DNA from: Gammaproteobacteria bacterium | GTDB taxonomy: Bacteria; Pseudomonadota; Gammaproteobacteria; Arenicellales; Poriferihabitantaceae | NCBI GenBank assembly: GCA_026709505.1 | Contig: JAPOSW010000092.1 | Span: 1 to 51,733 of the forward strand | DNA length: 51,733 nt | Direction of reading: 5' to 3' | Part shown: piece by piece, positions 1 to 51,733 of the stretch | Layout of the letters: each line of letters starts with the position of its first letter | Numbering within the stretch: the first letter of the stretch is position 1 | The notes under the pieces: model-generated | What the model was told of the DNA's origin: nothing | Database searches by the model: none | What the model saw: the letters and a program-made list of their open reading frames with translations, nothing else | Made by a program: the position numbers and the translations under genes

Positions 1-1
1 C

Positions 2-136
2 GGTTGCGAGGCCAAACATCTTTTGAGTATACCAATGACACTTGACGATATTCTTACAAAATGGCGTGATGATATGGAATCCGCCGAATATGCGAAGCAA
101 AAGGCTGCTGGCGACGCGTTTGAGTGGCTTCTTTAA
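2..136 (+). pseudogene. Truncated N-terminal fragment, helicase-like (defence type)
   Basis: An open frame enters from the left edge and ends at a TAA at 134-136. From the ATG at 35 it reads MTLDDILTKWRDD and, after a spacer, GDAFEWLL. This pattern (IL-x-x-WR, about 15 residues, then G-x-x-FE-x-L) resembles the extreme N-terminus of large DEAD/DEAH helicases found with restriction and other defence genes. Those proteins run for many hundred residues, whereas this frame stops 33 codons after the ATG. The stop lies where the opposite-strand KAP fragment also loses its family pattern, so one junction seems to have cut both. The family call rests on a short pattern and may be wrong; that no helicase core follows is certain within the window. 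Confidence 0.4.
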
Positions 137-325
137 TTCTTTAAGTGCTAAATTTATTAATGAGGATTTTCCAGATCCCCATGAGCCTTCAACTCCGATT
201 ACGAATCCTTCTGAAATCCCAAGATCTAAGGTTTTCGATAATTGTTCAGCAATTATTCGAAGCCGAAGTTTATCCTCGCTTTCTTTAGTAATTGGCGTAT
301 CAGCAATTGGTGTATCTTTATCCAT
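137..325 (-). pseudogene. KAP-family P-loop NTPase, 5' fragment only
   Basis: The minus-strand frame starts at the ATG at 325 with MDKDTPIADTPITKESEDKL and reaches a Walker A motif, EGSWGSGKSSLINLALKEL, at about residues 46-64. The spacing (D-x-P-I, E-D-K-L, G-F-V-I-G-V-E-G-x-W-G-S-G-K-S) is typical of KAP NTPases, membrane-associated P-loop ATPases often found in phage-defence and other conflict loci. Family members continue for 400 or more residues, with a conserved F-N-P-W motif soon after Walker A. Here the family pattern stops at about 134-140, and what follows in frame (reading toward position 1) does not look like KAP. I read it as a gene that has lost its 3' part. It points toward the helicase-like fragment, so the two were probably convergent neighbours joined by a deletion. 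Confidence 0.65.
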
Positions 326-376
326 AGCAGACTTTAATTTAATAAAAATGACTATATTAATAAAATAATATAAGGG

Positions 377-409
377 TTGATATATTCATATATACTATTA
401 TTATATAAT
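377..409 (+). promoter_or_regulatory. AT-rich promoter region before the 438 gene
   Basis: TTGATA at 377-382 could be a -35 element, followed by overlapping TATAT and TATAAT hexamers at 401-409. These would start transcription at roughly 412-416. That puts the ATG at 408 inside the promoter and favours the ATG at 438 as the true start. The region is extremely AT-rich, so chance matches are likely. Confidence 0.3.
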
Positions 410-437
410 GTATATAAATCTTATAAAATATATAGAA

Positions 438-1049
438 ATGAAAAATTTTAGAAAAATAAACAATCGTGAACTACTTAATGCAGGTTTGAAACTTATGCAA
501 GCAAATGGAACACCCTTGATGGAGATTCCTAGTCGAGGGCGCTCAATGCTTTACGAATTACCAAATGGTGAAACGGTACGCATTCGCACTTGCAACGATC
601 ATATTCTGATTGTTGTTGCAGATAGTCCAAACATAGAAGCCAATCTAAATATTCAAGGAACAGACTGGTTACTGATCGTCATGCCGGAGAAGGTTCGATC
701 ATATGGAAAGGTGATTGCTTACTTTGTGCCTACCAGTATAGCACTCGAAGAGGTTCGCAAAAGCCATCAGGATTGGTTATTGTCTAATCCCAATACAAAA
801 GGAAACAACACTACATGGAACCTCTGGTTTGACGATTTTGGTTCTGTAAATCCTGGTAGAGAGGGAAAACAAGGGTATGCAAAAAAATGGGCGGAATACC
901 GGCTTGATTTCAACATTCAAATTGGCACAACTAATAATAAAGTTGAGTATCAAAACATACGAAAAGAAGTTGAAATAGCTCGGCAGCGAATTGCTGGGGC
1001 TGCATCTGTGCCTCATGAGGCAGTAACAATTTCGATCAATTTTACATAA
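438..1049 (+). CDS. Conserved-looking protein of unknown function
   Basis: A soluble protein of about 203 residues that I cannot assign to a named family. It has no signal peptide or membrane helix. Regions that look conserved are an N-terminal helical part (NNRELLNAGLKLMQ), a basic strand pair (SRGRSMLYEL, then VRIRTCNDHILIVVAD), a hydrophobic strand (GTDWLLIVMPE), and NPNTKGNNTTWNLWFDD in the second half. Alternating strands with R, D and W residues suggest a compact alpha/beta fold, perhaps nucleic-acid related, but no catalytic motif is identifiable. I prefer the ATG at 438 to the one at 408 because the upstream ATG lies in the likely promoter. No good ribosome binding site precedes either. 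It lies between the broken KAP fragment and a HEPN/RES gene in AT-rich DNA, so it is probably an accessory, possibly defence-linked, gene. Confidence 0.65.
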   Translation: MKNFRKINNRELLNAGLKLMQANGTPLMEIPSRGRSMLYELPNGETVRIRTCNDHILIVVADSPNIEANLNIQGTDWLLIVMPEKVRSYGKVIAYFVPTSIALEEVRKSHQDWLLSNPNTKGNNTTWNLWFDDFGSVNPGREGKQGYAKKWAEYRLDFNIQIGTTNNKVEYQNIRKEVEIARQRIAGAASVPHEAVTISINFT

Positions 1050-1128
1050 TAAGGTTTCACAGAGAATTATGCGAATAGACGCTAAGCCCCTGAACAGTAT
1101 TGAACTTCGGACTTGAACTAGGAAAATA

Positions 1129-1617
1129 ATGAACATACTTGAAACTAATAACCATCTGATTACTAGCCATGCTTCCTTTACCCGCTGGGACGTAAATCCC
1201 GGAATATCGTATTTCGACAACATAAGTATCAATATGGAAATTGGCGAGACAATTATCAATTCTAAGCTACAAGGCAAAATTGTTATTTGCGACCCCGATG
1301 ACTTGGGATTGAATGTTGGGGAGAATAACGAGACTGGGGTGGTCGTAATAGACGAGAATTATGTTTTAATTGGAGTGCAAGCCGGTAAATTGCCTTTATT
1401 CAAGAACCATATTCCAAACGAGAAAATCATAATATGGAGCAATACTGGATTGATTGGGATTTTCAATGATGCATGGGCATTTAAAACTAACCCTGAAGTT
1501 TGGAATACCCTGAATGTGCATTTTATTGATCTTGGCGAAGAAGACGAAAGATTAGACAAACAAATCAGGATAAAGGATCAAGATGTTTGGATTGGCCCTT
1601 ACTGGTTCAGTAGATAG
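1129..1617 (+). CDS. Hypothetical small acidic protein
   Basis: A protein of 162 residues with no recognised domain. The start is supported by AGGAAAATA directly before the ATG. The sequence alternates short hydrophobic strands (GKIVICDPDD, GVVVIDENYVLIGV, KIIIWSNTGLIGIF) with acidic and Asn-rich turns, which suggests an all-beta or alpha/beta globular protein. It has no signal peptide or transmembrane segment. Size and acidity resemble immunity or antitoxin-type partners, but that is only an impression. It follows the unknown 438 gene by 79 bp on the same strand and precedes the HEPN/RES gene by 89 bp, so the three could share a transcript unless the small hairpin at 1663-1678 ends it. Base use is AT-rich like the rest of the island. 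Confidence 0.6.
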   Translation: MNILETNNHLITSHASFTRWDVNPGISYFDNISINMEIGETIINSKLQGKIVICDPDDLGLNVGENNETGVVVIDENYVLIGVQAGKLPLFKNHIPNEKIIIWSNTGLIGIFNDAWAFKTNPEVWNTLNVHFIDLGEEDERLDKQIRIKDQDVWIGPYWFSR

Positions 1618-1662
1618 TTCCAGTTGGGCTTGGCGTGATATTCTGCACTCATATCCGTAATT

Positions 1663-1678
1663 AACCCGTTGTTGGGTT
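1663..1678 (+). terminator. Weak hairpin between island genes
   Basis: AACCC and GGGTT form a 5-bp stem with a 6-base loop, followed after a few bases by TTCCTTTT. It could be a weak intrinsic terminator after the 1129 gene, but the stem is short and the T-run is displaced. Confidence 0.25.
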
Positions 1679-1706
1679 TGAGTTCCTTTTCGATTGGTAT
1701 CTAACT

Positions 1707-2882
1707 ATGGGACGCGCAAAAACGGCATTGATAGAATCTGAGGAACGCGGATGGGATGCTCCGGAAAAATTTGTTTGTGCAGAGTGTGTGGAAGATGAAT
1801 TCCTTAAGGAGTGTATACAACGCAATTTGGACTGTCTAAAATGCGATTATTGTGGTCAAGAATCGGATAATCCTATCTCAACCTTGGTTCAGCATATTCT
1901 TGAGCCAATAAGCGGAGCACTATTTCATTACTTTGCGGAGCCTGCAGGTGCAGGTGTTCCAAGAGATGATGGAGAATGGGTAGGCAACATGTTTGATACC
2001 TTTGATGTGCTCGAATCTTTGCCTTTTTATTGCAATGAAGAAAGTTTATTTCAAGATATTGTTAATTCATTTCATGATTGGTGGTGGGTGGAATGCGCAG
2101 ATGGTCATTGGCTTGGCGAGCACGAAAGCACAAGATGGATATGGGATTGGAAATTTTTTGAAAACACTATAAAGACAAAAACTCGGTATTTTTTCTCCGA
2201 TGTATCCGACGAGTTGAGTAGTTTTGAACGAGGCTCTTCTCCAATAATTTTATTAAACCAAATCGGGCGGATGGCAGAAAGGCTAGGACTTTACAAATGC
2301 CTGCCTGCCGAAACCTGTTTATATCGGGTTCGAACAACAAGCGGCGACAAGACTTTTGATTCATTTGATGAAATGGGACCTCCACCATCCTGTAAAGCTA
2401 GGTCCGGGCGAATGAATCCTATTGGGATCAGTTATTTCTACCTTGCGTGTGAAAAAGAAACTGCAATAGAGGAAGCCCTTAATCATTCGTCCTGCAGAGG
2501 ATTCATTGCCACTTTCAAGCCAAAACAAAACTTGACAATTCTTGATTTAGCTACATTGCCTAACCCGCCTTCGGTGTTTGATGTAGATCGCTACAAAGAT
2601 CGCCAAGCTATTTTATTTTTGAGTGAATTTGTGCATGCCATCAGCCAACCAACAAACATGAAAAGTAATGGCGAGGATATTCACTATTTGCCATCACAAG
2701 TTGTCTCTGAGTATTTTGCACAAGTTTGTTCTACAAATCGGGAACATGGCCAGATCGATGGAATAGTTTATCCAAGCACAAAAGAGTCAGGTGGTAAAAA
2801 CGTTGTGATTTTTCCTCCAAGACAGCATTTCACCAAATGGACAGACATCGTTGAAATATGTGACATAGAACAAGTAAACTGA
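1707..2882 (+). CDS. HEPN/RES N-terminal domain protein with C-terminal RES domain (toxin-like)
   Basis: A cytoplasmic protein of 391 residues. The first 50 residues hold a zinc-ribbon-like set of cysteines (C24-x2-C27 and C46-x2-C49) after MGRAKTALIESEERG, which matches the HEPN/RES N-terminal domain. An all-helical Trp-rich middle follows. From about residue 203 there is a RES domain: CLYRVR at 204-209, then GRMNPIGISYFYLACEKETA, with the Arg, Tyr and Glu positions used by RES enzymes, and LTILDLA at 276-282. RES toxins are known to degrade NAD+ (for example the MbcT family) and usually pair with an Xre-like antitoxin carried upstream. No such antitoxin is visible here; the 162-residue upstream protein is a possible but unproven partner. 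RES proteins fused to this N-terminal domain are thought to be defence proteins, and the island context fits. Confidence 0.8.
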   Translation: MGRAKTALIESEERGWDAPEKFVCAECVEDEFLKECIQRNLDCLKCDYCGQESDNPISTLVQHILEPISGALFHYFAEPAGAGVPRDDGEWVGNMFDTFDVLESLPFYCNEESLFQDIVNSFHDWWWVECADGHWLGEHESTRWIWDWKFFENTIKTKTRYFFSDVSDELSSFERGSSPIILLNQIGRMAERLGLYKCLPAETCLYRVRTTSGDKTFDSFDEMGPPPSCKARSGRMNPIGISYFYLACEKETAIEEALNHSSCRGFIATFKPKQNLTILDLATLPNPPSVFDVDRYKDRQAILFLSEFVHAISQPTNMKSNGEDIHYLPSQVVSEYFAQVCSTNREHGQIDGIVYPSTKESGGKNVVIFPPRQHFTKWTDIVEICDIEQVN

Positions 2883-3178
2883 ATAAGTTCTTGATCTGAT
2901 ATTTTAACCCTGTATAGGGCTTACCTCATCCCATAACAAGGGTAAAATACGGGTGATGGGCTCGTAAAATTAGCAGATTATTTCCTTAGCGTGTTATTCT
3001 ACTCCTTTCCTGAACCAACCCGACTCTAGGCAGGTGGACAAGAAGGAATGGCAGTTTATAAAGAAATCTGCAAATAGAAAACTATTAGAAACCGAAGCGT
3101 GGTTGACCGCTAACCTTAAGATTTATTTCCTTCCAACTTTTATATTTACGATTACCAGAAGGTCTAAGTACATTTAAT

Positions 3179-4000
3179 TCAGCTTGGTGTTCCAGTATCT
3201 GGCTCATTGTCATTCGACCTTTTTCCTGATTTTTCTCTTCGGTTTTCTCTTTCAGAATCTTCATCTATAAAATTGCCTTGTTTATCTAAATATTTAATTA
3301 TGGGTTCAGGTTCCTGAAATCTAGCCAGTAATTTTAACCTTTTTACAATTTCAGTTTCATTTTGATTAGCGTATCTAACACGTTCAAATATAAGTTTTGC
3401 TTCATTAAAATCAATAACAAAACTATGTTCTGGGTAAGACCTTGAAAGCATTCCAATGCTATTTTTTTTTAAATTTTCCCATTTTAAGTTAAGTCGTTTA
3501 GCATAGTCTTCTGCTACTCGTATTGCCCTAGAACGTGAACCAACTTCTTCAGGATCTATTTGAGCAAATATAGGACCATACAATGACGAAACCATTTCAC
3601 TCGCAGCATTTAATGCAGTTTTGATTGACACGCCAGCATTAGAGGCTGTCAGAACCTCAGAAATAAGTCTATGGTAGGTATCGTTTGCTCTTTCTTCCAT
3701 TGCAGCGAAAGCTTCACTAATGTTTAACCCAGACTCAAGAGCACCAAGTTTATCTTCTTTCCTTATTTGAACGTCAAGAGGCCCTAGTTCGCCATAAGGA
3801 GTAAAAATCAATTCCTTTCCTGATATAGCTAATAAAGTTCCAGCACTCTTGCACAATCCTGGTAACAACACTCCAAGTGAATCATATTTATCTTGCAAAT
3901 AACGTCCAATTTTGTAAGCCGCATCTGCGTCACCTCCATTCGTAACAAGTATTAATGTTGCGTTTTTTGATTTCCCCAGTTCCACTGCGAAATGCAACAC
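3179..4000 (-). CDS. SDH-family Clp-fold serine protease, probably 5'-truncated
   Basis: This belongs to the Clp-fold serine proteases annotated as serine dehydrogenase proteinase (SDH) family. From the GTG at 4000 it shows ATLILVTNGGDADAAYKIGRYL (residues 14-35), then LPGLCKSAGTLLA with the likely nucleophile Ser52, and the hallmark FTPYGELGPLDVQ (67-79). A helical C-terminal half follows, ending in a charged tail rich in E, R, K and N. The GTG start is weak. In-frame codons continue upstream as STDRGVV, which looks like genuine family sequence, but no suitable start codon or binding site is visible before a stop at about 4124. The family normally has about 30-40 more N-terminal residues, so the gene has probably lost its beginning at a junction near 4020-4040. 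Related proteins occur in accessory and defence islands. Confidence 0.7.
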   Translation of the reverse strand: MLHFAVELGKSKNATLILVTNGGDADAAYKIGRYLQDKYDSLGVLLPGLCKSAGTLLAISGKELIFTPYGELGPLDVQIRKEDKLGALESGLNISEAFAAMEERANDTYHRLISEVLTASNAGVSIKTALNAASEMVSSLYGPIFAQIDPEEVGSRSRAIRVAEDYAKRLNLKWENLKKNSIGMLSRSYPEHSFVIDFNEAKLIFERVRYANQNETEIVKRLKLLARFQEPEPIIKYLDKQGNFIDEDSERENRREKSGKRSNDNEPDTGTPS

Positions 4001-5004
4001 TACTCCCCTGTCTGTCGATGAAGGCGACCGATGCAGAGACGAGGGCTTTACCGTTGCATCGCGACCCGTTCCACGGCGGCTGGAACCATGGACTTCCTTC
4101 GCCCCCGGAAAATTGAAAAATTAAGTTAGACCAGTCTCCGTAATACCTTCAAGAACTTCTAATCGTCGTAGAACAAGATTGAGTCGTTTAAGGCTACGCG
4201 AGTGTTTCGCAGGAGTGTCGCTTGAATCGAGGTTATGAGGGATGGTTTAGCAAAGTAACCCTTAATCCCTAAAATAGAGGCTTTTCCCAGTCTGATTCCT
4301 CCCGGATTTTAGCAGTCAGACGCTCTAGCGAGACAGAATCTGCTTCCGGTTGCCTTTTGGATTATTGCACAGTTCCCCGTCATCAATACCGGGCTTCACC
4401 ATACCCATTTCAATCTCCTGCACCATGGATTCGTCAAGGTAAGTGATCCTTCGCTCTATCAAGCCATGGTATCGGCATGCCTCAACATTTCAATCGTCGA
4501 GAGCGCAAGGCTCGGATCATCAGATGGCAGACTGCAGGCTTGAATTTCACGGTTACCCATGCCCCCTGGTTTAACAAGACTGATCAAGGCATGCACTCGT
4601 TCCGCCATATGTTTGCAAGGCGCCGTATGGTATCAAGCAAAGACTTCAACAAGGCTGTAAGTGAGCTTACATGCCTTGCTGCTCGACTGCAGTCGGATCG
4701 AATTCATTCTGAGCTTGTAGGCCCTTGAGAGCAGTAATGACAGAACCCTTGCCAAAGATTCTCCGGTAGCTTGATTTGAGGACCTGCCCATCAGCCTGGG
4801 AGGAGTATTTCGACATAACCGGAATGAGCAGAGAATATGGCATAAACGCCTTTTTCGGTCATGTTCTAAGTTGAAGAGGATTTTCAGGCCCAAGATACTG
4901 ATATTTCGGATGGTTTCAGATAACGTAAGACCTGGAGAAGGCCGGTCTTGTGGTAGCCACTCGTTACTGCTAAAGTGTGACAAATTACGATTGGAGAAGG
5001 TATC
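4001..5004. other. About 1 kb without a convincing gene
   Basis: No gene here can be supported. On the minus strand, coding-like but broken stretches occur. One, about 4480-4610, reads MAERVHALISLVKPGG; another, in a shifted frame at about 4345-4490, reads ERRITYLDESMVQEIEMGM and then KPGIDDGELCNNPKGNRKQI before a TAG. Together they could be a decayed 95-residue gene with a frameshift; I do not recognise the family. The stretch also marks the change from the AT-rich island to the more GC-rich chromosome. Confidence 0.4.
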
Positions 5005-6117
5005 ATGGAAACCAAGGCGGCAGTGGCCCATGCAGCAGGACAGCGATTAAGCATCGAAACGGTTCAGCTCGACGGACCAAGGGCAGGCGAGGTCCTGGTC
5101 GAAATCAAGGCGACCGGGATTTGCCATACCGATGAATTCACGCTTTCAGGCGCCGACCCAGAGGGCATGTTTCCAGCGATACTGGGACATGAAGGTGCAG
5201 GAATTGTGGTTGATGTCGGTCCTGAAGTCACCAGCGTCAAAAAAGGGGATCACGTGATCCCACTGTATACACCGGAATGCCGTCAGTGCGACTACTGCAC
5301 GAGCGGAAAAACCAATCTCTGTCAGGCCATACGTGAAACACAGGGCCAGGGCATGATGCCCGATGGCACCAGTCGATTCTCTCTGGGCGATCAATCGATC
5401 TACCACTATATGGGTACTTCGACATTCTCCAACTTTACGGTACTGCCGGAAATAGCCGTGGCCCGAATTCGGGAAGATGCGCCGTTTGACAAGGCTTGCT
5501 ATATCGGATGTGGAGTGACCACAGGCATTGGGGCGGTCATCAACACTGCGAAAGTCAAGCCCGGCGACAACGTTGCAGTATTTGGCCTTGGCGGTATTGG
5601 GCTGAATGTCATTCAGGGTGCCCGGCTTTGCGGCGCGAATATCATTGTTGGCGTCGATATCAATCCCGGCCGGGAGGAACTGGCAAGCCAGTTCGGCATG
5701 ACCCATTTTGTCAATCCGAACGAACTGGATGAGGATCTGGTGCCGTATCTGATCAGCCTCACCAATGGAGGCGCCGATTTCAGTTTTGAATGCGTGGGCA
5801 ATGTGGAATTGATGCGCCAGGCGCTGGAATGCTGCCACAAGGGATGGGGTGAGAGCATCATCATTGGAGTCGCAGGGGCCGGTCAGGAAATCAGCACGCG
5901 TCCTTTCCAGCTGGTCACCGGCCGGGTCTGGCGGGGTACGGCGTTCGGAGGAGCGAGGGGAAGAACAGACGTTCCCAGGATTGTGGATTGGTACATGGAA
6001 GGCAAAATCAATATTGACGATCTGATTACCCATACAATGCCCCTGGAAAAGATCAATGATGCATTTGATCTCATGCTTGCCGGGGAATCCATTCGAAGTG
6101 TCGTGGAATACCAGTAA
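5005..6117 (+). CDS. frmA: S-(hydroxymethyl)glutathione dehydrogenase / class III alcohol dehydrogenase
   Basis: A zinc-dependent medium-chain dehydrogenase of 370 residues that oxidises S-hydroxymethylglutathione, the adduct of formaldehyde and glutathione, to S-formylglutathione with NAD+. It can also reduce S-nitrosoglutathione. Catalytic zinc ligands are visible at C40 (GICHTDEFTLSG), H62 (LGHEGAG) and C169 (YIGCGVTTG). The structural zinc site is C92, C95, C98 and C106 (ECRQCDYCTSGKTNLC). The NAD motif GLGGIG lies at 194-199, with the NAD-specific Asp at 218. GGAGAAGG precedes the ATG at good spacing. The usual partners, S-formylglutathione hydrolase and an FrmR-type regulator, are absent nearby, so the gene stands alone at the edge of the accessory island. 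It converges with hemW. Confidence 0.95.
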   Translation: METKAAVAHAAGQRLSIETVQLDGPRAGEVLVEIKATGICHTDEFTLSGADPEGMFPAILGHEGAGIVVDVGPEVTSVKKGDHVIPLYTPECRQCDYCTSGKTNLCQAIRETQGQGMMPDGTSRFSLGDQSIYHYMGTSTFSNFTVLPEIAVARIREDAPFDKACYIGCGVTTGIGAVINTAKVKPGDNVAVFGLGGIGLNVIQGARLCGANIIVGVDINPGREELASQFGMTHFVNPNELDEDLVPYLISLTNGGADFSFECVGNVELMRQALECCHKGWGESIIIGVAGAGQEISTRPFQLVTGRVWRGTAFGGARGRTDVPRIVDWYMEGKINIDDLITHTMPLEKINDAFDLMLAGESIRSVVEYQ

Positions 6118-6142
6118 AATACTTGTCCTCGCGTATCTGAAA

Positions 6143-7294
6143 TCAGGAAATCATGCGTTCAATGATTTCATCGATGAACAGGTAACCTTGCTCCGTGCAT
6201 TGCATTTGATCATTTTCAAGCAACAGTAAACCCTCATCGCAGAAAGCCTGCGCATGGGTGAGCAGTTCCCCTCGGCTCAGCAATGTGCGTCGTTCAAACA
6301 AGTCAAGGCTGATGCCTTTTCGGATACGAAGTGCGTTCATCATGAACTCGACAAGCAGATCGTCCCGATTAACGGGCTGGTGATTTTTCCATGAGGTTCC
6401 ATTGGTAACCTTGTCCTGATAATTCCTTGGATGCTTTTCATTCCAGATGCGAAGAACACCATCTTCAGCAAGAATCTTGGAATGGGCACCGGCACCGATT
6501 CCAAGATAATCGCCAAAGGTCCAGTAATGCAAATTGTGCTTGCACTGCTTGCCATGCTTGGCATAGGCTGAGACCTCGTACTGCATGAAACCATGATCCT
6601 CAAACAACGCCTGTAGCTCTGTCTGCATAAGATAGAGCAGGTCATGATCTGGCAGTGCGGGGGGATGAACATAGAACCAGGTGTTTGGTTCAAGTGTCAA
6701 CTGGTAGCATGAAACATGCTCAGGGTCGCAGGCAATTGCATTCTCGCAATCTCTTATCGCCAGCTCAAGTGACTGATCGGGCAACCCAAACATCATGTCG
6801 ATATTGATGTTGCGAAATCCCGACTTGCGGGCATTATCGAGAGCCATTCGCGCGGCATTCGAATCATGAATCCTGCCGACACGGGTCAAGCAGCCATCGT
6901 CAAAACTCTGCACCCCGAGAGACAGTCGATTGATGCCGGCATCCAGATATCGGGCAAACTGGTCGTGCTCAAGGGCACCCGGATTCGCCTCGAGCGTGAC
7001 CTCCAGATCGTCCTCACAGTTGACTCCTTCCGTGACGTGTTTGATCAGACGCCCCAGAGACTTGCCGGAGAACAGACTGGGCGTCCCGCCACCAAGGAAG
7101 ATCGATGTTATGGATCGCTGCTTGAACTCTGCAATCGAATGATCGAAATCCCGGATCAGGGATTCAATATAACGATGCTCATCAATCTCTCCCCTCGACT
7201 CATGAGAATTGAAGTCGCAATAGGGACATTTCCTGATACACCATGGAAAGTGGACATAGAGCGAGAAATTATCCAGATTGTCAGACAACGACAT
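6143..7294 (-). CDS. hemW: Radical SAM heme chaperone HemW
   Basis: A 383-residue radical SAM protein formerly confused with coproporphyrinogen dehydrogenase (HemN). HemW binds heme and delivers it to target proteins. The 4Fe-4S motif is C19-x3-C23-x2-C26 in HFPWCIRKCPYCDF, with only the three radical SAM cysteines and no fourth one as in HemN. SAM-contacting motifs follow, including FLGGGTPS and LEANPG. The region HNLHYWTFGDYLGIGAGAHS is typical of HemW and is followed by the HemN C-terminal domain. The ATG at 7294 overlaps the end of the upstream hydroxyacid dehydrogenase gene by 14 bp, so translation may be coupled. In many proteobacteria hemW follows rdgB; here its partner is different. 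Confidence 0.93.
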   Translation of the reverse strand: MSLSDNLDNFSLYVHFPWCIRKCPYCDFNSHESRGEIDEHRYIESLIRDFDHSIAEFKQRSITSIFLGGGTPSLFSGKSLGRLIKHVTEGVNCEDDLEVTLEANPGALEHDQFARYLDAGINRLSLGVQSFDDGCLTRVGRIHDSNAARMALDNARKSGFRNINIDMMFGLPDQSLELAIRDCENAIACDPEHVSCYQLTLEPNTWFYVHPPALPDHDLLYLMQTELQALFEDHGFMQYEVSAYAKHGKQCKHNLHYWTFGDYLGIGAGAHSKILAEDGVLRIWNEKHPRNYQDKVTNGTSWKNHQPVNRDDLLVEFMMNALRIRKGISLDLFERRTLLSRGELLTHAQAFCDEGLLLLENDQMQCTEQGYLFIDEIIERMIS

Positions 7295-8258
7295 TTATCG
7301 GGGAGTCCGATTGCCATGCCTTGACGATATCTGACATGATGTTGACTAGACGTTGTCGGGCCTCTCGTGATCCCCAGGCATTGTGAGGTGTCACAATCAG
7401 GTTTGGCACGTTGCCCTGCAGCAGGGGATGCGAGGCGTCCGGGGGTTCAGACTCGAGAGCATCAATGCCCGCGCCCGCGACCTGTCCTGACCGCAGTGCA
7501 TCGGCAAGGGCGTGCGAATCAATGATCGCACCTCTTGCCGTATTGATCAGAAACGCTTGCGGCTTCATGAGTTAAAGTTCATGACTGCCGATCAAGTGAT
7601 GAGTATCCGGCATGAGTGGGCAGTGTATGGAGATGACATCGCTTTGTTTCAGGAATTCCTCAAAACCGACGCGCTCATGTGCAGGCACCATGCCTTTGCG
7701 ACCGGCAATGATGATTTCCATTCCCAGGGCACGAGCGACGGAGGCAACCTGCTTGCCGAGTGTGCCATATCCGATGATGCCGAGTACTTTGCCTTTCGCC
7801 TCGACAATCCGATGATCCAGCAAGCAGAATACATCCGTTTTGGACCAGGCGCCTTTCCTTACGTCCCTGATGTAGCGGTATTGCTGTGTCAGTAAATTGA
7901 GCATTAACCCAACTGTGTGCTGAACAACAGCCGGAGCAGAATAGCCGCGTACATTGCAGACCGTTACATTTCGGTCTCTGCACGCGTCAAGATCAACGTT
8001 GTCGGTGCCGGTTGCTGCAATCAATACCAGAGCGAGATTTCTGGCGCTTTCAATTCCTGCTCGATCAAGAACGACCTTGTTGGTGATGACAATGTGCGCA
8101 CCCTGAATCCGCCTTGCAACTGCTCCGGCAGTCGTGCTTGGGTACTCCGACCACTTGACCGGCAGCCGGTATAGCGTTCGAAGGTCGATATCCCCGCGAT
8201 CAAAGGACCGCATGTCAAGGATCGCTCCTTTCAGCATCTCAGGCATGGCTGCATTCAA
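7281..8258 (-). pseudogene. D-2-hydroxyacid dehydrogenase with one in-frame stop
   Basis: An NAD-dependent D-isomer-specific 2-hydroxyacid dehydrogenase (glycerate or hydroxypyruvate reductase type). The reading frame is intact from 8258 to 7281 except for one TAA at 7572-7574. The stop falls in the motif that normally reads E-L-x-L-M-K-P-x-A-F-L-I-N-T-A-R-G; codons before and after remain in frame (GSHEL, stop, LMKPQAFLINTARG). All catalytic features are present on the two sides: the NAD motif GYGTLG at 163-168, then, counting through the stop, Arg242 (NTARG), Glu271 (ESEPP) and His292 (TPHNAW). The lesion therefore looks recent, or is a base-calling error. An ATG lies two codons after the stop, but restart there would give only a C-terminal piece. 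The gene sits between the DUF2306 gene (30 bp upstream) and hemW (14-bp overlap). Confidence 0.85.
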
Positions 8259-8288
8259 TGGGACATTCGGGATGGGACTGGACGCTTG

Positions 8289-8690
8289 TCATTGTCCGCC
8301 AAAAAATACCGAATGCATGACGCGACCGGGCAGGAGCGTGAATACTCCGGTTGCCACCAGGCCCAGAAAGTACAGCATCGCCATGCTCATGCGATGCGCC
8401 TTGATTCGACCACGGCGAACAAGCATGATTGAACGGGTCAAAACCGCAAGCGTCAGAATCGAAAGCAGATGAATCCAGCTGAAAGGCCCGAATTGCCGGA
8501 GTTCGTTAATCCAGAAACCGGTAATTGCGACGATCCCCATCAGGATTACCCACACTGAACCCGTGCCCCGGTGAAGCGGAGTGCCTTTTGGCAGCGTCAG
8601 TTGAGCGGCACCGGTGAACAAGGCAATGACCGCAACGACTGCATGAGTGGATATGACCGGCCCACTCTGCCACAAAGGTTCCAGATTCAT
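8289..8690 (-). CDS. DUF2306-like four-helix membrane protein
   Basis: A predicted inner-membrane protein of about 133 residues with four hydrophobic helices: STHAVVAVIALFTGAAQL, VWVILMGIVAITGFWI, IHLLSILTLAVLT and MLYFLGLVATGVFTLL. The sequence GTPLHRGTGSVWV between helices 1 and 2 and the K-A-H-R-M-S-M segment before the last helix match DUF2306 proteins, whose function is unknown. I chose the ATG at 8690 because the longer reading frame begins only with a TTG at 8747 and adds non-conserved residues. It is the first gene of a minus-strand group with the broken dehydrogenase and hemW. Confidence 0.7.
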   Translation of the reverse strand: MNLEPLWQSGPVISTHAVVAVIALFTGAAQLTLPKGTPLHRGTGSVWVILMGIVAITGFWINELRQFGPFSWIHLLSILTLAVLTRSIMLVRRGRIKAHRMSMAMLYFLGLVATGVFTLLPGRVMHSVFFGGQ

Positions 8691-9229
8691 GGAAAGTAAA
8701 TTGAAGCGGATACTGCTCGGTCGAAGAATCAGTGCAATTGAAATCAATCCGCAGCTAGCGTGAACGGAAATGCATGCATTATACTTTTTACCTGTCGTTG
8801 ACTAAGTGTGATTCGACCATGTTGCTGACTGTGATGTGTATATCTTATCGTTCACTTGGATTCTCCCATGCTAATTTCCAGATGCGAGTACATCAGCATG
8901 AATCATTAATGGCTTAACCATGGTATTTCCATGGTATATGTTTTCTCGCATTTTTGTGAATCAAGGCGTCAATAAGGAGAATTCTGTTAGAGTCGGATCA
9001 TCCTATGCTTGCTTGTCAAGCCAGAAATACATTTATTGGGGTGTATTGGTCATGAATCGACTTGGCCTTTTAGTCAGGTCCAGAACTTCCGATTAGCCAA
9101 TCAACCCCAAGCTCCGCCTAGGTCGACTCTACTGACGATTTGCTTGATGCCGTCCCGGCTGGATTTTCCAGTTTGTCGTGTATGCCATACTGGCAATTCC
9201 GCAAAAATATTTATCAAATGATTAAAAAT
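8691..9229. other. Non-coding or decayed stretch of about 540 bp
   Basis: No supportable gene. The only regular features are two copies of CCATGGTAT spaced closely at about 8919-8942 and generally AT-rich sequence. The part after 9000 may be remnant coding DNA, as short open pieces exist on both strands, but none shows a family pattern. Promoter activity for the minus-strand DUF2306 gene is expected at its left end. Confidence 0.4.
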
Positions 9230-9258
9230 GGGAATTATATACTTTAGTCACATTTGCC
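9230..9258 (+). repeat. Left terminal inverted repeat of the MITE
   Basis: The 29 bases beginning GGGAATTATATACTTTAGTC are the reverse complement of 9384-9412 except at one position. Confidence 0.85.
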
Positions 9259-9381
9259 GCAGAATCGCGCCCTGCCATTGTAGCCCCCGTGTTCGTCAGT
9301 GTAAACGGTTGCCCCTGTATCCACGTTTTCCCTGATGAACGGCTGCAGGGTCTGGGCATCAGTGCCGGTTGCATCAGTCAT
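9244..9381 (-). pseudogene. IS1595-family (ISXO2-like) transposase fragment
   Basis: A 45-codon frame inside the MITE. It reads DAQTLQPFIRENVDTG and then ATVYTDEHGGYNG, which is the segment around the second catalytic Asp (YTDE) of ISXO2-like DDE transposases. The rest of the roughly 300-residue transposase is missing. The frame runs out into the terminal repeat and stops at a TAA at 9244-9246. It could not make an active enzyme; it identifies the parent family of the element. Confidence 0.75.
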
Positions 9382-9383
9382 CG

Positions 9384-9412
9384 GGCAAATGTGACTAAGG
9401 TATATAATTCCC
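9384..9412 (-). repeat. Right terminal inverted repeat of the MITE
   Basis: Mirror copy of 9230-9258 with one mismatch. It contains TATATAAT at 9401-9408, which could serve as a -10 element for the gene that begins at 9424; a matching -35 is not evident. Confidence 0.85.
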
Positions 9413-9423
9413 TAAAGGAACAT

Positions 9424-10262
9424 ATGGGGGATCTGGTTTCGTCATCAGAGTTGATGGACAAGGCAATCGATGCCGGTTACAAGCAACCCGAGGCATATTT
9501 GAAGCGATCGAGTATCTTGGAGCAAAGCAGAGATTATGAACGCATGAAACAGGATGTGATGGAGACTTGCAATTTGTGGAGATATCAGCGCTCATGCTAA
9601 GGGAGGCGCTTTATCGCATAATTCGTTCGGATGCGGCTTGTGAAAAGGAAATAGTGGAGTCTCCTGCTATCCATGCTCTAAGCCCACAGAATAAGATAGC
9701 TTTGACCAGCATGCTTCAAAGGTCTCGCACTGGCATGCGAATTGGTGTAAACCTCTTTATACCGCTTCTCCAGGTCGAGGACTTGCCGGAAAGTCAAAGC
9801 AATAGGATACGGAATAACCTAAGTCTTCTTTACATGGGTCTTGGTAGATGTCAGAATGGGGCAGATATCATTCTGAATGCGAACCAGAACATCAACGATA
9901 TGAATATTCAAGATGCATTCAACTATGCAATGGCCAAATGGGGGATAAAGAATAAGGTCGAGTCAGAAGACTTTCAGCGTGTTGTTGAATTGGATCAATC
10001 GGAACCTGATGAGAACAAGGGGCCAAACTATTTTCAGTGCATGGCAATCGCCCATTGGGCAATCGGTAACAAGAAAACTGCCACTAGTCATATAAAGCAA
10101 GCAAGACAAGCACTGGATGATCGCATGATTGGCTCAGAGTTCAGTTGTTGGAGTTACAAACTGGTGAGTATTCCAAAGTTCTTGAACGATCTTGACGTCA
10201 TTGAAAAACTAATTGGGGGGCGTGTCTCAGACACGCCGGCTTTTGTGAGTTCTGAGGCTTGA
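9424..10262 (+). pseudogene. Frameshifted helical-repeat (TPR-like) gene of unknown role
   Basis: Two overlapping frames make one protein. The first starts at the ATG at 9424 after AAAGGAA and runs ELMDKAIDAGYKQPEAYLKR up to about 9565. Sequence typical of the same protein then continues in another frame (VEISALMLREALYRII onward) to 10262. The junction at 9555-9570 is a one- or two-base indel. The repeat-like segments (KQPEAYLKRSSILEQSRDYE; RIRNNLSLLYMGLGRCQNG; FQCMAIAHWAIGNKKTATSH) look like TPR helices with the usual A, Y, L and G positions. The MITE ends 11 bp before the ATG, so the original 5' end may have been displaced. The protein may once have been longer, with an N-terminal ATPase as in some TPR regulators, but nothing upstream supports this. 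Confidence 0.55.
10219..10244 (+). terminator. Strong hairpin with short T-run
   Basis: GGCGTGTC and GACACGCC form a perfect 8-bp GC-rich stem with a TCA loop, followed by GGCTTTT. It resembles an intrinsic terminator but lies inside the last codons of the frameshifted TPR-like frame, suggesting that the true end of the transcript is here and the reading frame's final residues are incidental. Confidence 0.5.
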
Positions 10263-10327
10263 TAAACGCTCGCCATTTTTCTTTTGGTGTAACTACTCGA
10301 CCGATAGGGGGCCAGTAGTTGCGACTC

Positions 10328-10609
10328 ATGATAACTCTAAAATTTGTCCCTGACCGGCTTGAAGTGAAAATGGTCAGCGACTTAGGGTGTAAGATGGAAG
10401 GCCCCAAATCATTCTTTCAAGTGCTTGAGAAACAGGCCCCGGATTTTTATGTCAGGGTATGCCAGCATTCATGGACTTGGGGTGCCCATGCTCCCAAGGT
10501 TGCAAAAGACAACCATAAATCAGACGGTGAAGATGAATGCAATGATCCCACAGAGTCCGAGCCTGAAAATCTGTCCAAGGAAAGATTCGCGGATAGGAAC
10601 CAAGAGTGA
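10328..10609 (+). CDS. Possible small hypothetical protein
   Basis: An open frame of 93 codons from the ATG at 10328. It starts MITLKFVPDRLEVKMVSDLG and ends in a strongly acidic, Asp/Glu/Asn-rich tail (SDGEDECNDPTESEPENL). It has no recognised domain, no signal peptide and no good ribosome binding site. The region lies between a pseudogene and nudL and could be decayed DNA. I keep it because the frame is uninterrupted and the composition is protein-like, but its reality is doubtful. Confidence 0.25.
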   Translation: MITLKFVPDRLEVKMVSDLGCKMEGPKSFFQVLEKQAPDFYVRVCQHSWTWGAHAPKVAKDNHKSDGEDECNDPTESEPENLSKERFADRNQE

Positions 10610-10635
10610 TGTGATTTCCGGAGGTGCTCATTTCC

Positions 10636-11208
10636 TTGTTATACAAAAATATTCCATCCATAATTCAATCTCATGATCCTGTACGCATATCTCCCGAAGG
10701 ATGCCATGAGGCCGCAGTTGCCATGCTGCTCTGCGAACTGGACCGCACTCCCAAAATGTTTTTCATTCAACGGGCACTTCACGAAAACGATCCATGGTCC
10801 GGTCAAATTGCCTTTCCGGGTGGAAGTCGTGATCCTGAGGATCCGGATACACTGCATACTGCTCAACGAGAGACTGTGGAGGAAGTAGGAATATGCCTCG
10901 AAAACATCCCCCTTTTGGGTCAGCTGGATGATCAGAAAAGCTTCATCAAGATCAATTCCCGACCAGTGGTCATCAATTGCTATGTATTTGAAGTGCCGGA
11001 AACGATCTTGCCCGAAAACAGCGAAGAAGTGCATGACAGTTTCTGGGTGCCGGTCCACCATTTGGCCAGTCCGGAAAATAAAACGACCCATCAAGTCAGC
11101 CAGTCGGGCGAAAGCCGTCCGGCAATCAGTCTGGATGATGGACAAGTGCTTTGGGGCTTGACCTATCGTTTCGTAAACATGTTGCTCGAAAAGATCAGTC
11201 TGAATTAA
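10636..11208 (+). CDS. NudL-type Nudix hydrolase (CoA pyrophosphatase-like)
   Basis: A Nudix hydrolase of about 190 residues resembling NudL/YeaB, which splits coenzyme A into phosphopantetheine and 3',5'-ADP. The region AGQVAFPGG of the family is seen here as SGQIAFPGGSRDPEDPDTL, followed by TAQRETVEEVG, which carries the R-E-x-x-E-E-x-G metal-binding core. The start is uncertain: GGAGG at 10620-10624 fits a TTG at 10636 better than the GTG at 10624, which overlaps it. The length then agrees with the family (about 190). The gene ends 3-4 bp into a possible small minus-strand gene and precedes the dcw cluster. Membership in NudL rather than another Nudix branch is inferred from the long F-P-G-G region and overall length. 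Confidence 0.85.
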   Translation: MLYKNIPSIIQSHDPVRISPEGCHEAAVAMLLCELDRTPKMFFIQRALHENDPWSGQIAFPGGSRDPEDPDTLHTAQRETVEEVGICLENIPLLGQLDDQKSFIKINSRPVVINCYVFEVPETILPENSEEVHDSFWVPVHHLASPENKTTHQVSQSGESRPAISLDDGQVLWGLTYRFVNMLLEKISLN

Positions 11209-11486
11209 TGGACACTGATCATCCGCATAGACCCTGATCTCGCCCCGTTCGCTCCGGCGGCGTTCAACCACAAAACCCATTCAGCCGGAACTTCCCCGTC
11301 AATTCTCAGCTCCTGCCTCTGCGGCCATGTATTGGCTAGAAGCCTTGCTGTTTTCCGGTCAATGGCCAATTCGGAGATCCCGGTTTCCGGAAAGGCCTGC
11401 ACTCGTCCGTTCTCGGGCGAGATCGGAAAACGGTTCCCCAATGCCCCAATATTTTGCCGATATTGTCGTTTTTGACTGGTTTCCAT
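11205..11486 (-). CDS. Possible small hypothetical protein
   Basis: An open frame of 93 codons from the ATG at 11486. The middle reads GRVQAFPETGISELAIDRKT, then ARLLANTWPQRQELRIDGEV, and it ends near SGSMRMISVH. The regular mix of hydrophobic and charged residues looks more like a real protein than an antisense shadow, and there is no competing frame of that quality on the plus strand. I do not recognise the family, and no clear binding site precedes it. It converges with nudL and diverges from the mraZ promoter. Confidence 0.35.
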   Translation of the reverse strand: METSQKRQYRQNIGALGNRFPISPENGRVQAFPETGISELAIDRKTARLLANTWPQRQELRIDGEVPAEWVLWLNAAGANGARSGSMRMISVH

Positions 11487-11507
11487 CAAAAATATGTGTG
11501 AATTTGA

Positions 11508-11535
11508 TTGACAATCATAGGATAAGTGGTAAAAA
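11508..11535 (+). promoter_or_regulatory. Sigma70-like promoter of the dcw cluster
   Basis: TTGACA at 11508-11513 is a perfect -35 element. A 16-base spacer leads to TAAAAA at 11530-11535, a moderate -10. Transcription would begin near 11541, directly in front of the TGGG boxes and about 55 bp before mraZ. Confidence 0.6.
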
Positions 11536-11546
11536 ATAGCGAAATG

Positions 11547-11560
11547 TGGGTTATAGTGGG
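11547..11560 (+). promoter_or_regulatory. MraZ operator (periodic TGGG boxes)
   Basis: Two TGGG boxes at 11547-11550 and 11557-11560 are spaced exactly 10 bp apart. A degenerate copy (TGGT) lies 20 bp further upstream at 11527-11530. MraZ is known to bind direct TGGG repeats with 10-bp periodicity and repress its own operon. The boxes lie just after the predicted transcription start, which suits repression. Confidence 0.7.
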
Positions 11561-11597
11561 TTAAATATATCAACCCCACTCGGATTTTCAGGGTTTC

Positions 11598-12056
11598 ATG
11601 TTTCGCGGTTCATCATCAGTAGCACTTGATAGCAAGGGAAGATTGGCTATACCGGCTCGGTATCGGGAAGCGATTCTGGCCGCCTGCAACGGCAGTATGG
11701 TGATCACCTTGAACAATACCAAGGAGCGATGTCTTTGGCTCTATACCATTGATGAGTGGACCAAGGTCGAGCACAAGATCGTTGAATTGCCGAGCTTCAA
11801 TCCTGAACATCAAAAGCTGAAACGGTTTGTGGTTGGGCATGCCAACGATGTTGACATGGACAGCAGCGGAAGAATACTTCTGCCGGCCCACCTAAGGGAG
11901 TTTGCGAGCATGGACAAAACCGCATTTATCATCGGGCAAGGCAACAAGTTCGAGATCTGGAGCAAGGATCAGTGGATCGCCAAGCAGGCAGAATGGCTGG
12001 AAGAGCCTCTCGATCCATCCGCAATAACCCTGGAAATGGAACAATTGTCAATTTGA
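11598..12056 (+). CDS. mraZ: Transcriptional regulator MraZ
   Basis: A 152-residue DNA-binding protein that forms a ring of subunits and represses the dcw operon. It has two SpoVT/AbrB-type half domains, each with the family signature: LDSKGRLAIPARYRE at 10-24 and MDSSGRILLPAHLRE further on. The length matches the family (about 150). It is the first gene of the cluster, 7 bp before rsmH, and its likely binding boxes are 40-50 bp upstream of its start. Confidence 0.96.
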   Translation: MFRGSSSVALDSKGRLAIPARYREAILAACNGSMVITLNNTKERCLWLYTIDEWTKVEHKIVELPSFNPEHQKLKRFVVGHANDVDMDSSGRILLPAHLREFASMDKTAFIIGQGNKFEIWSKDQWIAKQAEWLEEPLDPSAITLEMEQLSI

Positions 12057-12063
12057 TCAGCCT

Positions 12064-12999
12064 GTGATGACTCACTCCCAACACATTCCGGTCATGATCG
12101 AAGAGTTGCTCAGCATCGTTAAGCCGGAGCAATGTCAGGCAGTCGTTGATGCAACCTATGGCCGAGGCGGGCATGCCACAGCCATTCATGGAAGGCTTCC
12201 ATCGGATGCACGGATGGTTCTGATCGATCGCGACCCAGAGGCAATTTCCCATGCCCGTTCAGTATGGCAAGCCATGCAGAAAGTCGACATTGTGCATGCC
12301 GCTTTCTCCAGATTGGGTGAGGAGCTGCAGGCACTGGGCCTGTTTGGAAAAATCGATGCCATTATTTTTGACTTCGGCGTCTCTTCACCGCAACTGGACA
12401 ACCATGATCGAGGATTCAGTTTCAGCCATGATGGTCCGCTGGACATGCGCATGGACAATTCATCGGGACCAACCGCTCTCGAATGGATGACGGATGTATC
12501 CGAGAAAAAGCTGGCGCAAGTGCTCTGGGAATATGGCGAGGAGCGGTTCTCAAGGGCAATTGCGGCATCCATCAAGCAGGCCGCGTCAAACGGCTCCGTT
12601 CAGACCACCCGCGATCTGGAACAGTTGGTCATCGCTGCCCAGCCATTCAGGGACAAGCACAAGCATCCTGCAACCCGCACCTTCCAGGCGATTCGTATCG
12701 CTGTCAATAACGAGGTGTCAGAGATTGAACAGGGACTTGAGCAGGCACTTGAGTCCTTGGCCCCGGAAGGAAGACTGGTAGCAATCAGCTTTCATTCGAT
12801 TGAAGACCGCATTGTAAAGCGGTTTATCCGCAATCAGTCACGCGGTGATTACTATCCTCCGGAAGTTCCCGTATCCAGCGAGATGATCCATCCGCGACTT
12901 CGGCAGATTGGCAAGCCTCTCAAGCCAGGCGCCAAGGAAGTTCACAGAAACCCGAGATCAAGAAGTGCTGTATTTCGGGCTGCCCAGAAAATTGCATGA
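12064..12999 (+). CDS. rsmH: 16S rRNA (cytosine(1402)-N4)-methyltransferase
   Basis: The SAM-dependent enzyme (formerly MraW) that methylates N4 of C1402 in 16S rRNA. The SAM-binding motif ATYGRGGHA is at 30-38. DFGVSSPQLD and RGFSF, conserved in the family, follow the helical insert, and the C-terminal end carries VAISFHSIEDRIVKRF. The 311-residue length is normal. A second ATG three bases downstream of 12064 is an alternative start. The gene is packed between mraZ and ftsL. Confidence 0.96.
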   Translation: MMTHSQHIPVMIEELLSIVKPEQCQAVVDATYGRGGHATAIHGRLPSDARMVLIDRDPEAISHARSVWQAMQKVDIVHAAFSRLGEELQALGLFGKIDAIIFDFGVSSPQLDNHDRGFSFSHDGPLDMRMDNSSGPTALEWMTDVSEKKLAQVLWEYGEERFSRAIAASIKQAASNGSVQTTRDLEQLVIAAQPFRDKHKHPATRTFQAIRIAVNNEVSEIEQGLEQALESLAPEGRLVAISFHSIEDRIVKRFIRNQSRGDYYPPEVPVSSEMIHPRLRQIGKPLKPGAKEVHRNPRSRSAVFRAAQKIA

Positions 13000-13009
13000 G
13001 GACTGCACG

Positions 13010-13300
13010 ATGAAATCAGTGGCGGCCATGTGGATACTCCTTGCACTGGCGGTGACCAGCGCACTTGTAGTGATGACCGTCCGTCATCAGCACCGGATCG
13101 TGTTTGACCAGTTTTACCAGGCCCGTGAACAATACGACCGCTATCAAATGGACTGGGGACGATTGCTGTTGGAGGAGGCGACATGGACGACTGCCAGTCG
13201 GATTGACAATATCAAAAAGGATGCTACCGGGAGATTGGGCATGGCCCAGCCGGTCCCCGAGGAAATCGTGCTGATTGCACTCGGTAAATCGCCGGATTGA
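13010..13300 (+). CDS. ftsL: Cell division protein FtsL
   Basis: A small bitopic membrane protein of 96 residues that joins FtsB and FtsQ in the divisome. It has a short cytoplasmic start, one transmembrane helix (WILLALAVTSALVVMTV, about 7-23), then a periplasmic part with heptad-like spacing (FDQFYQAREQYDRYQMDWGR). The ATG at 13010 is preceded by TGAGGAC at good spacing. Sequence conservation of FtsL is low, so identity rests mainly on topology, size and position between rsmH and ftsI. Confidence 0.88.
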   Translation: MKSVAAMWILLALAVTSALVVMTVRHQHRIVFDQFYQAREQYDRYQMDWGRLLLEEATWTTASRIDNIKKDATGRLGMAQPVPEEIVLIALGKSPD

Positions 13301-13312
13301 GACGCAGGGGCA

Positions 13313-15028
13313 ATGCACCGCAATCAGAATCTATTCCGGGTGGTTTCAGGCAGGATGCAGTTCGTGCTGGCGGTTGTATTTGGGTTGTTTATTGCACTGA
13401 TTGCCCGAATCGCCTACCTGCAGACCGCAATGCATGAGCAGCTGGTGAGCGAAGGTGAAAACCGGTTCGAACGTGTTCTCAAGTTTTCAGCGCAGCGCGG
13501 CAACATTCTCGACCGCAACGGCCAGATTCTGTCAACCAGCACCCCGGTTGACTCCCTCGCAGCCAATCCGCAGGTGTTTTGCAGGAGCCGGGACCGGTGG
13601 GAAGAACTCGCGAGCAGCGTAGGCGTTGACATGGAGCTGATGCATGAACGGTGTGACCAGTACAGCGACTCCCGTTTCATGTATGTCCTGAAGCGAATTC
13701 CCCCGGAGCGTGCACAGCAGGCCATTGATCTAGGCGTACCCGGACTTGAGGTCAGGCGCGAATACCAGCGGTTCTTTCCGGGTGGGCCGATCGGTGCCCA
13801 ACTGATTGGCTTGACCGATGTCAAGGACACGGGACAGGAAGGCCTGGAGCTCAAATACGATGAACTGCTGACCGGAAAGGCAGGCGGTCAACGCGTCCTC
13901 AAGGACAGAATCGGCCGCTATGTCGAAGCCATTGACAATCCAAGTTCGGTTCGTCATGGCGCAGACCTGCAGATCAGCATAGATCAGCGCATTCAGACGC
14001 TGGCCACTCGATATCTGGAAGATGCGGTCAAGACCCACAAGGCGGCAGCGGGCAGCATAGTCCTGATCAAGGTGCCTAGCGGTGAGATTATTTCAATGGT
14101 CAATGCACCCCAGTTCAACCCCAATGACCGCACGACTGTTACGCATGGAGTGCTTCGCAACCGGGTCGTCACCGATGCAATTGAACCCGGATCATTGACC
14201 AAGCCATTCACTATTGCGATGCTGCTTGAAGAGGGTCGAGTCACGCCCGATACTGTGGTCGATACCCATCCTGGTCAAATGTACATCGGGCGCAGCCGAA
14301 TAAGTGACATTCGTGACTATGGGGAACTGGCAGTCACCGACATCATCGCAAAATCCAGCAATGTCGGGACCGTCAAGCTGGCGCTGAAGGAGCCGTTCGG
14401 AAAATTGCACCGCACCTTGGAACGAGTTGGATTTGGAAATGCGGCTAGCGACCTGCCGGGTGAATCCTCCGGCGCTCTTCCAGTCCGCAAGCGGCCAATC
14501 GAGCATGCAACGATGTCTTTTGGATATGGCTTTAGCGCAACAGCGCTGCAGATCGCACGCGCATACACGGTGTTCGCCACAGATGGAGTTTTGTTGCCGA
14601 TAACGCTCGAACCAAAACCCGCAGGTTATGCGGCTCTTGGCGAGCGCGTATACAGTTCCGAGACCACGCTTCAGATTCGCCAGATGCTGCGCAAGGTGAC
14701 CACCCGGCATGGCACGGGTTCCAAAGCGCGAATCTCGGGGTATGACGTTGGCGGCAAAACCGGAACCACTCATAAACTGGTTGACGGCAGCTATGAAAAC
14801 AAGGATTACCTCTCCCTTTTCGCTGGATTTGCGCCGCTTTCAAATCCGCAATTTGTGGGAGTGGTAGTTATTGACGAGCCTCGCTCGAAACAGTATTTCG
14901 GCGGCGCGGTTGCTGCGCCGGTCTTCTCCAGGCTGATGGAGGACGTGATGCGGATTTACGATGTCCGCCCGGATAAGCTCGAAACGCTGGTTACGGATGC
15001 TACCCCGGCCGGAGGAGGCATGGGATGA
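13313..15028 (+). CDS. ftsI: Septal peptidoglycan transpeptidase FtsI (PBP3)
   Basis: The class B penicillin-binding protein that cross-links septal peptidoglycan with FtsW. Its single N-terminal helix (about residues 16-36) precedes a PBP dimerisation region with the QRGNILDRNG motif at 61-70. The transpeptidase motifs are SxxK at 294-297 (S294 nucleophile, EPGSLTKPF), SSN at 348-350 and KTG at 482-484. The 571-residue length is typical. It begins 12 bp after ftsL, and its TGA overlaps the murE ATG (ATGA). Confidence 0.97.
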   Translation: MHRNQNLFRVVSGRMQFVLAVVFGLFIALIARIAYLQTAMHEQLVSEGENRFERVLKFSAQRGNILDRNGQILSTSTPVDSLAANPQVFCRSRDRWEELASSVGVDMELMHERCDQYSDSRFMYVLKRIPPERAQQAIDLGVPGLEVRREYQRFFPGGPIGAQLIGLTDVKDTGQEGLELKYDELLTGKAGGQRVLKDRIGRYVEAIDNPSSVRHGADLQISIDQRIQTLATRYLEDAVKTHKAAAGSIVLIKVPSGEIISMVNAPQFNPNDRTTVTHGVLRNRVVTDAIEPGSLTKPFTIAMLLEEGRVTPDTVVDTHPGQMYIGRSRISDIRDYGELAVTDIIAKSSNVGTVKLALKEPFGKLHRTLERVGFGNAASDLPGESSGALPVRKRPIEHATMSFGYGFSATALQIARAYTVFATDGVLLPITLEPKPAGYAALGERVYSSETTLQIRQMLRKVTTRHGTGSKARISGYDVGGKTGTTHKLVDGSYENKDYLSLFAGFAPLSNPQFVGVVVIDEPRSKQYFGGAVAAPVFSRLMEDVMRIYDVRPDKLETLVTDATPAGGGMG

Positions 15029-16542
15029 TCTCGTTGAAGGAGCCGGCTCATGCACTGGATGAACAACAGGGCATGTCCTTGAGCAAGCTGCTCGATGGCT
15101 ATGCCAAGGTCTCCACAGATGAGGACCGGCCGGTCCGCAGACTTGCCATCAATAGCCGTGATGTTGAATCCGGGGATGTTTTTTTTGCCATGCCCGGCAC
15201 CCGGGAAGACGGACGTAACTACATTGATCATGCCCTTGATCGACAGGCGGCGGCTGTCGTCTACGAGAAAACCGGAGCCAGTCTCAAAGCACATCAAGGC
15301 GGCAAGGTCCCTCTGCTGGCAATTGAAGGATTGAGGGATGCAATGGGTCCTATCGCATCACGGTATTTTGATTATCCGGCGAAGCAGATTCGGGTGCTTG
15401 GCGTGACCGGCACCAACGGAAAAACCACGGTTGCCTACCTGATCGCTCAAGCTCTGGATTGTCTGGACATTCCCTGTGCCTATCTCGGTACCGTTGGCAG
15501 TGGCAGAGTGGACAGTCTCGAGTACACAAGCCTGACCACGCCGGACAGCATCAGCTTGCACGGCATGCTCTCTGAAATTGCGCAAGCCAAAATCCCGGCA
15601 TTGAGTATGGAGGTTTCCTCACACGGCCTTGCTCAGGGCCGGGTGAATGGAGTGAATTTTGAAATCGGCATTTTCACCAACTTGAGCCACGACCATCTCG
15701 ATTATCACGGAACTCTTGAACGCTACGGCCAGGCCAAGCGCAAGCTGTTCGAGGACCCGGGCATGCTGGCCATGGTCATCAATGCAGACGATGCATTCGG
15801 TCGGGAAATTGCCGAGTACTGCCGTGCCGAAACCCGGGCACGGTGCTTGACCTATGGATTCAATCCGGATGCCGATCTTTGCCCGGCTTCACTCGGACTC
15901 GGCGCGTACGGAACCGTTTTCGAGCTTGAACTTGAGGGGGTGCCCACCCGATTTGAGTCAAGGCTCATTGGACGGTTCAACATATTGAATCTGCTGGCCG
16001 TCATTGGCGCCCTGCTGGCCTTTGGCATGTCGGCAAAACAGGTCGTTGCCGCCATTCGTGAAATCCAGCCACCGCCCGGGCGCATGGAGTGGCTGCCGTG
16101 TGGAGACAGGTGGCCAAGCGTAGTCGTGGATTATGCGCATACTCCGGATGCCCTGAAGCATGCACTTGGCTCATTACGGGAATTATGCGAAGGCAGGCTG
16201 GTTGCAGTGTTTGGCTGTGGAGGCGAGCGCGATGCCGACAAGCGTCCCTGCATGGGGGCGATCGCTGAAGAGCTTGCCGACCGAGTGATTCTGACCAGCG
16301 ACAATCCACGCCGGGAACCGCCCGAGAAGATTATCGAGAACATCGCAAGCGGCATGCGGTCATCGCCGGAGATATGCCTGGACCGAGGCAAGGCAATCCG
16401 GCTTGCAGTCGAATCGTCCACGCAAAGTGACCTGGTTCTGATTGCTGGCAAAGGCCATGAAAACTTCCAGGTGACGGGTGATGCCGAGCGGGAGTTTAAC
16501 GATTCGAGCTGGGTCAGGCAGCTGCTGGAGGCGTATCCATGA
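15025..16542 (+). CDS. murE: UDP-MurNAc-tripeptide synthetase MurE (meso-DAP type)
   Basis: An ATP-dependent ligase of 505 residues that adds the third amino acid of the peptidoglycan stem. The ATP-binding motif GTNGKTT is at 129-135. The amino-acid selector reads DNPR (426-429), the form used by meso-diaminopimelate enzymes rather than lysine ones, which agrees with a Gram-negative cell wall. Conserved YAHTPDAL and GKGHE motifs are present. It overlaps ftsI and murF by 4 bp each. Confidence 0.97.
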   Translation: MISLKEPAHALDEQQGMSLSKLLDGYAKVSTDEDRPVRRLAINSRDVESGDVFFAMPGTREDGRNYIDHALDRQAAAVVYEKTGASLKAHQGGKVPLLAIEGLRDAMGPIASRYFDYPAKQIRVLGVTGTNGKTTVAYLIAQALDCLDIPCAYLGTVGSGRVDSLEYTSLTTPDSISLHGMLSEIAQAKIPALSMEVSSHGLAQGRVNGVNFEIGIFTNLSHDHLDYHGTLERYGQAKRKLFEDPGMLAMVINADDAFGREIAEYCRAETRARCLTYGFNPDADLCPASLGLGAYGTVFELELEGVPTRFESRLIGRFNILNLLAVIGALLAFGMSAKQVVAAIREIQPPPGRMEWLPCGDRWPSVVVDYAHTPDALKHALGSLRELCEGRLVAVFGCGGERDADKRPCMGAIAEELADRVILTSDNPRREPPEKIIENIASGMRSSPEICLDRGKAIRLAVESSTQSDLVLIAGKGHENFQVTGDAEREFNDSSWVRQLLEAYP

Positions 16543-17927
16543 TGTCCTTGTCCGAGGCGGCGGCTGTAGTAGGGGGTGAATTGCATGGCAATGGGGGCTC
16601 GTTCAATTCGGTCAGCATTGACTCCAGAACCCTGTCTTCAGGGGGCTTGTTCGTGGCGATTCCAGGGAAGGCACATGATGGCCATGACTTCGTCGAGAGA
16701 AGCGCTGAATCCGGTGCTGCTGGAGCCATGGTAGCAAATCTGCAGTCCTTGCCTATCCCCCAAATCAAGGTTGCTGATACCACCCAGTCTCTGGGCATGC
16801 TGGCCAGAAACTGGCGAGAGCGCTTCAACATCCCGGTTTTGGCCATTACCGGGAGTAATGGCAAAACCACGGTCACCCGGATGACCGCATCCATTCTTGC
16901 TGAAATCGGAGCATGCCTTTCGCCCGAGAAAAGCTTCAATAACCAGTGGGGAGTCCCACTGACACTCCTCGGGCTGAACCACTCTCATCAATTTGCAGTG
17001 ATCGAAATGGGCACCAACGGACCGGGAGAAATTGACTACCTCTCCCGATTGACACGGCCGACTATCGCCCTGATCAACAATGTTTCAGCGGCGCATGTGG
17101 AGGGTCTGGGCGACGTCCGGAAGATATCCGAAGCCAAGTCGGAGATTTTTTCAGGCATGGGAAAACGGGGCACGGCCATCATCAATCTCGACGATCCCTT
17201 TCACGATGAATGGCAAAGCCACTTCAAGAACTGCGTGCCCGACGGGGAAATCCTTACTTTTGGATCAGCGAAGGAAGCCATGATCCGTTCTGAAAGCCCG
17301 AATCCTGACTGGCAGCAATCGGAATTCGACCTGGTTATCGACCGCCAGGCAGTCCATGTCGTCCTGCCACTGCCAGGCATCCACAATATCCATAATGCGA
17401 CCGCCTCGGCGGCCCTTGCATATGCCGCGGGTGCGGATACGGAGTCGATTCGAAAAGGGCTTGAGAATACCAGTGGAGCCCCCGGTCGCTTGCGCAGGGC
17501 CAGGGGCATCCGGGGGTGCGAACTGCTTGACGACAGCTACAATGCCAACCCGCGTTCGACCATGGCCGCTATTGATGTACTGGCCGGTTATCCCGGCAAG
17601 AAAATACTGGTGCTCGGCGAGATGGCGGAACTGGGGCAAGCCGGTCCCGAATATCACCGCGAGGTCGGCGCATATGCCAGACAAAAGCACCTCGATCGGT
17701 TCTATTGCCTGGGGCAGCAGACGTCTGAACTGTCTGCTTCCTATGTGGAAGGATTTGGCAACGGCGCAGTTCACGCTTCGGATGCCGATATCCTGATTGA
17801 CGAGTTGATCTGCCGGATTGATGCCGATACGGCGGTACTGGTCAAAGGCTCCCGGTCATCCGGAATGGAAAACATCGTGGCCGGCATTGCTGGCCACGCT
17901 GAGGCCAGCGAGGATGCATCATGCTGA
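16539..17927 (+). CDS. murF: UDP-MurNAc-pentapeptide synthetase MurF
   Basis: The ligase that adds D-Ala-D-Ala to UDP-MurNAc-tripeptide. The ATP motif GSNGKTT lies at 105-111. The family sequences [10 protein letters not shown]-like (here [11 protein letters not shown]) and [11 protein letters not shown] are present. The length is 462. It overlaps murE by 4 bp and mraY by 7 bp. Its D-Ala-D-Ala substrate must be made by a Ddl encoded elsewhere, as none is in this cluster. Confidence 0.97.
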
Positions 17928-19003
17928 CCTGGCTGTTTGAGAATATTTCCCATGAGTACACATTCCTCAATGTGTTCCGGTATCTGACGTTTCGCAGCAT
18001 CTGCGGTGTTCTAACCAGTATCTTGCTGTTTTTCGTGTTTGCGCCAGCCATGATCCGCAAGCTGGGCCATTTCGGAATTGGGCAGAACATCCGAAACGAT
18101 GGCCCCCAGACCCATCTGCAAAAAGCAGGCACGCCCACCATGGGAGGGATTCTGGTGCTTGGAGCGGTGATCGCTACTACGCTGCTCTGGGCGAATTGGG
18201 ATAACCGCTTCATATGGGTTCTGATCTTTACCACGATCTCGTTCGGAATCATTGGCTGGATTGATGATTATTCGAAACTGACTCGGAAAAACTCCAGGGG
18301 ATTGAGCGCCCGCAATAAATTTCTGCTCCAGTCGGTGGCAGGCCTGTCGGCGGCCGTGTTTCTGTTCTGGAGTGCATCGACCCCGGCAGAGACAGAATTG
18401 CTGTTGCCGTTTTTCAAGAATGTGGCCTTGCCGCTGGGCTGGGGCTACCTGATTCTTGCCTATCTGGTGATAGTCGGCAGCAGCAATGCAGTGAACCTTA
18501 CGGATGGTCTCGATGGACTTGCCATCATGCCGGTTGTCATGGTTTCCGGAGCATTGGCAATCTTTGCCTATGCAACCGGGCATTTCAATTTTTCGGCCTA
18601 TCTGGGGATCCCCTACATACCGGGAGTTGGCGAAGTGGCCATTTTCTGCTCCGCTCTGGTTGGAGCCGGTCTCGGGTTTCTCTGGTTCAATGCCTATCCC
18701 GCGCAGGTATTTCTGGGTGACGTGGGCGCCTTGAGCATGGGTGCGGCGATTGGCCTGATTGCGGTCATTGTCCGCCAGGAGATAGTCCTGTTGATCATGG
18801 GCGGCGTGTTCGTGATCGAAACGGTCTCAGTGATGATCCAGGTCGTATCCTACAAGATGACGGGCCGCAGGGTGTTCAAGATGGCGCCTTTGCACCATCA
18901 CTTCGAGCTCATGGGATGGCCCGAGCCGCGGGTCATCGTGCGGTTCTGGATAGTCAGTCTGATCCTGATGCTGATCGGACTTGCCACATTGAAGATTCGA
19001 TAG
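17921..19003 (+). CDS. mraY: Phospho-MurNAc-pentapeptide translocase MraY
   Basis: The 360-residue, ten-helix inner-membrane enzyme that transfers phospho-MurNAc-pentapeptide to undecaprenyl phosphate to give lipid I. Active-site residues are visible as DD at 115-116 (GWIDDYSK), [10 protein letters not shown] in the middle, and the HHH motif at 325-327 ([13 protein letters not shown]). The N-terminal half carries the conserved KAGTPTMGG. The length matches the family exactly. The ATG lies inside the end of murF. Confidence 0.97.
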
Positions 19004-19035
19004 GCATGGCAGCCCTCTCGCAGCATCAGGAACCC

Positions 19036-20349
19036 ATGAAATCGATTCTGGTTGTCGGGCTTGGAATCAGCGGGTATTCGGTGATTCGCCATCTCGCCCG
19101 GCAGCCAGTCAGGCTGACTGTTGCCGATACGCGCGAGATACCGCCCTATCTCAATTCACTGAAAAAGCACTATCCCGATGCCAGCCTGATCACCGGGCGG
19201 ATTCCGCTGGAAAACCTTGAGGAATTCGATGAAATTGTCGCAAGTCCCGGTATCGAGCTGCCTGCATCGGCAATGGCCGGCAAGCTGGTGGGTGACATTG
19301 AGCTTTTCGCAAGGGCGGTTGAAGCGCCGGTGATCGGAATTACCGGATCAAACGGCAAGTCGACCGTGACCATGCTGGTTCGGGACATGCTGCTCGCTGC
19401 CGGCAAGCAGGTGCTTGCGGGGGGCAATCTAGGCACCCCGGCCTTGGACTTGCTCGAACAGGAGCGGCCTGATTTTTATGTGCTCGAGCTATCCAGCTTC
19501 CAGCTGGAAACCGTCCGTTCCCTGCGTCTGGCTGCAGCGGCAATTCTCAATATCAGCGAAGACCATCTGGATCGTCACAAGACCATTCAGGCTTACACAG
19601 AGGCCAAGCTGAGAATTTTCCGGAATGCGGAGCAGGCAGTCGTCAATTGCGATGATGCTCACTTGCGCAGGATATCGCCACGGGCACTCAATTCAATTGG
19701 TTTCGGATTGCAGACAACGGGCCAGGACTGTGAATTCGGCATCCTTGTGCAGGACGGCACAAGGACTCTTGTGCATGGCAATCGGAAACTGGTTCGCGAA
19801 GACCAGCTCCGCATCCAGGGTGACTCCCATATCCTGAATGTACTCTCTGGACTGGCGTTGGTCCATGCGTCAGGAGTGAAGCTGGATGATTCCGTTATTC
19901 AGGCAGCCGCGAACTTCAGGGGCTTGCCGCATCGTTGCCAGTTGGTGGGGGAGTATGGCGGCATCGAGTGGATAAATGACTCCAAGGCAACCAATACCGG
20001 TGCCACGAAGGCTGCAATCATGAATTTCAGCAAGCCCATCATCCTGATTGCCGGCGGACAGGGTAAGGGCGCTGATTTCAGGAGTCTGGGACTGTTGATT
20101 GAGCAGAAGGTTCGCCATGTCATTCTCATTGGCGAGGACGCGAAGGTAATAGATGCTGCACTGTCCGAGCGCACCGAAAGAAGCAATGCCTTCTCCCTCG
20201 AGCAGGCCGTCGAGATGGCTGCCAGGCTGGCAGGTCCTGGTGAAGCGGTACTGTTTTCTCCGGCCTGCGCCAGTTACGACATGTTTGAGAGCTACATCCA
20301 CCGGGGTGACGCCTTTACCGAAATTGTTGCCAGGCGAGCCAGATCATGA
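19036..20349 (+). CDS. murD: UDP-MurNAc-L-alanine:D-glutamate ligase MurD
   Basis: The ligase that adds D-glutamate in peptidoglycan precursor synthesis. It begins with a Rossmann-like motif (ILVVGLGISG) and has the ATP motif GSNGKST at 104-110. NDSKATN and the C-terminal FSPACASYDMF are typical of MurD. I chose the ATG at 19036, which has AGGAA a few bases upstream and starts at the usual point of the family. An ATG at 19006, just after the mraY stop, would add ten residues and cannot be excluded. It overlaps ftsW by 4 bp. Confidence 0.95.
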   Translation: MKSILVVGLGISGYSVIRHLARQPVRLTVADTREIPPYLNSLKKHYPDASLITGRIPLENLEEFDEIVASPGIELPASAMAGKLVGDIELFARAVEAPVIGITGSNGKSTVTMLVRDMLLAAGKQVLAGGNLGTPALDLLEQERPDFYVLELSSFQLETVRSLRLAAAAILNISEDHLDRHKTIQAYTEAKLRIFRNAEQAVVNCDDAHLRRISPRALNSIGFGLQTTGQDCEFGILVQDGTRTLVHGNRKLVREDQLRIQGDSHILNVLSGLALVHASGVKLDDSVIQAAANFRGLPHRCQLVGEYGGIEWINDSKATNTGATKAAIMNFSKPIILIAGGQGKGADFRSLGLLIEQKVRHVILIGEDAKVIDAALSERTERSNAFSLEQAVEMAARLAGPGEAVLFSPACASYDMFESYIHRGDAFTEIVARRARS

Positions 20350-21530
20350 ACATCGGAAAATTCTTCAGGACGAACATGCGGGAGGCCGCTTTGACCGAAA
20401 CGCCATTCGTCATTGGAAACAGTCGACTGTTCATCATTGTCTCCATGCTGGTGATCGTTGGCCTGGTTATGGTGTTCTCCGCAACCGCAATCAGCTCGGA
20501 TTCATCACTGACCACGAATTATCACAAGTTCTTGCGGCACTTGGCCCATATCTCTGTCAGTGTATTGGCAATGTGGGCAGTCTCGCATGTCAGCATTCAC
20601 TGGCTGCAGAGATACTGCAAATGGCTCATGGGAATTGGCGCTGCATTGCTGGCAGTGGTTTTGATTCCGGGTATCGGGGTCGAAATCAACGGTAGTCGCA
20701 GATGGATCAATATTGGCGTAGCAATGATTCAACCGGCCGAATTTGCCAAAATCTCGACTATCGTCTTCTTTGCGGCCTATCTCTCGCAATACCGACATGC
20801 AGTCCATGCTTTCCGGATCTGGAAGCCGTATTTTCTGGTATTGGGCCTGGTGTGCCTGCTGCTCCTGCTCCAGCCGGACCTCGGCATGGTCATGGTCATC
20901 GGGGCGACTGTCAGCATCATGCTTTTCATGGCCGGTGCTAGGCTGGTACACATTATCTTCATGGGATCTCTGGCTGCCGCGGCAGCGGCAGTCTTGATTC
21001 TGGCTGTCGACTACCGCAGGGAAAGACTGTTCAATTATCTTGATCCCTTCAACGATGCCACTGGCAGCGGCTATCAGCTCGTTCAGTCACTGATTGCGAT
21101 TGGTCGGGGAGAATGGTTTGGAGTTGGCTTGGGCAACAGCATTCAGAAACTGTTCTATCTGCCCTTTGGCGAGAATGACTTTCTGATCGCGATTATCGGC
21201 GAGGAGCTGGGTTCGGTTGGGATCATTGCGATCATACTTATGTTTTCAGCCCTGATGTGGACGGTGTTTCAGCTTGCGCAAAAGTGCTGGACACAAGGGG
21301 ACATGTTCTGTTCGGTCCTGGCCGTTGGCATCGGCTTTCAAATTTCATTTCAGTCGATCGTGCATGTTGGCGTCAATATCGGGATGCTGCCGACCACAGG
21401 CTTGACCTTGCCCTTCATTAGCTACGGCGGGAGCAGCATGTTGAGTTCAATGATTGGAATCGGGCTGCTGCTCGCCATCGAACGACATGTCAGCCATCAG
21501 GATCAGAGAGCCATGGAGGGATATCCATGA
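20346..21530 (+). CDS. ftsW: Septal peptidoglycan polymerase FtsW
   Basis: A SEDS-family glycosyltransferase of 394 residues with about ten transmembrane helices. It polymerises lipid II at the septum with FtsI. Family features visible are SSRRWI-like GSRRWINIG, QPAEFAKIS, LLLLQPDLGMV, the FLIAIIGEELG motif and the final GLTLPFISYGGSS. The first 20 or so residues are cytoplasmic. It overlaps both murD and murG by 4 bp (ATGA). Confidence 0.97.
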   Translation: MNIGKFFRTNMREAALTETPFVIGNSRLFIIVSMLVIVGLVMVFSATAISSDSSLTTNYHKFLRHLAHISVSVLAMWAVSHVSIHWLQRYCKWLMGIGAALLAVVLIPGIGVEINGSRRWINIGVAMIQPAEFAKISTIVFFAAYLSQYRHAVHAFRIWKPYFLVLGLVCLLLLLQPDLGMVMVIGATVSIMLFMAGARLVHIIFMGSLAAAAAAVLILAVDYRRERLFNYLDPFNDATGSGYQLVQSLIAIGRGEWFGVGLGNSIQKLFYLPFGENDFLIAIIGEELGSVGIIAIILMFSALMWTVFQLAQKCWTQGDMFCSVLAVGIGFQISFQSIVHVGVNIGMLPTTGLTLPFISYGGSSMLSSMIGIGLLLAIERHVSHQDQRAMEGYP

Positions 21531-22603
21531 CACGCATCATGATTTTGGCGGGCGGGACCGGCGGGCATGTCATGCCTGCCCTGGCTGTTGCAGAAGAGCT
21601 GGCAGAGCACCGGGTTGAACTCTCCTGGGTTGGAAGTGTCGGGGGTCTGGAGTCGCGTCTTGTTCCGCCGGCCGGTATCGCTTACGACACTGTTTCTATC
21701 CGGGGTTTGCGGGGACGCGGCGTGATTGGGCTTTTGAAACTGCCATTCATGATGGCAAGGGCCATGCTGCAGGCGTTCAGAATTATCCGCAAAAGAAAGC
21801 CGGATGCAATCATCGGCATGGGCGGCTTTGTATCCGGACCCGGCGGGATGGTGGGCGCGGTAATGGGTTTGCCATTGCTCCTGCATGAACAGAATTCAGT
21901 CGCAGGGTGGACCAACAGGTTCCTGGCAAGGGCTGCGAACGTGGTGATGTCCGGATTTCCTTCCCCTCGAGGCATTGACCAGTCGGTATGGACCGGCAAT
22001 CCGGTTCGTCGAAGCATTTCCGAAATTCCCGAGCCGACAGAGCGATTGTCCGGCATTTCATCTTTGGACCGCATTCTGGTGATTGGAGGCAGCCAGGGGG
22101 CAGTCGTGTTTAATTCTGACTTGCCGGAATTGCTGGGCAAGTCGCAGCTCGACAGCCTGCAGGTATGGCATCAGTGCGGCCAGCGGGACGCTGCCCGAAT
22201 CGCCGCTGAATATGAGCGCCAGGGTATCGAGTGCCGAGTCGATTCGTTCATCGATGACATGGCGGATGCCTATGCCTGGAGTCATGTCGTCATCTGCCGG
22301 GCTGGAGCGATGACCATCGCCGAGATCTGCTGTGCCGGGGTGGCAGCAATTCTGGTGCCGTATCCGCATGCCGTGGACGATCATCAGGCGGTCAATGCCG
22401 AATTCCTGGTCAAGAACCGGGCCGGCTTGGCGTTTCGGGAACAGGAATGGCACAAGGGTGACTGGCTCGCCGATTTCAAGCGCCTTCTGAAAAATCCCGA
22501 TGAGGCAATCGAAATGGCCCGTGCGGCACGCGCGCTAGGCAAGCCCGAGGCTTCCCGGTCGGTCGCAGAAACCTGCATGGAGGTCGCATGCGCGAGTTCG
22601 TAG
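21527..22603 (+). CDS. murG: UDP-GlcNAc transferase MurG
   Basis: The peripheral membrane GT-B glycosyltransferase that converts lipid I to lipid II. The N-terminal GGTGGH motif is at 9-14, followed by GMGGFVSGPGG and LHEQNSVAG, which are typical of the acceptor domain. The donor-binding region contains VICRAGAMTIAEI and PYPHAVDDHQ. The length is 358. It overlaps ftsW by 4 bp and murC by 16 bp. Confidence 0.97.
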   Translation: MTRIMILAGGTGGHVMPALAVAEELAEHRVELSWVGSVGGLESRLVPPAGIAYDTVSIRGLRGRGVIGLLKLPFMMARAMLQAFRIIRKRKPDAIIGMGGFVSGPGGMVGAVMGLPLLLHEQNSVAGWTNRFLARAANVVMSGFPSPRGIDQSVWTGNPVRRSISEIPEPTERLSGISSLDRILVIGGSQGAVVFNSDLPELLGKSQLDSLQVWHQCGQRDAARIAAEYERQGIECRVDSFIDDMADAYAWSHVVICRAGAMTIAEICCAGVAAILVPYPHAVDDHQAVNAEFLVKNRAGLAFREQEWHKGDWLADFKRLLKNPDEAIEMARAARALGKPEASRSVAETCMEVACASS

Positions 22604-24003
22604 AGCATGTCCATTTTGTGGGAATTGGCGGAGCTGGCATGAGCGGCATCGCCGAAGTGCTGCTGGATCTGGGATACCGGGTGTCGGGTTCGGATTTCTC
22701 TCGCTCGCGCATCACGCAACGGTTGGCCAGGGCCGGCGCCGAACTGCATTACCGGCACCACTCCGATAATCTGGGCAATGCAGATGTTGTGGTGTATTCC
22801 GCTGCAATTGACCGCGGCAATCCGGAACTGGAAGCGGCCCGTCTGCGGAAAATACCGGTGGTGTCCAGAGCGGAAATGCTCGGTGAAGTGATGCGCTTCA
22901 AAAAAGGCATCGCGATTACTGGCACACATGGCAAGACCACGACTACCTCTTTGGTGTCCACTCTGCTGATCAATGCCGGAACCGATCCGACCTTTATTGT
23001 CGGCGGCGTGATCAATAGCACCAATACCAATAGTCGTTTGGGGGCTGGCGAGTATCTGGTGGCTGAGGCGGATGAGAGCGATGCTTCATTCTTGCACCTG
23101 CAGCCACTGATTGCCGTGGTCACCAACATCGATCGGGACCATATGGAAACCTACCAGGGCAAGGTTGAAAACCTGGAACAGGCCTATGTGGATTTTCTGC
23201 ACAACCTGCCGTTTTATGGATTGGCAATCCTGTGCATTGATGATCCGGGCGTGCAGCGTATTCTGCATTGCCTGAATCGCTCCTGTGTGACCTATGGCTT
23301 TTCGGATGCTGCTGATTTCAAGGCCAGCCGGTTTTCACAAGCCGGTCGCGCGAGTACCTTTCAAGTCTCCCGCAGCGGCCAGCCGATTGGCGAGTTCAAA
23401 TTGGCCTTGCCCGGATGCCATAACGTGCTGAATGCGCTGGCGGTTATTGCGACCGGATTCAGTCTTGGCGTGTCGACGGATGTGATACGCTCGGCATTGT
23501 CGGAATTCGAGGGCATATCGCGACGGTTCGAAGCACTGGGGGAAATTCGGCTTGCCGACCATACAGTCGAGCTGGTTGATGATTATGCCCACCACCCGAG
23601 TGAGATTGCAGCGACCCTGCGGGCCGCTCGGGATTGCTGGCCACAGCGGCGCCTTGTTGTAGTGTTCCAGCCCCATCGCTACAGCCGAACCCGGGACCTG
23701 TTTGATGATTTCGTGCAGATTTTGACGTCCGTGCCCGTTTTGGCAATCACCGAGGTTTATGCGGCCGGCGAGGAACCGATTGCGGGCTTCGGCGGCAAGG
23801 CGTTGTCCGATGCCATCCGAAAGGAGGCTGAAACCCTGGAATTTGCCGAAACATTCGATGATCTCAACAGCATTCTCCCGAAAATGACCCGGCAGGATGA
23901 TGTCTTAATCACCATGGGTGCGGGCAGCATCGGCCAGTTTGCTGCCGAGTTGTCAGCCGGGCAGGCCATGAAGAATTCCAATCCGGAGCAGGCCTGTGTC
24001 TGA
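22588..24003 (+). CDS. murC: UDP-MurNAc:L-alanine ligase MurC
   Basis: The enzyme that adds L-alanine to UDP-MurNAc, the first step of the peptide stem. The N-terminal Rossmann motif reads GIGGAGMSGIAEVL, the ATP motif GTHGKTTT is at 112-119, and EADESDASFLHLQP follows. The C-terminal domain has DDYAHHPSEI and FQPHRYSRT. The length is 471. The ATG lies within murG, and the TGA lies within murB. Confidence 0.97.
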   Translation: MREFVEHVHFVGIGGAGMSGIAEVLLDLGYRVSGSDFSRSRITQRLARAGAELHYRHHSDNLGNADVVVYSAAIDRGNPELEAARLRKIPVVSRAEMLGEVMRFKKGIAITGTHGKTTTTSLVSTLLINAGTDPTFIVGGVINSTNTNSRLGAGEYLVAEADESDASFLHLQPLIAVVTNIDRDHMETYQGKVENLEQAYVDFLHNLPFYGLAILCIDDPGVQRILHCLNRSCVTYGFSDAADFKASRFSQAGRASTFQVSRSGQPIGEFKLALPGCHNVLNALAVIATGFSLGVSTDVIRSALSEFEGISRRFEALGEIRLADHTVELVDDYAHHPSEIAATLRAARDCWPQRRLVVVFQPHRYSRTRDLFDDFVQILTSVPVLAITEVYAAGEEPIAGFGGKALSDAIRKEAETLEFAETFDDLNSILPKMTRQDDVLITMGAGSIGQFAAELSAGQAMKNSNPEQACV

Positions 24004-24919
24004 GTCTGTCGCTTGCAGGAAATTCAGCCCTCCCGAGTTTCTGGCCGGGGAATTGCGGTTTGAAGAGCCGATGTCAAGACATACCAGCTGGAGAACCGGT
24101 GGCGTTGCGGACTACATGTATTTTCCCCGCAACAAGCAGGATTTGGTGCAACTGCTCGAGGCCTTGCCAGAAACCATGCCGGTCGCATGGATCGGACTCG
24201 GCAGCAACCTGCTGGTGCGTGATGGCGGCATCCGGGGCATGGTGATTCAAGTTTCATCCGGACTCAGGAAAATCGCGGTTCTGGACGATTGTCGGCTGTA
24301 TGCCGAATCCGGTGCATCCAGCGCCAACGTGGCAAAGACGGCAGCTTCGAACCGGCTAAAGGGGGCCGAGTTTCTGGCAAGCGTTCCCGGATCGTTCGGG
24401 GGCGCATTGGCCATGAATGCCGGCGCGTTCGGTGACGAGACCTGGCATCGCGTGGAATCGATCGAGTGCGTTGATCGAAGCGGCAAGTGCACGATTCATG
24501 AAAAGCAAGCCGTCCCGCATGGCTATCGCCGGGTGGAACTGCCTCGGGATTGCTGCATACTTGCTGCGACACTGGTGCTTGAAATGGCGCCCGACGAGTA
24601 TGACGGCAGGGAGATTATTCGCGATCAGCGCAAGCGGCGCAACGCTTCTCAACCGGTGCAAACCGCAAATGCCGGTTCGGTATTTCGAAACCCGGAAGGG
24701 GACTATGCCGCCCGACTGATTGAGCAGTGCGGGCTGAAGGGCCATGCCATTGGCAACGCGGCGGTCTCCGATGTGCATGCAAACTTTATTGTCAACCGTG
24801 ACCGAAAGGCAACTTCCCGGCAGATTGAACAACTGATTTTCCATGTGCGGGACACAGTTGAACAAAACACCGGTGTTCTTCTGGTGCCGGAAGTGCGGAT
24901 TGTTGGAGACAGCCAATGA
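23996..24919 (+). CDS. murB: UDP-N-acetylenolpyruvoylglucosamine reductase MurB
   Basis: The FAD-dependent reductase that completes UDP-MurNAc. Family features are NTSWRTGG-like TSWRTGGVADYM, GLGSNLLVRDGGIRG in the FAD domain, VPGSFGGALAMNAGA, and the C-terminal GSVFRNPEGDYAARLIEQCGLKG. It starts with GTG at 23996, eight bases inside murC, and ends in a 4-bp overlap with ftsQ. Placement of murB between murC and ftsQ is common in alphaproteobacteria and some gammaproteobacteria, but not in Escherichia coli. Confidence 0.96.
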   Translation: MSESVACRKFSPPEFLAGELRFEEPMSRHTSWRTGGVADYMYFPRNKQDLVQLLEALPETMPVAWIGLGSNLLVRDGGIRGMVIQVSSGLRKIAVLDDCRLYAESGASSANVAKTAASNRLKGAEFLASVPGSFGGALAMNAGAFGDETWHRVESIECVDRSGKCTIHEKQAVPHGYRRVELPRDCCILAATLVLEMAPDEYDGREIIRDQRKRRNASQPVQTANAGSVFRNPEGDYAARLIEQCGLKGHAIGNAAVSDVHANFIVNRDRKATSRQIEQLIFHVRDTVEQNTGVLLVPEVRIVGDSQ

Positions 24920-25872
24920 ATGATGATCAACGATACAGTCGCTTGTCTATCGAGCCGGATATTCGCTCAAAACGGGTAGAACCGGTCATGAGCCTTGATT
25001 TTGAAGAGCCGGAACTGCTCATTGAGCAGGAATATCAAGAACCGGATATTCCTGGTGTGCCGAAAACCGTTCGTCCCTGGGTCAAGCCGGTGCTCTTTCT
25101 TGCCGCCATGATCCTGCCGCTGGTGAGCATCTATGCTGTCGACCAGCGGCTGATCCAGGACAGGTTTCTGTTTACCCAGATTGCCATCAAGGACGGATTT
25201 GACAGTCGCGGTGCCGGGCAAATCCGAGAAACTGCCCTGTCCGAGCTCGATGGCAACTTCTTCTCAGCCAATCTTGGGAAAGTGAAGGACCGGGTTGCGC
25301 AAGCGCCCTGGATATCTTCCGTCTCCGTACATCGCCAATGGCCCTCAACGCTGGTCATCGCGGTCGACCCGATCAATCCGGTGGCGCGATGGAATGATCG
25401 GAAATGGATTAACTATACCGGAGAGGTACTCGATATTCCGCCGTTTATCGAGGCGCATGAAATAGCGCATCTGCCTGTCCTTTCCGGAGCGCCGGACGAG
25501 GAATCGAAAATATTCGAGTTCTATCTTGACTGGTCGGAGAGATTTGCGGCATGGGGCCTGACCCTGGTTTCGCTGACCGCCGACGATGTGCAGGAATGGC
25601 ATCTTGAGCTGTCCCCCAGCGTCTTGTCCAGAGCCAGAACGCCATCCGAAAGTTCGCCTGAACCTTCCGGGGAGCTCAAGACCCCGACTCGCATGGTGGT
25701 CAATCAGCAAAATGCGGTAGAACGCATTTCAAGGTTCGTGGCCAGTCTTGACCGAGGATTGATCGATCAGTTTGAGAGGATCGAATCAATCGATCTTCGC
25801 TATACCAACGGCTTTGCAATTCGCTGGAAAGAAGAAGAGGGAGAGACTGTGGCAATGCGGGAGTCCGGATAA
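24916..25872 (+). CDS. ftsQ: Cell division protein FtsQ
   Basis: A bitopic divisome protein that links FtsL/FtsB to the ring. It has a long cytoplasmic acidic start (about 53 residues), one helix (PVLFLAAMILPLVSIYAV, about 56-73), a POTRA domain beginning near IAIKDGF, and a beta domain with VSVHRQWPSTLVIAV and PVARWNDRKWIN. At 318 residues it is longer than E. coli FtsQ (276), mainly from the cytoplasmic start and a Pro/Ser-rich insertion (SRARTPSESSPEPSGE) near residue 240. It overlaps murB by 4 bp. Confidence 0.93.
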   Translation: MNDDQRYSRLSIEPDIRSKRVEPVMSLDFEEPELLIEQEYQEPDIPGVPKTVRPWVKPVLFLAAMILPLVSIYAVDQRLIQDRFLFTQIAIKDGFDSRGAGQIRETALSELDGNFFSANLGKVKDRVAQAPWISSVSVHRQWPSTLVIAVDPINPVARWNDRKWINYTGEVLDIPPFIEAHEIAHLPVLSGAPDEESKIFEFYLDWSERFAAWGLTLVSLTADDVQEWHLELSPSVLSRARTPSESSPEPSGELKTPTRMVVNQQNAVERISRFVASLDRGLIDQFERIESIDLRYTNGFAIRWKEEEGETVAMRESG

Positions 25873-25904
25873 CCGTGCAATAAATGTAAACTGTTGAAAA
25901 GATC

Positions 25905-27143
25905 ATGCCGAAAAAACTACCGGATCCCATACTTGTCAGCCTTGATATCGGTACCACGAAGGTGCTTGCGATCGTGGCCGAGTTCAATGCACTGGGCGAG
26001 ATGAAGATCATTGGCCTGGGGCATCATCGCTCCAAGGGCATGAAAAAAGGCGTGATTTCAGATATTGAATCGACAGTCCAATCGATACAGAGGGCGGTTG
26101 AAGAGGCCAGCCTGATGGCGAATTACGATATCAGTTCTGCCTATGTCGGGATTGCCGGCACCCATATTCACAGCATTAACTCGCTCGGGGTAGCGCCAAT
26201 CAAGAATGGCGAGGTGGATGAGCACGATGTCCGACGCGTCCTTGAGGCGGCTAGGGCGATGGCAGTGCCAAGCGACCACAGTATCCTGCATGTTTTGCCA
26301 CAGGATTTCACCATTGATGGTCAACAGGGCATACAGGACCCGATAGGCATGTCCGGAGTCAGAATGGAGGCCGGCGTTCACGTGATAACCGGAGCCACAA
26401 GCGCGGCCCAGAACATCATGAAATGCATCCGCCGCTGCGGTCTTGAAGCCAATGCGCTGGTGCTTGAGCAGATTGCTTCCTCCGAAACGGTGTTGAGCCA
26501 TGACGAGAAGGATCTCGGGGTATGCATGGTTGATATTGGCGGGGGAACCACCGACATCGCCGTTTATCACGATGGCTTTATCAAGCATACCGCGGTCATT
26601 CCTGTCGCTGGCGATCACGTTACCAATGACATAGCGATGGCATTCAATACGCCCAAGACCGTCGCAGAAGAGATCAAGAAATGCTTCGGAAATGCCCTGA
26701 TTCAGCTGGTTGACAAGGATCAGGAAATCGAGATTGCCAGTATTGGCGGGCGGCCGCCGAGAAAGCTGAAGCGCTGGGCGTTGGCTGAGGTCATCGAGCC
26801 GAGGATTGACGAGCTGTTGATGATGATTCAGGCCGAGCTGGACCGCAGCGGATTTCTCAACCTGATCGGTTCTGGAATCGTGCTGACCGGCGGCACATCG
26901 GTTCTGGATGGAATCGTTGAACTGGCGGAGGAGATTTTTCACCTGCCGGTTCGCCGCGGCATGCCGGACTATGAGGGCAATCTGGAGCAATCGATCAAAA
27001 ATCCGATCTTTTCAACTGGCATCGGGCTAATCAAGCACGGTTATGCCCGGCAAAACCGAAAGAGCCTGATCCTCGAAGAATATTCGACTGAAGGAAAAAT
27101 AGGCAAATCCATCACAGGGTGGGTAAAGAGCATTTTTGCATAA
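25905..27143 (+). CDS. ftsA: Cell division protein FtsA
   Basis: An actin-like ATPase of 412 residues that tethers FtsZ to the inner membrane. The phosphate-1 motif is SLDIGTTKVLAIV near the start and phosphate-2 is VDIGGGTTDIAVY. A conserved VLTGGTS lies in the third quarter, and a C-terminal amphipathic helix (SITGWVKSIFA) serves as membrane anchor. It starts 32 bp after ftsQ. Confidence 0.97.
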   Translation: MPKKLPDPILVSLDIGTTKVLAIVAEFNALGEMKIIGLGHHRSKGMKKGVISDIESTVQSIQRAVEEASLMANYDISSAYVGIAGTHIHSINSLGVAPIKNGEVDEHDVRRVLEAARAMAVPSDHSILHVLPQDFTIDGQQGIQDPIGMSGVRMEAGVHVITGATSAAQNIMKCIRRCGLEANALVLEQIASSETVLSHDEKDLGVCMVDIGGGTTDIAVYHDGFIKHTAVIPVAGDHVTNDIAMAFNTPKTVAEEIKKCFGNALIQLVDKDQEIEIASIGGRPPRKLKRWALAEVIEPRIDELLMMIQAELDRSGFLNLIGSGIVLTGGTSVLDGIVELAEEIFHLPVRRGMPDYEGNLEQSIKNPIFSTGIGLIKHGYARQNRKSLILEEYSTEGKIGKSITGWVKSIFA

Positions 27144-27203
27144 ACAGAAAACGAGAAACAACCCTTCATTGCAACCAACCAATTTTATACGGAGAAATAA
27201 GCT

Positions 27204-28346
27204 ATGTTTGAACTTGAAAATCAGCGCGCGGTAATCAAGGTTATCGGTGTTGGCGGGGGTGGCAGCAATGCTGTCGAATACATGCTGTCGGCCAATCTGA
27301 CCGATGTTGAATTTATCATCGCCAATACCGATGCACAGGCCTTGAGTACTGCGTCATCTGGATTAATCACCAAGCTCCAGCTGGGTGAGACGATTACCCG
27401 GGGTCTGGGGGCCGGTGCAAATCCTGAAGTCGGCCGACAGGCGGCGCTGGAAATGCGTGACAGCATTACCAGTGCGCTCCAGGGGGCCGATATGGCATTC
27501 ATAGCGGCAGGCATGGGCGGCGGCACCGGTACCGGAGCAGCGCCGGTTGTGGCCGAAGTCGCGCGAGAGCTGAAAATACTTTCGGTCGCGGTGGTTACAC
27601 GGCCCTTTGATTACGAGGGAGAGAGGAGGAAAGCGATCGCGGAGGAAGGCATTGCCGAACTTCAGAAGCATGTCGATTCCCTGATCATCATCCCCAATGA
27701 CAAAATTCCTGAAGTTGCAGGCGGTGACGAGAGTTTCCAGACCGCCTTTGGCATGGCCGACCAGGTCCTGCTCGACGCGGTCAAGGGCATTTCCGATGTG
27801 ATAACCAAGCCCGGCAAGATCAACCTTGACTTTGCCGACGTGAAAAACGTCATGGGTTCCATGGGCATGGCCGTTATGGGGTCAGCCACGGCAACGGGTG
27901 AAAATCGAGCAAAAGAGGCGGTCCAGATGGCCATCTCCAGCCCATTTCTGGAAGATGACGAAATCGAGGGTGCAAAAGGCATTCTGGTCAATATCACCGG
28001 CGGACCGGACATGACCGTCAACGAGTTCGGGAATATCTGCAAAATCATCCGCGAGTACGATCACCGGGACTGCAACATTATCATTGGCTCATTGATTGAT
28101 AATGACATGGTAGATGAGATCAGCGTCACAGTGGTCGCTACTGGCCTGACTTTCAGTGGGCCGCGTGGGATCGGGCTGGTTCAGCCTTCAGATGGAATCG
28201 ATGAGAGGCAAACGGAGATCGATGAAGCCCCGCCGCTGCGCCAGGCTCGGCAAATGCGCATGGTCGGCAACCAGGCATACGACTTATCGGAGCGAAACAT
28301 GGATTACTATGATCTGCCTCACTGGTTGCGCAAGCAGGCCGATTGA
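27204..28346 (+). CDS. ftsZ: Cell division GTPase FtsZ
   Basis: The tubulin-like GTPase that forms the division ring. The GTP-binding signature GGGTGTG is at 105-111 and the catalytic T7 loop NLDFADV at 207-213. A short linker leads to the conserved C-terminal peptide YDLPHWLRKQAD, which binds FtsA and ZipA-type partners. The length is 380. A clear ribosome binding site (ACGGAG) precedes the ATG, fitting the high expression of ftsZ. Confidence 0.98.
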   Translation: MFELENQRAVIKVIGVGGGGSNAVEYMLSANLTDVEFIIANTDAQALSTASSGLITKLQLGETITRGLGAGANPEVGRQAALEMRDSITSALQGADMAFIAAGMGGGTGTGAAPVVAEVARELKILSVAVVTRPFDYEGERRKAIAEEGIAELQKHVDSLIIIPNDKIPEVAGGDESFQTAFGMADQVLLDAVKGISDVITKPGKINLDFADVKNVMGSMGMAVMGSATATGENRAKEAVQMAISSPFLEDDEIEGAKGILVNITGGPDMTVNEFGNICKIIREYDHRDCNIIIGSLIDNDMVDEISVTVVATGLTFSGPRGIGLVQPSDGIDERQTEIDEAPPLRQARQMRMVGNQAYDLSERNMDYYDLPHWLRKQAD

Positions 28347-28458
28347 AGGGAAGAATCGGCCAGGGCTGAACCGCTCGAGTTCGGGCTGGAATCGAGTCCC
28401 GCTTATGGCTTCTATTTCTCCGTGCATTAAAAAAGAACCGTCCATAAGTATTGATTAA

Positions 28459-28486
28459 GGCCGAGATTTCTTGTTAAATCCCGGCC
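28459..28486 (+). terminator. Hairpin after ftsZ
   Basis: GGCCGAGATTT and AAATCCCGGCC form an 11-bp stem with one mismatch and a 6-base loop, about 110 bp after the ftsZ stop. There is no T-run, so it may only stabilise the 3' end or act with Rho, but its place at the end of the dcw transcript fits a terminator. Confidence 0.45.
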
Positions 28487-28673
28487 CATTCACCGAATTG
28501 GCAAGCAGGTTCACACATTCAGGAATTCTGCGCAAGCGCTGTATTTGTCATCAACAAGCCTCGGCGTGTGCGACGTGCCCCTCTCAAATCGCGTCTCTAT
28601 TGTTGGACCATTACTGAACAATTTTTAACTATGAGTAAAAATATTGTAATAAAAGCAAGGCATGACTGCTATG

Positions 28674-28679
28674 TATAAT
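28674..28679 (+). promoter_or_regulatory. Likely -10 element of lpxC
   Basis: A perfect TATAAT lies about 54 bp before the lpxC ATG in a 386-bp gap after ftsZ. No good -35 hexamer lies 17 bp upstream. A separate promoter here would match the separate control of lpxC seen in other gammaproteobacteria. Confidence 0.4.
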
Positions 28680-28732
28680 TGTCGTGTCGGATAATACGCC
28701 AAATTTTGCAAGCCTGTAGTTATGGATTATCG

Positions 28733-29650
28733 ATGATCAAGCAAAGGACATTGAAGAATCGCATTCGCGCGACCGGTATCGGCTTACATACCGGTGAGAA
28801 AGTGACCTTGCGGCTGATGCCGGCAGATGCCAATCAGGGTATCGTTTTTCGTCGCCTGGATGCGGAAGGACAGGAAATGGGAGAATTTCAGGCGGATGTC
28901 GAATACGTTCGGGATACCCGTTTGTCGACAACTCTGGAAAAAGACGGAATTCGGGTCTCGACGGTTGAGCATCTGATGTCGGCGTTTGCCGGCCTGGGCA
29001 TTGACAATGTGATCGTCGAACTGAATGCTTCGGAGATTCCGATCATGGACGGCAGCTGCGGCCCTTTTGTATTCCTGTTGCAGTCGGCCGGCATCGTTGA
29101 ACAGCCTGCACCGAAAAAGTTTATCCGGATCAAGCGGCACATCAAGATCAATGACGGCGACAAGTGGGCGAGTCTCAGTCCCTATTCAGGCTTCAAGGTC
29201 AAGTTCACCATCGACTTTGATCATCCGGTCATGCAAAATTCGACCCAGAGCGAGGAACTGCAATTCTCGACCACTTCCTTCATCAAGGAAGTCAGCAGGG
29301 CCCGGACTTTCGGATTTATTGATGAGCTGGAAATGCTGCAAAATGCCGGGCTTGCACGAGGGGGCAGTTTTGAAAACGCCATTGTTCTGGATTCCTTCCA
29401 TATTCTGAACAAGGAAGGACTGCGCTACGAGGGGGAATTCGTCAAGCACAAGATACTCGATGCGATTGGCGACCTGTATTTGACGGGACATCTCCTGATC
29501 GGCGAGTTTCAGGCCTACAAATCGGGGCATTCCCTCAACAATCAGCTGATCCGAAAGTTGATGCAGGACAAGTCCGCATGGGAACTGGTGAGCTTCGATG
29601 GTCCGGAACAGGCGCCGATCTACTTCAACGACGTCGCACTGGCTTATTGA
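28733..29650 (+). CDS. lpxC: UDP-3-O-acyl-N-acetylglucosamine deacetylase LpxC
   Basis: The zinc amidase that commits UDP-acyl-GlcNAc to lipid A synthesis. Zinc ligands are H80 ([10 protein letters not shown]), H239 and D243 ([11 protein letters not shown]), and the general acid His is H266 (KSGHSLNN). The fold starts with [20 protein letters not shown], the usual N-terminus. The ATG at 28733 fits the family; a longer frame upstream is not conserved. The length is 305. Its end overlaps the convergent dciA gene by 7 bp. Confidence 0.97.
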
Positions 29651-30132
29651 TTTCTGAGCCTGCGTTTTGCAGAATGGGCCAGATTGGCGAGCGATGCTTT
29701 CAGGCGCGGGTTCTTGATATTCCGGGCGGTCTTGAGGATTTGATTGGCGGCTCCTTCCGATATCGGCATGACATGGTCGTTTTGTTCGATAACTGGCATT
29801 TCCCGGCCTTTTTCCGGGCTTGAATGTGACGGCTTGACCCGCACCGCAATCTCCTTGACTAAAATACCCCGATCCATAAACTTGCGCATGATGGTCGGAG
29901 CCTGAGCGCGAAAATTGGTGGCCCAGACCGACGACTGGCATTCAATCACCAGTTTGCCGGACCGCTGGAGCATGGGGCGGGCAAAGGGGGTGAGGCTGCC
30001 GGCAATCGCAGTCCAGGCTTTTTGCAGCTTGATGTCCTGATCGCTATCAGGCGCATTCATTTCTGGGCGTATAATGTGCTTGATGAAAGCCGAGATCGGC
30101 TTTGCAGAAGTCTTGGACAGATCCTGGGCCAT
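29644..30132 (-). CDS. dciA: DciA-like protein (DUF721)
   Basis: A 162-residue DUF721 protein. The conserved N-terminal KH-like domain covers [20 protein letters not shown] and then [15 protein letters not shown], in which the W-x-x-x-V/I-G pattern and the S-S-x-W-A motif are diagnostic. A basic, disordered-looking C-terminus follows. DciA loads the replicative helicase in most bacteria lacking DnaC. The ATG at 30132 is 42 bp from the divergent secA start, and the 3' end runs convergent with lpxC. The lpxC, DUF721, secA order is known in Pseudomonas and relatives. Confidence 0.85.
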
Positions 30133-30174
30133 TGGCTTCAATTTCGTATTTCCTAATCCTATTATACCGAACCC

Positions 30175-32868
30175 ATGTTGCAAACCGCATTGAACAAGGT
30201 TTTTGGAAATCGCAATCAGCGACTGCTGCGCAAGATGCAGAAATCCGTGCAGCGGATCAATGCGCTGGAATCTGCCATGCAATCGCTCTCCGACGATGAA
30301 CTGAAAGCCAGAACCGGTGAATTCAAGGCACGTGCCGCCGAAGGGGAGGCCGCCGAAAACCTGCTTGAAGAGGCCTTTGCCGTGGTTCGCGAAGCATCGG
30401 TGAGAACCACTGGATTGCGGCATTTTGATGTTCAGCTGATTGGCGGAATGGTCCTGAATGAAGGCAAGATCGCGGAGATGAAAACCGGAGAGGGAAAGAC
30501 GCTGGTTGCCACATTGCCAGCCTATCTGAACGCAGTTTGCGGCATTCCAGTGCATATCGTAACCGTGAACGACTATCTCGCCCACCGGGATGCGAACTGG
30601 ATGGGCGAGATCTACCGGTTTCTTGAACTGACGGTCGGGGTTGTGCATTCTGGCCAGCCGCGGGAGGACAAGCAGCAAGCCTATCTTTCAGACATTGTTT
30701 ACGGGACCAACAACGAGTTCGGGTTTGATTATCTGAGGGACAACATGGCGTTTTCCGGTCAGGATCGTTTCCAGCGCGAGCTGGGTTTTGCGATTGTTGA
30801 TGAGGTGGACTCGATTCTGATCGACGAGGCCCGGACTCCGCTGATCATATCGGGCCCTTCGGAGGGCAATGTCGAGCTGTACCGGCAAATGAACAAGGTC
30901 GTGCCGCGCCTGGAGCGTCAGCTTGAAGAGGATGGCCCCGGCGATTTCAGCGTTGACGAGAAAACCCGTCAGGTATCGCTTACTGAGACGGGTTTTGAAA
31001 GCGCCGAGAGAGTGCTTGCCGAATCCGGTTTGCTGCCTGAAGGGGGCAGCCTTTACGACATCAGCCATATTGGCCTGCTGCACCATCTGTATGCCGGGCT
31101 GAGAGCCCATCATGTGTTCAGACTGGATATCGAGTATATTGTCCGCGACAATTCGATTGTGATCATTGATGAATTTACCGGTCGGATGATGCCCGGACGG
31201 CGCTGGTCTGAAGGCCTGCATCAAGCAGTAGAGGCCAAGGAAGGGGTGGTCATTCAACAGGAAAACCAGACTCTTGCCTCAATCACGTTCCAGAATTACT
31301 TCCGGCTTTACGACAGCCTCTCGGGCATGACCGGAACGGCCGATACCGAGGCCCCGGAATTCCTGCAGATTTACGGGCTTGAGGTGGTGGTCATGCCGAC
31401 CAATCAGCCGATGATCCGCAAGGACTTGCCGGATCAGGTGTATCGCACTTCGAAAGAAAAATACGAAGCGATCGTCCAGGGCATTGAAGACTGCCGGTCC
31501 AGACAGCAGCCAGTGCTGGTTGGCACTGCTTCCATTGAGTCATCGGAACTGGTCTCGGGAATTCTCAAGAAAAAGAAGATTCCCCATCAGGTTCTGAATG
31601 CAAAGCAGCATCAGCGGGAAGCCGAGATCATCGCCGAGGCCGGCAGACCGGGCAAGGTTACGATTGCCACCAACATGGCTGGCCGAGGAACCGATATTGT
31701 CCTTGGCGGCAATCTGGAGATTGAGCTGGCGCAGCTGGAAGATTCGTCCCAGATCGAAAAGGCCAGAGCCGAGTGGCAAGTCCGGCATGAGCAAGTGATT
31801 GAATCAGGAGGTCTGCATGTCCTGGGCACGGAAAGGAACGAATCCCGACGTGTTGACAATCAGCTGAGGGGGCGCTGTGGGCGGCAGGGCGATCCGGGCT
31901 CCAGCCAGTTCTATCTTTCGCTGGAAGATTCGCTGATGCGGATTTTCGGGTCCCAGAAGATAGCCGGACTGATGGGCAAGCTAGGCATGGAAGAGGGAGA
32001 AGCCATCGAGCACACATTGGTCACTCGAGCGATTGAGAATGCCCAGAAAAAAGTCGAGGGACATAATTTCGACATGCGCAAGCAGTTGCTGGAATACGAT
32101 GATGTTTCAAACGAGCAGCGCAAGATCATCTATGACCAGCGCAATGATCTCATGGAGAGCGATGATATCTCGGATTACATCGACTATGCCAGGGAAGAAG
32201 TCATCAAGCAGGCGATTGACCATTCGGTCCCCCCGCAGACTCTGGAAGAGCAATGGGAAGTGCCTCAACTCGAGCAGGACCTGAAGCGGGACTTTGGCCT
32301 GGAGCTGCCCATTTCCAGGTGGCTTTCGCAGGAGGGCAATCTGGATGAGGACTCCTTGCGAGAGCGGATTATGGATGCGGTCGTCAAGAATGCCGAAGCC
32401 AAGTCCAAACAGGTAGGCGAGGCCAACATGCACACCTTCGAAAAGCACATTATGCTCAAGGTGCTTGACGAGAAGTGGAAAGAGCATCTGGCCAACATGG
32501 ATTACTTGCGTCAGGGGATAGGCCTTCGAGGGTATGCGCAGAAGAATCCCAAGCAGGAATACAAGCGCGAAGCGTTTTCGATGTTCAACGCCCTGCTTGA
32601 TTCAGTGCGTCATGACGTGATTTCGATTCTGGCCAGGGTACATATTCCAACCGAGGAAGAGCAGATTGAAATGGAAAACCGTCTGCGCCAACGCCAGGCT
32701 GAAGAAGCCAAAATGAAGTATGTTCATGAAAATGCATCCGGCCAGCAAGATGATGCGAAAGATTCGGGAGGACAGACGTTTGTGCGTTCCACTCGCAAGG
32801 TCGGCCGCAACGAACCGTGTCCTTGCGGTTCCGGAAAAAAATTCAAGCACTGCTGCGGCAGGATTTGA
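30175..32868 (+). CDS. secA: Preprotein translocase ATPase SecA
   Basis: The 897-residue motor that drives proteins through SecYEG. The Walker A motif MKTGEGKT is at 102-109 and the DEAD-like motif [15 protein letters not shown] follows. The preprotein cross-linking and helical scaffold regions are of normal length. The C-terminus has the SecB/zinc-binding motif [13 protein letters not shown] (C882, C884, C893, C894). Divergent from dciA. argJ begins 6 bp after the stop. Confidence 0.98.
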
Positions 32869-32873
32869 TTCCG

Positions 32874-34115
32874 GTGTCCGGCAAAGCTGAACGAAAAAGC
32901 CCCCTGGCCCCGCCGGATTTTCCGGAACTGCCTGCCATCAAGGGACTTGGCATGGCTGCTGGCGATGCCGCAATCAAGCATGCTGGACGCAATGATCTGG
33001 CGATCTGGACTGTGGATTCCGGCACCTCTGCTGCCGGGCTGTTCACGCGCTCCATGCTGCCGGCGGCTCCAGTTACCGTTACCAAGGAGCATATACAGGC
33101 CGCACCTCCAAGAGCATTGCTCGTCAATTCGGCCAATGCGAACGCATTTACGGGGCTGCAGGGGCTTGCTGATTGCCGCACCATAGCCAGGGCGACTGCT
33201 GAAGCGCTTGGGTGCAAGCCGGAACAAGTACTCATGGCTTCCACGGGAGTGATTGGAGAGCCGCTTCCCGTCAGGCAAATCATGGACCGAATACCGGAAC
33301 TGCCTAAAAAAATCAGGCCGGCTGCATGGCAAGATGCTGCCGAGGCCATCATGACTACAGATACCTTTGCCAAAGGTGCGCATGCTCATGCAGTCATAGA
33401 TGGACAGCCGGTGACACTCTGTGGCGTGGCCAAGGGTTCCGGAATGATTGCGCCGAACATGGCGACCATGCTGGCTTTCTGCTTTACCGATGCCCGGATT
33501 CCCGGCGTGCAGTTGCATGAGATGCTGCTGGCAAGCGCTGATCGAACATTTAATGCGATCACGGTGGATTCAGACACGTCAACCAGCGATATGCTGCTGC
33601 TGTTTGCGACCGGGAAAGCAGGACATGCTCCGCCCGGGTCCGTCGATGATCCCCGATTCGAGGGGTTTCGAGCGGCATTGGATGAACTCCTGAAGGATCT
33701 AGCCATTCAGATTGTTCGAGATGGCGAGGGAGCGTCGAAATTGATAGAGACACGGATTTCGGGTGCTGAGAGCGATGCTTCCGCCCGCAAGATTGCCGAG
33801 TCGGTTGCAAATTCACCGCTGGTCAAGACTGCGATTGCGGGGGGCGATGCCAACTGGGGCAGAATCATCATGGCGCTTGGCAAGTCGGGGGAGAATGTAC
33901 AGGCGGAGCATCTCCTGATCAGGATTGGCGGCGAGCTCGTGGCCTCGGGCGGCCAACGGGCTGAAAACTATGACGAGTCTCGGATTACCCGGCATCTTGA
34001 AGGGGACGAAATACTGATTGAGGCGGAACTTCAAATCGGCAGCGGAGCGTTCACGATCTGGACTTGTGATCTCACCCATGGCTATATCTCCATCAATGCA
34101 GACTACCGTAGTTGA
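32874..34115 (+). CDS. argJ: Ornithine acetyltransferase / glutamate N-acetyltransferase ArgJ
   Basis: A self-cleaving transferase of the cyclic arginine pathway that moves acetyl from N-acetylornithine to glutamate. Family features are GRNDLAIWTV, VNSANANAFTG, STGVIGEPLP and KGSGMIAPNMATML, where T198 is the nucleophile formed by autocleavage. NWGRIIMALGKSG lies in the C-terminal half. I chose the GTG at 32874 just after the secA stop, with AGGAT upstream; a longer frame would run into secA. The length is about 413. Confidence 0.95.
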   Translation: MSGKAERKSPLAPPDFPELPAIKGLGMAAGDAAIKHAGRNDLAIWTVDSGTSAAGLFTRSMLPAAPVTVTKEHIQAAPPRALLVNSANANAFTGLQGLADCRTIARATAEALGCKPEQVLMASTGVIGEPLPVRQIMDRIPELPKKIRPAAWQDAAEAIMTTDTFAKGAHAHAVIDGQPVTLCGVAKGSGMIAPNMATMLAFCFTDARIPGVQLHEMLLASADRTFNAITVDSDTSTSDMLLLFATGKAGHAPPGSVDDPRFEGFRAALDELLKDLAIQIVRDGEGASKLIETRISGAESDASARKIAESVANSPLVKTAIAGGDANWGRIIMALGKSGENVQAEHLLIRIGGELVASGGQRAENYDESRITRHLEGDEILIEAELQIGSGAFTIWTCDLTHGYISINADYRS

Positions 34116-34533
34116 GCCGAGAGTGCAGGTGGTGGTTGGCTTGCTGGTCAATCGGGACCGCAATTTGTTTGTCCAGCAGCGGCGTTCTGGGACGCCGTGT
34201 GCAGGTCAATGGGAGTTTCCGGGAGGCAAAATCGAACCGGGAGAGGATGCTTGCTCGGCATTGGTTCGGGAGCTTGATGAAGAGCTCGGCATTCAAGTGC
34301 AGCATGCCAGGAAACTGACGACGATCACGCACGACTACGAGCATGCCGGAGTTGAACTTGAGGTGTTTGCAATCGATTCGTACCGTGGAATTGCCGCGGG
34401 CATGGAGGGTCAGGCCTTTGCCTGGCTCGACAGTGAAACGGTCCGCCAGTTGAATGTGCTCGAAGCCGTTCACGTGATTCTCGATCATCCCGAGGTCGGG
34501 AGAATGGTTCAGCTATCAAAAAGCGATGAATAG
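34096..34533 (+). CDS. mutT: MutT-type Nudix hydrolase (8-oxo-dGTP diphosphatase)
   Basis: A 145-residue Nudix protein that cleans oxidised guanine nucleotides. The Nudix box (G-x5-E-x7-R-E-x2-E-E-x-G) spans 43-65, preceded by CAGQWEFPGGKIEPGE. RRSGTPCAGQWEFPGG is the usual MutT context. I chose the ATG at 34096, about 20 bp inside argJ; an ATG at 34078 is possible. It ends 25 bp into the convergent coaE gene. Position after secA/argJ agrees with mutT near secA in many gammaproteobacteria. Confidence 0.9.
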   Translation: MQTTVVEPRVQVVVGLLVNRDRNLFVQQRRSGTPCAGQWEFPGGKIEPGEDACSALVRELDEELGIQVQHARKLTTITHDYEHAGVELEVFAIDSYRGIAAGMEGQAFAWLDSETVRQLNVLEAVHVILDHPEVGRMVQLSKSDE

Positions 34534-35123
34534 AGTGTGTGTAGCTTCTCGACTTGCCCTGCAAGATCATCAAGGGAACCATCGTTATTCAGGACGTCAT
34601 TGGCATATCGAATGCGTTCTTGGTCCGTCAGCTGCACGGACATGACCTTTTGCACATCCTGTACGGTCAGGTTTCGGGTGACGGTGAGCCGCCCAATCCT
34701 GGTTTTAGGATCAGAGGTCACTACCAGAACCCGGTCCATGGCTTGCCACTGACCGGTTTCAATCAAGAGTGGAATTTCCAAAATGCAGTAGGCATCCTTG
34801 AGGGCAGAGACTGCATCGCGCATGTACTTCCGGATTGGCGGATGCAGGATTGATTCAAGGGCTTTGAGGCGTTCCGGGTCATTGAACACTACTTTTGCCA
34901 ACCGAGATCGGTCAAGACTGCCATCGCTATTTTGCATGTCATTCCCGAAGGCATCCAGGATTTGCCCGAGTTGTGGGCTTCCCGGATTGACCAGTCCCCT
35001 GGATACCTGGTCGGCACTGAGTACCGACACCCCCAGATCCCCGAACATGCCAGCAACAGTCGATTTACCGCTCCCAATCCCTCCGGTCAGTCCAATGGTA
35101 CGGGTTTTCCCCCTTTCATTCAT
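34509..35123 (-). CDS. coaE: Dephospho-CoA kinase CoaE
   Basis: The last enzyme of coenzyme A synthesis, phosphorylating the 3'-OH of dephospho-CoA. The P-loop GGIGSGKS is at 14-21 in IGLTGGIGSGKSTVAGMF. The family segments SADQVSRGLVNPGSP and LESILHPPIRKYM follow, and the lid region holds VTRNLTVQDV. The ATG at 35123 gives 204 residues, the usual length; the longer frame upstream is not conserved. In relatives coaE often follows the type IV pilus gene pilD, which is not present here. Confidence 0.95.
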   Translation of the reverse strand: MNERGKTRTIGLTGGIGSGKSTVAGMFGDLGVSVLSADQVSRGLVNPGSPQLGQILDAFGNDMQNSDGSLDRSRLAKVVFNDPERLKALESILHPPIRKYMRDAVSALKDAYCILEIPLLIETGQWQAMDRVLVVTSDPKTRIGRLTVTRNLTVQDVQKVMSVQLTDQERIRYANDVLNNDGSLDDLAGQVEKLHTLYSSLFDS

Positions 35124-35545
35124 GCCAGCCCGCCAGCCCTCATTCGGCATATGCGGGCAGGTTCCGCACAGGCTGTGAATGCATAATCCTTGTCTTGCCT
35201 TCAAGAGCAATCAATCCGGGATAACTGACAGGATAGTGCTTCATGAAACGCACGTCTTGATGGCTGAGGGCCGGTTGGATCTCTCGCAAAAATAACCTGT
35301 TCATTGGTTGTTCAAGCATCAAGGCGAAAATTGCACATCTGTTAGATATCAATCAACCGGCATATCAAGGCTGTGGACAGGCCATTTTAGCGAGGCTTCT
35401 TGGCTGGAAAAAAGTTCGGATACCGGTGCCGTTCCCCGTGCCCCGTTCACGGTTGCTAGTTTCCAGCGAACCAAAGCCAGTATGTGATTGCTTTGCTTCA
35501 TTAAGATACGACGACTTGAGCCGGTGCTTGACTGATGAATTAGCG
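35124..35545. other. Gap with no convincing gene
   Basis: A minus-strand open frame of about 70 codons (35140-35352, containing QDVRFMKHYPVSYPGLIALE) ends 16 bp before coaE and could be a small protein, but no family or binding site supports it. Around 35428-35451 the plus strand holds three tandem 7-mers (CCGTTCC, CCGTGCC, CCGTTCA). This gap separates the housekeeping block from the sulfatase module. Confidence 0.35.
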
Positions 35546-37078
35546 CTATTCTCCAAGAAAGGGAGTGGGCTTGACGTATGGGTAGCGTGCCTTTGCCTTG
35601 GTCTCGATTGCGCTTGAATTGCGGACATAGCGCTTGTCGTCATCGTTGCGTACCGAATGAACCCATTCAGGGTCTCCGCCTGTCGATTCATGTATTAATT
35701 TTCTTTCACGCTGGCTCTGAAGACAGGATTCATGGATTGAGCATGGATCCCAGTCTTTTAGCAGCATCTTGAGGAGAGATTGCTGCAGGAGTTCCTGCTC
35801 AGGCTGGTCAATCAAATTCGTCAATTCGTTTGGGTCGCTGGACAGGTTGTACAGCAACGATGGATGCTCATGAGTATAAATCAGCTTATGCTGATGGCTT
35901 CGTATCATGCGGCAAGGCGCATTGACGCCTTCGCCCGTGTATTCGGAAATGACCAGACTGTTCCACTCCGCGCTTCCAGAAAGCAGTGGCATCAGGCTAT
36001 GGCCGTCAAGTGGAGAGACTGTATCTTCAGGATTGCCGCCGGCAACATCAATCAGAGTCGGGAGCAAGTCAACCAGCGACACGAGCTCCTTGACGCGTGA
36101 TACGTTCTTCATCCCCGGAATCCTGATCAGCAATGGAACCGCAGTCGACCACTCAAAGAAGGCCTGCTTGAACCACATGCCCCTTTCGCCGAGCATCTCG
36201 CCATGGTCGGAAGTGAGGATGACAACGGTGTTCGAGTCAAGATTCAGAAGTTCGAGCGTATCAAGCAGTCTTCCGATTTTATCGTCGAGATAAGAGCACA
36301 TGCCAAAATATGCGTGTCGCGCATTCAGGACATGATCTTCTGTCACTTCATGCATGTCCCCTGCATGGGCATAGTGTAGCCAGCGGCTCATGACGTCCAT
36401 TTCATCCAGGTCAAGTTCACGCACGGTCGGCATGTCGATTTGATCATGCTGGTAACGATCCCAGTATTCGGGAGTTGTTACGTATGGCGAGTGAGGATGG
36501 GTGAACGATACCCACAGTAGAAATGGCGAGTCAGTGTTATAGCGAGCGAGGTCGTGGAGTTTTTGCGTACTCGCGTATTCCACTTCTTCATCATAATCGA
36601 TCTGCAGGCTTCTCGTGCACACCCCTGAATCAACAACGGCTCGCATGTTGATTCCTGTGGGGCGATAGCGTTCCCCGGCAATCCAGTCCGGCGTCCAGGC
36701 AAAGTTTGATGGATAGATGTCAGTGGTGATTCGCTCATTGAAGCCGTGCAGTTGATCAGGTCCAATGAAATGCATCTTCCCAGAAAGGACAGTATGATAC
36801 CCCTCGCGGCGCAAGTAGTGCGCCAGTGTCGGCACTGAAGCAGGCAGTTCACTGGCATTGTCCCATACGCCAATAGAGTTCGCATAACGGCCGGTCAGCA
36901 TTGATGCCCGTGACGGTACGCATAGCGGAAAATTACAGTAGGCGTTCTCGAATACGGTTCCTGATTCGGCTAACCGGTCAATATGAGGAGTCCTGGTTAG
37001 GCCATGTCCATATGCAGCAAGTGCTTTTGCACTCATCTGGTCGGTCTGGATTACCAGAACGTTGAGGCGTTCAGTCAC
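35546..37078 (-). CDS. Choline-sulfatase-like arylsulfatase
   Basis: A type I sulfatase of 510 residues. The formylglycine-forming motif CVPSR (C53 to R57) lies in NFPLCVPSRASMLTGRY. Downstream, SGKMHFIGPDQLHGFNERIT and TDIYPSNFAWTPDW closely follow choline-sulfatase (BetC) patterns. ILTSDHGEMLGERG provides metal ligands, and the end (RYVRNSSAI) resembles the BetC C-terminal domain. The cysteine needs conversion by a formylglycine-generating enzyme, which is not in this window. No signal peptide is visible, so it should be cytoplasmic. It lies downstream of the TctC gene on the same strand, separated by a hairpin, so the substrate is probably an imported sulfate ester; choline-O-sulfate is possible but not proven. 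The usual bet genes are absent. Confidence 0.82.
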   Translation of the reverse strand: MTERLNVLVIQTDQMSAKALAAYGHGLTRTPHIDRLAESGTVFENAYCNFPLCVPSRASMLTGRYANSIGVWDNASELPASVPTLAHYLRREGYHTVLSGKMHFIGPDQLHGFNERITTDIYPSNFAWTPDWIAGERYRPTGINMRAVVDSGVCTRSLQIDYDEEVEYASTQKLHDLARYNTDSPFLLWVSFTHPHSPYVTTPEYWDRYQHDQIDMPTVRELDLDEMDVMSRWLHYAHAGDMHEVTEDHVLNARHAYFGMCSYLDDKIGRLLDTLELLNLDSNTVVILTSDHGEMLGERGMWFKQAFFEWSTAVPLLIRIPGMKNVSRVKELVSLVDLLPTLIDVAGGNPEDTVSPLDGHSLMPLLSGSAEWNSLVISEYTGEGVNAPCRMIRSHQHKLIYTHEHPSLLYNLSSDPNELTNLIDQPEQELLQQSLLKMLLKDWDPCSIHESCLQSQRERKLIHESTGGDPEWVHSVRNDDDKRYVRNSSAIETKAKARYPYVKPTPFLGE

Positions 37079-37116
37079 GGCAAATCCCCATCAACTGGGT
37101 TGCGAATCGTCAGCAT

Positions 37117-37147
37117 TGGGCGTGCAGCATGTGAGACCACACGCCCA
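37117..37147 (-). terminator. Intercistronic hairpin between tctC and the sulfatase gene
   Basis: TGGGCGTG and CACGCCCA form a perfect 8-bp stem with a 15-base loop in the 95-bp gap. Without a T-run it is more likely an attenuating or stabilising hairpin that keeps the upstream binding-protein message abundant than a full terminator. Confidence 0.4.
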
Positions 37148-37173
37148 GTTCAGATAGTCAATGGAAACAAATC

Positions 37174-38157
37174 CTATTGGATCGTCATGCCAAGTTTCTC
37201 GGTCAGTACCTTGAACGCAGTATACTGATTCTCTACGAAATCCCTAGTCTCGGCCGGCGGCAGTACATGCGGTACCGAACCTAGGCCCTTGGTCAGTTTC
37301 AGCCATGCCTTGTCCTGTGAAATGTTCTGAAGCACATCGACCCATTTAGCGGCTACCTCATCCGGGAGATTGGGCGGTCCCCACACACCGCTCCAGCCTA
37401 TGACAGTTTCCAGTCCCGGATAGCCGGCTTGCGCTGCAGTGGGAACATCCTTGATGCTCGCAATCCTCTCTGGAGTCGTCACTACCAGTGCACGGAGCTT
37501 GCCAGCCTGGATGTTGCCAATCACGCCGGATAGATTTTGAAACAGCATATCGACGTGTCCGCCGACTACTGCGGCCGCAGCCTTGCCGCCACCCTTGTAT
37601 GGTACATGTTTCATTGCATCAGCGCCCATGCCGAATTGGTCAAGCACCATGACCATGGCAACATGAAGGAGTGTTCCTACTCCGGCGGACGAATAACTCA
37701 AGTCTGCTCCACCTTCAATTGCCTCCTTGATATCGTCCAGAGACTGATAGGGAGAGTCTGCCGCTACCGCAAGTACAAAAGGGTTCAGTTCCAGCAAGCC
37801 CAGGAAGGTGTATTCATCCCACTTGTAGGGAATCGTCCGATTCATGGCCGGAACGGCAGCTTGAGATCCGACTCTTGCGAGCAGGAGTGTGTAGCCGTCA
37901 TTTGCGCCTTTGACAACGGTTGTGGATCCCGAGACGCCGGCTGCGCCGGTTCGATTAACGACCAGGATGCTTTCGCCTAGATACGACGGAGCGGTTGCCG
38001 ACAATGTTCGAGCTGCCAAATCTGCAGCTCCGCCAGGACCATAAGGGGATACCAGAGTCACTGGCTTGGTCGGATAGTCGGCTGCCGATACACCAGAAAT
38101 GCCCAATGCTGTGACAGCCGCCAGCATGCTGAGCGCAAGTCTTGTCATTCTTTTCAT
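37174..38157 (-). CDS. Tripartite tricarboxylate transporter binding protein (TctC/Bug family)
   Basis: A periplasmic solute-binding protein of 327 residues. The signal peptide covers MKRMTRLALSMLAAVTALG and ends after ISGVSA. The mature start, ADYPTKPVTLVSPYGPGGAA, is the classic Bug/TctC motif, in which loops bind carboxylates through water-bridged contacts. VVNRTGAAGVSG is the second binding loop. It diverges from a ROK regulator whose strand carries tctB and tctA, so the complete three-part transporter is encoded here. GGAG precedes the ATG. Confidence 0.92.
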   Translation of the reverse strand: MKRMTRLALSMLAAVTALGISGVSAADYPTKPVTLVSPYGPGGAADLAARTLSATAPSYLGESILVVNRTGAAGVSGSTTVVKGANDGYTLLLARVGSQAAVPAMNRTIPYKWDEYTFLGLLELNPFVLAVAADSPYQSLDDIKEAIEGGADLSYSSAGVGTLLHVAMVMVLDQFGMGADAMKHVPYKGGGKAAAAVVGGHVDMLFQNLSGVIGNIQAGKLRALVVTTPERIASIKDVPTAAQAGYPGLETVIGWSGVWGPPNLPDEVAAKWVDVLQNISQDKAWLKLTKGLGSVPHVLPPAETRDFVENQYTAFKVLTEKLGMTIQ

Positions 38158-38166
38158 TTACATAAT
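38158..38166 (+). promoter_or_regulatory. Possible operator half-site near the tctC start
   Basis: TTACATAAT, just upstream of the tctC ATG on the minus strand, repeats the left half of the palindrome at 38259-38271. It could be a second, weaker binding site. Confidence 0.25.
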
Positions 38167-38258
38167 CTCCAATTGTTGCTGAACAGAAGCAGGAATCGTC
38201 CTTGCAGGGCAAAACCGATATCCTGCCGCTCGATGTGTGTTATTATGACATTTATTAA

Positions 38259-38271
38259 TTACATTATGTAA
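38259..38271. promoter_or_regulatory. Palindromic operator candidate in the tctC/ROK divergent region
   Basis: TTACATTATGTAA is a perfect 13-bp palindrome in the 143-bp region between the divergent tctC and ROK genes, in AT-rich sequence suitable for promoters. ROK regulators bind AT-rich palindromes, so it is a reasonable site for self-control and control of the transporter. Confidence 0.5.
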
Positions 38272-38300
38272 CTAAAAATATTATTGTTCAAGGAGGCAGT

Positions 38301-39521
38301 GTGCCGTTGACATTCAGACCGCCGGATGCCGCAAGGGACGTTTCAGGCCGTGGCAGACATTTCGTGATGCTGGAAATAATGAAGCATGGACCCCTTTCCC
38401 GGTCGGAAATTGCGCGAAGAATCGGTATCACCGAAGCCTCTGTTTCGAGGATTACACGCGAGTTTATTGATGCTGGTCTCATTGAGGAAACCGGGTTTAT
38501 CCGTGGTCCAAGTCAACCGGGGCGCAAGCGCATCGGGGTTCAAATCCGCGCCGAGGCCGGCTATGTTGCCGCTATTGCCCTCAATGCATTTAGTCAAGAC
38601 ATTGTCATAGGGAATATCGCCAGCCAAATAGTTGCAAGGCGGCGGCTGCACTTTACGGATATGAGTTCAGCTGCTGAAGTCTTGAAAACCTGTGCGGCGG
38701 AACTGCTCGACTTGATTGCGCATGCGGGACTTGAAAAACGAGAGATATTGAATTTTGCCACAATATTGACTGGATCGATTGACCCGGTTGGCATGAAGGT
38801 ATTCAACGCATTCCCTATTGATTGGCAAGACGTTGACGTGAAAGCAATTCTAAATCGACAACTCGGATCGCCATTAGTGCTTGAGAGCATCTCAAATGCG
38901 AAGAATCTGGCTGCGCGCTGCAACAGTTCAACGCGCAAGCTGGATAACGTTGTGCTGTTCAATTGTTCTTTAACCATTGGCTGTAGCGTTCTCTCTGAAG
39001 GCAGGTTGCTTCGGGGGCATGAATCCAGGGTGGGGATGATCGACTCATTGAGAGTGCCTGGCGCAAACGGTGAAATGAAACCGGTTAATGCGGCTGCAGG
39101 TGGAATCGCGCTGATTAACGAAACTGACTCTCTAAACAGCAGCCGGGGCAAGGATCTGGAGAACTTTTCAGCCCTATTGAGCAATGTCATTGATGGCAAT
39201 TCACAAGAACCTCTGGTTTCTGGCGCCTGTACCCTTTACCAGGCCGGATACTCGCTGGGTTATGCGATCATGAATTTTCATTCAATCCTGCATCCGCAGC
39301 GCATCCTGGTTTCTGGGCCGTTGATTGCCAGTTCGCAATACCGTGGCGGAATCACCAATGCAGTGGAAAAATATATCGGCCTTGATTGCGCCCAGAACCG
39401 AATAGAGTTTCTGGACATGCAGAGCTATCAGGCTGCGCTGTCACTCGCTGTCCAGCATTTTCTTTTGCTTTCAGGTGAGGCAACGGAATCAATTCGCGCT
39501 CTGTCTGTTGCGTATGCGTGA
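38301..39521 (+). CDS. ROK-family transcriptional regulator
   Basis: A protein of 406 residues. The N-terminal winged helix-turn-helix (SRSEIARRIGITEASVSRIT, about residues 33-52) is followed by a ROK domain. The start is a GTG at 38301 with AAGGAGG at ideal spacing. The ROK sugar-kinase motifs are degenerate: the ATP phosphate motif D-x-G-G-T and the cysteine-rich zinc motif are not recognisable, and after LLRGHESRVGMID there is no C-x-C-G-x-x-G-C. I therefore read it as a pure regulator that may bind a non-sugar effector. It diverges from tctC and overlaps tctB by 8 bp, so it probably controls the module. Confidence 0.85.
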   Translation: MPLTFRPPDAARDVSGRGRHFVMLEIMKHGPLSRSEIARRIGITEASVSRITREFIDAGLIEETGFIRGPSQPGRKRIGVQIRAEAGYVAAIALNAFSQDIVIGNIASQIVARRRLHFTDMSSAAEVLKTCAAELLDLIAHAGLEKREILNFATILTGSIDPVGMKVFNAFPIDWQDVDVKAILNRQLGSPLVLESISNAKNLAARCNSSTRKLDNVVLFNCSLTIGCSVLSEGRLLRGHESRVGMIDSLRVPGANGEMKPVNAAAGGIALINETDSLNSSRGKDLENFSALLSNVIDGNSQEPLVSGACTLYQAGYSLGYAIMNFHSILHPQRILVSGPLIASSQYRGGITNAVEKYIGLDCAQNRIEFLDMQSYQAALSLAVQHFLLLSGEATESIRALSVAYA

Positions 39522-39990
39522 GTCCCGGTCAATAGGGCTGATCATTGCTGCGCTTGGGCTGCTGGCGTTCTTTGTATTGATTCCTGTTGGAATAGTTACA
39601 CCATCAAATATAGAAAGTCTTGCACTGGCACCGGATTTTTGGCCGAGCATCATTGCATCCGTCTTTGTGATGACGGGAGTGATCTTGCTGATTGCTCCGG
39701 CCAGATATGCCCAGCCTTCGTCGGAAGGCCAGGCTTGCAGCATTACCCGTATCGCAAGACTTTTTTTGCTGCTTGGCGTCTTGTTTGGAGTCTATGTCGC
39801 TACCCCTTACCTTGGCTTGGTCGTGCCAGCCATGTTGATGGTCTCTGGATTGAGCTGGCTCGCTGGTGAACGGCGCTGGAAATTCCTGATCGTTCTGTCA
39901 TTTGTCAGCCCTGTCGCATTGGCCATGTTTTTCACCTACGCTGCAAAGGTTCCGATACCGCTTGGTGTTTTCGAGTTCATATACGGTTGA
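39514..39990 (+). CDS. Tripartite tricarboxylate transporter small subunit TctB
   Basis: A membrane protein of about 158 residues with four predicted helices (IGLIIAALGLLAFFVLIPVG; FWPSIIASVFVMTGVILLIA; RLFLLLGVLFGVYVATPYLG; FLIVLSFVSPVALAMFF). The sequence LAPDFWPSIIA after helix 1 is typical of TctB. I chose the ATG at 39514, which overlaps the ROK stop. It precedes tctA by 6 bp. Confidence 0.85.
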   Translation: MRESRSIGLIIAALGLLAFFVLIPVGIVTPSNIESLALAPDFWPSIIASVFVMTGVILLIAPARYAQPSSEGQACSITRIARLFLLLGVLFGVYVATPYLGLVVPAMLMVSGLSWLAGERRWKFLIVLSFVSPVALAMFFTYAAKVPIPLGVFEFIYG

Positions 39991-39996
39991 TCCCCT

Positions 39997-41481
39997 GTGT
40001 ACGAAAATCTAGTTCAAGCTGTTGGATTGTTTTTTACCTTCCAAAACATATTGATCGTTCTGGCTGGCGTGCTGATCGGTGCTGTCGTTGGCGCAATACC
40101 GGGCATGTCTACGCCAATGGGCGTAGCTTTGGTTCTTCCGTTTACCTTTACGATGGAACCCGTCACTGGCATTTTGCTATTGCTTGGGGTGTACAAGGGT
40201 GGCTTGTATGGCGGTTCGATTACTGCAATTCTGATCAAGGCCCCAGGCACTCCGGCGGCTTCCTGCACAGTGTTGGACGGTTACCCGTTAACGCAAAAGG
40301 GGCAAGCCAGAAAAGCTCTCGACATGGCGCTTTATGCTTCCTGTTTCGCTGATTTTGTATCCAACATGTCGCTGATTCTACTGGCTGGCGTTTTGGCGGG
40401 CCTCGCATTGAAGTTCGGCCCGCCCGAATTTTTTACGCTGATCTTGTTTTCCCTGACAATAATTGCCGGTGTTTCCGGAGACAATCTTGTCAAGGGAATC
40501 GCCTCGGCATGCCTTGGGTTGATGTTTGCCGTCATCGGCCTGGACATGGTTTACGGTACGAATCGATTTTTGTTCGGTAACTGGAATCTCATGGGCGGGT
40601 TGTCCTTCATTCCGGTACTGATTGGACTTTTTGCGCTTCCTGAAATTATCCAGTTCTTCGTAAATGGCGTTGCCGGTCGGGTCCAATCCGCAACCATGCG
40701 AGGCGGCGGCGCCAGTTTCGCGGATTTCAAGCGCTGCTTCAAGTCCATCCTGCGCGGCAGCCTGATTGGCGTTGGACTGGGGGCGATTCCAGGTATTGGA
40801 GGGGCGCCGTCGGCATTTCTCTCCTACAGCGAGGCACGGCGAACATCAAGGAACCGAGACAATTTCGGCAAAGGCGAATTGGAGGGAGTGGCCGCTGCCG
40901 AAGCCGGAAACAATGGCGTTGCAGGAGCAACGATGATCCCGCTTCTGGCACTCGGTGTGCCGGGAGATGTAATCACCGCCATCATTCTCGGCGCTTTCAT
41001 GATTCATGGGCTTCGCCCCGGACCATTGCTGTTTGTCGAAAACCTATCATTGATCTACGCACTGTTCATCGGAATCATGCTGAGCAGCCTGTACCTGTTC
41101 ATCGTTGGCAAGTTTACCATCCGCCTGATCAGCCGCATTGCCGAAGTGCCCAACCGAATTTTGTATCCCATTGTTCTGCTGCTGTGCTTGTTTGGAACAT
41201 TTGCAATCAACAACAATATGTTCGACGTTCTGGTCATGCTGCTGATGGGATGCGTTGGCTATGTGATGATGCTCTATCGTTTTCCAGCCCCTCCATTCTT
41301 GATTGCCTTCATACTTGGCCCTTTGCTGGAAGATAATTTTCGTCAATCCTTGATTCTCTCGGATGGAGGGGTTGGCATTTTGTTCAGAAGTCCGATCTGC
41401 ATCATGTTCTGGATTCTGACGGTACTGTCTGTGGTGTTTCTGGTGAATGGCAGACGGAAAAATATTCCATTAAGCGCGTAA
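39997..41481 (+). CDS. Tripartite tricarboxylate transporter large subunit TctA
   Basis: The 494-residue membrane subunit, with about 11-12 helices. Two copies of the TctA pore motif appear: GAVVGAIPGMSTPMGVALVL near the start and GVGLGAIPGIGGAPSAFLSY near residue 255, with KAPGTPAASCTVLDG after the first. GNNGVAGATMIPLLALGVPG follows the second. It starts with GTG at 39997, right after tctB. With TctB and TctC it forms a sodium- or proton-driven carboxylate importer; the actual substrate is unknown. Confidence 0.93.
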   Translation: MYENLVQAVGLFFTFQNILIVLAGVLIGAVVGAIPGMSTPMGVALVLPFTFTMEPVTGILLLLGVYKGGLYGGSITAILIKAPGTPAASCTVLDGYPLTQKGQARKALDMALYASCFADFVSNMSLILLAGVLAGLALKFGPPEFFTLILFSLTIIAGVSGDNLVKGIASACLGLMFAVIGLDMVYGTNRFLFGNWNLMGGLSFIPVLIGLFALPEIIQFFVNGVAGRVQSATMRGGGASFADFKRCFKSILRGSLIGVGLGAIPGIGGAPSAFLSYSEARRTSRNRDNFGKGELEGVAAAEAGNNGVAGATMIPLLALGVPGDVITAIILGAFMIHGLRPGPLLFVENLSLIYALFIGIMLSSLYLFIVGKFTIRLISRIAEVPNRILYPIVLLLCLFGTFAINNNMFDVLVMLLMGCVGYVMMLYRFPAPPFLIAFILGPLLEDNFRQSLILSDGGVGILFRSPICIMFWILTVLSVVFLVNGRRKNIPLSA

Positions 41482-41493
41482 TCAGGAGGTTCA

Positions 41494-43566
41494 GTGTCAA
41501 TGCCCGGTCATTCCGCCAGTGGAAACAGGCTGTTTTCGATCGCGGTTGTTTCCGATACGCATCTGAACAGCGTTGAGGACGATGCCAACACCGTGTTTCC
41601 GGTCAACCGCTATGCAAACCCGAGATTGCGCAGGGTGATTGAAGACTTGAACCTGCGTGATATTGAAAGGGTGTTCCATCTTGGCGATGTCGTGCATCCG
41701 GTTCCCTCTGCGGGTGAGTCATACGAACAAGCCTCAAAGTGTTTTTTTGAGCAAATCGAGCTTTTGGATCACCCCATTCACATTATTCCCGGCAATCATG
41801 ATGTCGGGGACAAGCCGCTGCCATGGGCGCCGTCAGGGACCATTCGCCAATCGTTTGCCGATGCCTACTCGAAGTGTTTCGGAGAGCACTATTTTGCGTT
41901 GCGGCAGCAAGGCATTGTCTTTGTTGGCATCAATGCGCAGCTGTTTGGCTCGGGGATTGAACTCGAAACAGAGCAGATGCAGTGGTTGAAGGGCAAGCTC
42001 AATGAATGCATGGAAGACCGGGTTTTCCTATTTTCGCATTATCCGCCATATCTGCTCGATGTTGATGAACCGGAACATTATGACAATCTCTCGCTTGAAA
42101 GCCGTCGTGCCTTTCTGAATCTTCTTGATGCTTTCGGAGTCGAAGCGCTGTTTGCCGGGCATGTTCACCATTTCTGGTACAACCGCTGCAACCAGTGCAA
42201 TATTTACGTATTGCCTTCAACAGCTTTCACAAGACAGGATTACAGTGAAATGTTTCGTGTATCGCCAGGCAATCAATTCGGGCGCGATGATCAGCCGAAA
42301 CTGGGATACTTTTTGGTTCATGTTTTTGAGCAGGGGCACGAATTCGAGTTTATTCGCTGTGTGGAAACCCAAGTGAAAGCGGGTCATCCGGATCGACGCT
42401 ATTCGCTGGCAGTCAATCGATACCGGTCGAGATCGGAGACTCGTCCAGTGCTGGGAATCGAATTGCGCGATGACTGGCAGGATCTGGCATGCATTCCTCC
42501 TTCCGGAGCACTGGATGAATTTGATCGCAAAACTGTCCGAAACGATTATGCCTTGCTTGCGTTGTGGGATATGGGCATTCAGCGTATCAAAATCACTGTA
42601 TCAGACTTAATTGAAGAAAGGCGTCGGAAACGGCTGGAAGAGCTGGTTCATCTGGGATTCCGATTCACGCTGTACTCGTTTGAACCGTCCGACCGGAAAA
42701 TTCTTGAGTTGGTTCTCTCGAACGCGCATCTGATTGAATCATGGGAGCTGGCGGGAGAGCCAGAAAGCTGCTACACGCGGAGCCATGAGCTGAAATCGAA
42801 GGGGATACCGGGCGGCATTCGCCTGTTTTTCTCTCCCCTAAAGCGCAGAGCGGATGCGGTGCGTCATGGAAAGAAGTACTATCATGTCATCAACCATGGG
42901 TTCAGCATTGAAGACTTCCAAGAGGATGCTGGCATTGATCTCGCAAGAATCGCGAGCTGCTTTGATGGAATTGCATTGCAATGCGGGCTTGACCGCCCGA
43001 TCGAGAGGGCGATCAACTTGGCAAATGATATCAAGAGCCGTGCAGGAATCAGCACTTCCTTGCAACTGCGGTTGCGGGCGGAAGACCCGTCCATGTATCT
43101 ACACAATGAGCAAACGCTGTGCAACCGGATTGCCGAGTCGATGATTCTTGCATGGCCACAGGATGATTGCCGTGTATTTTGCGATACGCTGGCAGATGTT
43201 GATCGAGGCTACTTTCCCCGGATAGGTCTGGTCGATCGCCTCTACAACCCGCGAAATCCCGCCCGGATTGTCCGTCATCTTCATCGGTTGCTGAATGTTT
43301 TGGGCGCCCCTCTTGAACTGAATGTCGAAAATGTTTCCGATCAATGCCGCCGCATTACATGCGAAGCAGAGTTCGGCACACTTGCTGTGCAGTTCCATTC
43401 GAATAACACGGAGTCTGTGCCTGCTGACAGTCATGATGCTGGCAAATCGGGGCTCTGGTTGAACTGGAGTGACGGTACACTTGTTTCTGACAGGCCCAGC
43501 TATGGAGGACTGCCGGCTGCCTTCATTCTCGGCTATGATGCAGGGAAGATGCTGAACGCGGAATAG
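41494..43566 (+). CDS. Two-domain calcineurin-like metallophosphoesterase
   Basis: A protein of 690 residues. Residues 1-300 are a calcineurin-like phosphoesterase with all metal motifs: D21-x-H23 (VVSDTHL), GD at 64-65 (HLGDVVH), GNHD at 100-103, H182 (FLFSHYPP) and GHVH at 222-225. Residues from about 315 to 570 have a repeating strand-helix pattern (GIQRIKITVSDL; GFRFTLYSFEPSD; IESWELAGEPE; FDGIALQCGLDRP; DDCRVFCDTLADVD) that looks like a TIM barrel, then a small beta-rich end. I know no named protein with this fusion. AGGAGG at 41484-41489 precedes both a GTG (41494) and an ATG (41500). It is 12 bp after tctA and belongs to the same transcript; no signal peptide is seen, so it probably works in the cytoplasm on the imported compound. 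Confidence 0.8.
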   Translation: MSMPGHSASGNRLFSIAVVSDTHLNSVEDDANTVFPVNRYANPRLRRVIEDLNLRDIERVFHLGDVVHPVPSAGESYEQASKCFFEQIELLDHPIHIIPGNHDVGDKPLPWAPSGTIRQSFADAYSKCFGEHYFALRQQGIVFVGINAQLFGSGIELETEQMQWLKGKLNECMEDRVFLFSHYPPYLLDVDEPEHYDNLSLESRRAFLNLLDAFGVEALFAGHVHHFWYNRCNQCNIYVLPSTAFTRQDYSEMFRVSPGNQFGRDDQPKLGYFLVHVFEQGHEFEFIRCVETQVKAGHPDRRYSLAVNRYRSRSETRPVLGIELRDDWQDLACIPPSGALDEFDRKTVRNDYALLALWDMGIQRIKITVSDLIEERRRKRLEELVHLGFRFTLYSFEPSDRKILELVLSNAHLIESWELAGEPESCYTRSHELKSKGIPGGIRLFFSPLKRRADAVRHGKKYYHVINHGFSIEDFQEDAGIDLARIASCFDGIALQCGLDRPIERAINLANDIKSRAGISTSLQLRLRAEDPSMYLHNEQTLCNRIAESMILAWPQDDCRVFCDTLADVDRGYFPRIGLVDRLYNPRNPARIVRHLHRLLNVLGAPLELNVENVSDQCRRITCEAEFGTLAVQFHSNNTESVPADSHDAGKSGLWLNWSDGTLVSDRPSYGGLPAAFILGYDAGKMLNAE

Positions 43567-43996
43567 CGTTTACAAGCCGTCGCCATCGCATGGCGTAATG
43601 GATAAAAATCCCTGGAAACTGCCGAGTGCGGGTCATTGAGATGCACCTCCTTCAGTTTGGGAGGCTGTTTATTTGACCAAGCCGTAAAACCCTATGGCTT
43701 GTCTCCCCCCAGTTGACCCTGTATTTTTTTGTTTCAAAAACAGCTGGCACCTTTGTTTCCAATCTGTTTCGGGATCAAAAACATGTCTTTATCCGCTTAT
43801 GCAGCGTTCTGTTCCGCGGTATGCAGTCTCACAATGGGAGCATAGTCCTGACAGCCCTTCCAATTATTGATAAGCGGTTTCTAACGCACGTGCCATCGAC
43901 GGAAAACGCTTTACAGGTTCTCGGACATTTTCAATGTTATGCGATTCCCTGCCTGCAGCATTCGGCATCATGATGGTACTGGGCGGCAGAGTTTGC
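43567..43996. other. Convergent gap with hairpins
   Basis: The two neighbouring genes point toward each other. CCTCC at 43646-43650 and GGAGG at 43660-43664 form a stem followed by CTGTTTATTT, a plausible terminator for the phosphoesterase transcript. CAAGCCGTA and TATGGCTTG (43678-43686 and 43693-43701) form a second, 9-bp stem with a 6-base loop. The remaining 290 bp contain no supportable gene. Confidence 0.45.
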
Positions 43997-46375
43997 TCAC
44001 TCATGATCGGGCTTCTTGAATCCGCGTTTCATTTGGCTCATGCAAGCCCCAAGTGCTGGCAAAAGTACGATTGCGCCGATCATGTTCACGATAAACATGA
44101 ACATCAGGATTACCCCCATATCTGCCTGAAATTGTAATGACGAGAAAAGCCAGGTGGCAACTGACACTGCCAAGGCAAGGCCTGTAAAGATGACTCCAGA
44201 GCCAACTGTTGTCAGCGTCTTCAGATAGGCTTTCCTGAAATTCATCCCCTGTGCGCAATAGTAGCGAATCCTGCTGAAAATATAGATTCCATAATCAACG
44301 CCAATCCCACAGCCCAGGGCAATTACCGGCAAGGTTGAAATCTTCAGGCCAATTTCGAGAATGGCCATCAACCCGTATGTCAGCAGTGATGCGATCGCTA
44401 ATGGTATCACCACGCATAGTGTCGAAGTCAGTGAACGAAACGTCAGCAGACAGATCGCTATAACGGCCATATAGACAAAACCAAGAAGCTTGAATTGAGA
44501 ACTTTCAACCTCTTCGTTGGTCGCTGCCATGACCCCGACATTGCCTGCGGCAAGCCTGAATGTGATGGGTGATGAGGCATTTTCGAGATTGAACTGGGCA
44601 ACAGCTTCAACAATTCGTTCTATCGTATCGGCGGTATGGTCGGTAGTGTAGATATGAACCGCCATGACACTGCAATCGGCATTTAGCAAGCCGCTTGAGG
44701 TTGGAACAGGGGCAACAGATTGAACAAGCCGGTAATGGTTGCGAGGCAAGGTACGCCATTTTGGGTCGCCTTCGCTCCATGCAGCACTCAGCTGGCGAGC
44801 CGTGCCAGCCAGGCCGGAAACAGACTGAACTCCCTCCACATTTTTCATCTTCCATTCAAAATTATCGAGTACCTTCATGACTTCATAGTCAACGCATGCA
44901 TCAGGGCTGGTCTCCGCGATGACAGTCAGCACATCAACACCGATATGGAAGTTGTCCGTGATCGCCAGCAAGTCGAGATTGTATTGCGAATCCGGGCGCA
45001 GCTCCGGAACACCGTCCTGCTGGTCTCCAATTCTGACTTTCGATCCGTACCAGACTCCTCCTGCAGCCAATGCCGCGGAAACCATAATGACCAGGAAGGC
45101 TGCCCTGACTTGCGTTACTTTCGAAATGACAAGCCAGAAGCGCTTCGAATTGGTCCCGGCCAGTGACCGGACCCCGTAAGCCCTCCTTTTTCCTAGGTCA
45201 AGATAGCTGAGCAGCACAGGCAGCAAGCATAGATTGGTCAGGATAATGCCAGCTACGCCAATACTCGCTAGTACTGCAATTTCCCTGATGACTTGCACAT
45301 CAATTAGGGATATGACTGAAAATCCGACGATATCGGAGACAAGCGCCGCCACGCCGGGGCCGACAATTCGCCGGAAACCAGAACGCGCCACCATTAATCG
45401 GTTGCCCCCATCAACTGATTCCGCCCGAGTCGCATTGGTGATTTGAACACCATGGCTCATTGCAATCGCAAACACCAAAAAGGGGATCAACATGGACATG
45501 GGGTCGATTCCATATCCCAGTGCGCTGATAATCCCCAGTTGCCAAATCACTGCAAGCAGCGAACACACCACCAGTACTGCCGCCAATTGCAGCGATTTCA
45601 TGTACAGCATCGCTGACAAGCCGACCACTGCCAAGGCGATCAGGAAAAAAACGACAATTTCGGCTGCTCCGCCGGCAATGTCGCCAACTACCTTGGCAAA
45701 TCCGATAATGTGCATGTCGTACAAACCTTCCGACCGGGCATCGATATCGATACGCAATTGCTCAAGTCGATTGGCAACATCAATGTAGTCGAGCTTTATT
45801 CCTGTTTCGGGGTTAAATTCCTGAAGTCGCGCTGATACGATGGCACCCGTGAAACCAGTCGCAACCAAGCGTCCTACAATATCTGACTTGAGAATGTTGT
45901 TTCTCAGTTGCTCGAATCCGGCTTCATCGGGCTGAAAGCCTTCAGGCAATACGTTTCCTGCGCGAATACCGTCCTCAACGATCTCGATAAAACGCACATT
46001 GGGAGTCAAAATCGAATACACTTGAGTGCGATCAACGCCCGGTAAAAAGAATACGAAATCCGTAATTTCGTCGAGCGTGTCAATAAACCCTTCCGTGAAC
46101 ATGTCTCCCTGCTTGACCATGACAGCCATAATGACACGGTCAGCACTGCCAAAATCATCTCGGTATTCAAGATATGTCGACATGTAGGGGTGCTCGATCG
46201 GAATTAGCTTGGTAAATCCTGCATCAATTTCGAGTTTGGACGCAAACCAGGCCAATGACAGGCTCAGTGCCATGAACAGGCCAATGACGCAGCGGCGCTT
46301 GAGGAACAGCATGTTTTCAAATGTTCCAGTCATCCGTTTCAGCGAAGAGGCTTGTTGAAAGCCGGACGATGACAT
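43997..46375 (-). CDS. RND/MMPL-family transporter
   Basis: A large inner-membrane protein of 792 residues with two repeated halves, each having one helix, a periplasmic loop of roughly 200 residues and five more helices. The first bundle includes VVFFLIALAVVGLSAMLYM and YGIDPMSMLIPFLVFAIAMS, and the second GVDYGIYIFSRIRYY and VIFTGLALAVSVATWLFS. The D-x-x-x-x-S/G-M-S pattern fits the MMPL/sterol-sensing branch of RND proteins, related to hopanoid or lipid transporters. It is the last gene of a four-gene group with a YCF48 protein, DUF1329 and DUF1302 proteins, a grouping known from lipid, steroid and hydrocarbon-using bacteria. Confidence 0.85.
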   Translation of the reverse strand: MSSSGFQQASSLKRMTGTFENMLFLKRRCVIGLFMALSLSLAWFASKLEIDAGFTKLIPIEHPYMSTYLEYRDDFGSADRVIMAVMVKQGDMFTEGFIDTLDEITDFVFFLPGVDRTQVYSILTPNVRFIEIVEDGIRAGNVLPEGFQPDEAGFEQLRNNILKSDIVGRLVATGFTGAIVSARLQEFNPETGIKLDYIDVANRLEQLRIDIDARSEGLYDMHIIGFAKVVGDIAGGAAEIVVFFLIALAVVGLSAMLYMKSLQLAAVLVVCSLLAVIWQLGIISALGYGIDPMSMLIPFLVFAIAMSHGVQITNATRAESVDGGNRLMVARSGFRRIVGPGVAALVSDIVGFSVISLIDVQVIREIAVLASIGVAGIILTNLCLLPVLLSYLDLGKRRAYGVRSLAGTNSKRFWLVISKVTQVRAAFLVIMVSAALAAGGVWYGSKVRIGDQQDGVPELRPDSQYNLDLLAITDNFHIGVDVLTVIAETSPDACVDYEVMKVLDNFEWKMKNVEGVQSVSGLAGTARQLSAAWSEGDPKWRTLPRNHYRLVQSVAPVPTSSGLLNADCSVMAVHIYTTDHTADTIERIVEAVAQFNLENASSPITFRLAAGNVGVMAATNEEVESSQFKLLGFVYMAVIAICLLTFRSLTSTLCVVIPLAIASLLTYGLMAILEIGLKISTLPVIALGCGIGVDYGIYIFSRIRYYCAQGMNFRKAYLKTLTTVGSGVIFTGLALAVSVATWLFSSLQFQADMGVILMFMFIVNMIGAIVLLPALGACMSQMKRGFKKPDHE

Positions 46376-46388
46376 GACGTGACAGCCA

Positions 46389-47354
46389 TCAAGGCCTTTC
46401 GTTCCAGTCGAAATCGCTCAGCCATCTGATTCCAGACTCCCCCATGAGCAGTATTTCACCATTTGGCATGGGTATGATCGAGGTAATGTCCGATCGGTCC
46501 GGGAGTTGATGGCGCTGGAAGGTGTCTCCGCGATCCCGACTAATCAGTAACAAGCCATCACGACTTGCCGCGATGATATTGCTGTTTGCGGTGATAGCCA
46601 TGGAGGCCAAAATTGATGTCGTTTGGGTGTCCAGCCTCTCCCAGTTCGCCCCCGAATCAAAGGAGCGTGACATGCTTCCCTGCAGTCCGCTCAGATAAAG
46701 GGTATCTGGCGGCTGCGCCAAAGCGCCAAACCAGGAGCCGGAGTAACCGGTTGAGACGGCACTCCAGTTGCTTCCGCCATCATCTGATCGATATGCCATG
46801 CCTGATTCTCCACCGATGAGAATTTGATCGGTGCCAAGCGCTACAATGGAGTTCAGGTGAAGATCCTGGTCATCAAGGCTTTTTGCTTCCCAGGTCTGGC
46901 CGCCGTTCTGGGTATGCAGGAAAAACCCATATGCACCGACAGCGAATCCTTCCAGGGCATTCTTGAACCAGATATCCAGGAGCGGAGCTTCGTTTTCAGG
47001 CTGATAGTGGACGAGTTCCCAGGACTGTCCTCCATCCTGTGTGCGCAGTATTACGCCATCATGCCCGGTTACGAACCCCAGCATGCTGTCGTGCCTATGA
47101 ATGGCTGTCAGTAGCACATTGACCGGCGAGGGTGCCTGCACCCAGGATTCACCACGATCCTCGGACAGGAGAATGTGGCCTCGTTCTCCTACGGCAATAA
47201 TGCTTTCATCGACCAAGTCGCCATCGAGCAATAATGATTCAGTCGAAAGCCTTGCGAATTGTGAGGGTACAGGCTGAGCCAAGAGCAAGCCCTCAGCCAG
47301 CATTGCCAGAACGACTGCAAGAATTCCGGGCAAATACCGATTAGGCACGGCCAT
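46389..47354 (-). CDS. Secreted YCF48/BNR-repeat beta-propeller protein
   Basis: A protein of 321 residues with an N-terminal signal sequence (YLPGILAVVLAMLAEGLLLA). The mature part has about six BNR-type repeats with the S-x-D-x-G-x-x-W signature: LSEDRGESWVQA, RTQDGGQSWELV, HTQNGGQTWEAKS, RSDDGGSNWSAVS, RSFDSGANWERLD and SRDRGDTFQRH. The fold is expected to be a six- or seven-bladed propeller related to the photosystem II assembly factor YCF48. In this gene group it probably serves as a periplasmic partner of the RND protein. It starts 74 bp after the DUF1329 gene. Confidence 0.85.
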   Translation of the reverse strand: MAVPNRYLPGILAVVLAMLAEGLLLAQPVPSQFARLSTESLLLDGDLVDESIIAVGERGHILLSEDRGESWVQAPSPVNVLLTAIHRHDSMLGFVTGHDGVILRTQDGGQSWELVHYQPENEAPLLDIWFKNALEGFAVGAYGFFLHTQNGGQTWEAKSLDDQDLHLNSIVALGTDQILIGGESGMAYRSDDGGSNWSAVSTGYSGSWFGALAQPPDTLYLSGLQGSMSRSFDSGANWERLDTQTTSILASMAITANSNIIAASRDGLLLISRDRGDTFQRHQLPDRSDITSIIPMPNGEILLMGESGIRWLSDFDWNERP

Positions 47355-47428
47355 GAGTGGACGATAGGCGCATCCGGCAACTCAGTCGATATGTTGATGG
47401 CAAGGGAATGCCAGAAGCCTTTCACAGC

Positions 47429-48796
47429 CTAGCGGATTCCCTCGCGACGCAATGCCGCAACTGTAAAGTCACGGTTCTCGGGTTTCACATCCCATGTGCA
47501 CATGTTGAATTCATTGTCCAGGCCCAAAGCCAGATACCGACGGGCTTGCAAATCGATGTGCACCTCTAGTGTGGACCATATCAACGGATTTTCGTAGTAG
47601 TTGATCACATGCCCTTCCGATACACGCCACAGCTGGCCCCGGGCATCATAGCTGTCTGCATGCAAAATCTGCCACGAATCCTCGTCGACATAAAATGTAC
47701 GTCGCGGGTAAAGGTGACTGGCGCCTTCCTTTAATGTTGCCTCGACAATCCATACGCGGTGCAGCTCATAGCGTAAGTGGTCAGGGTTTGGATGCAAGGG
47801 AGTAAGCAGGTCAGAAAATGCCAGCTGACCACTGTGCAATTTGTATGAATTGTAAGGAACAAACATCTCTCGTTTGCCCAGCAGCTCCCAGTTGTATCGG
47901 TCAACGGCGCCATTGAACATGTCGAACTGGTCAGATGTGCGCAGCCCGTCCGATGTCGTCCCCGGATTGTCATAGGCTACATTCGGAGCTCGCCTCACGC
48001 GTCTTTGACCCGGGTTGTAAGTCCAGGCACGGCGGGCCTCGGCGACCTGGTTCATGGTTTCATGTACCAGCAGGATGTCGCCCGCCAGTCTTGCCGGAGA
48101 GGTGATCTTCTGCTTGAAGTACATCATCGTGTTGTCAAGTTGATCGGCTGTCATGCCTGGCAGCCAATAGCGCATTTCAGCCTGCGTAAGAAACTTGACT
48201 ATGGCAAAGTCGCCAGTTGCCGTGACTGCGGCCTGTCCCATTTCGCAATTGATCGTGTCGCCACGATAGCGCAAAAGGTGATTCCAGATGACTTCCAGTC
48301 CATTTTCCGGAATCGGAAACGGTATTCCAATTGCGGCATCCGCAACTCCGTTGCCTTCATCGGCGAGTCGCGCCGTGGCTGCGGCCAAACGAGTCGCCTC
48401 GTAAATCCTCTCCGGGGCAGAAGCGCTTCTTCGTGATGGATATACGGGCATGCGAAAACTGGAATACGCCTCCAGCATCCTCTGGTGGCCGGGAGCAAGA
48501 TTATCCCTGTACTCGTCGAGGTTGCTGCCATCAATGGTGAACAGGATCGCATCTTCCGGAAAAGGATCGCGATGGTGTTCGCCAACCCGGTATCCTTCGG
48601 GAGGTGACAGTATGCCGCCTGTCCATTCCGGTATCGTGCCTTCAGCGTTTCCCGCGCGTTCACCCCCCAATGGGGTAAGATCGGCTCCCAGTCTTGCGAT
48701 TTGCTGCTCACTCAAGTCTGCCGCCGATTGCGGTGAAAACAGGCCTGTCTGGATAGAGATCGCGACGCAGAAAAAAAGAGAAGCTTTTCCTTTCAT
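47429..48796 (-). CDS. DUF1329 protein (LolA/LolB-like fold expected)
   Basis: A 455-residue exported protein with signal peptide (SLFFCVAISIQTGLFSPQSAA). Characteristic DUF1329 features are LGADLTPLGGERAGN, GTIPEWTGGI at the start of the mature part, NPGQRRVRRAPNVAYDNPGT in the middle, and RRTFYVDEDSWQILHADSYD toward the end. DUF1329 proteins are periplasmic with a half-barrel fold that could carry lipid-like molecules; function is not settled. It lies 23 bp after the DUF1302 gene. Confidence 0.9.
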   Translation of the reverse strand: MKGKASLFFCVAISIQTGLFSPQSAADLSEQQIARLGADLTPLGGERAGNAEGTIPEWTGGILSPPEGYRVGEHHRDPFPEDAILFTIDGSNLDEYRDNLAPGHQRMLEAYSSFRMPVYPSRRSASAPERIYEATRLAAATARLADEGNGVADAAIGIPFPIPENGLEVIWNHLLRYRGDTINCEMGQAAVTATGDFAIVKFLTQAEMRYWLPGMTADQLDNTMMYFKQKITSPARLAGDILLVHETMNQVAEARRAWTYNPGQRRVRRAPNVAYDNPGTTSDGLRTSDQFDMFNGAVDRYNWELLGKREMFVPYNSYKLHSGQLAFSDLLTPLHPNPDHLRYELHRVWIVEATLKEGASHLYPRRTFYVDEDSWQILHADSYDARGQLWRVSEGHVINYYENPLIWSTLEVHIDLQARRYLALGLDNEFNMCTWDVKPENRDFTVAALRREGIR

Positions 48797-48819
48797 GATG
48801 GTTGTCCTGATCTTCCGGT

Positions 48820-50913
48820 TTAGAAATAGTAGCTTAAAGATGCCTGTATGAAATCCCTGCCCGACAGGTAATTGTTGTCTCCAGAATGGGATGTATAGCC
48901 AATATCCGCTGTCCAGCGGTTCAGATAATTCAAGCCGACTCCAAGCGTTAGGATTATTCGATCTTCCTGAAACAGTCCGCCCGGCCCCGGGGAATCCCCC
49001 TTGATTCCGTATGCATACTGCATATAGGGTCGAAGACTTGCTGCGTGGACAGCGTTGCTGTAATCAAGCCAGAGCGCACCGCGGACCCCGTAAGAAGTTG
49101 CGTCGGCAGAGCCTCCCCCTGCATGACCGTGCTCAATGGGCAGTGTTTCTTTTTCGGGCATGTCGTGGACATGATGCATGCCGCCTTCAATAATGAATCC
49201 GGTACTGTCCGAGCCCAGCGCGGATCCGAAAAGCTTGGTTGCGGTTATCTGCAGCTGACTGACATCCCGGACTACATAGCCTCTGAGATAGCCAAGATTG
49301 TTCTGCAGGCCCAGAACCGAAAGTATGTCTGCCGGACAAGTCGGTGCACAGCCCAATGGTGCCAGAGCCTCGGCAAAGAGGGAATTTTCCTCTCTTTGAA
49401 GGGGCACATCGGAATGGTATGAATACTCTCCTTGGAGGGCCCAGCCGCTGTCTGACAGCGCAGTATTGAAGCTGATGCCGAAGGTCTGGATATCTTCCGG
49501 ATATTCGACAAAGTACCTTGACGCCTTGACATATCGATCGACAACGAGGCCTCTTACGGTTGAACTTATCTGCTCCTGGACACTGTTAAGGAACACGGGT
49601 GATTGCAATGCGTTTTGCAATGCGGCCAAGCCGCTCGCATTGAGTCCGTTCTGATCGAAATGGGCAGCTGGTGTCAAGATCCCTGCGGCCCTTGCCACCC
49701 CCGTTGCAATGGCCGTCCCGCTGCGTGCTTGCCCCAGTGCTTGAGGGCTTAGAGAATTAGTCCGGGCGGCTGCGGCCAGTGACTGCAGCTGTGTACCCAG
49801 CACCCCGCCCAGTGTCTGGCTCATTCCCAGCACGTTCCGGTATGTGGCTTGCGTTGCAGCCAGTCCGCTGACCAGCGGCAATTGGCTGTGGTTATTGATA
49901 AAGAAAAACCCGAACTCAGTATCGTTCAGTGCTTCTGAAAAATACCGGATTCCCAGGCCCCATTGGCCCTGCTCGTCAACCTCTCTGTCCGGGCTGCGGT
50001 CTACGGCGAAGAATTTTGGATCATGCTCAAGTTGCAGAGGCAGGTTTCCAGTATTTGCCGGAGTTGCATAGTAGTTATGGTTCAACGCGTCGGCCAGGGG
50101 TCCGAAAGTTCGACCTGTATCGGTGATGCCATCTTGTGTCAAATAAACGTGGGTGCCGCCCGGAGTGGCGTAATCGTTCGTTGAAAAATAGGTTCCGGAC
50201 GGATCAACCCGGGATTTTTTCCAGTCGATCTGGTAGAAGCCTTCAACGGTTACGTCATCCGACAGAAATGCCGAGGCGGATACCATCGGAACGGGAATCA
50301 GGCTGTCCCGCAGCTCCGATCCCGGTGTGCGCAACCGTGCAACGTCATAGGGATTGATGATGTTGATGCCTTTGGGTATGAAGGTGCTCTCGCCCCAGTT
50401 CAGAACCTGATTCCCGATGCGCAACTGCATCGGGGTGCTGGATTGATCGAAGTTTGCATACACATAGCCATCAAGTAGACGAAGATCCCGGCCCGATATA
50501 TCCTTTGCGTCCGAAGACAAGGGAGTACGCACACGGCTGCTTCGCTGGTTTTCGTAGTCGAAGAAACCGTGTGTCCGAATGAAGAGCCCCATGTTGCGCT
50601 TGGTTGCTTCAAGTTCGGCGGTCAGGGCTATGGTGCTACTGATGATTCCGCGATCATAGTTTTCGTCTCCATCATTGGAGTTAGGACTGGTTAGGCTGCT
50701 GTCTCTCTTCCCCGTTCGGCTTGTCAGCCCGTAGGTAAGCTCAAGATCCACATTTACATCCGCTTTCCGATCATGCGGTTCGTTTGCAGCAGCGGTTACT
50801 GTGGCGAGCAAGCCGCTGATGAACATGACCAGCAAGACATCGAGCGGTTTTCGGGTCAACTTGACTCGTAGAAGACAAGTCAAGGAATAGCCGTTTACTT
50901 TAACCTTGCTCAT
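48820..50913 (-). CDS. DUF1302 outer-membrane beta-barrel protein
   Basis: A 697-residue protein of the DUF1302 family. The N-terminus carries a long signal region, with the hydrophobic core LDVLLVMFISGLLATVTAAA at about residues 24-43 and a basic stretch before it. The mature protein shows alternating amphipathic strands with Gly/Tyr/Asn turns (GNQVLNWGESTFIPKGINII is a hallmark) and ends in SLSYYF, the aromatic C-terminus needed for outer-membrane insertion. I chose the ATG at 50913 because the longer frame begins with a TTG. It is the first gene of the four-gene operon. The central part (about 360-480) has Ala/Gln-rich low-complexity sequence that may be a periplasmic or surface insertion. 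Confidence 0.87.
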   Translation of the reverse strand: MSKVKVNGYSLTCLLRVKLTRKPLDVLLVMFISGLLATVTAAANEPHDRKADVNVDLELTYGLTSRTGKRDSSLTSPNSNDGDENYDRGIISSTIALTAELEATKRNMGLFIRTHGFFDYENQRSSRVRTPLSSDAKDISGRDLRLLDGYVYANFDQSSTPMQLRIGNQVLNWGESTFIPKGINIINPYDVARLRTPGSELRDSLIPVPMVSASAFLSDDVTVEGFYQIDWKKSRVDPSGTYFSTNDYATPGGTHVYLTQDGITDTGRTFGPLADALNHNYYATPANTGNLPLQLEHDPKFFAVDRSPDREVDEQGQWGLGIRYFSEALNDTEFGFFFINNHSQLPLVSGLAATQATYRNVLGMSQTLGGVLGTQLQSLAAAARTNSLSPQALGQARSGTAIATGVARAAGILTPAAHFDQNGLNASGLAALQNALQSPVFLNSVQEQISSTVRGLVVDRYVKASRYFVEYPEDIQTFGISFNTALSDSGWALQGEYSYHSDVPLQREENSLFAEALAPLGCAPTCPADILSVLGLQNNLGYLRGYVVRDVSQLQITATKLFGSALGSDSTGFIIEGGMHHVHDMPEKETLPIEHGHAGGGSADATSYGVRGALWLDYSNAVHAASLRPYMQYAYGIKGDSPGPGGLFQEDRIILTLGVGLNYLNRWTADIGYTSHSGDNNYLSGRDFIQASLSYYF

Positions 50914-51404
50914 TGTGTAATTTCTTTTTTGCTGAATGTGATTGTGTTGACCATCATCAACCAACCGCTGTGGACAAATTCCGCAACGTCAACCTGCACG
51001 GTCGGTAGGCATGCTTCAGATTTTCGGGCTCCAGCATGGTCGTACCATTCGCTGTTTTGGCCACGCATGAAATTTACCATGTATTTGCACTGATTATTGT
51101 ATAAATATGATATATGAAAATGATACAAACCATTAATTTAATCGTGATGGGTTCGTTCATGGTGAACCAGCGCATTGAATCCCTGATGCGTTATACCGGT
51201 ATTTCGAGCTTTCCGAGTAGACCCTGTATCCTTTAATCACATTTGCGCTTTTTTATGGCTTTGATTTCACGGTCCTGACCGGCCGCAATGCAGACCGGGC
51301 AAGGTTTTCTGGCAGTGCCCCGGCTGGCAATCAGCCTGTTTTCCGGAAGGCGAAACTGGTATAATGCCCGTAATTGCAACAACTCGCGTTAAGTGGAAAA
51401 GATA
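50914..51404. other. Divergent regulatory region with a possible coupled small frame
   Basis: No supported gene. On the minus strand an open frame of 72 codons (51128 to 50910) ends with a TGA that overlaps the DUF1302 ATG (ATGA). It could be a translated leader, but its sequence has no family match that I recognise. Very AT-rich DNA at 51090-51140 could hold the promoter of the DUF1302 operon. Confidence 0.35.
51337..51365 (+). promoter_or_regulatory. Likely promoter of the poly-C secreted-protein gene
   Basis: A perfect -10 TATAAT at 51360-51365 lies 17 bp from a weak -35 (TGTTTT at 51337-51342). It would start transcription near 51372, about 33 bp before the ATG at 51405. Confidence 0.5.
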
Positions 51405-51733
51405 ATGAAACAACTGACCAGATTCACCCCCCCCCCCCTCGTAAATTAACAGCCCCCCTTGCTCTTGTCCTTGCGCTGCTGGTGCTGGCCGCGCCGGTCT
51501 CGGCGCAGACCATAACCGCGCCGGGGATGATCGGCCAACCTGCTTGTGCGGGACCGGGAGAGACTGATGATCCTGTCAGTGGATCGGTTTCGAATATAAC
51601 GGCCAATAGTGCAAACACCACAACTGATCTTTATAGCAATCTGTACGGCGCGTTGAGAGCACAGGCGGGCGATGGGGGGCCAACTTCATTTCCTCTCACA
51701 CTTTACATCAGGAACGCCATAACGAATGCAGTA
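51405..51733 (+). pseudogene. Secreted-protein gene, out of frame at a (C)12 tract; runs off the window
   Basis: From the ATG at 51405 the frame reads MKQLTRFTPPPLVN and then stops (TAA at 51447-51449). If the C-run at 51427-51438 were 10 or 13 bases instead of 12, the frame would pass into RKLTAPLALVLALLVLAA and PVSAQTITAPG. That is a complete signal peptide (basic n-region, Leu/Ala core, A-Q cleavage site) followed by a Thr/Asn/Gly-rich mature part open to the window edge. The gene is therefore off at this tract length. Either it is phase-variable by slipped-strand mispairing, or the run was miscounted. The product, so far as seen, is an exported protein of unknown family, possibly an adhesin or autotransporter. 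Confidence 0.6.
51427..51438 (+). repeat. Homopolymeric (C)12 tract in the signal-peptide coding region
   Basis: Twelve consecutive C bases, followed 14 bases later by six more C. Runs of this length are rare in bacterial coding DNA and are hot spots for slipped-strand mispairing. They are also hot spots for sequencing errors. Confidence 0.85.

Follow-up and report, generated by a model that had tools for sequence, protein, structure and literature searches.

Does the length of a single run of cytosines decide whether an exported protein is made? The question is raised by the far end of the window, the whole analysed stretch of 51733 bp, which is contig C29 of the source genome G000, a 3.5 Mb MAG that is 94 % complete. 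There, a gene cut off by the contig end carries a C12 tract inside the coding region of its signal-peptide leader. Here we present a comparison of this locus with its paralogues and with relatives in other bacteria. We conclude that the tract is very probably a slipped-strand-mispairing switch within the signal-peptide leader of a dispersed family of putative exported proteins.

The poly-C region at the end of the window

The preliminary description of this DNA, made from the letters and their open reading frames, had placed the tract between the start codon and the core of a signal peptide. Direct reading bears this out (Table 1), with an A before the tract and a T after it. At the assembled length the ATG frame reads MKQLTRFTPPPLVN and ends after 14 residues, the short product that had been described. 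With n = 10 or 13 the ATG comes into frame with RKLTAPLALVLALLVLAAPVSA followed by Q, a typical signal peptide. These are the lengths named earlier as giving the exported frame, which in the window copy is readable to residue 98 before the contig ends. The tract is far longer than chance would give: 0.14 occurrences of C10 are predicted for the window against three present, all within the one C12 tract. Its position makes its length set the reading frame.

Table 1. Features of the poly-C locus in the window
Feature	Position	Strand	Basis
-10-like hexamer TATAAT, seen as TGGTATAAT, 45 nt upstream of the ATG	51360..51365	+	sequence
ATG and conserved 22-nt leader ATGAAACAACTGACCAGATTCA (MKQLTRF and first base)	51405..51426	+	leader pattern search
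ATG itself	51405-51407	+	direct reading
C12 tract, putative switch by slippage (on at n = 1 mod 3)	51427..51438	+	sequence
Junction TCGTAAATTAAC with TAA in both wrong frames (51442-51444, third frame; 51447-51449, ATG frame at n = 12)	51439..51450	+	sequence
Signal-peptide core of the exported frame, end ...APVSA	51440..51505	+	translation, judged by eye
First part of the family-A mature protein QTITAPGMIGQPACAGPGE..., truncated at the contig end	51506..51733	+	member of alignment A1

The adjoining promoter that had been proposed stands in part: the TATAAT hexamer is present, and no -35 hexamer meeting the sigma-70 consensus lies upstream of it. The paralogues have GGAGAA as their ribosome site, and that of the window copy is weaker. 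Contig C43, which has a family-A fragment at its start, was considered as the continuation of the window gene and rejected, no exact overlap being found. A minus-strand cluster at 43997-50913, divergent from the poly-C gene, comprises an MMPL transporter, a YCF48-like gene, DUF1329 and DUF1302.

A dispersed family behind one leader

About 20 dispersed paralogues in G000 have a common leader, a (C)9-16 tract and a signal peptide. The cassette is built, in order, of a -10-like hexamer, a ribosome site, a 22-nt leader (e.g. ATGAAACGACTAATGAGATTCA), the (C)n tract, TCGTAAATTAAC or TCGCTAAATTAGC, the signal-peptide core, which usually ends GCGCAG, and a mature part that is divergent from there on. 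The leader pattern matches 22 times in G000, three of these copies having an interrupted tract, and 9 times in the congener G003; it is absent from five other congeners, and the reversed pattern gave 0 matches. Three more G000 copies (on C58, C70 and C129) have variant leaders, and the congener G005 holds one tract copy with a family-A protein. In most of 29 leaders of G000 and G003 the -10-like hexamer lies 35-67 nt upstream of the ATG. Part of the family is dead, since some members have decayed (C52:350, C49:10386, C61). Several contigs of G000 end inside family leaders.

Frame use was counted in 48 family members whose leader could be read. Their tract lengths run from 8 to 17, a variation between paralogues and not between strains, and are consensus values of MAG assemblies with some poly-G noise elsewhere. 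Twelve of the 48 tracts are in frame, which is compatible with a random one third (p = 0.28; the members are related and the counts are not independent). The off copies mostly keep long open frames. Pairwise dN/dS in the 45 closest pairs is 0.16-0.71; pairs of two off copies also fall below 1, and thus the downstream frame is selected as protein even where the tract as assembled reads off. A selected frame behind an off tract is what would be expected of a reversible switch, and it argues against pseudogenes.

The junction after the tract carries a second regularity. Both wrong frames are stopped at most 7 codons after the tract in 41 of the 48 members, which are related, versus 34 of 369 control ORFs (9 %). 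Common descent of TAAATTAAC accounts for part of this excess. Because the double stops arise from different sequences (TCGTAAATTAAC, TCGCCCGCTAGCTAG, ACTTTTAATCTGA and others), the pattern suggests that a clean off state is itself under selection.

These observations also bear on readings in which DNA length is no switch. Long homopolymers can cause transcriptional slippage, and if RNA polymerase or the ribosome slipped on the tract, every copy would always make some full-length protein whatever its length in the DNA. Such slippage at the RNA level would fit the fact that most copies are out of frame as assembled yet under purifying selection. It is nonetheless unlikely, as the lengths are scattered over 8-17 instead of being held at one value, and as, were slippage constant, most of the product would be lost to the stops in the two wrong frames. 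Less likely by a clear step is a graveyard of disused genes in which the tracts have expanded neutrally. The stops and interrupted tracts of some copies would suit it, as would the mere quarter of copies in frame, but most mature frames are open over at least 200 codons, dN/dS is below 1 in 45 of 45 closest pairs, and the leader, the tract and the double stops are all conserved.

An error of sequencing or assembly in the presence or length of the tracts is a little less probable again. G000 contains, on both strands, 60 runs of at least 11 C and 78 of at least 10. Over 582 kb sampled, A/T runs go no further than 9-10 even though short A/T runs are commoner, while C/G runs almost vanish at 7-9 and reappear as a distinct population from 10 upward; the sample was picked around tracts, which biases the absolute density and leaves the absence of long A/T runs and the gap in lengths unbiased. 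Noisy poly-C or poly-G stretches beside N gaps or contig ends (C72:26371, C39:38041 and C42:23-79; loci L069, L020 and L054) are likely artefacts of this kind. Since the lengths are those of assembled contigs, errors of one base are possible and would alter on/off calls only. As a general cause, artefact is rejected on the tract's position: it falls at the same codon in many paralogues, bordered on each side by clean unique sequence, and does so again in the independent assemblies of G003, G005 and the CAR MAGs described below. A/T runs, moreover, show nothing alike.

Translation from an upstream TTG at 51374 is hardly credible. At n = 12 this codon is in frame with the exported frame and the frame 51374-51733 is open, but the TTG follows the -10 hexamer by 9 nt, at or beside the expected transcript start, and so leaves no room for a ribosome site; 0 of 14 other off copies tested in G000 have an in-frame start upstream of the tract. 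Control of promoter spacing by the tract was rejected, the tract being 3′ of the ATG in nearly all copies.

The phase-variable exported protein put forward in the preliminary description thus remains the best reading of the locus: some 20 genes share the leader and a tract of 9-16, mostly out of frame, and the mature frames behind the tracts are under purifying selection.

Tracts in G000 are also found outside the family. G/C tracts of 12-16 occur at C30:9217, C51:35610 and C121:4277 (loci L019, L057 and L079). The first is within an N6_N4 DNA methylase, out of frame, and the second within a D12 adenine methyltransferase; the third is in frame, in a protein that resembles a type III restriction subunit by eye and whose tested piece has no Pfam match. 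Phase-variable restriction-modification is possible at these three sites. At C33:17206, C33:3806 and C84:2170 (loci L011 and L073) tracts lie within an O-antigen ligase (Wzy_C), a BBP2 outer-membrane barrel or porin, and a gene called sulfotransferase-like by eye only; those that interrupt the ligase and the porin are G/C tracts of at least 10. DNA methyltransferase, O-antigen ligase and porin genes belong to classes that are often phase variable.

The architecture of the cassette recurs outside the family in a 513-residue lipoprotein with C15 at codon 8 (C41:21678, L053) and in a putative exported protein with a G13 tract ahead of its signal peptide (C55:91051, L059). Tracts at C5:51030, C5:60991 and C33:347 (L012, L011) fall in short frames with a common motif like KPWSAPHVGELDI, perhaps peptide precursors. 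A repeated sequence ending GTTAATGACATTG adjoins C-tracts at C58:37995, C67:766 and C79:1033 (L062, L065 and L071). A related end, TTTGTCAACTTATGTATATAAG, directly adjoins a family leader junction at C49:1-60 (L211), as would result from the insertion of an element into the tract.

Mature families and their relatives in two classes

Protein search divides the mature parts into three families: A (the window, C15, C37, C38, C52 and others), B (C21, C51, C58, C61, C129) and C (C2, C72, C107, C128), with A joined to B and C through the signal peptide only. The same leader also stands ahead of a lipoprotein (C56). Five representatives had no Pfam match up to E 0.1, the mature parts gave nothing convincing in Pfam, NCBIfam or PHROGs, and a scan of viral contigs returned no relative.

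For family A, structure prediction from a 31-row alignment (mean pLDDT 76) gives a small sandwich of FN3-like form, with a tail that is helical and contains cysteines. Nearly all of the best 50 structural matches to residues 22-139 are FN3 or FN3-like (Z 6.3-7.5, 8-19 % identity). Because the Foldseek matches of the model are weak (E at least 0.03), an FN3-like mature domain is no more than likely. After this region the family-A alignment has conserved cysteines and the motif CFMTGGTYTPxNESGQPG...SGCFSISPRTxQDVRNCLCGR.

One family-A protein was used to scan 84,980 species genomes; the scan, which detects close relatives only, yielded 47 further loci. All are in MAGs of a single metagenome series, named CAR1-CAR4, that belong to Alpha- and Gammaproteobacteria (Rhodobacteraceae, Aestuariivita, Thiotrichales, Rhodospirillaceae, Gammaproteobacteria and others), and most carry a C8-C22 leader of their own. 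Within the order of the window, the family-A model matches 3 of 109 genomes, all of one genus. Judging from their names only, the CAR MAGs are probably from a sponge; Carteriospongia is a guess.

Leader and mature part are decoupled in these genomes. The commonest leader of CAR1_bin_2 (Rhodobacteraceae) is ATGAAACGACTGTTGAATA-(C)8-10-ACTTTTAATCTGATCGCC, which is on at n = 8 and mostly assembled as 9. Leader identity is 71 % between unrelated mature families within G000 and 31 % between G000 and CAR1_bin_2 within one mature family; by this measure the leader goes with the genome, and the mature part with the family. The mature part of the window gene has about 89 % DNA identity to that of locus L246 of CAR1_bin_2 behind a different leader, and C37 and L228 repeat the pattern of like mature parts with differing leaders. 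L246 is on a short contig (11 kb), but for other copies of CAR1_bin_2 (L230, L239, L262) the contigs measure 90-140 kb. Provided that the binning is correct, mature parts would move between classes and join a resident switch.

In Thiotrichales (L254, L256) and in some copies of Aestuariivita (L265) a second ATG comes after the tract, which thus belongs to a short frame upstream of the exported gene, either fused to that gene or overlapping it. Given this second ATG, the short frame might act there by coupling.

The proposed switch and its known counterparts

The switch that we propose would work as follows. From what is established for SSR loci, slipped-strand mispairing would add or remove C and change n, and each change in n could decide whether the ATG shares the frame of the signal peptide. 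In two frames out of three, translation would meet the built-in stops at once, the off state; at the window locus n = 1 mod 3 would be on, with the exported protein made at n = 10, 13 or 16. Each locus would flip independently, and about 20 independent copies could give a clonal population many combinations of FN3-like and other exported domains. The leader is genome-specific; the mature domains, which other lineages share, appear to have been joined to the resident leader by recombination. Switching in living cells, secretion or surface location, bet-hedging and a role toward host, phage or grazers are what we infer from this scheme.

A broader proposal, to which we give slightly more doubt than conviction, is that Alpha- and Gammaproteobacteria of one host share a horizontally transferred pool of exported FN3-like proteins, each lineage keeping them behind its own poly-C double-stop leader. 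This would amount to a community-wide, exchangeable phase-variable repertoire outside known pathogens. Whether multi-locus phase variation is confined to pathogens is named as an open question in a 2025 review (PMC11868660). In the present case, uncultured and apparently host-associated bacteria of two classes have dozens of poly-C tracts, as pathogens do; many of these lie in a single exported family, and others in DNA methyltransferases. The question thus becomes testable with existing metagenome reads, and the finding suggests that presumed symbionts vary exported proteins stochastically against host recognition, phages or grazers.

FN3 proteins are enriched in MAGs of sponge symbionts and have been proposed to serve adhesion, in a paper without mention of phase variation (PMC8163846). 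Their FN3-type fold would be a likeness to family A if the fold predicted for the latter holds; unlike them, family A has no Pfam match and is similar at the fold level only. Among papers outside subscription, we found none that deals with phase variation in sponge symbionts in connection with homopolymers or eukaryotic-like proteins. Campylobacter and other multi-locus phase-variable genomes have many poly-G/C contingency loci each (PMC8355987, PMC11868660). As in G000, these are G/C tracts of about 8-16 on surface, modification and DNA-methyltransferase genes. Those genomes, however, belong to pathogens and commensals, whereas here one leader cassette is repeated over an exported family in uncultured MAGs.

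The likeness to Neisseria switches that had been drawn for this locus is apt, and the closest of them is opa, in which CTCTT repeats lie in the region coding for the leader peptide and recombination takes place between copies (PMC3960869). Both systems place a repeat, hypermutable in opa and probably so here, in the leader-peptide coding sequence, where frame sets or would set on and off, and both comprise a number of scattered copies that agree in their 5′ part and vary in the mature part; diversity by recombination between copies, which here seems likely, we count as a further likeness. In contrast to opa, the repeat is poly-C and not CTCTT, the copies number about 20, and the mature proteins, predicted to be FN3-like or a lipoprotein, are probably unrelated to the Opa outer-membrane barrel, although families B and C might have a barrel fold. 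Also unlike opa, the same mature family occurs in two bacterial classes with different leaders, and double stops are built in. By this comparison the poly-C family works most like Neisseria opa, yet we do not class it as an Opa member.
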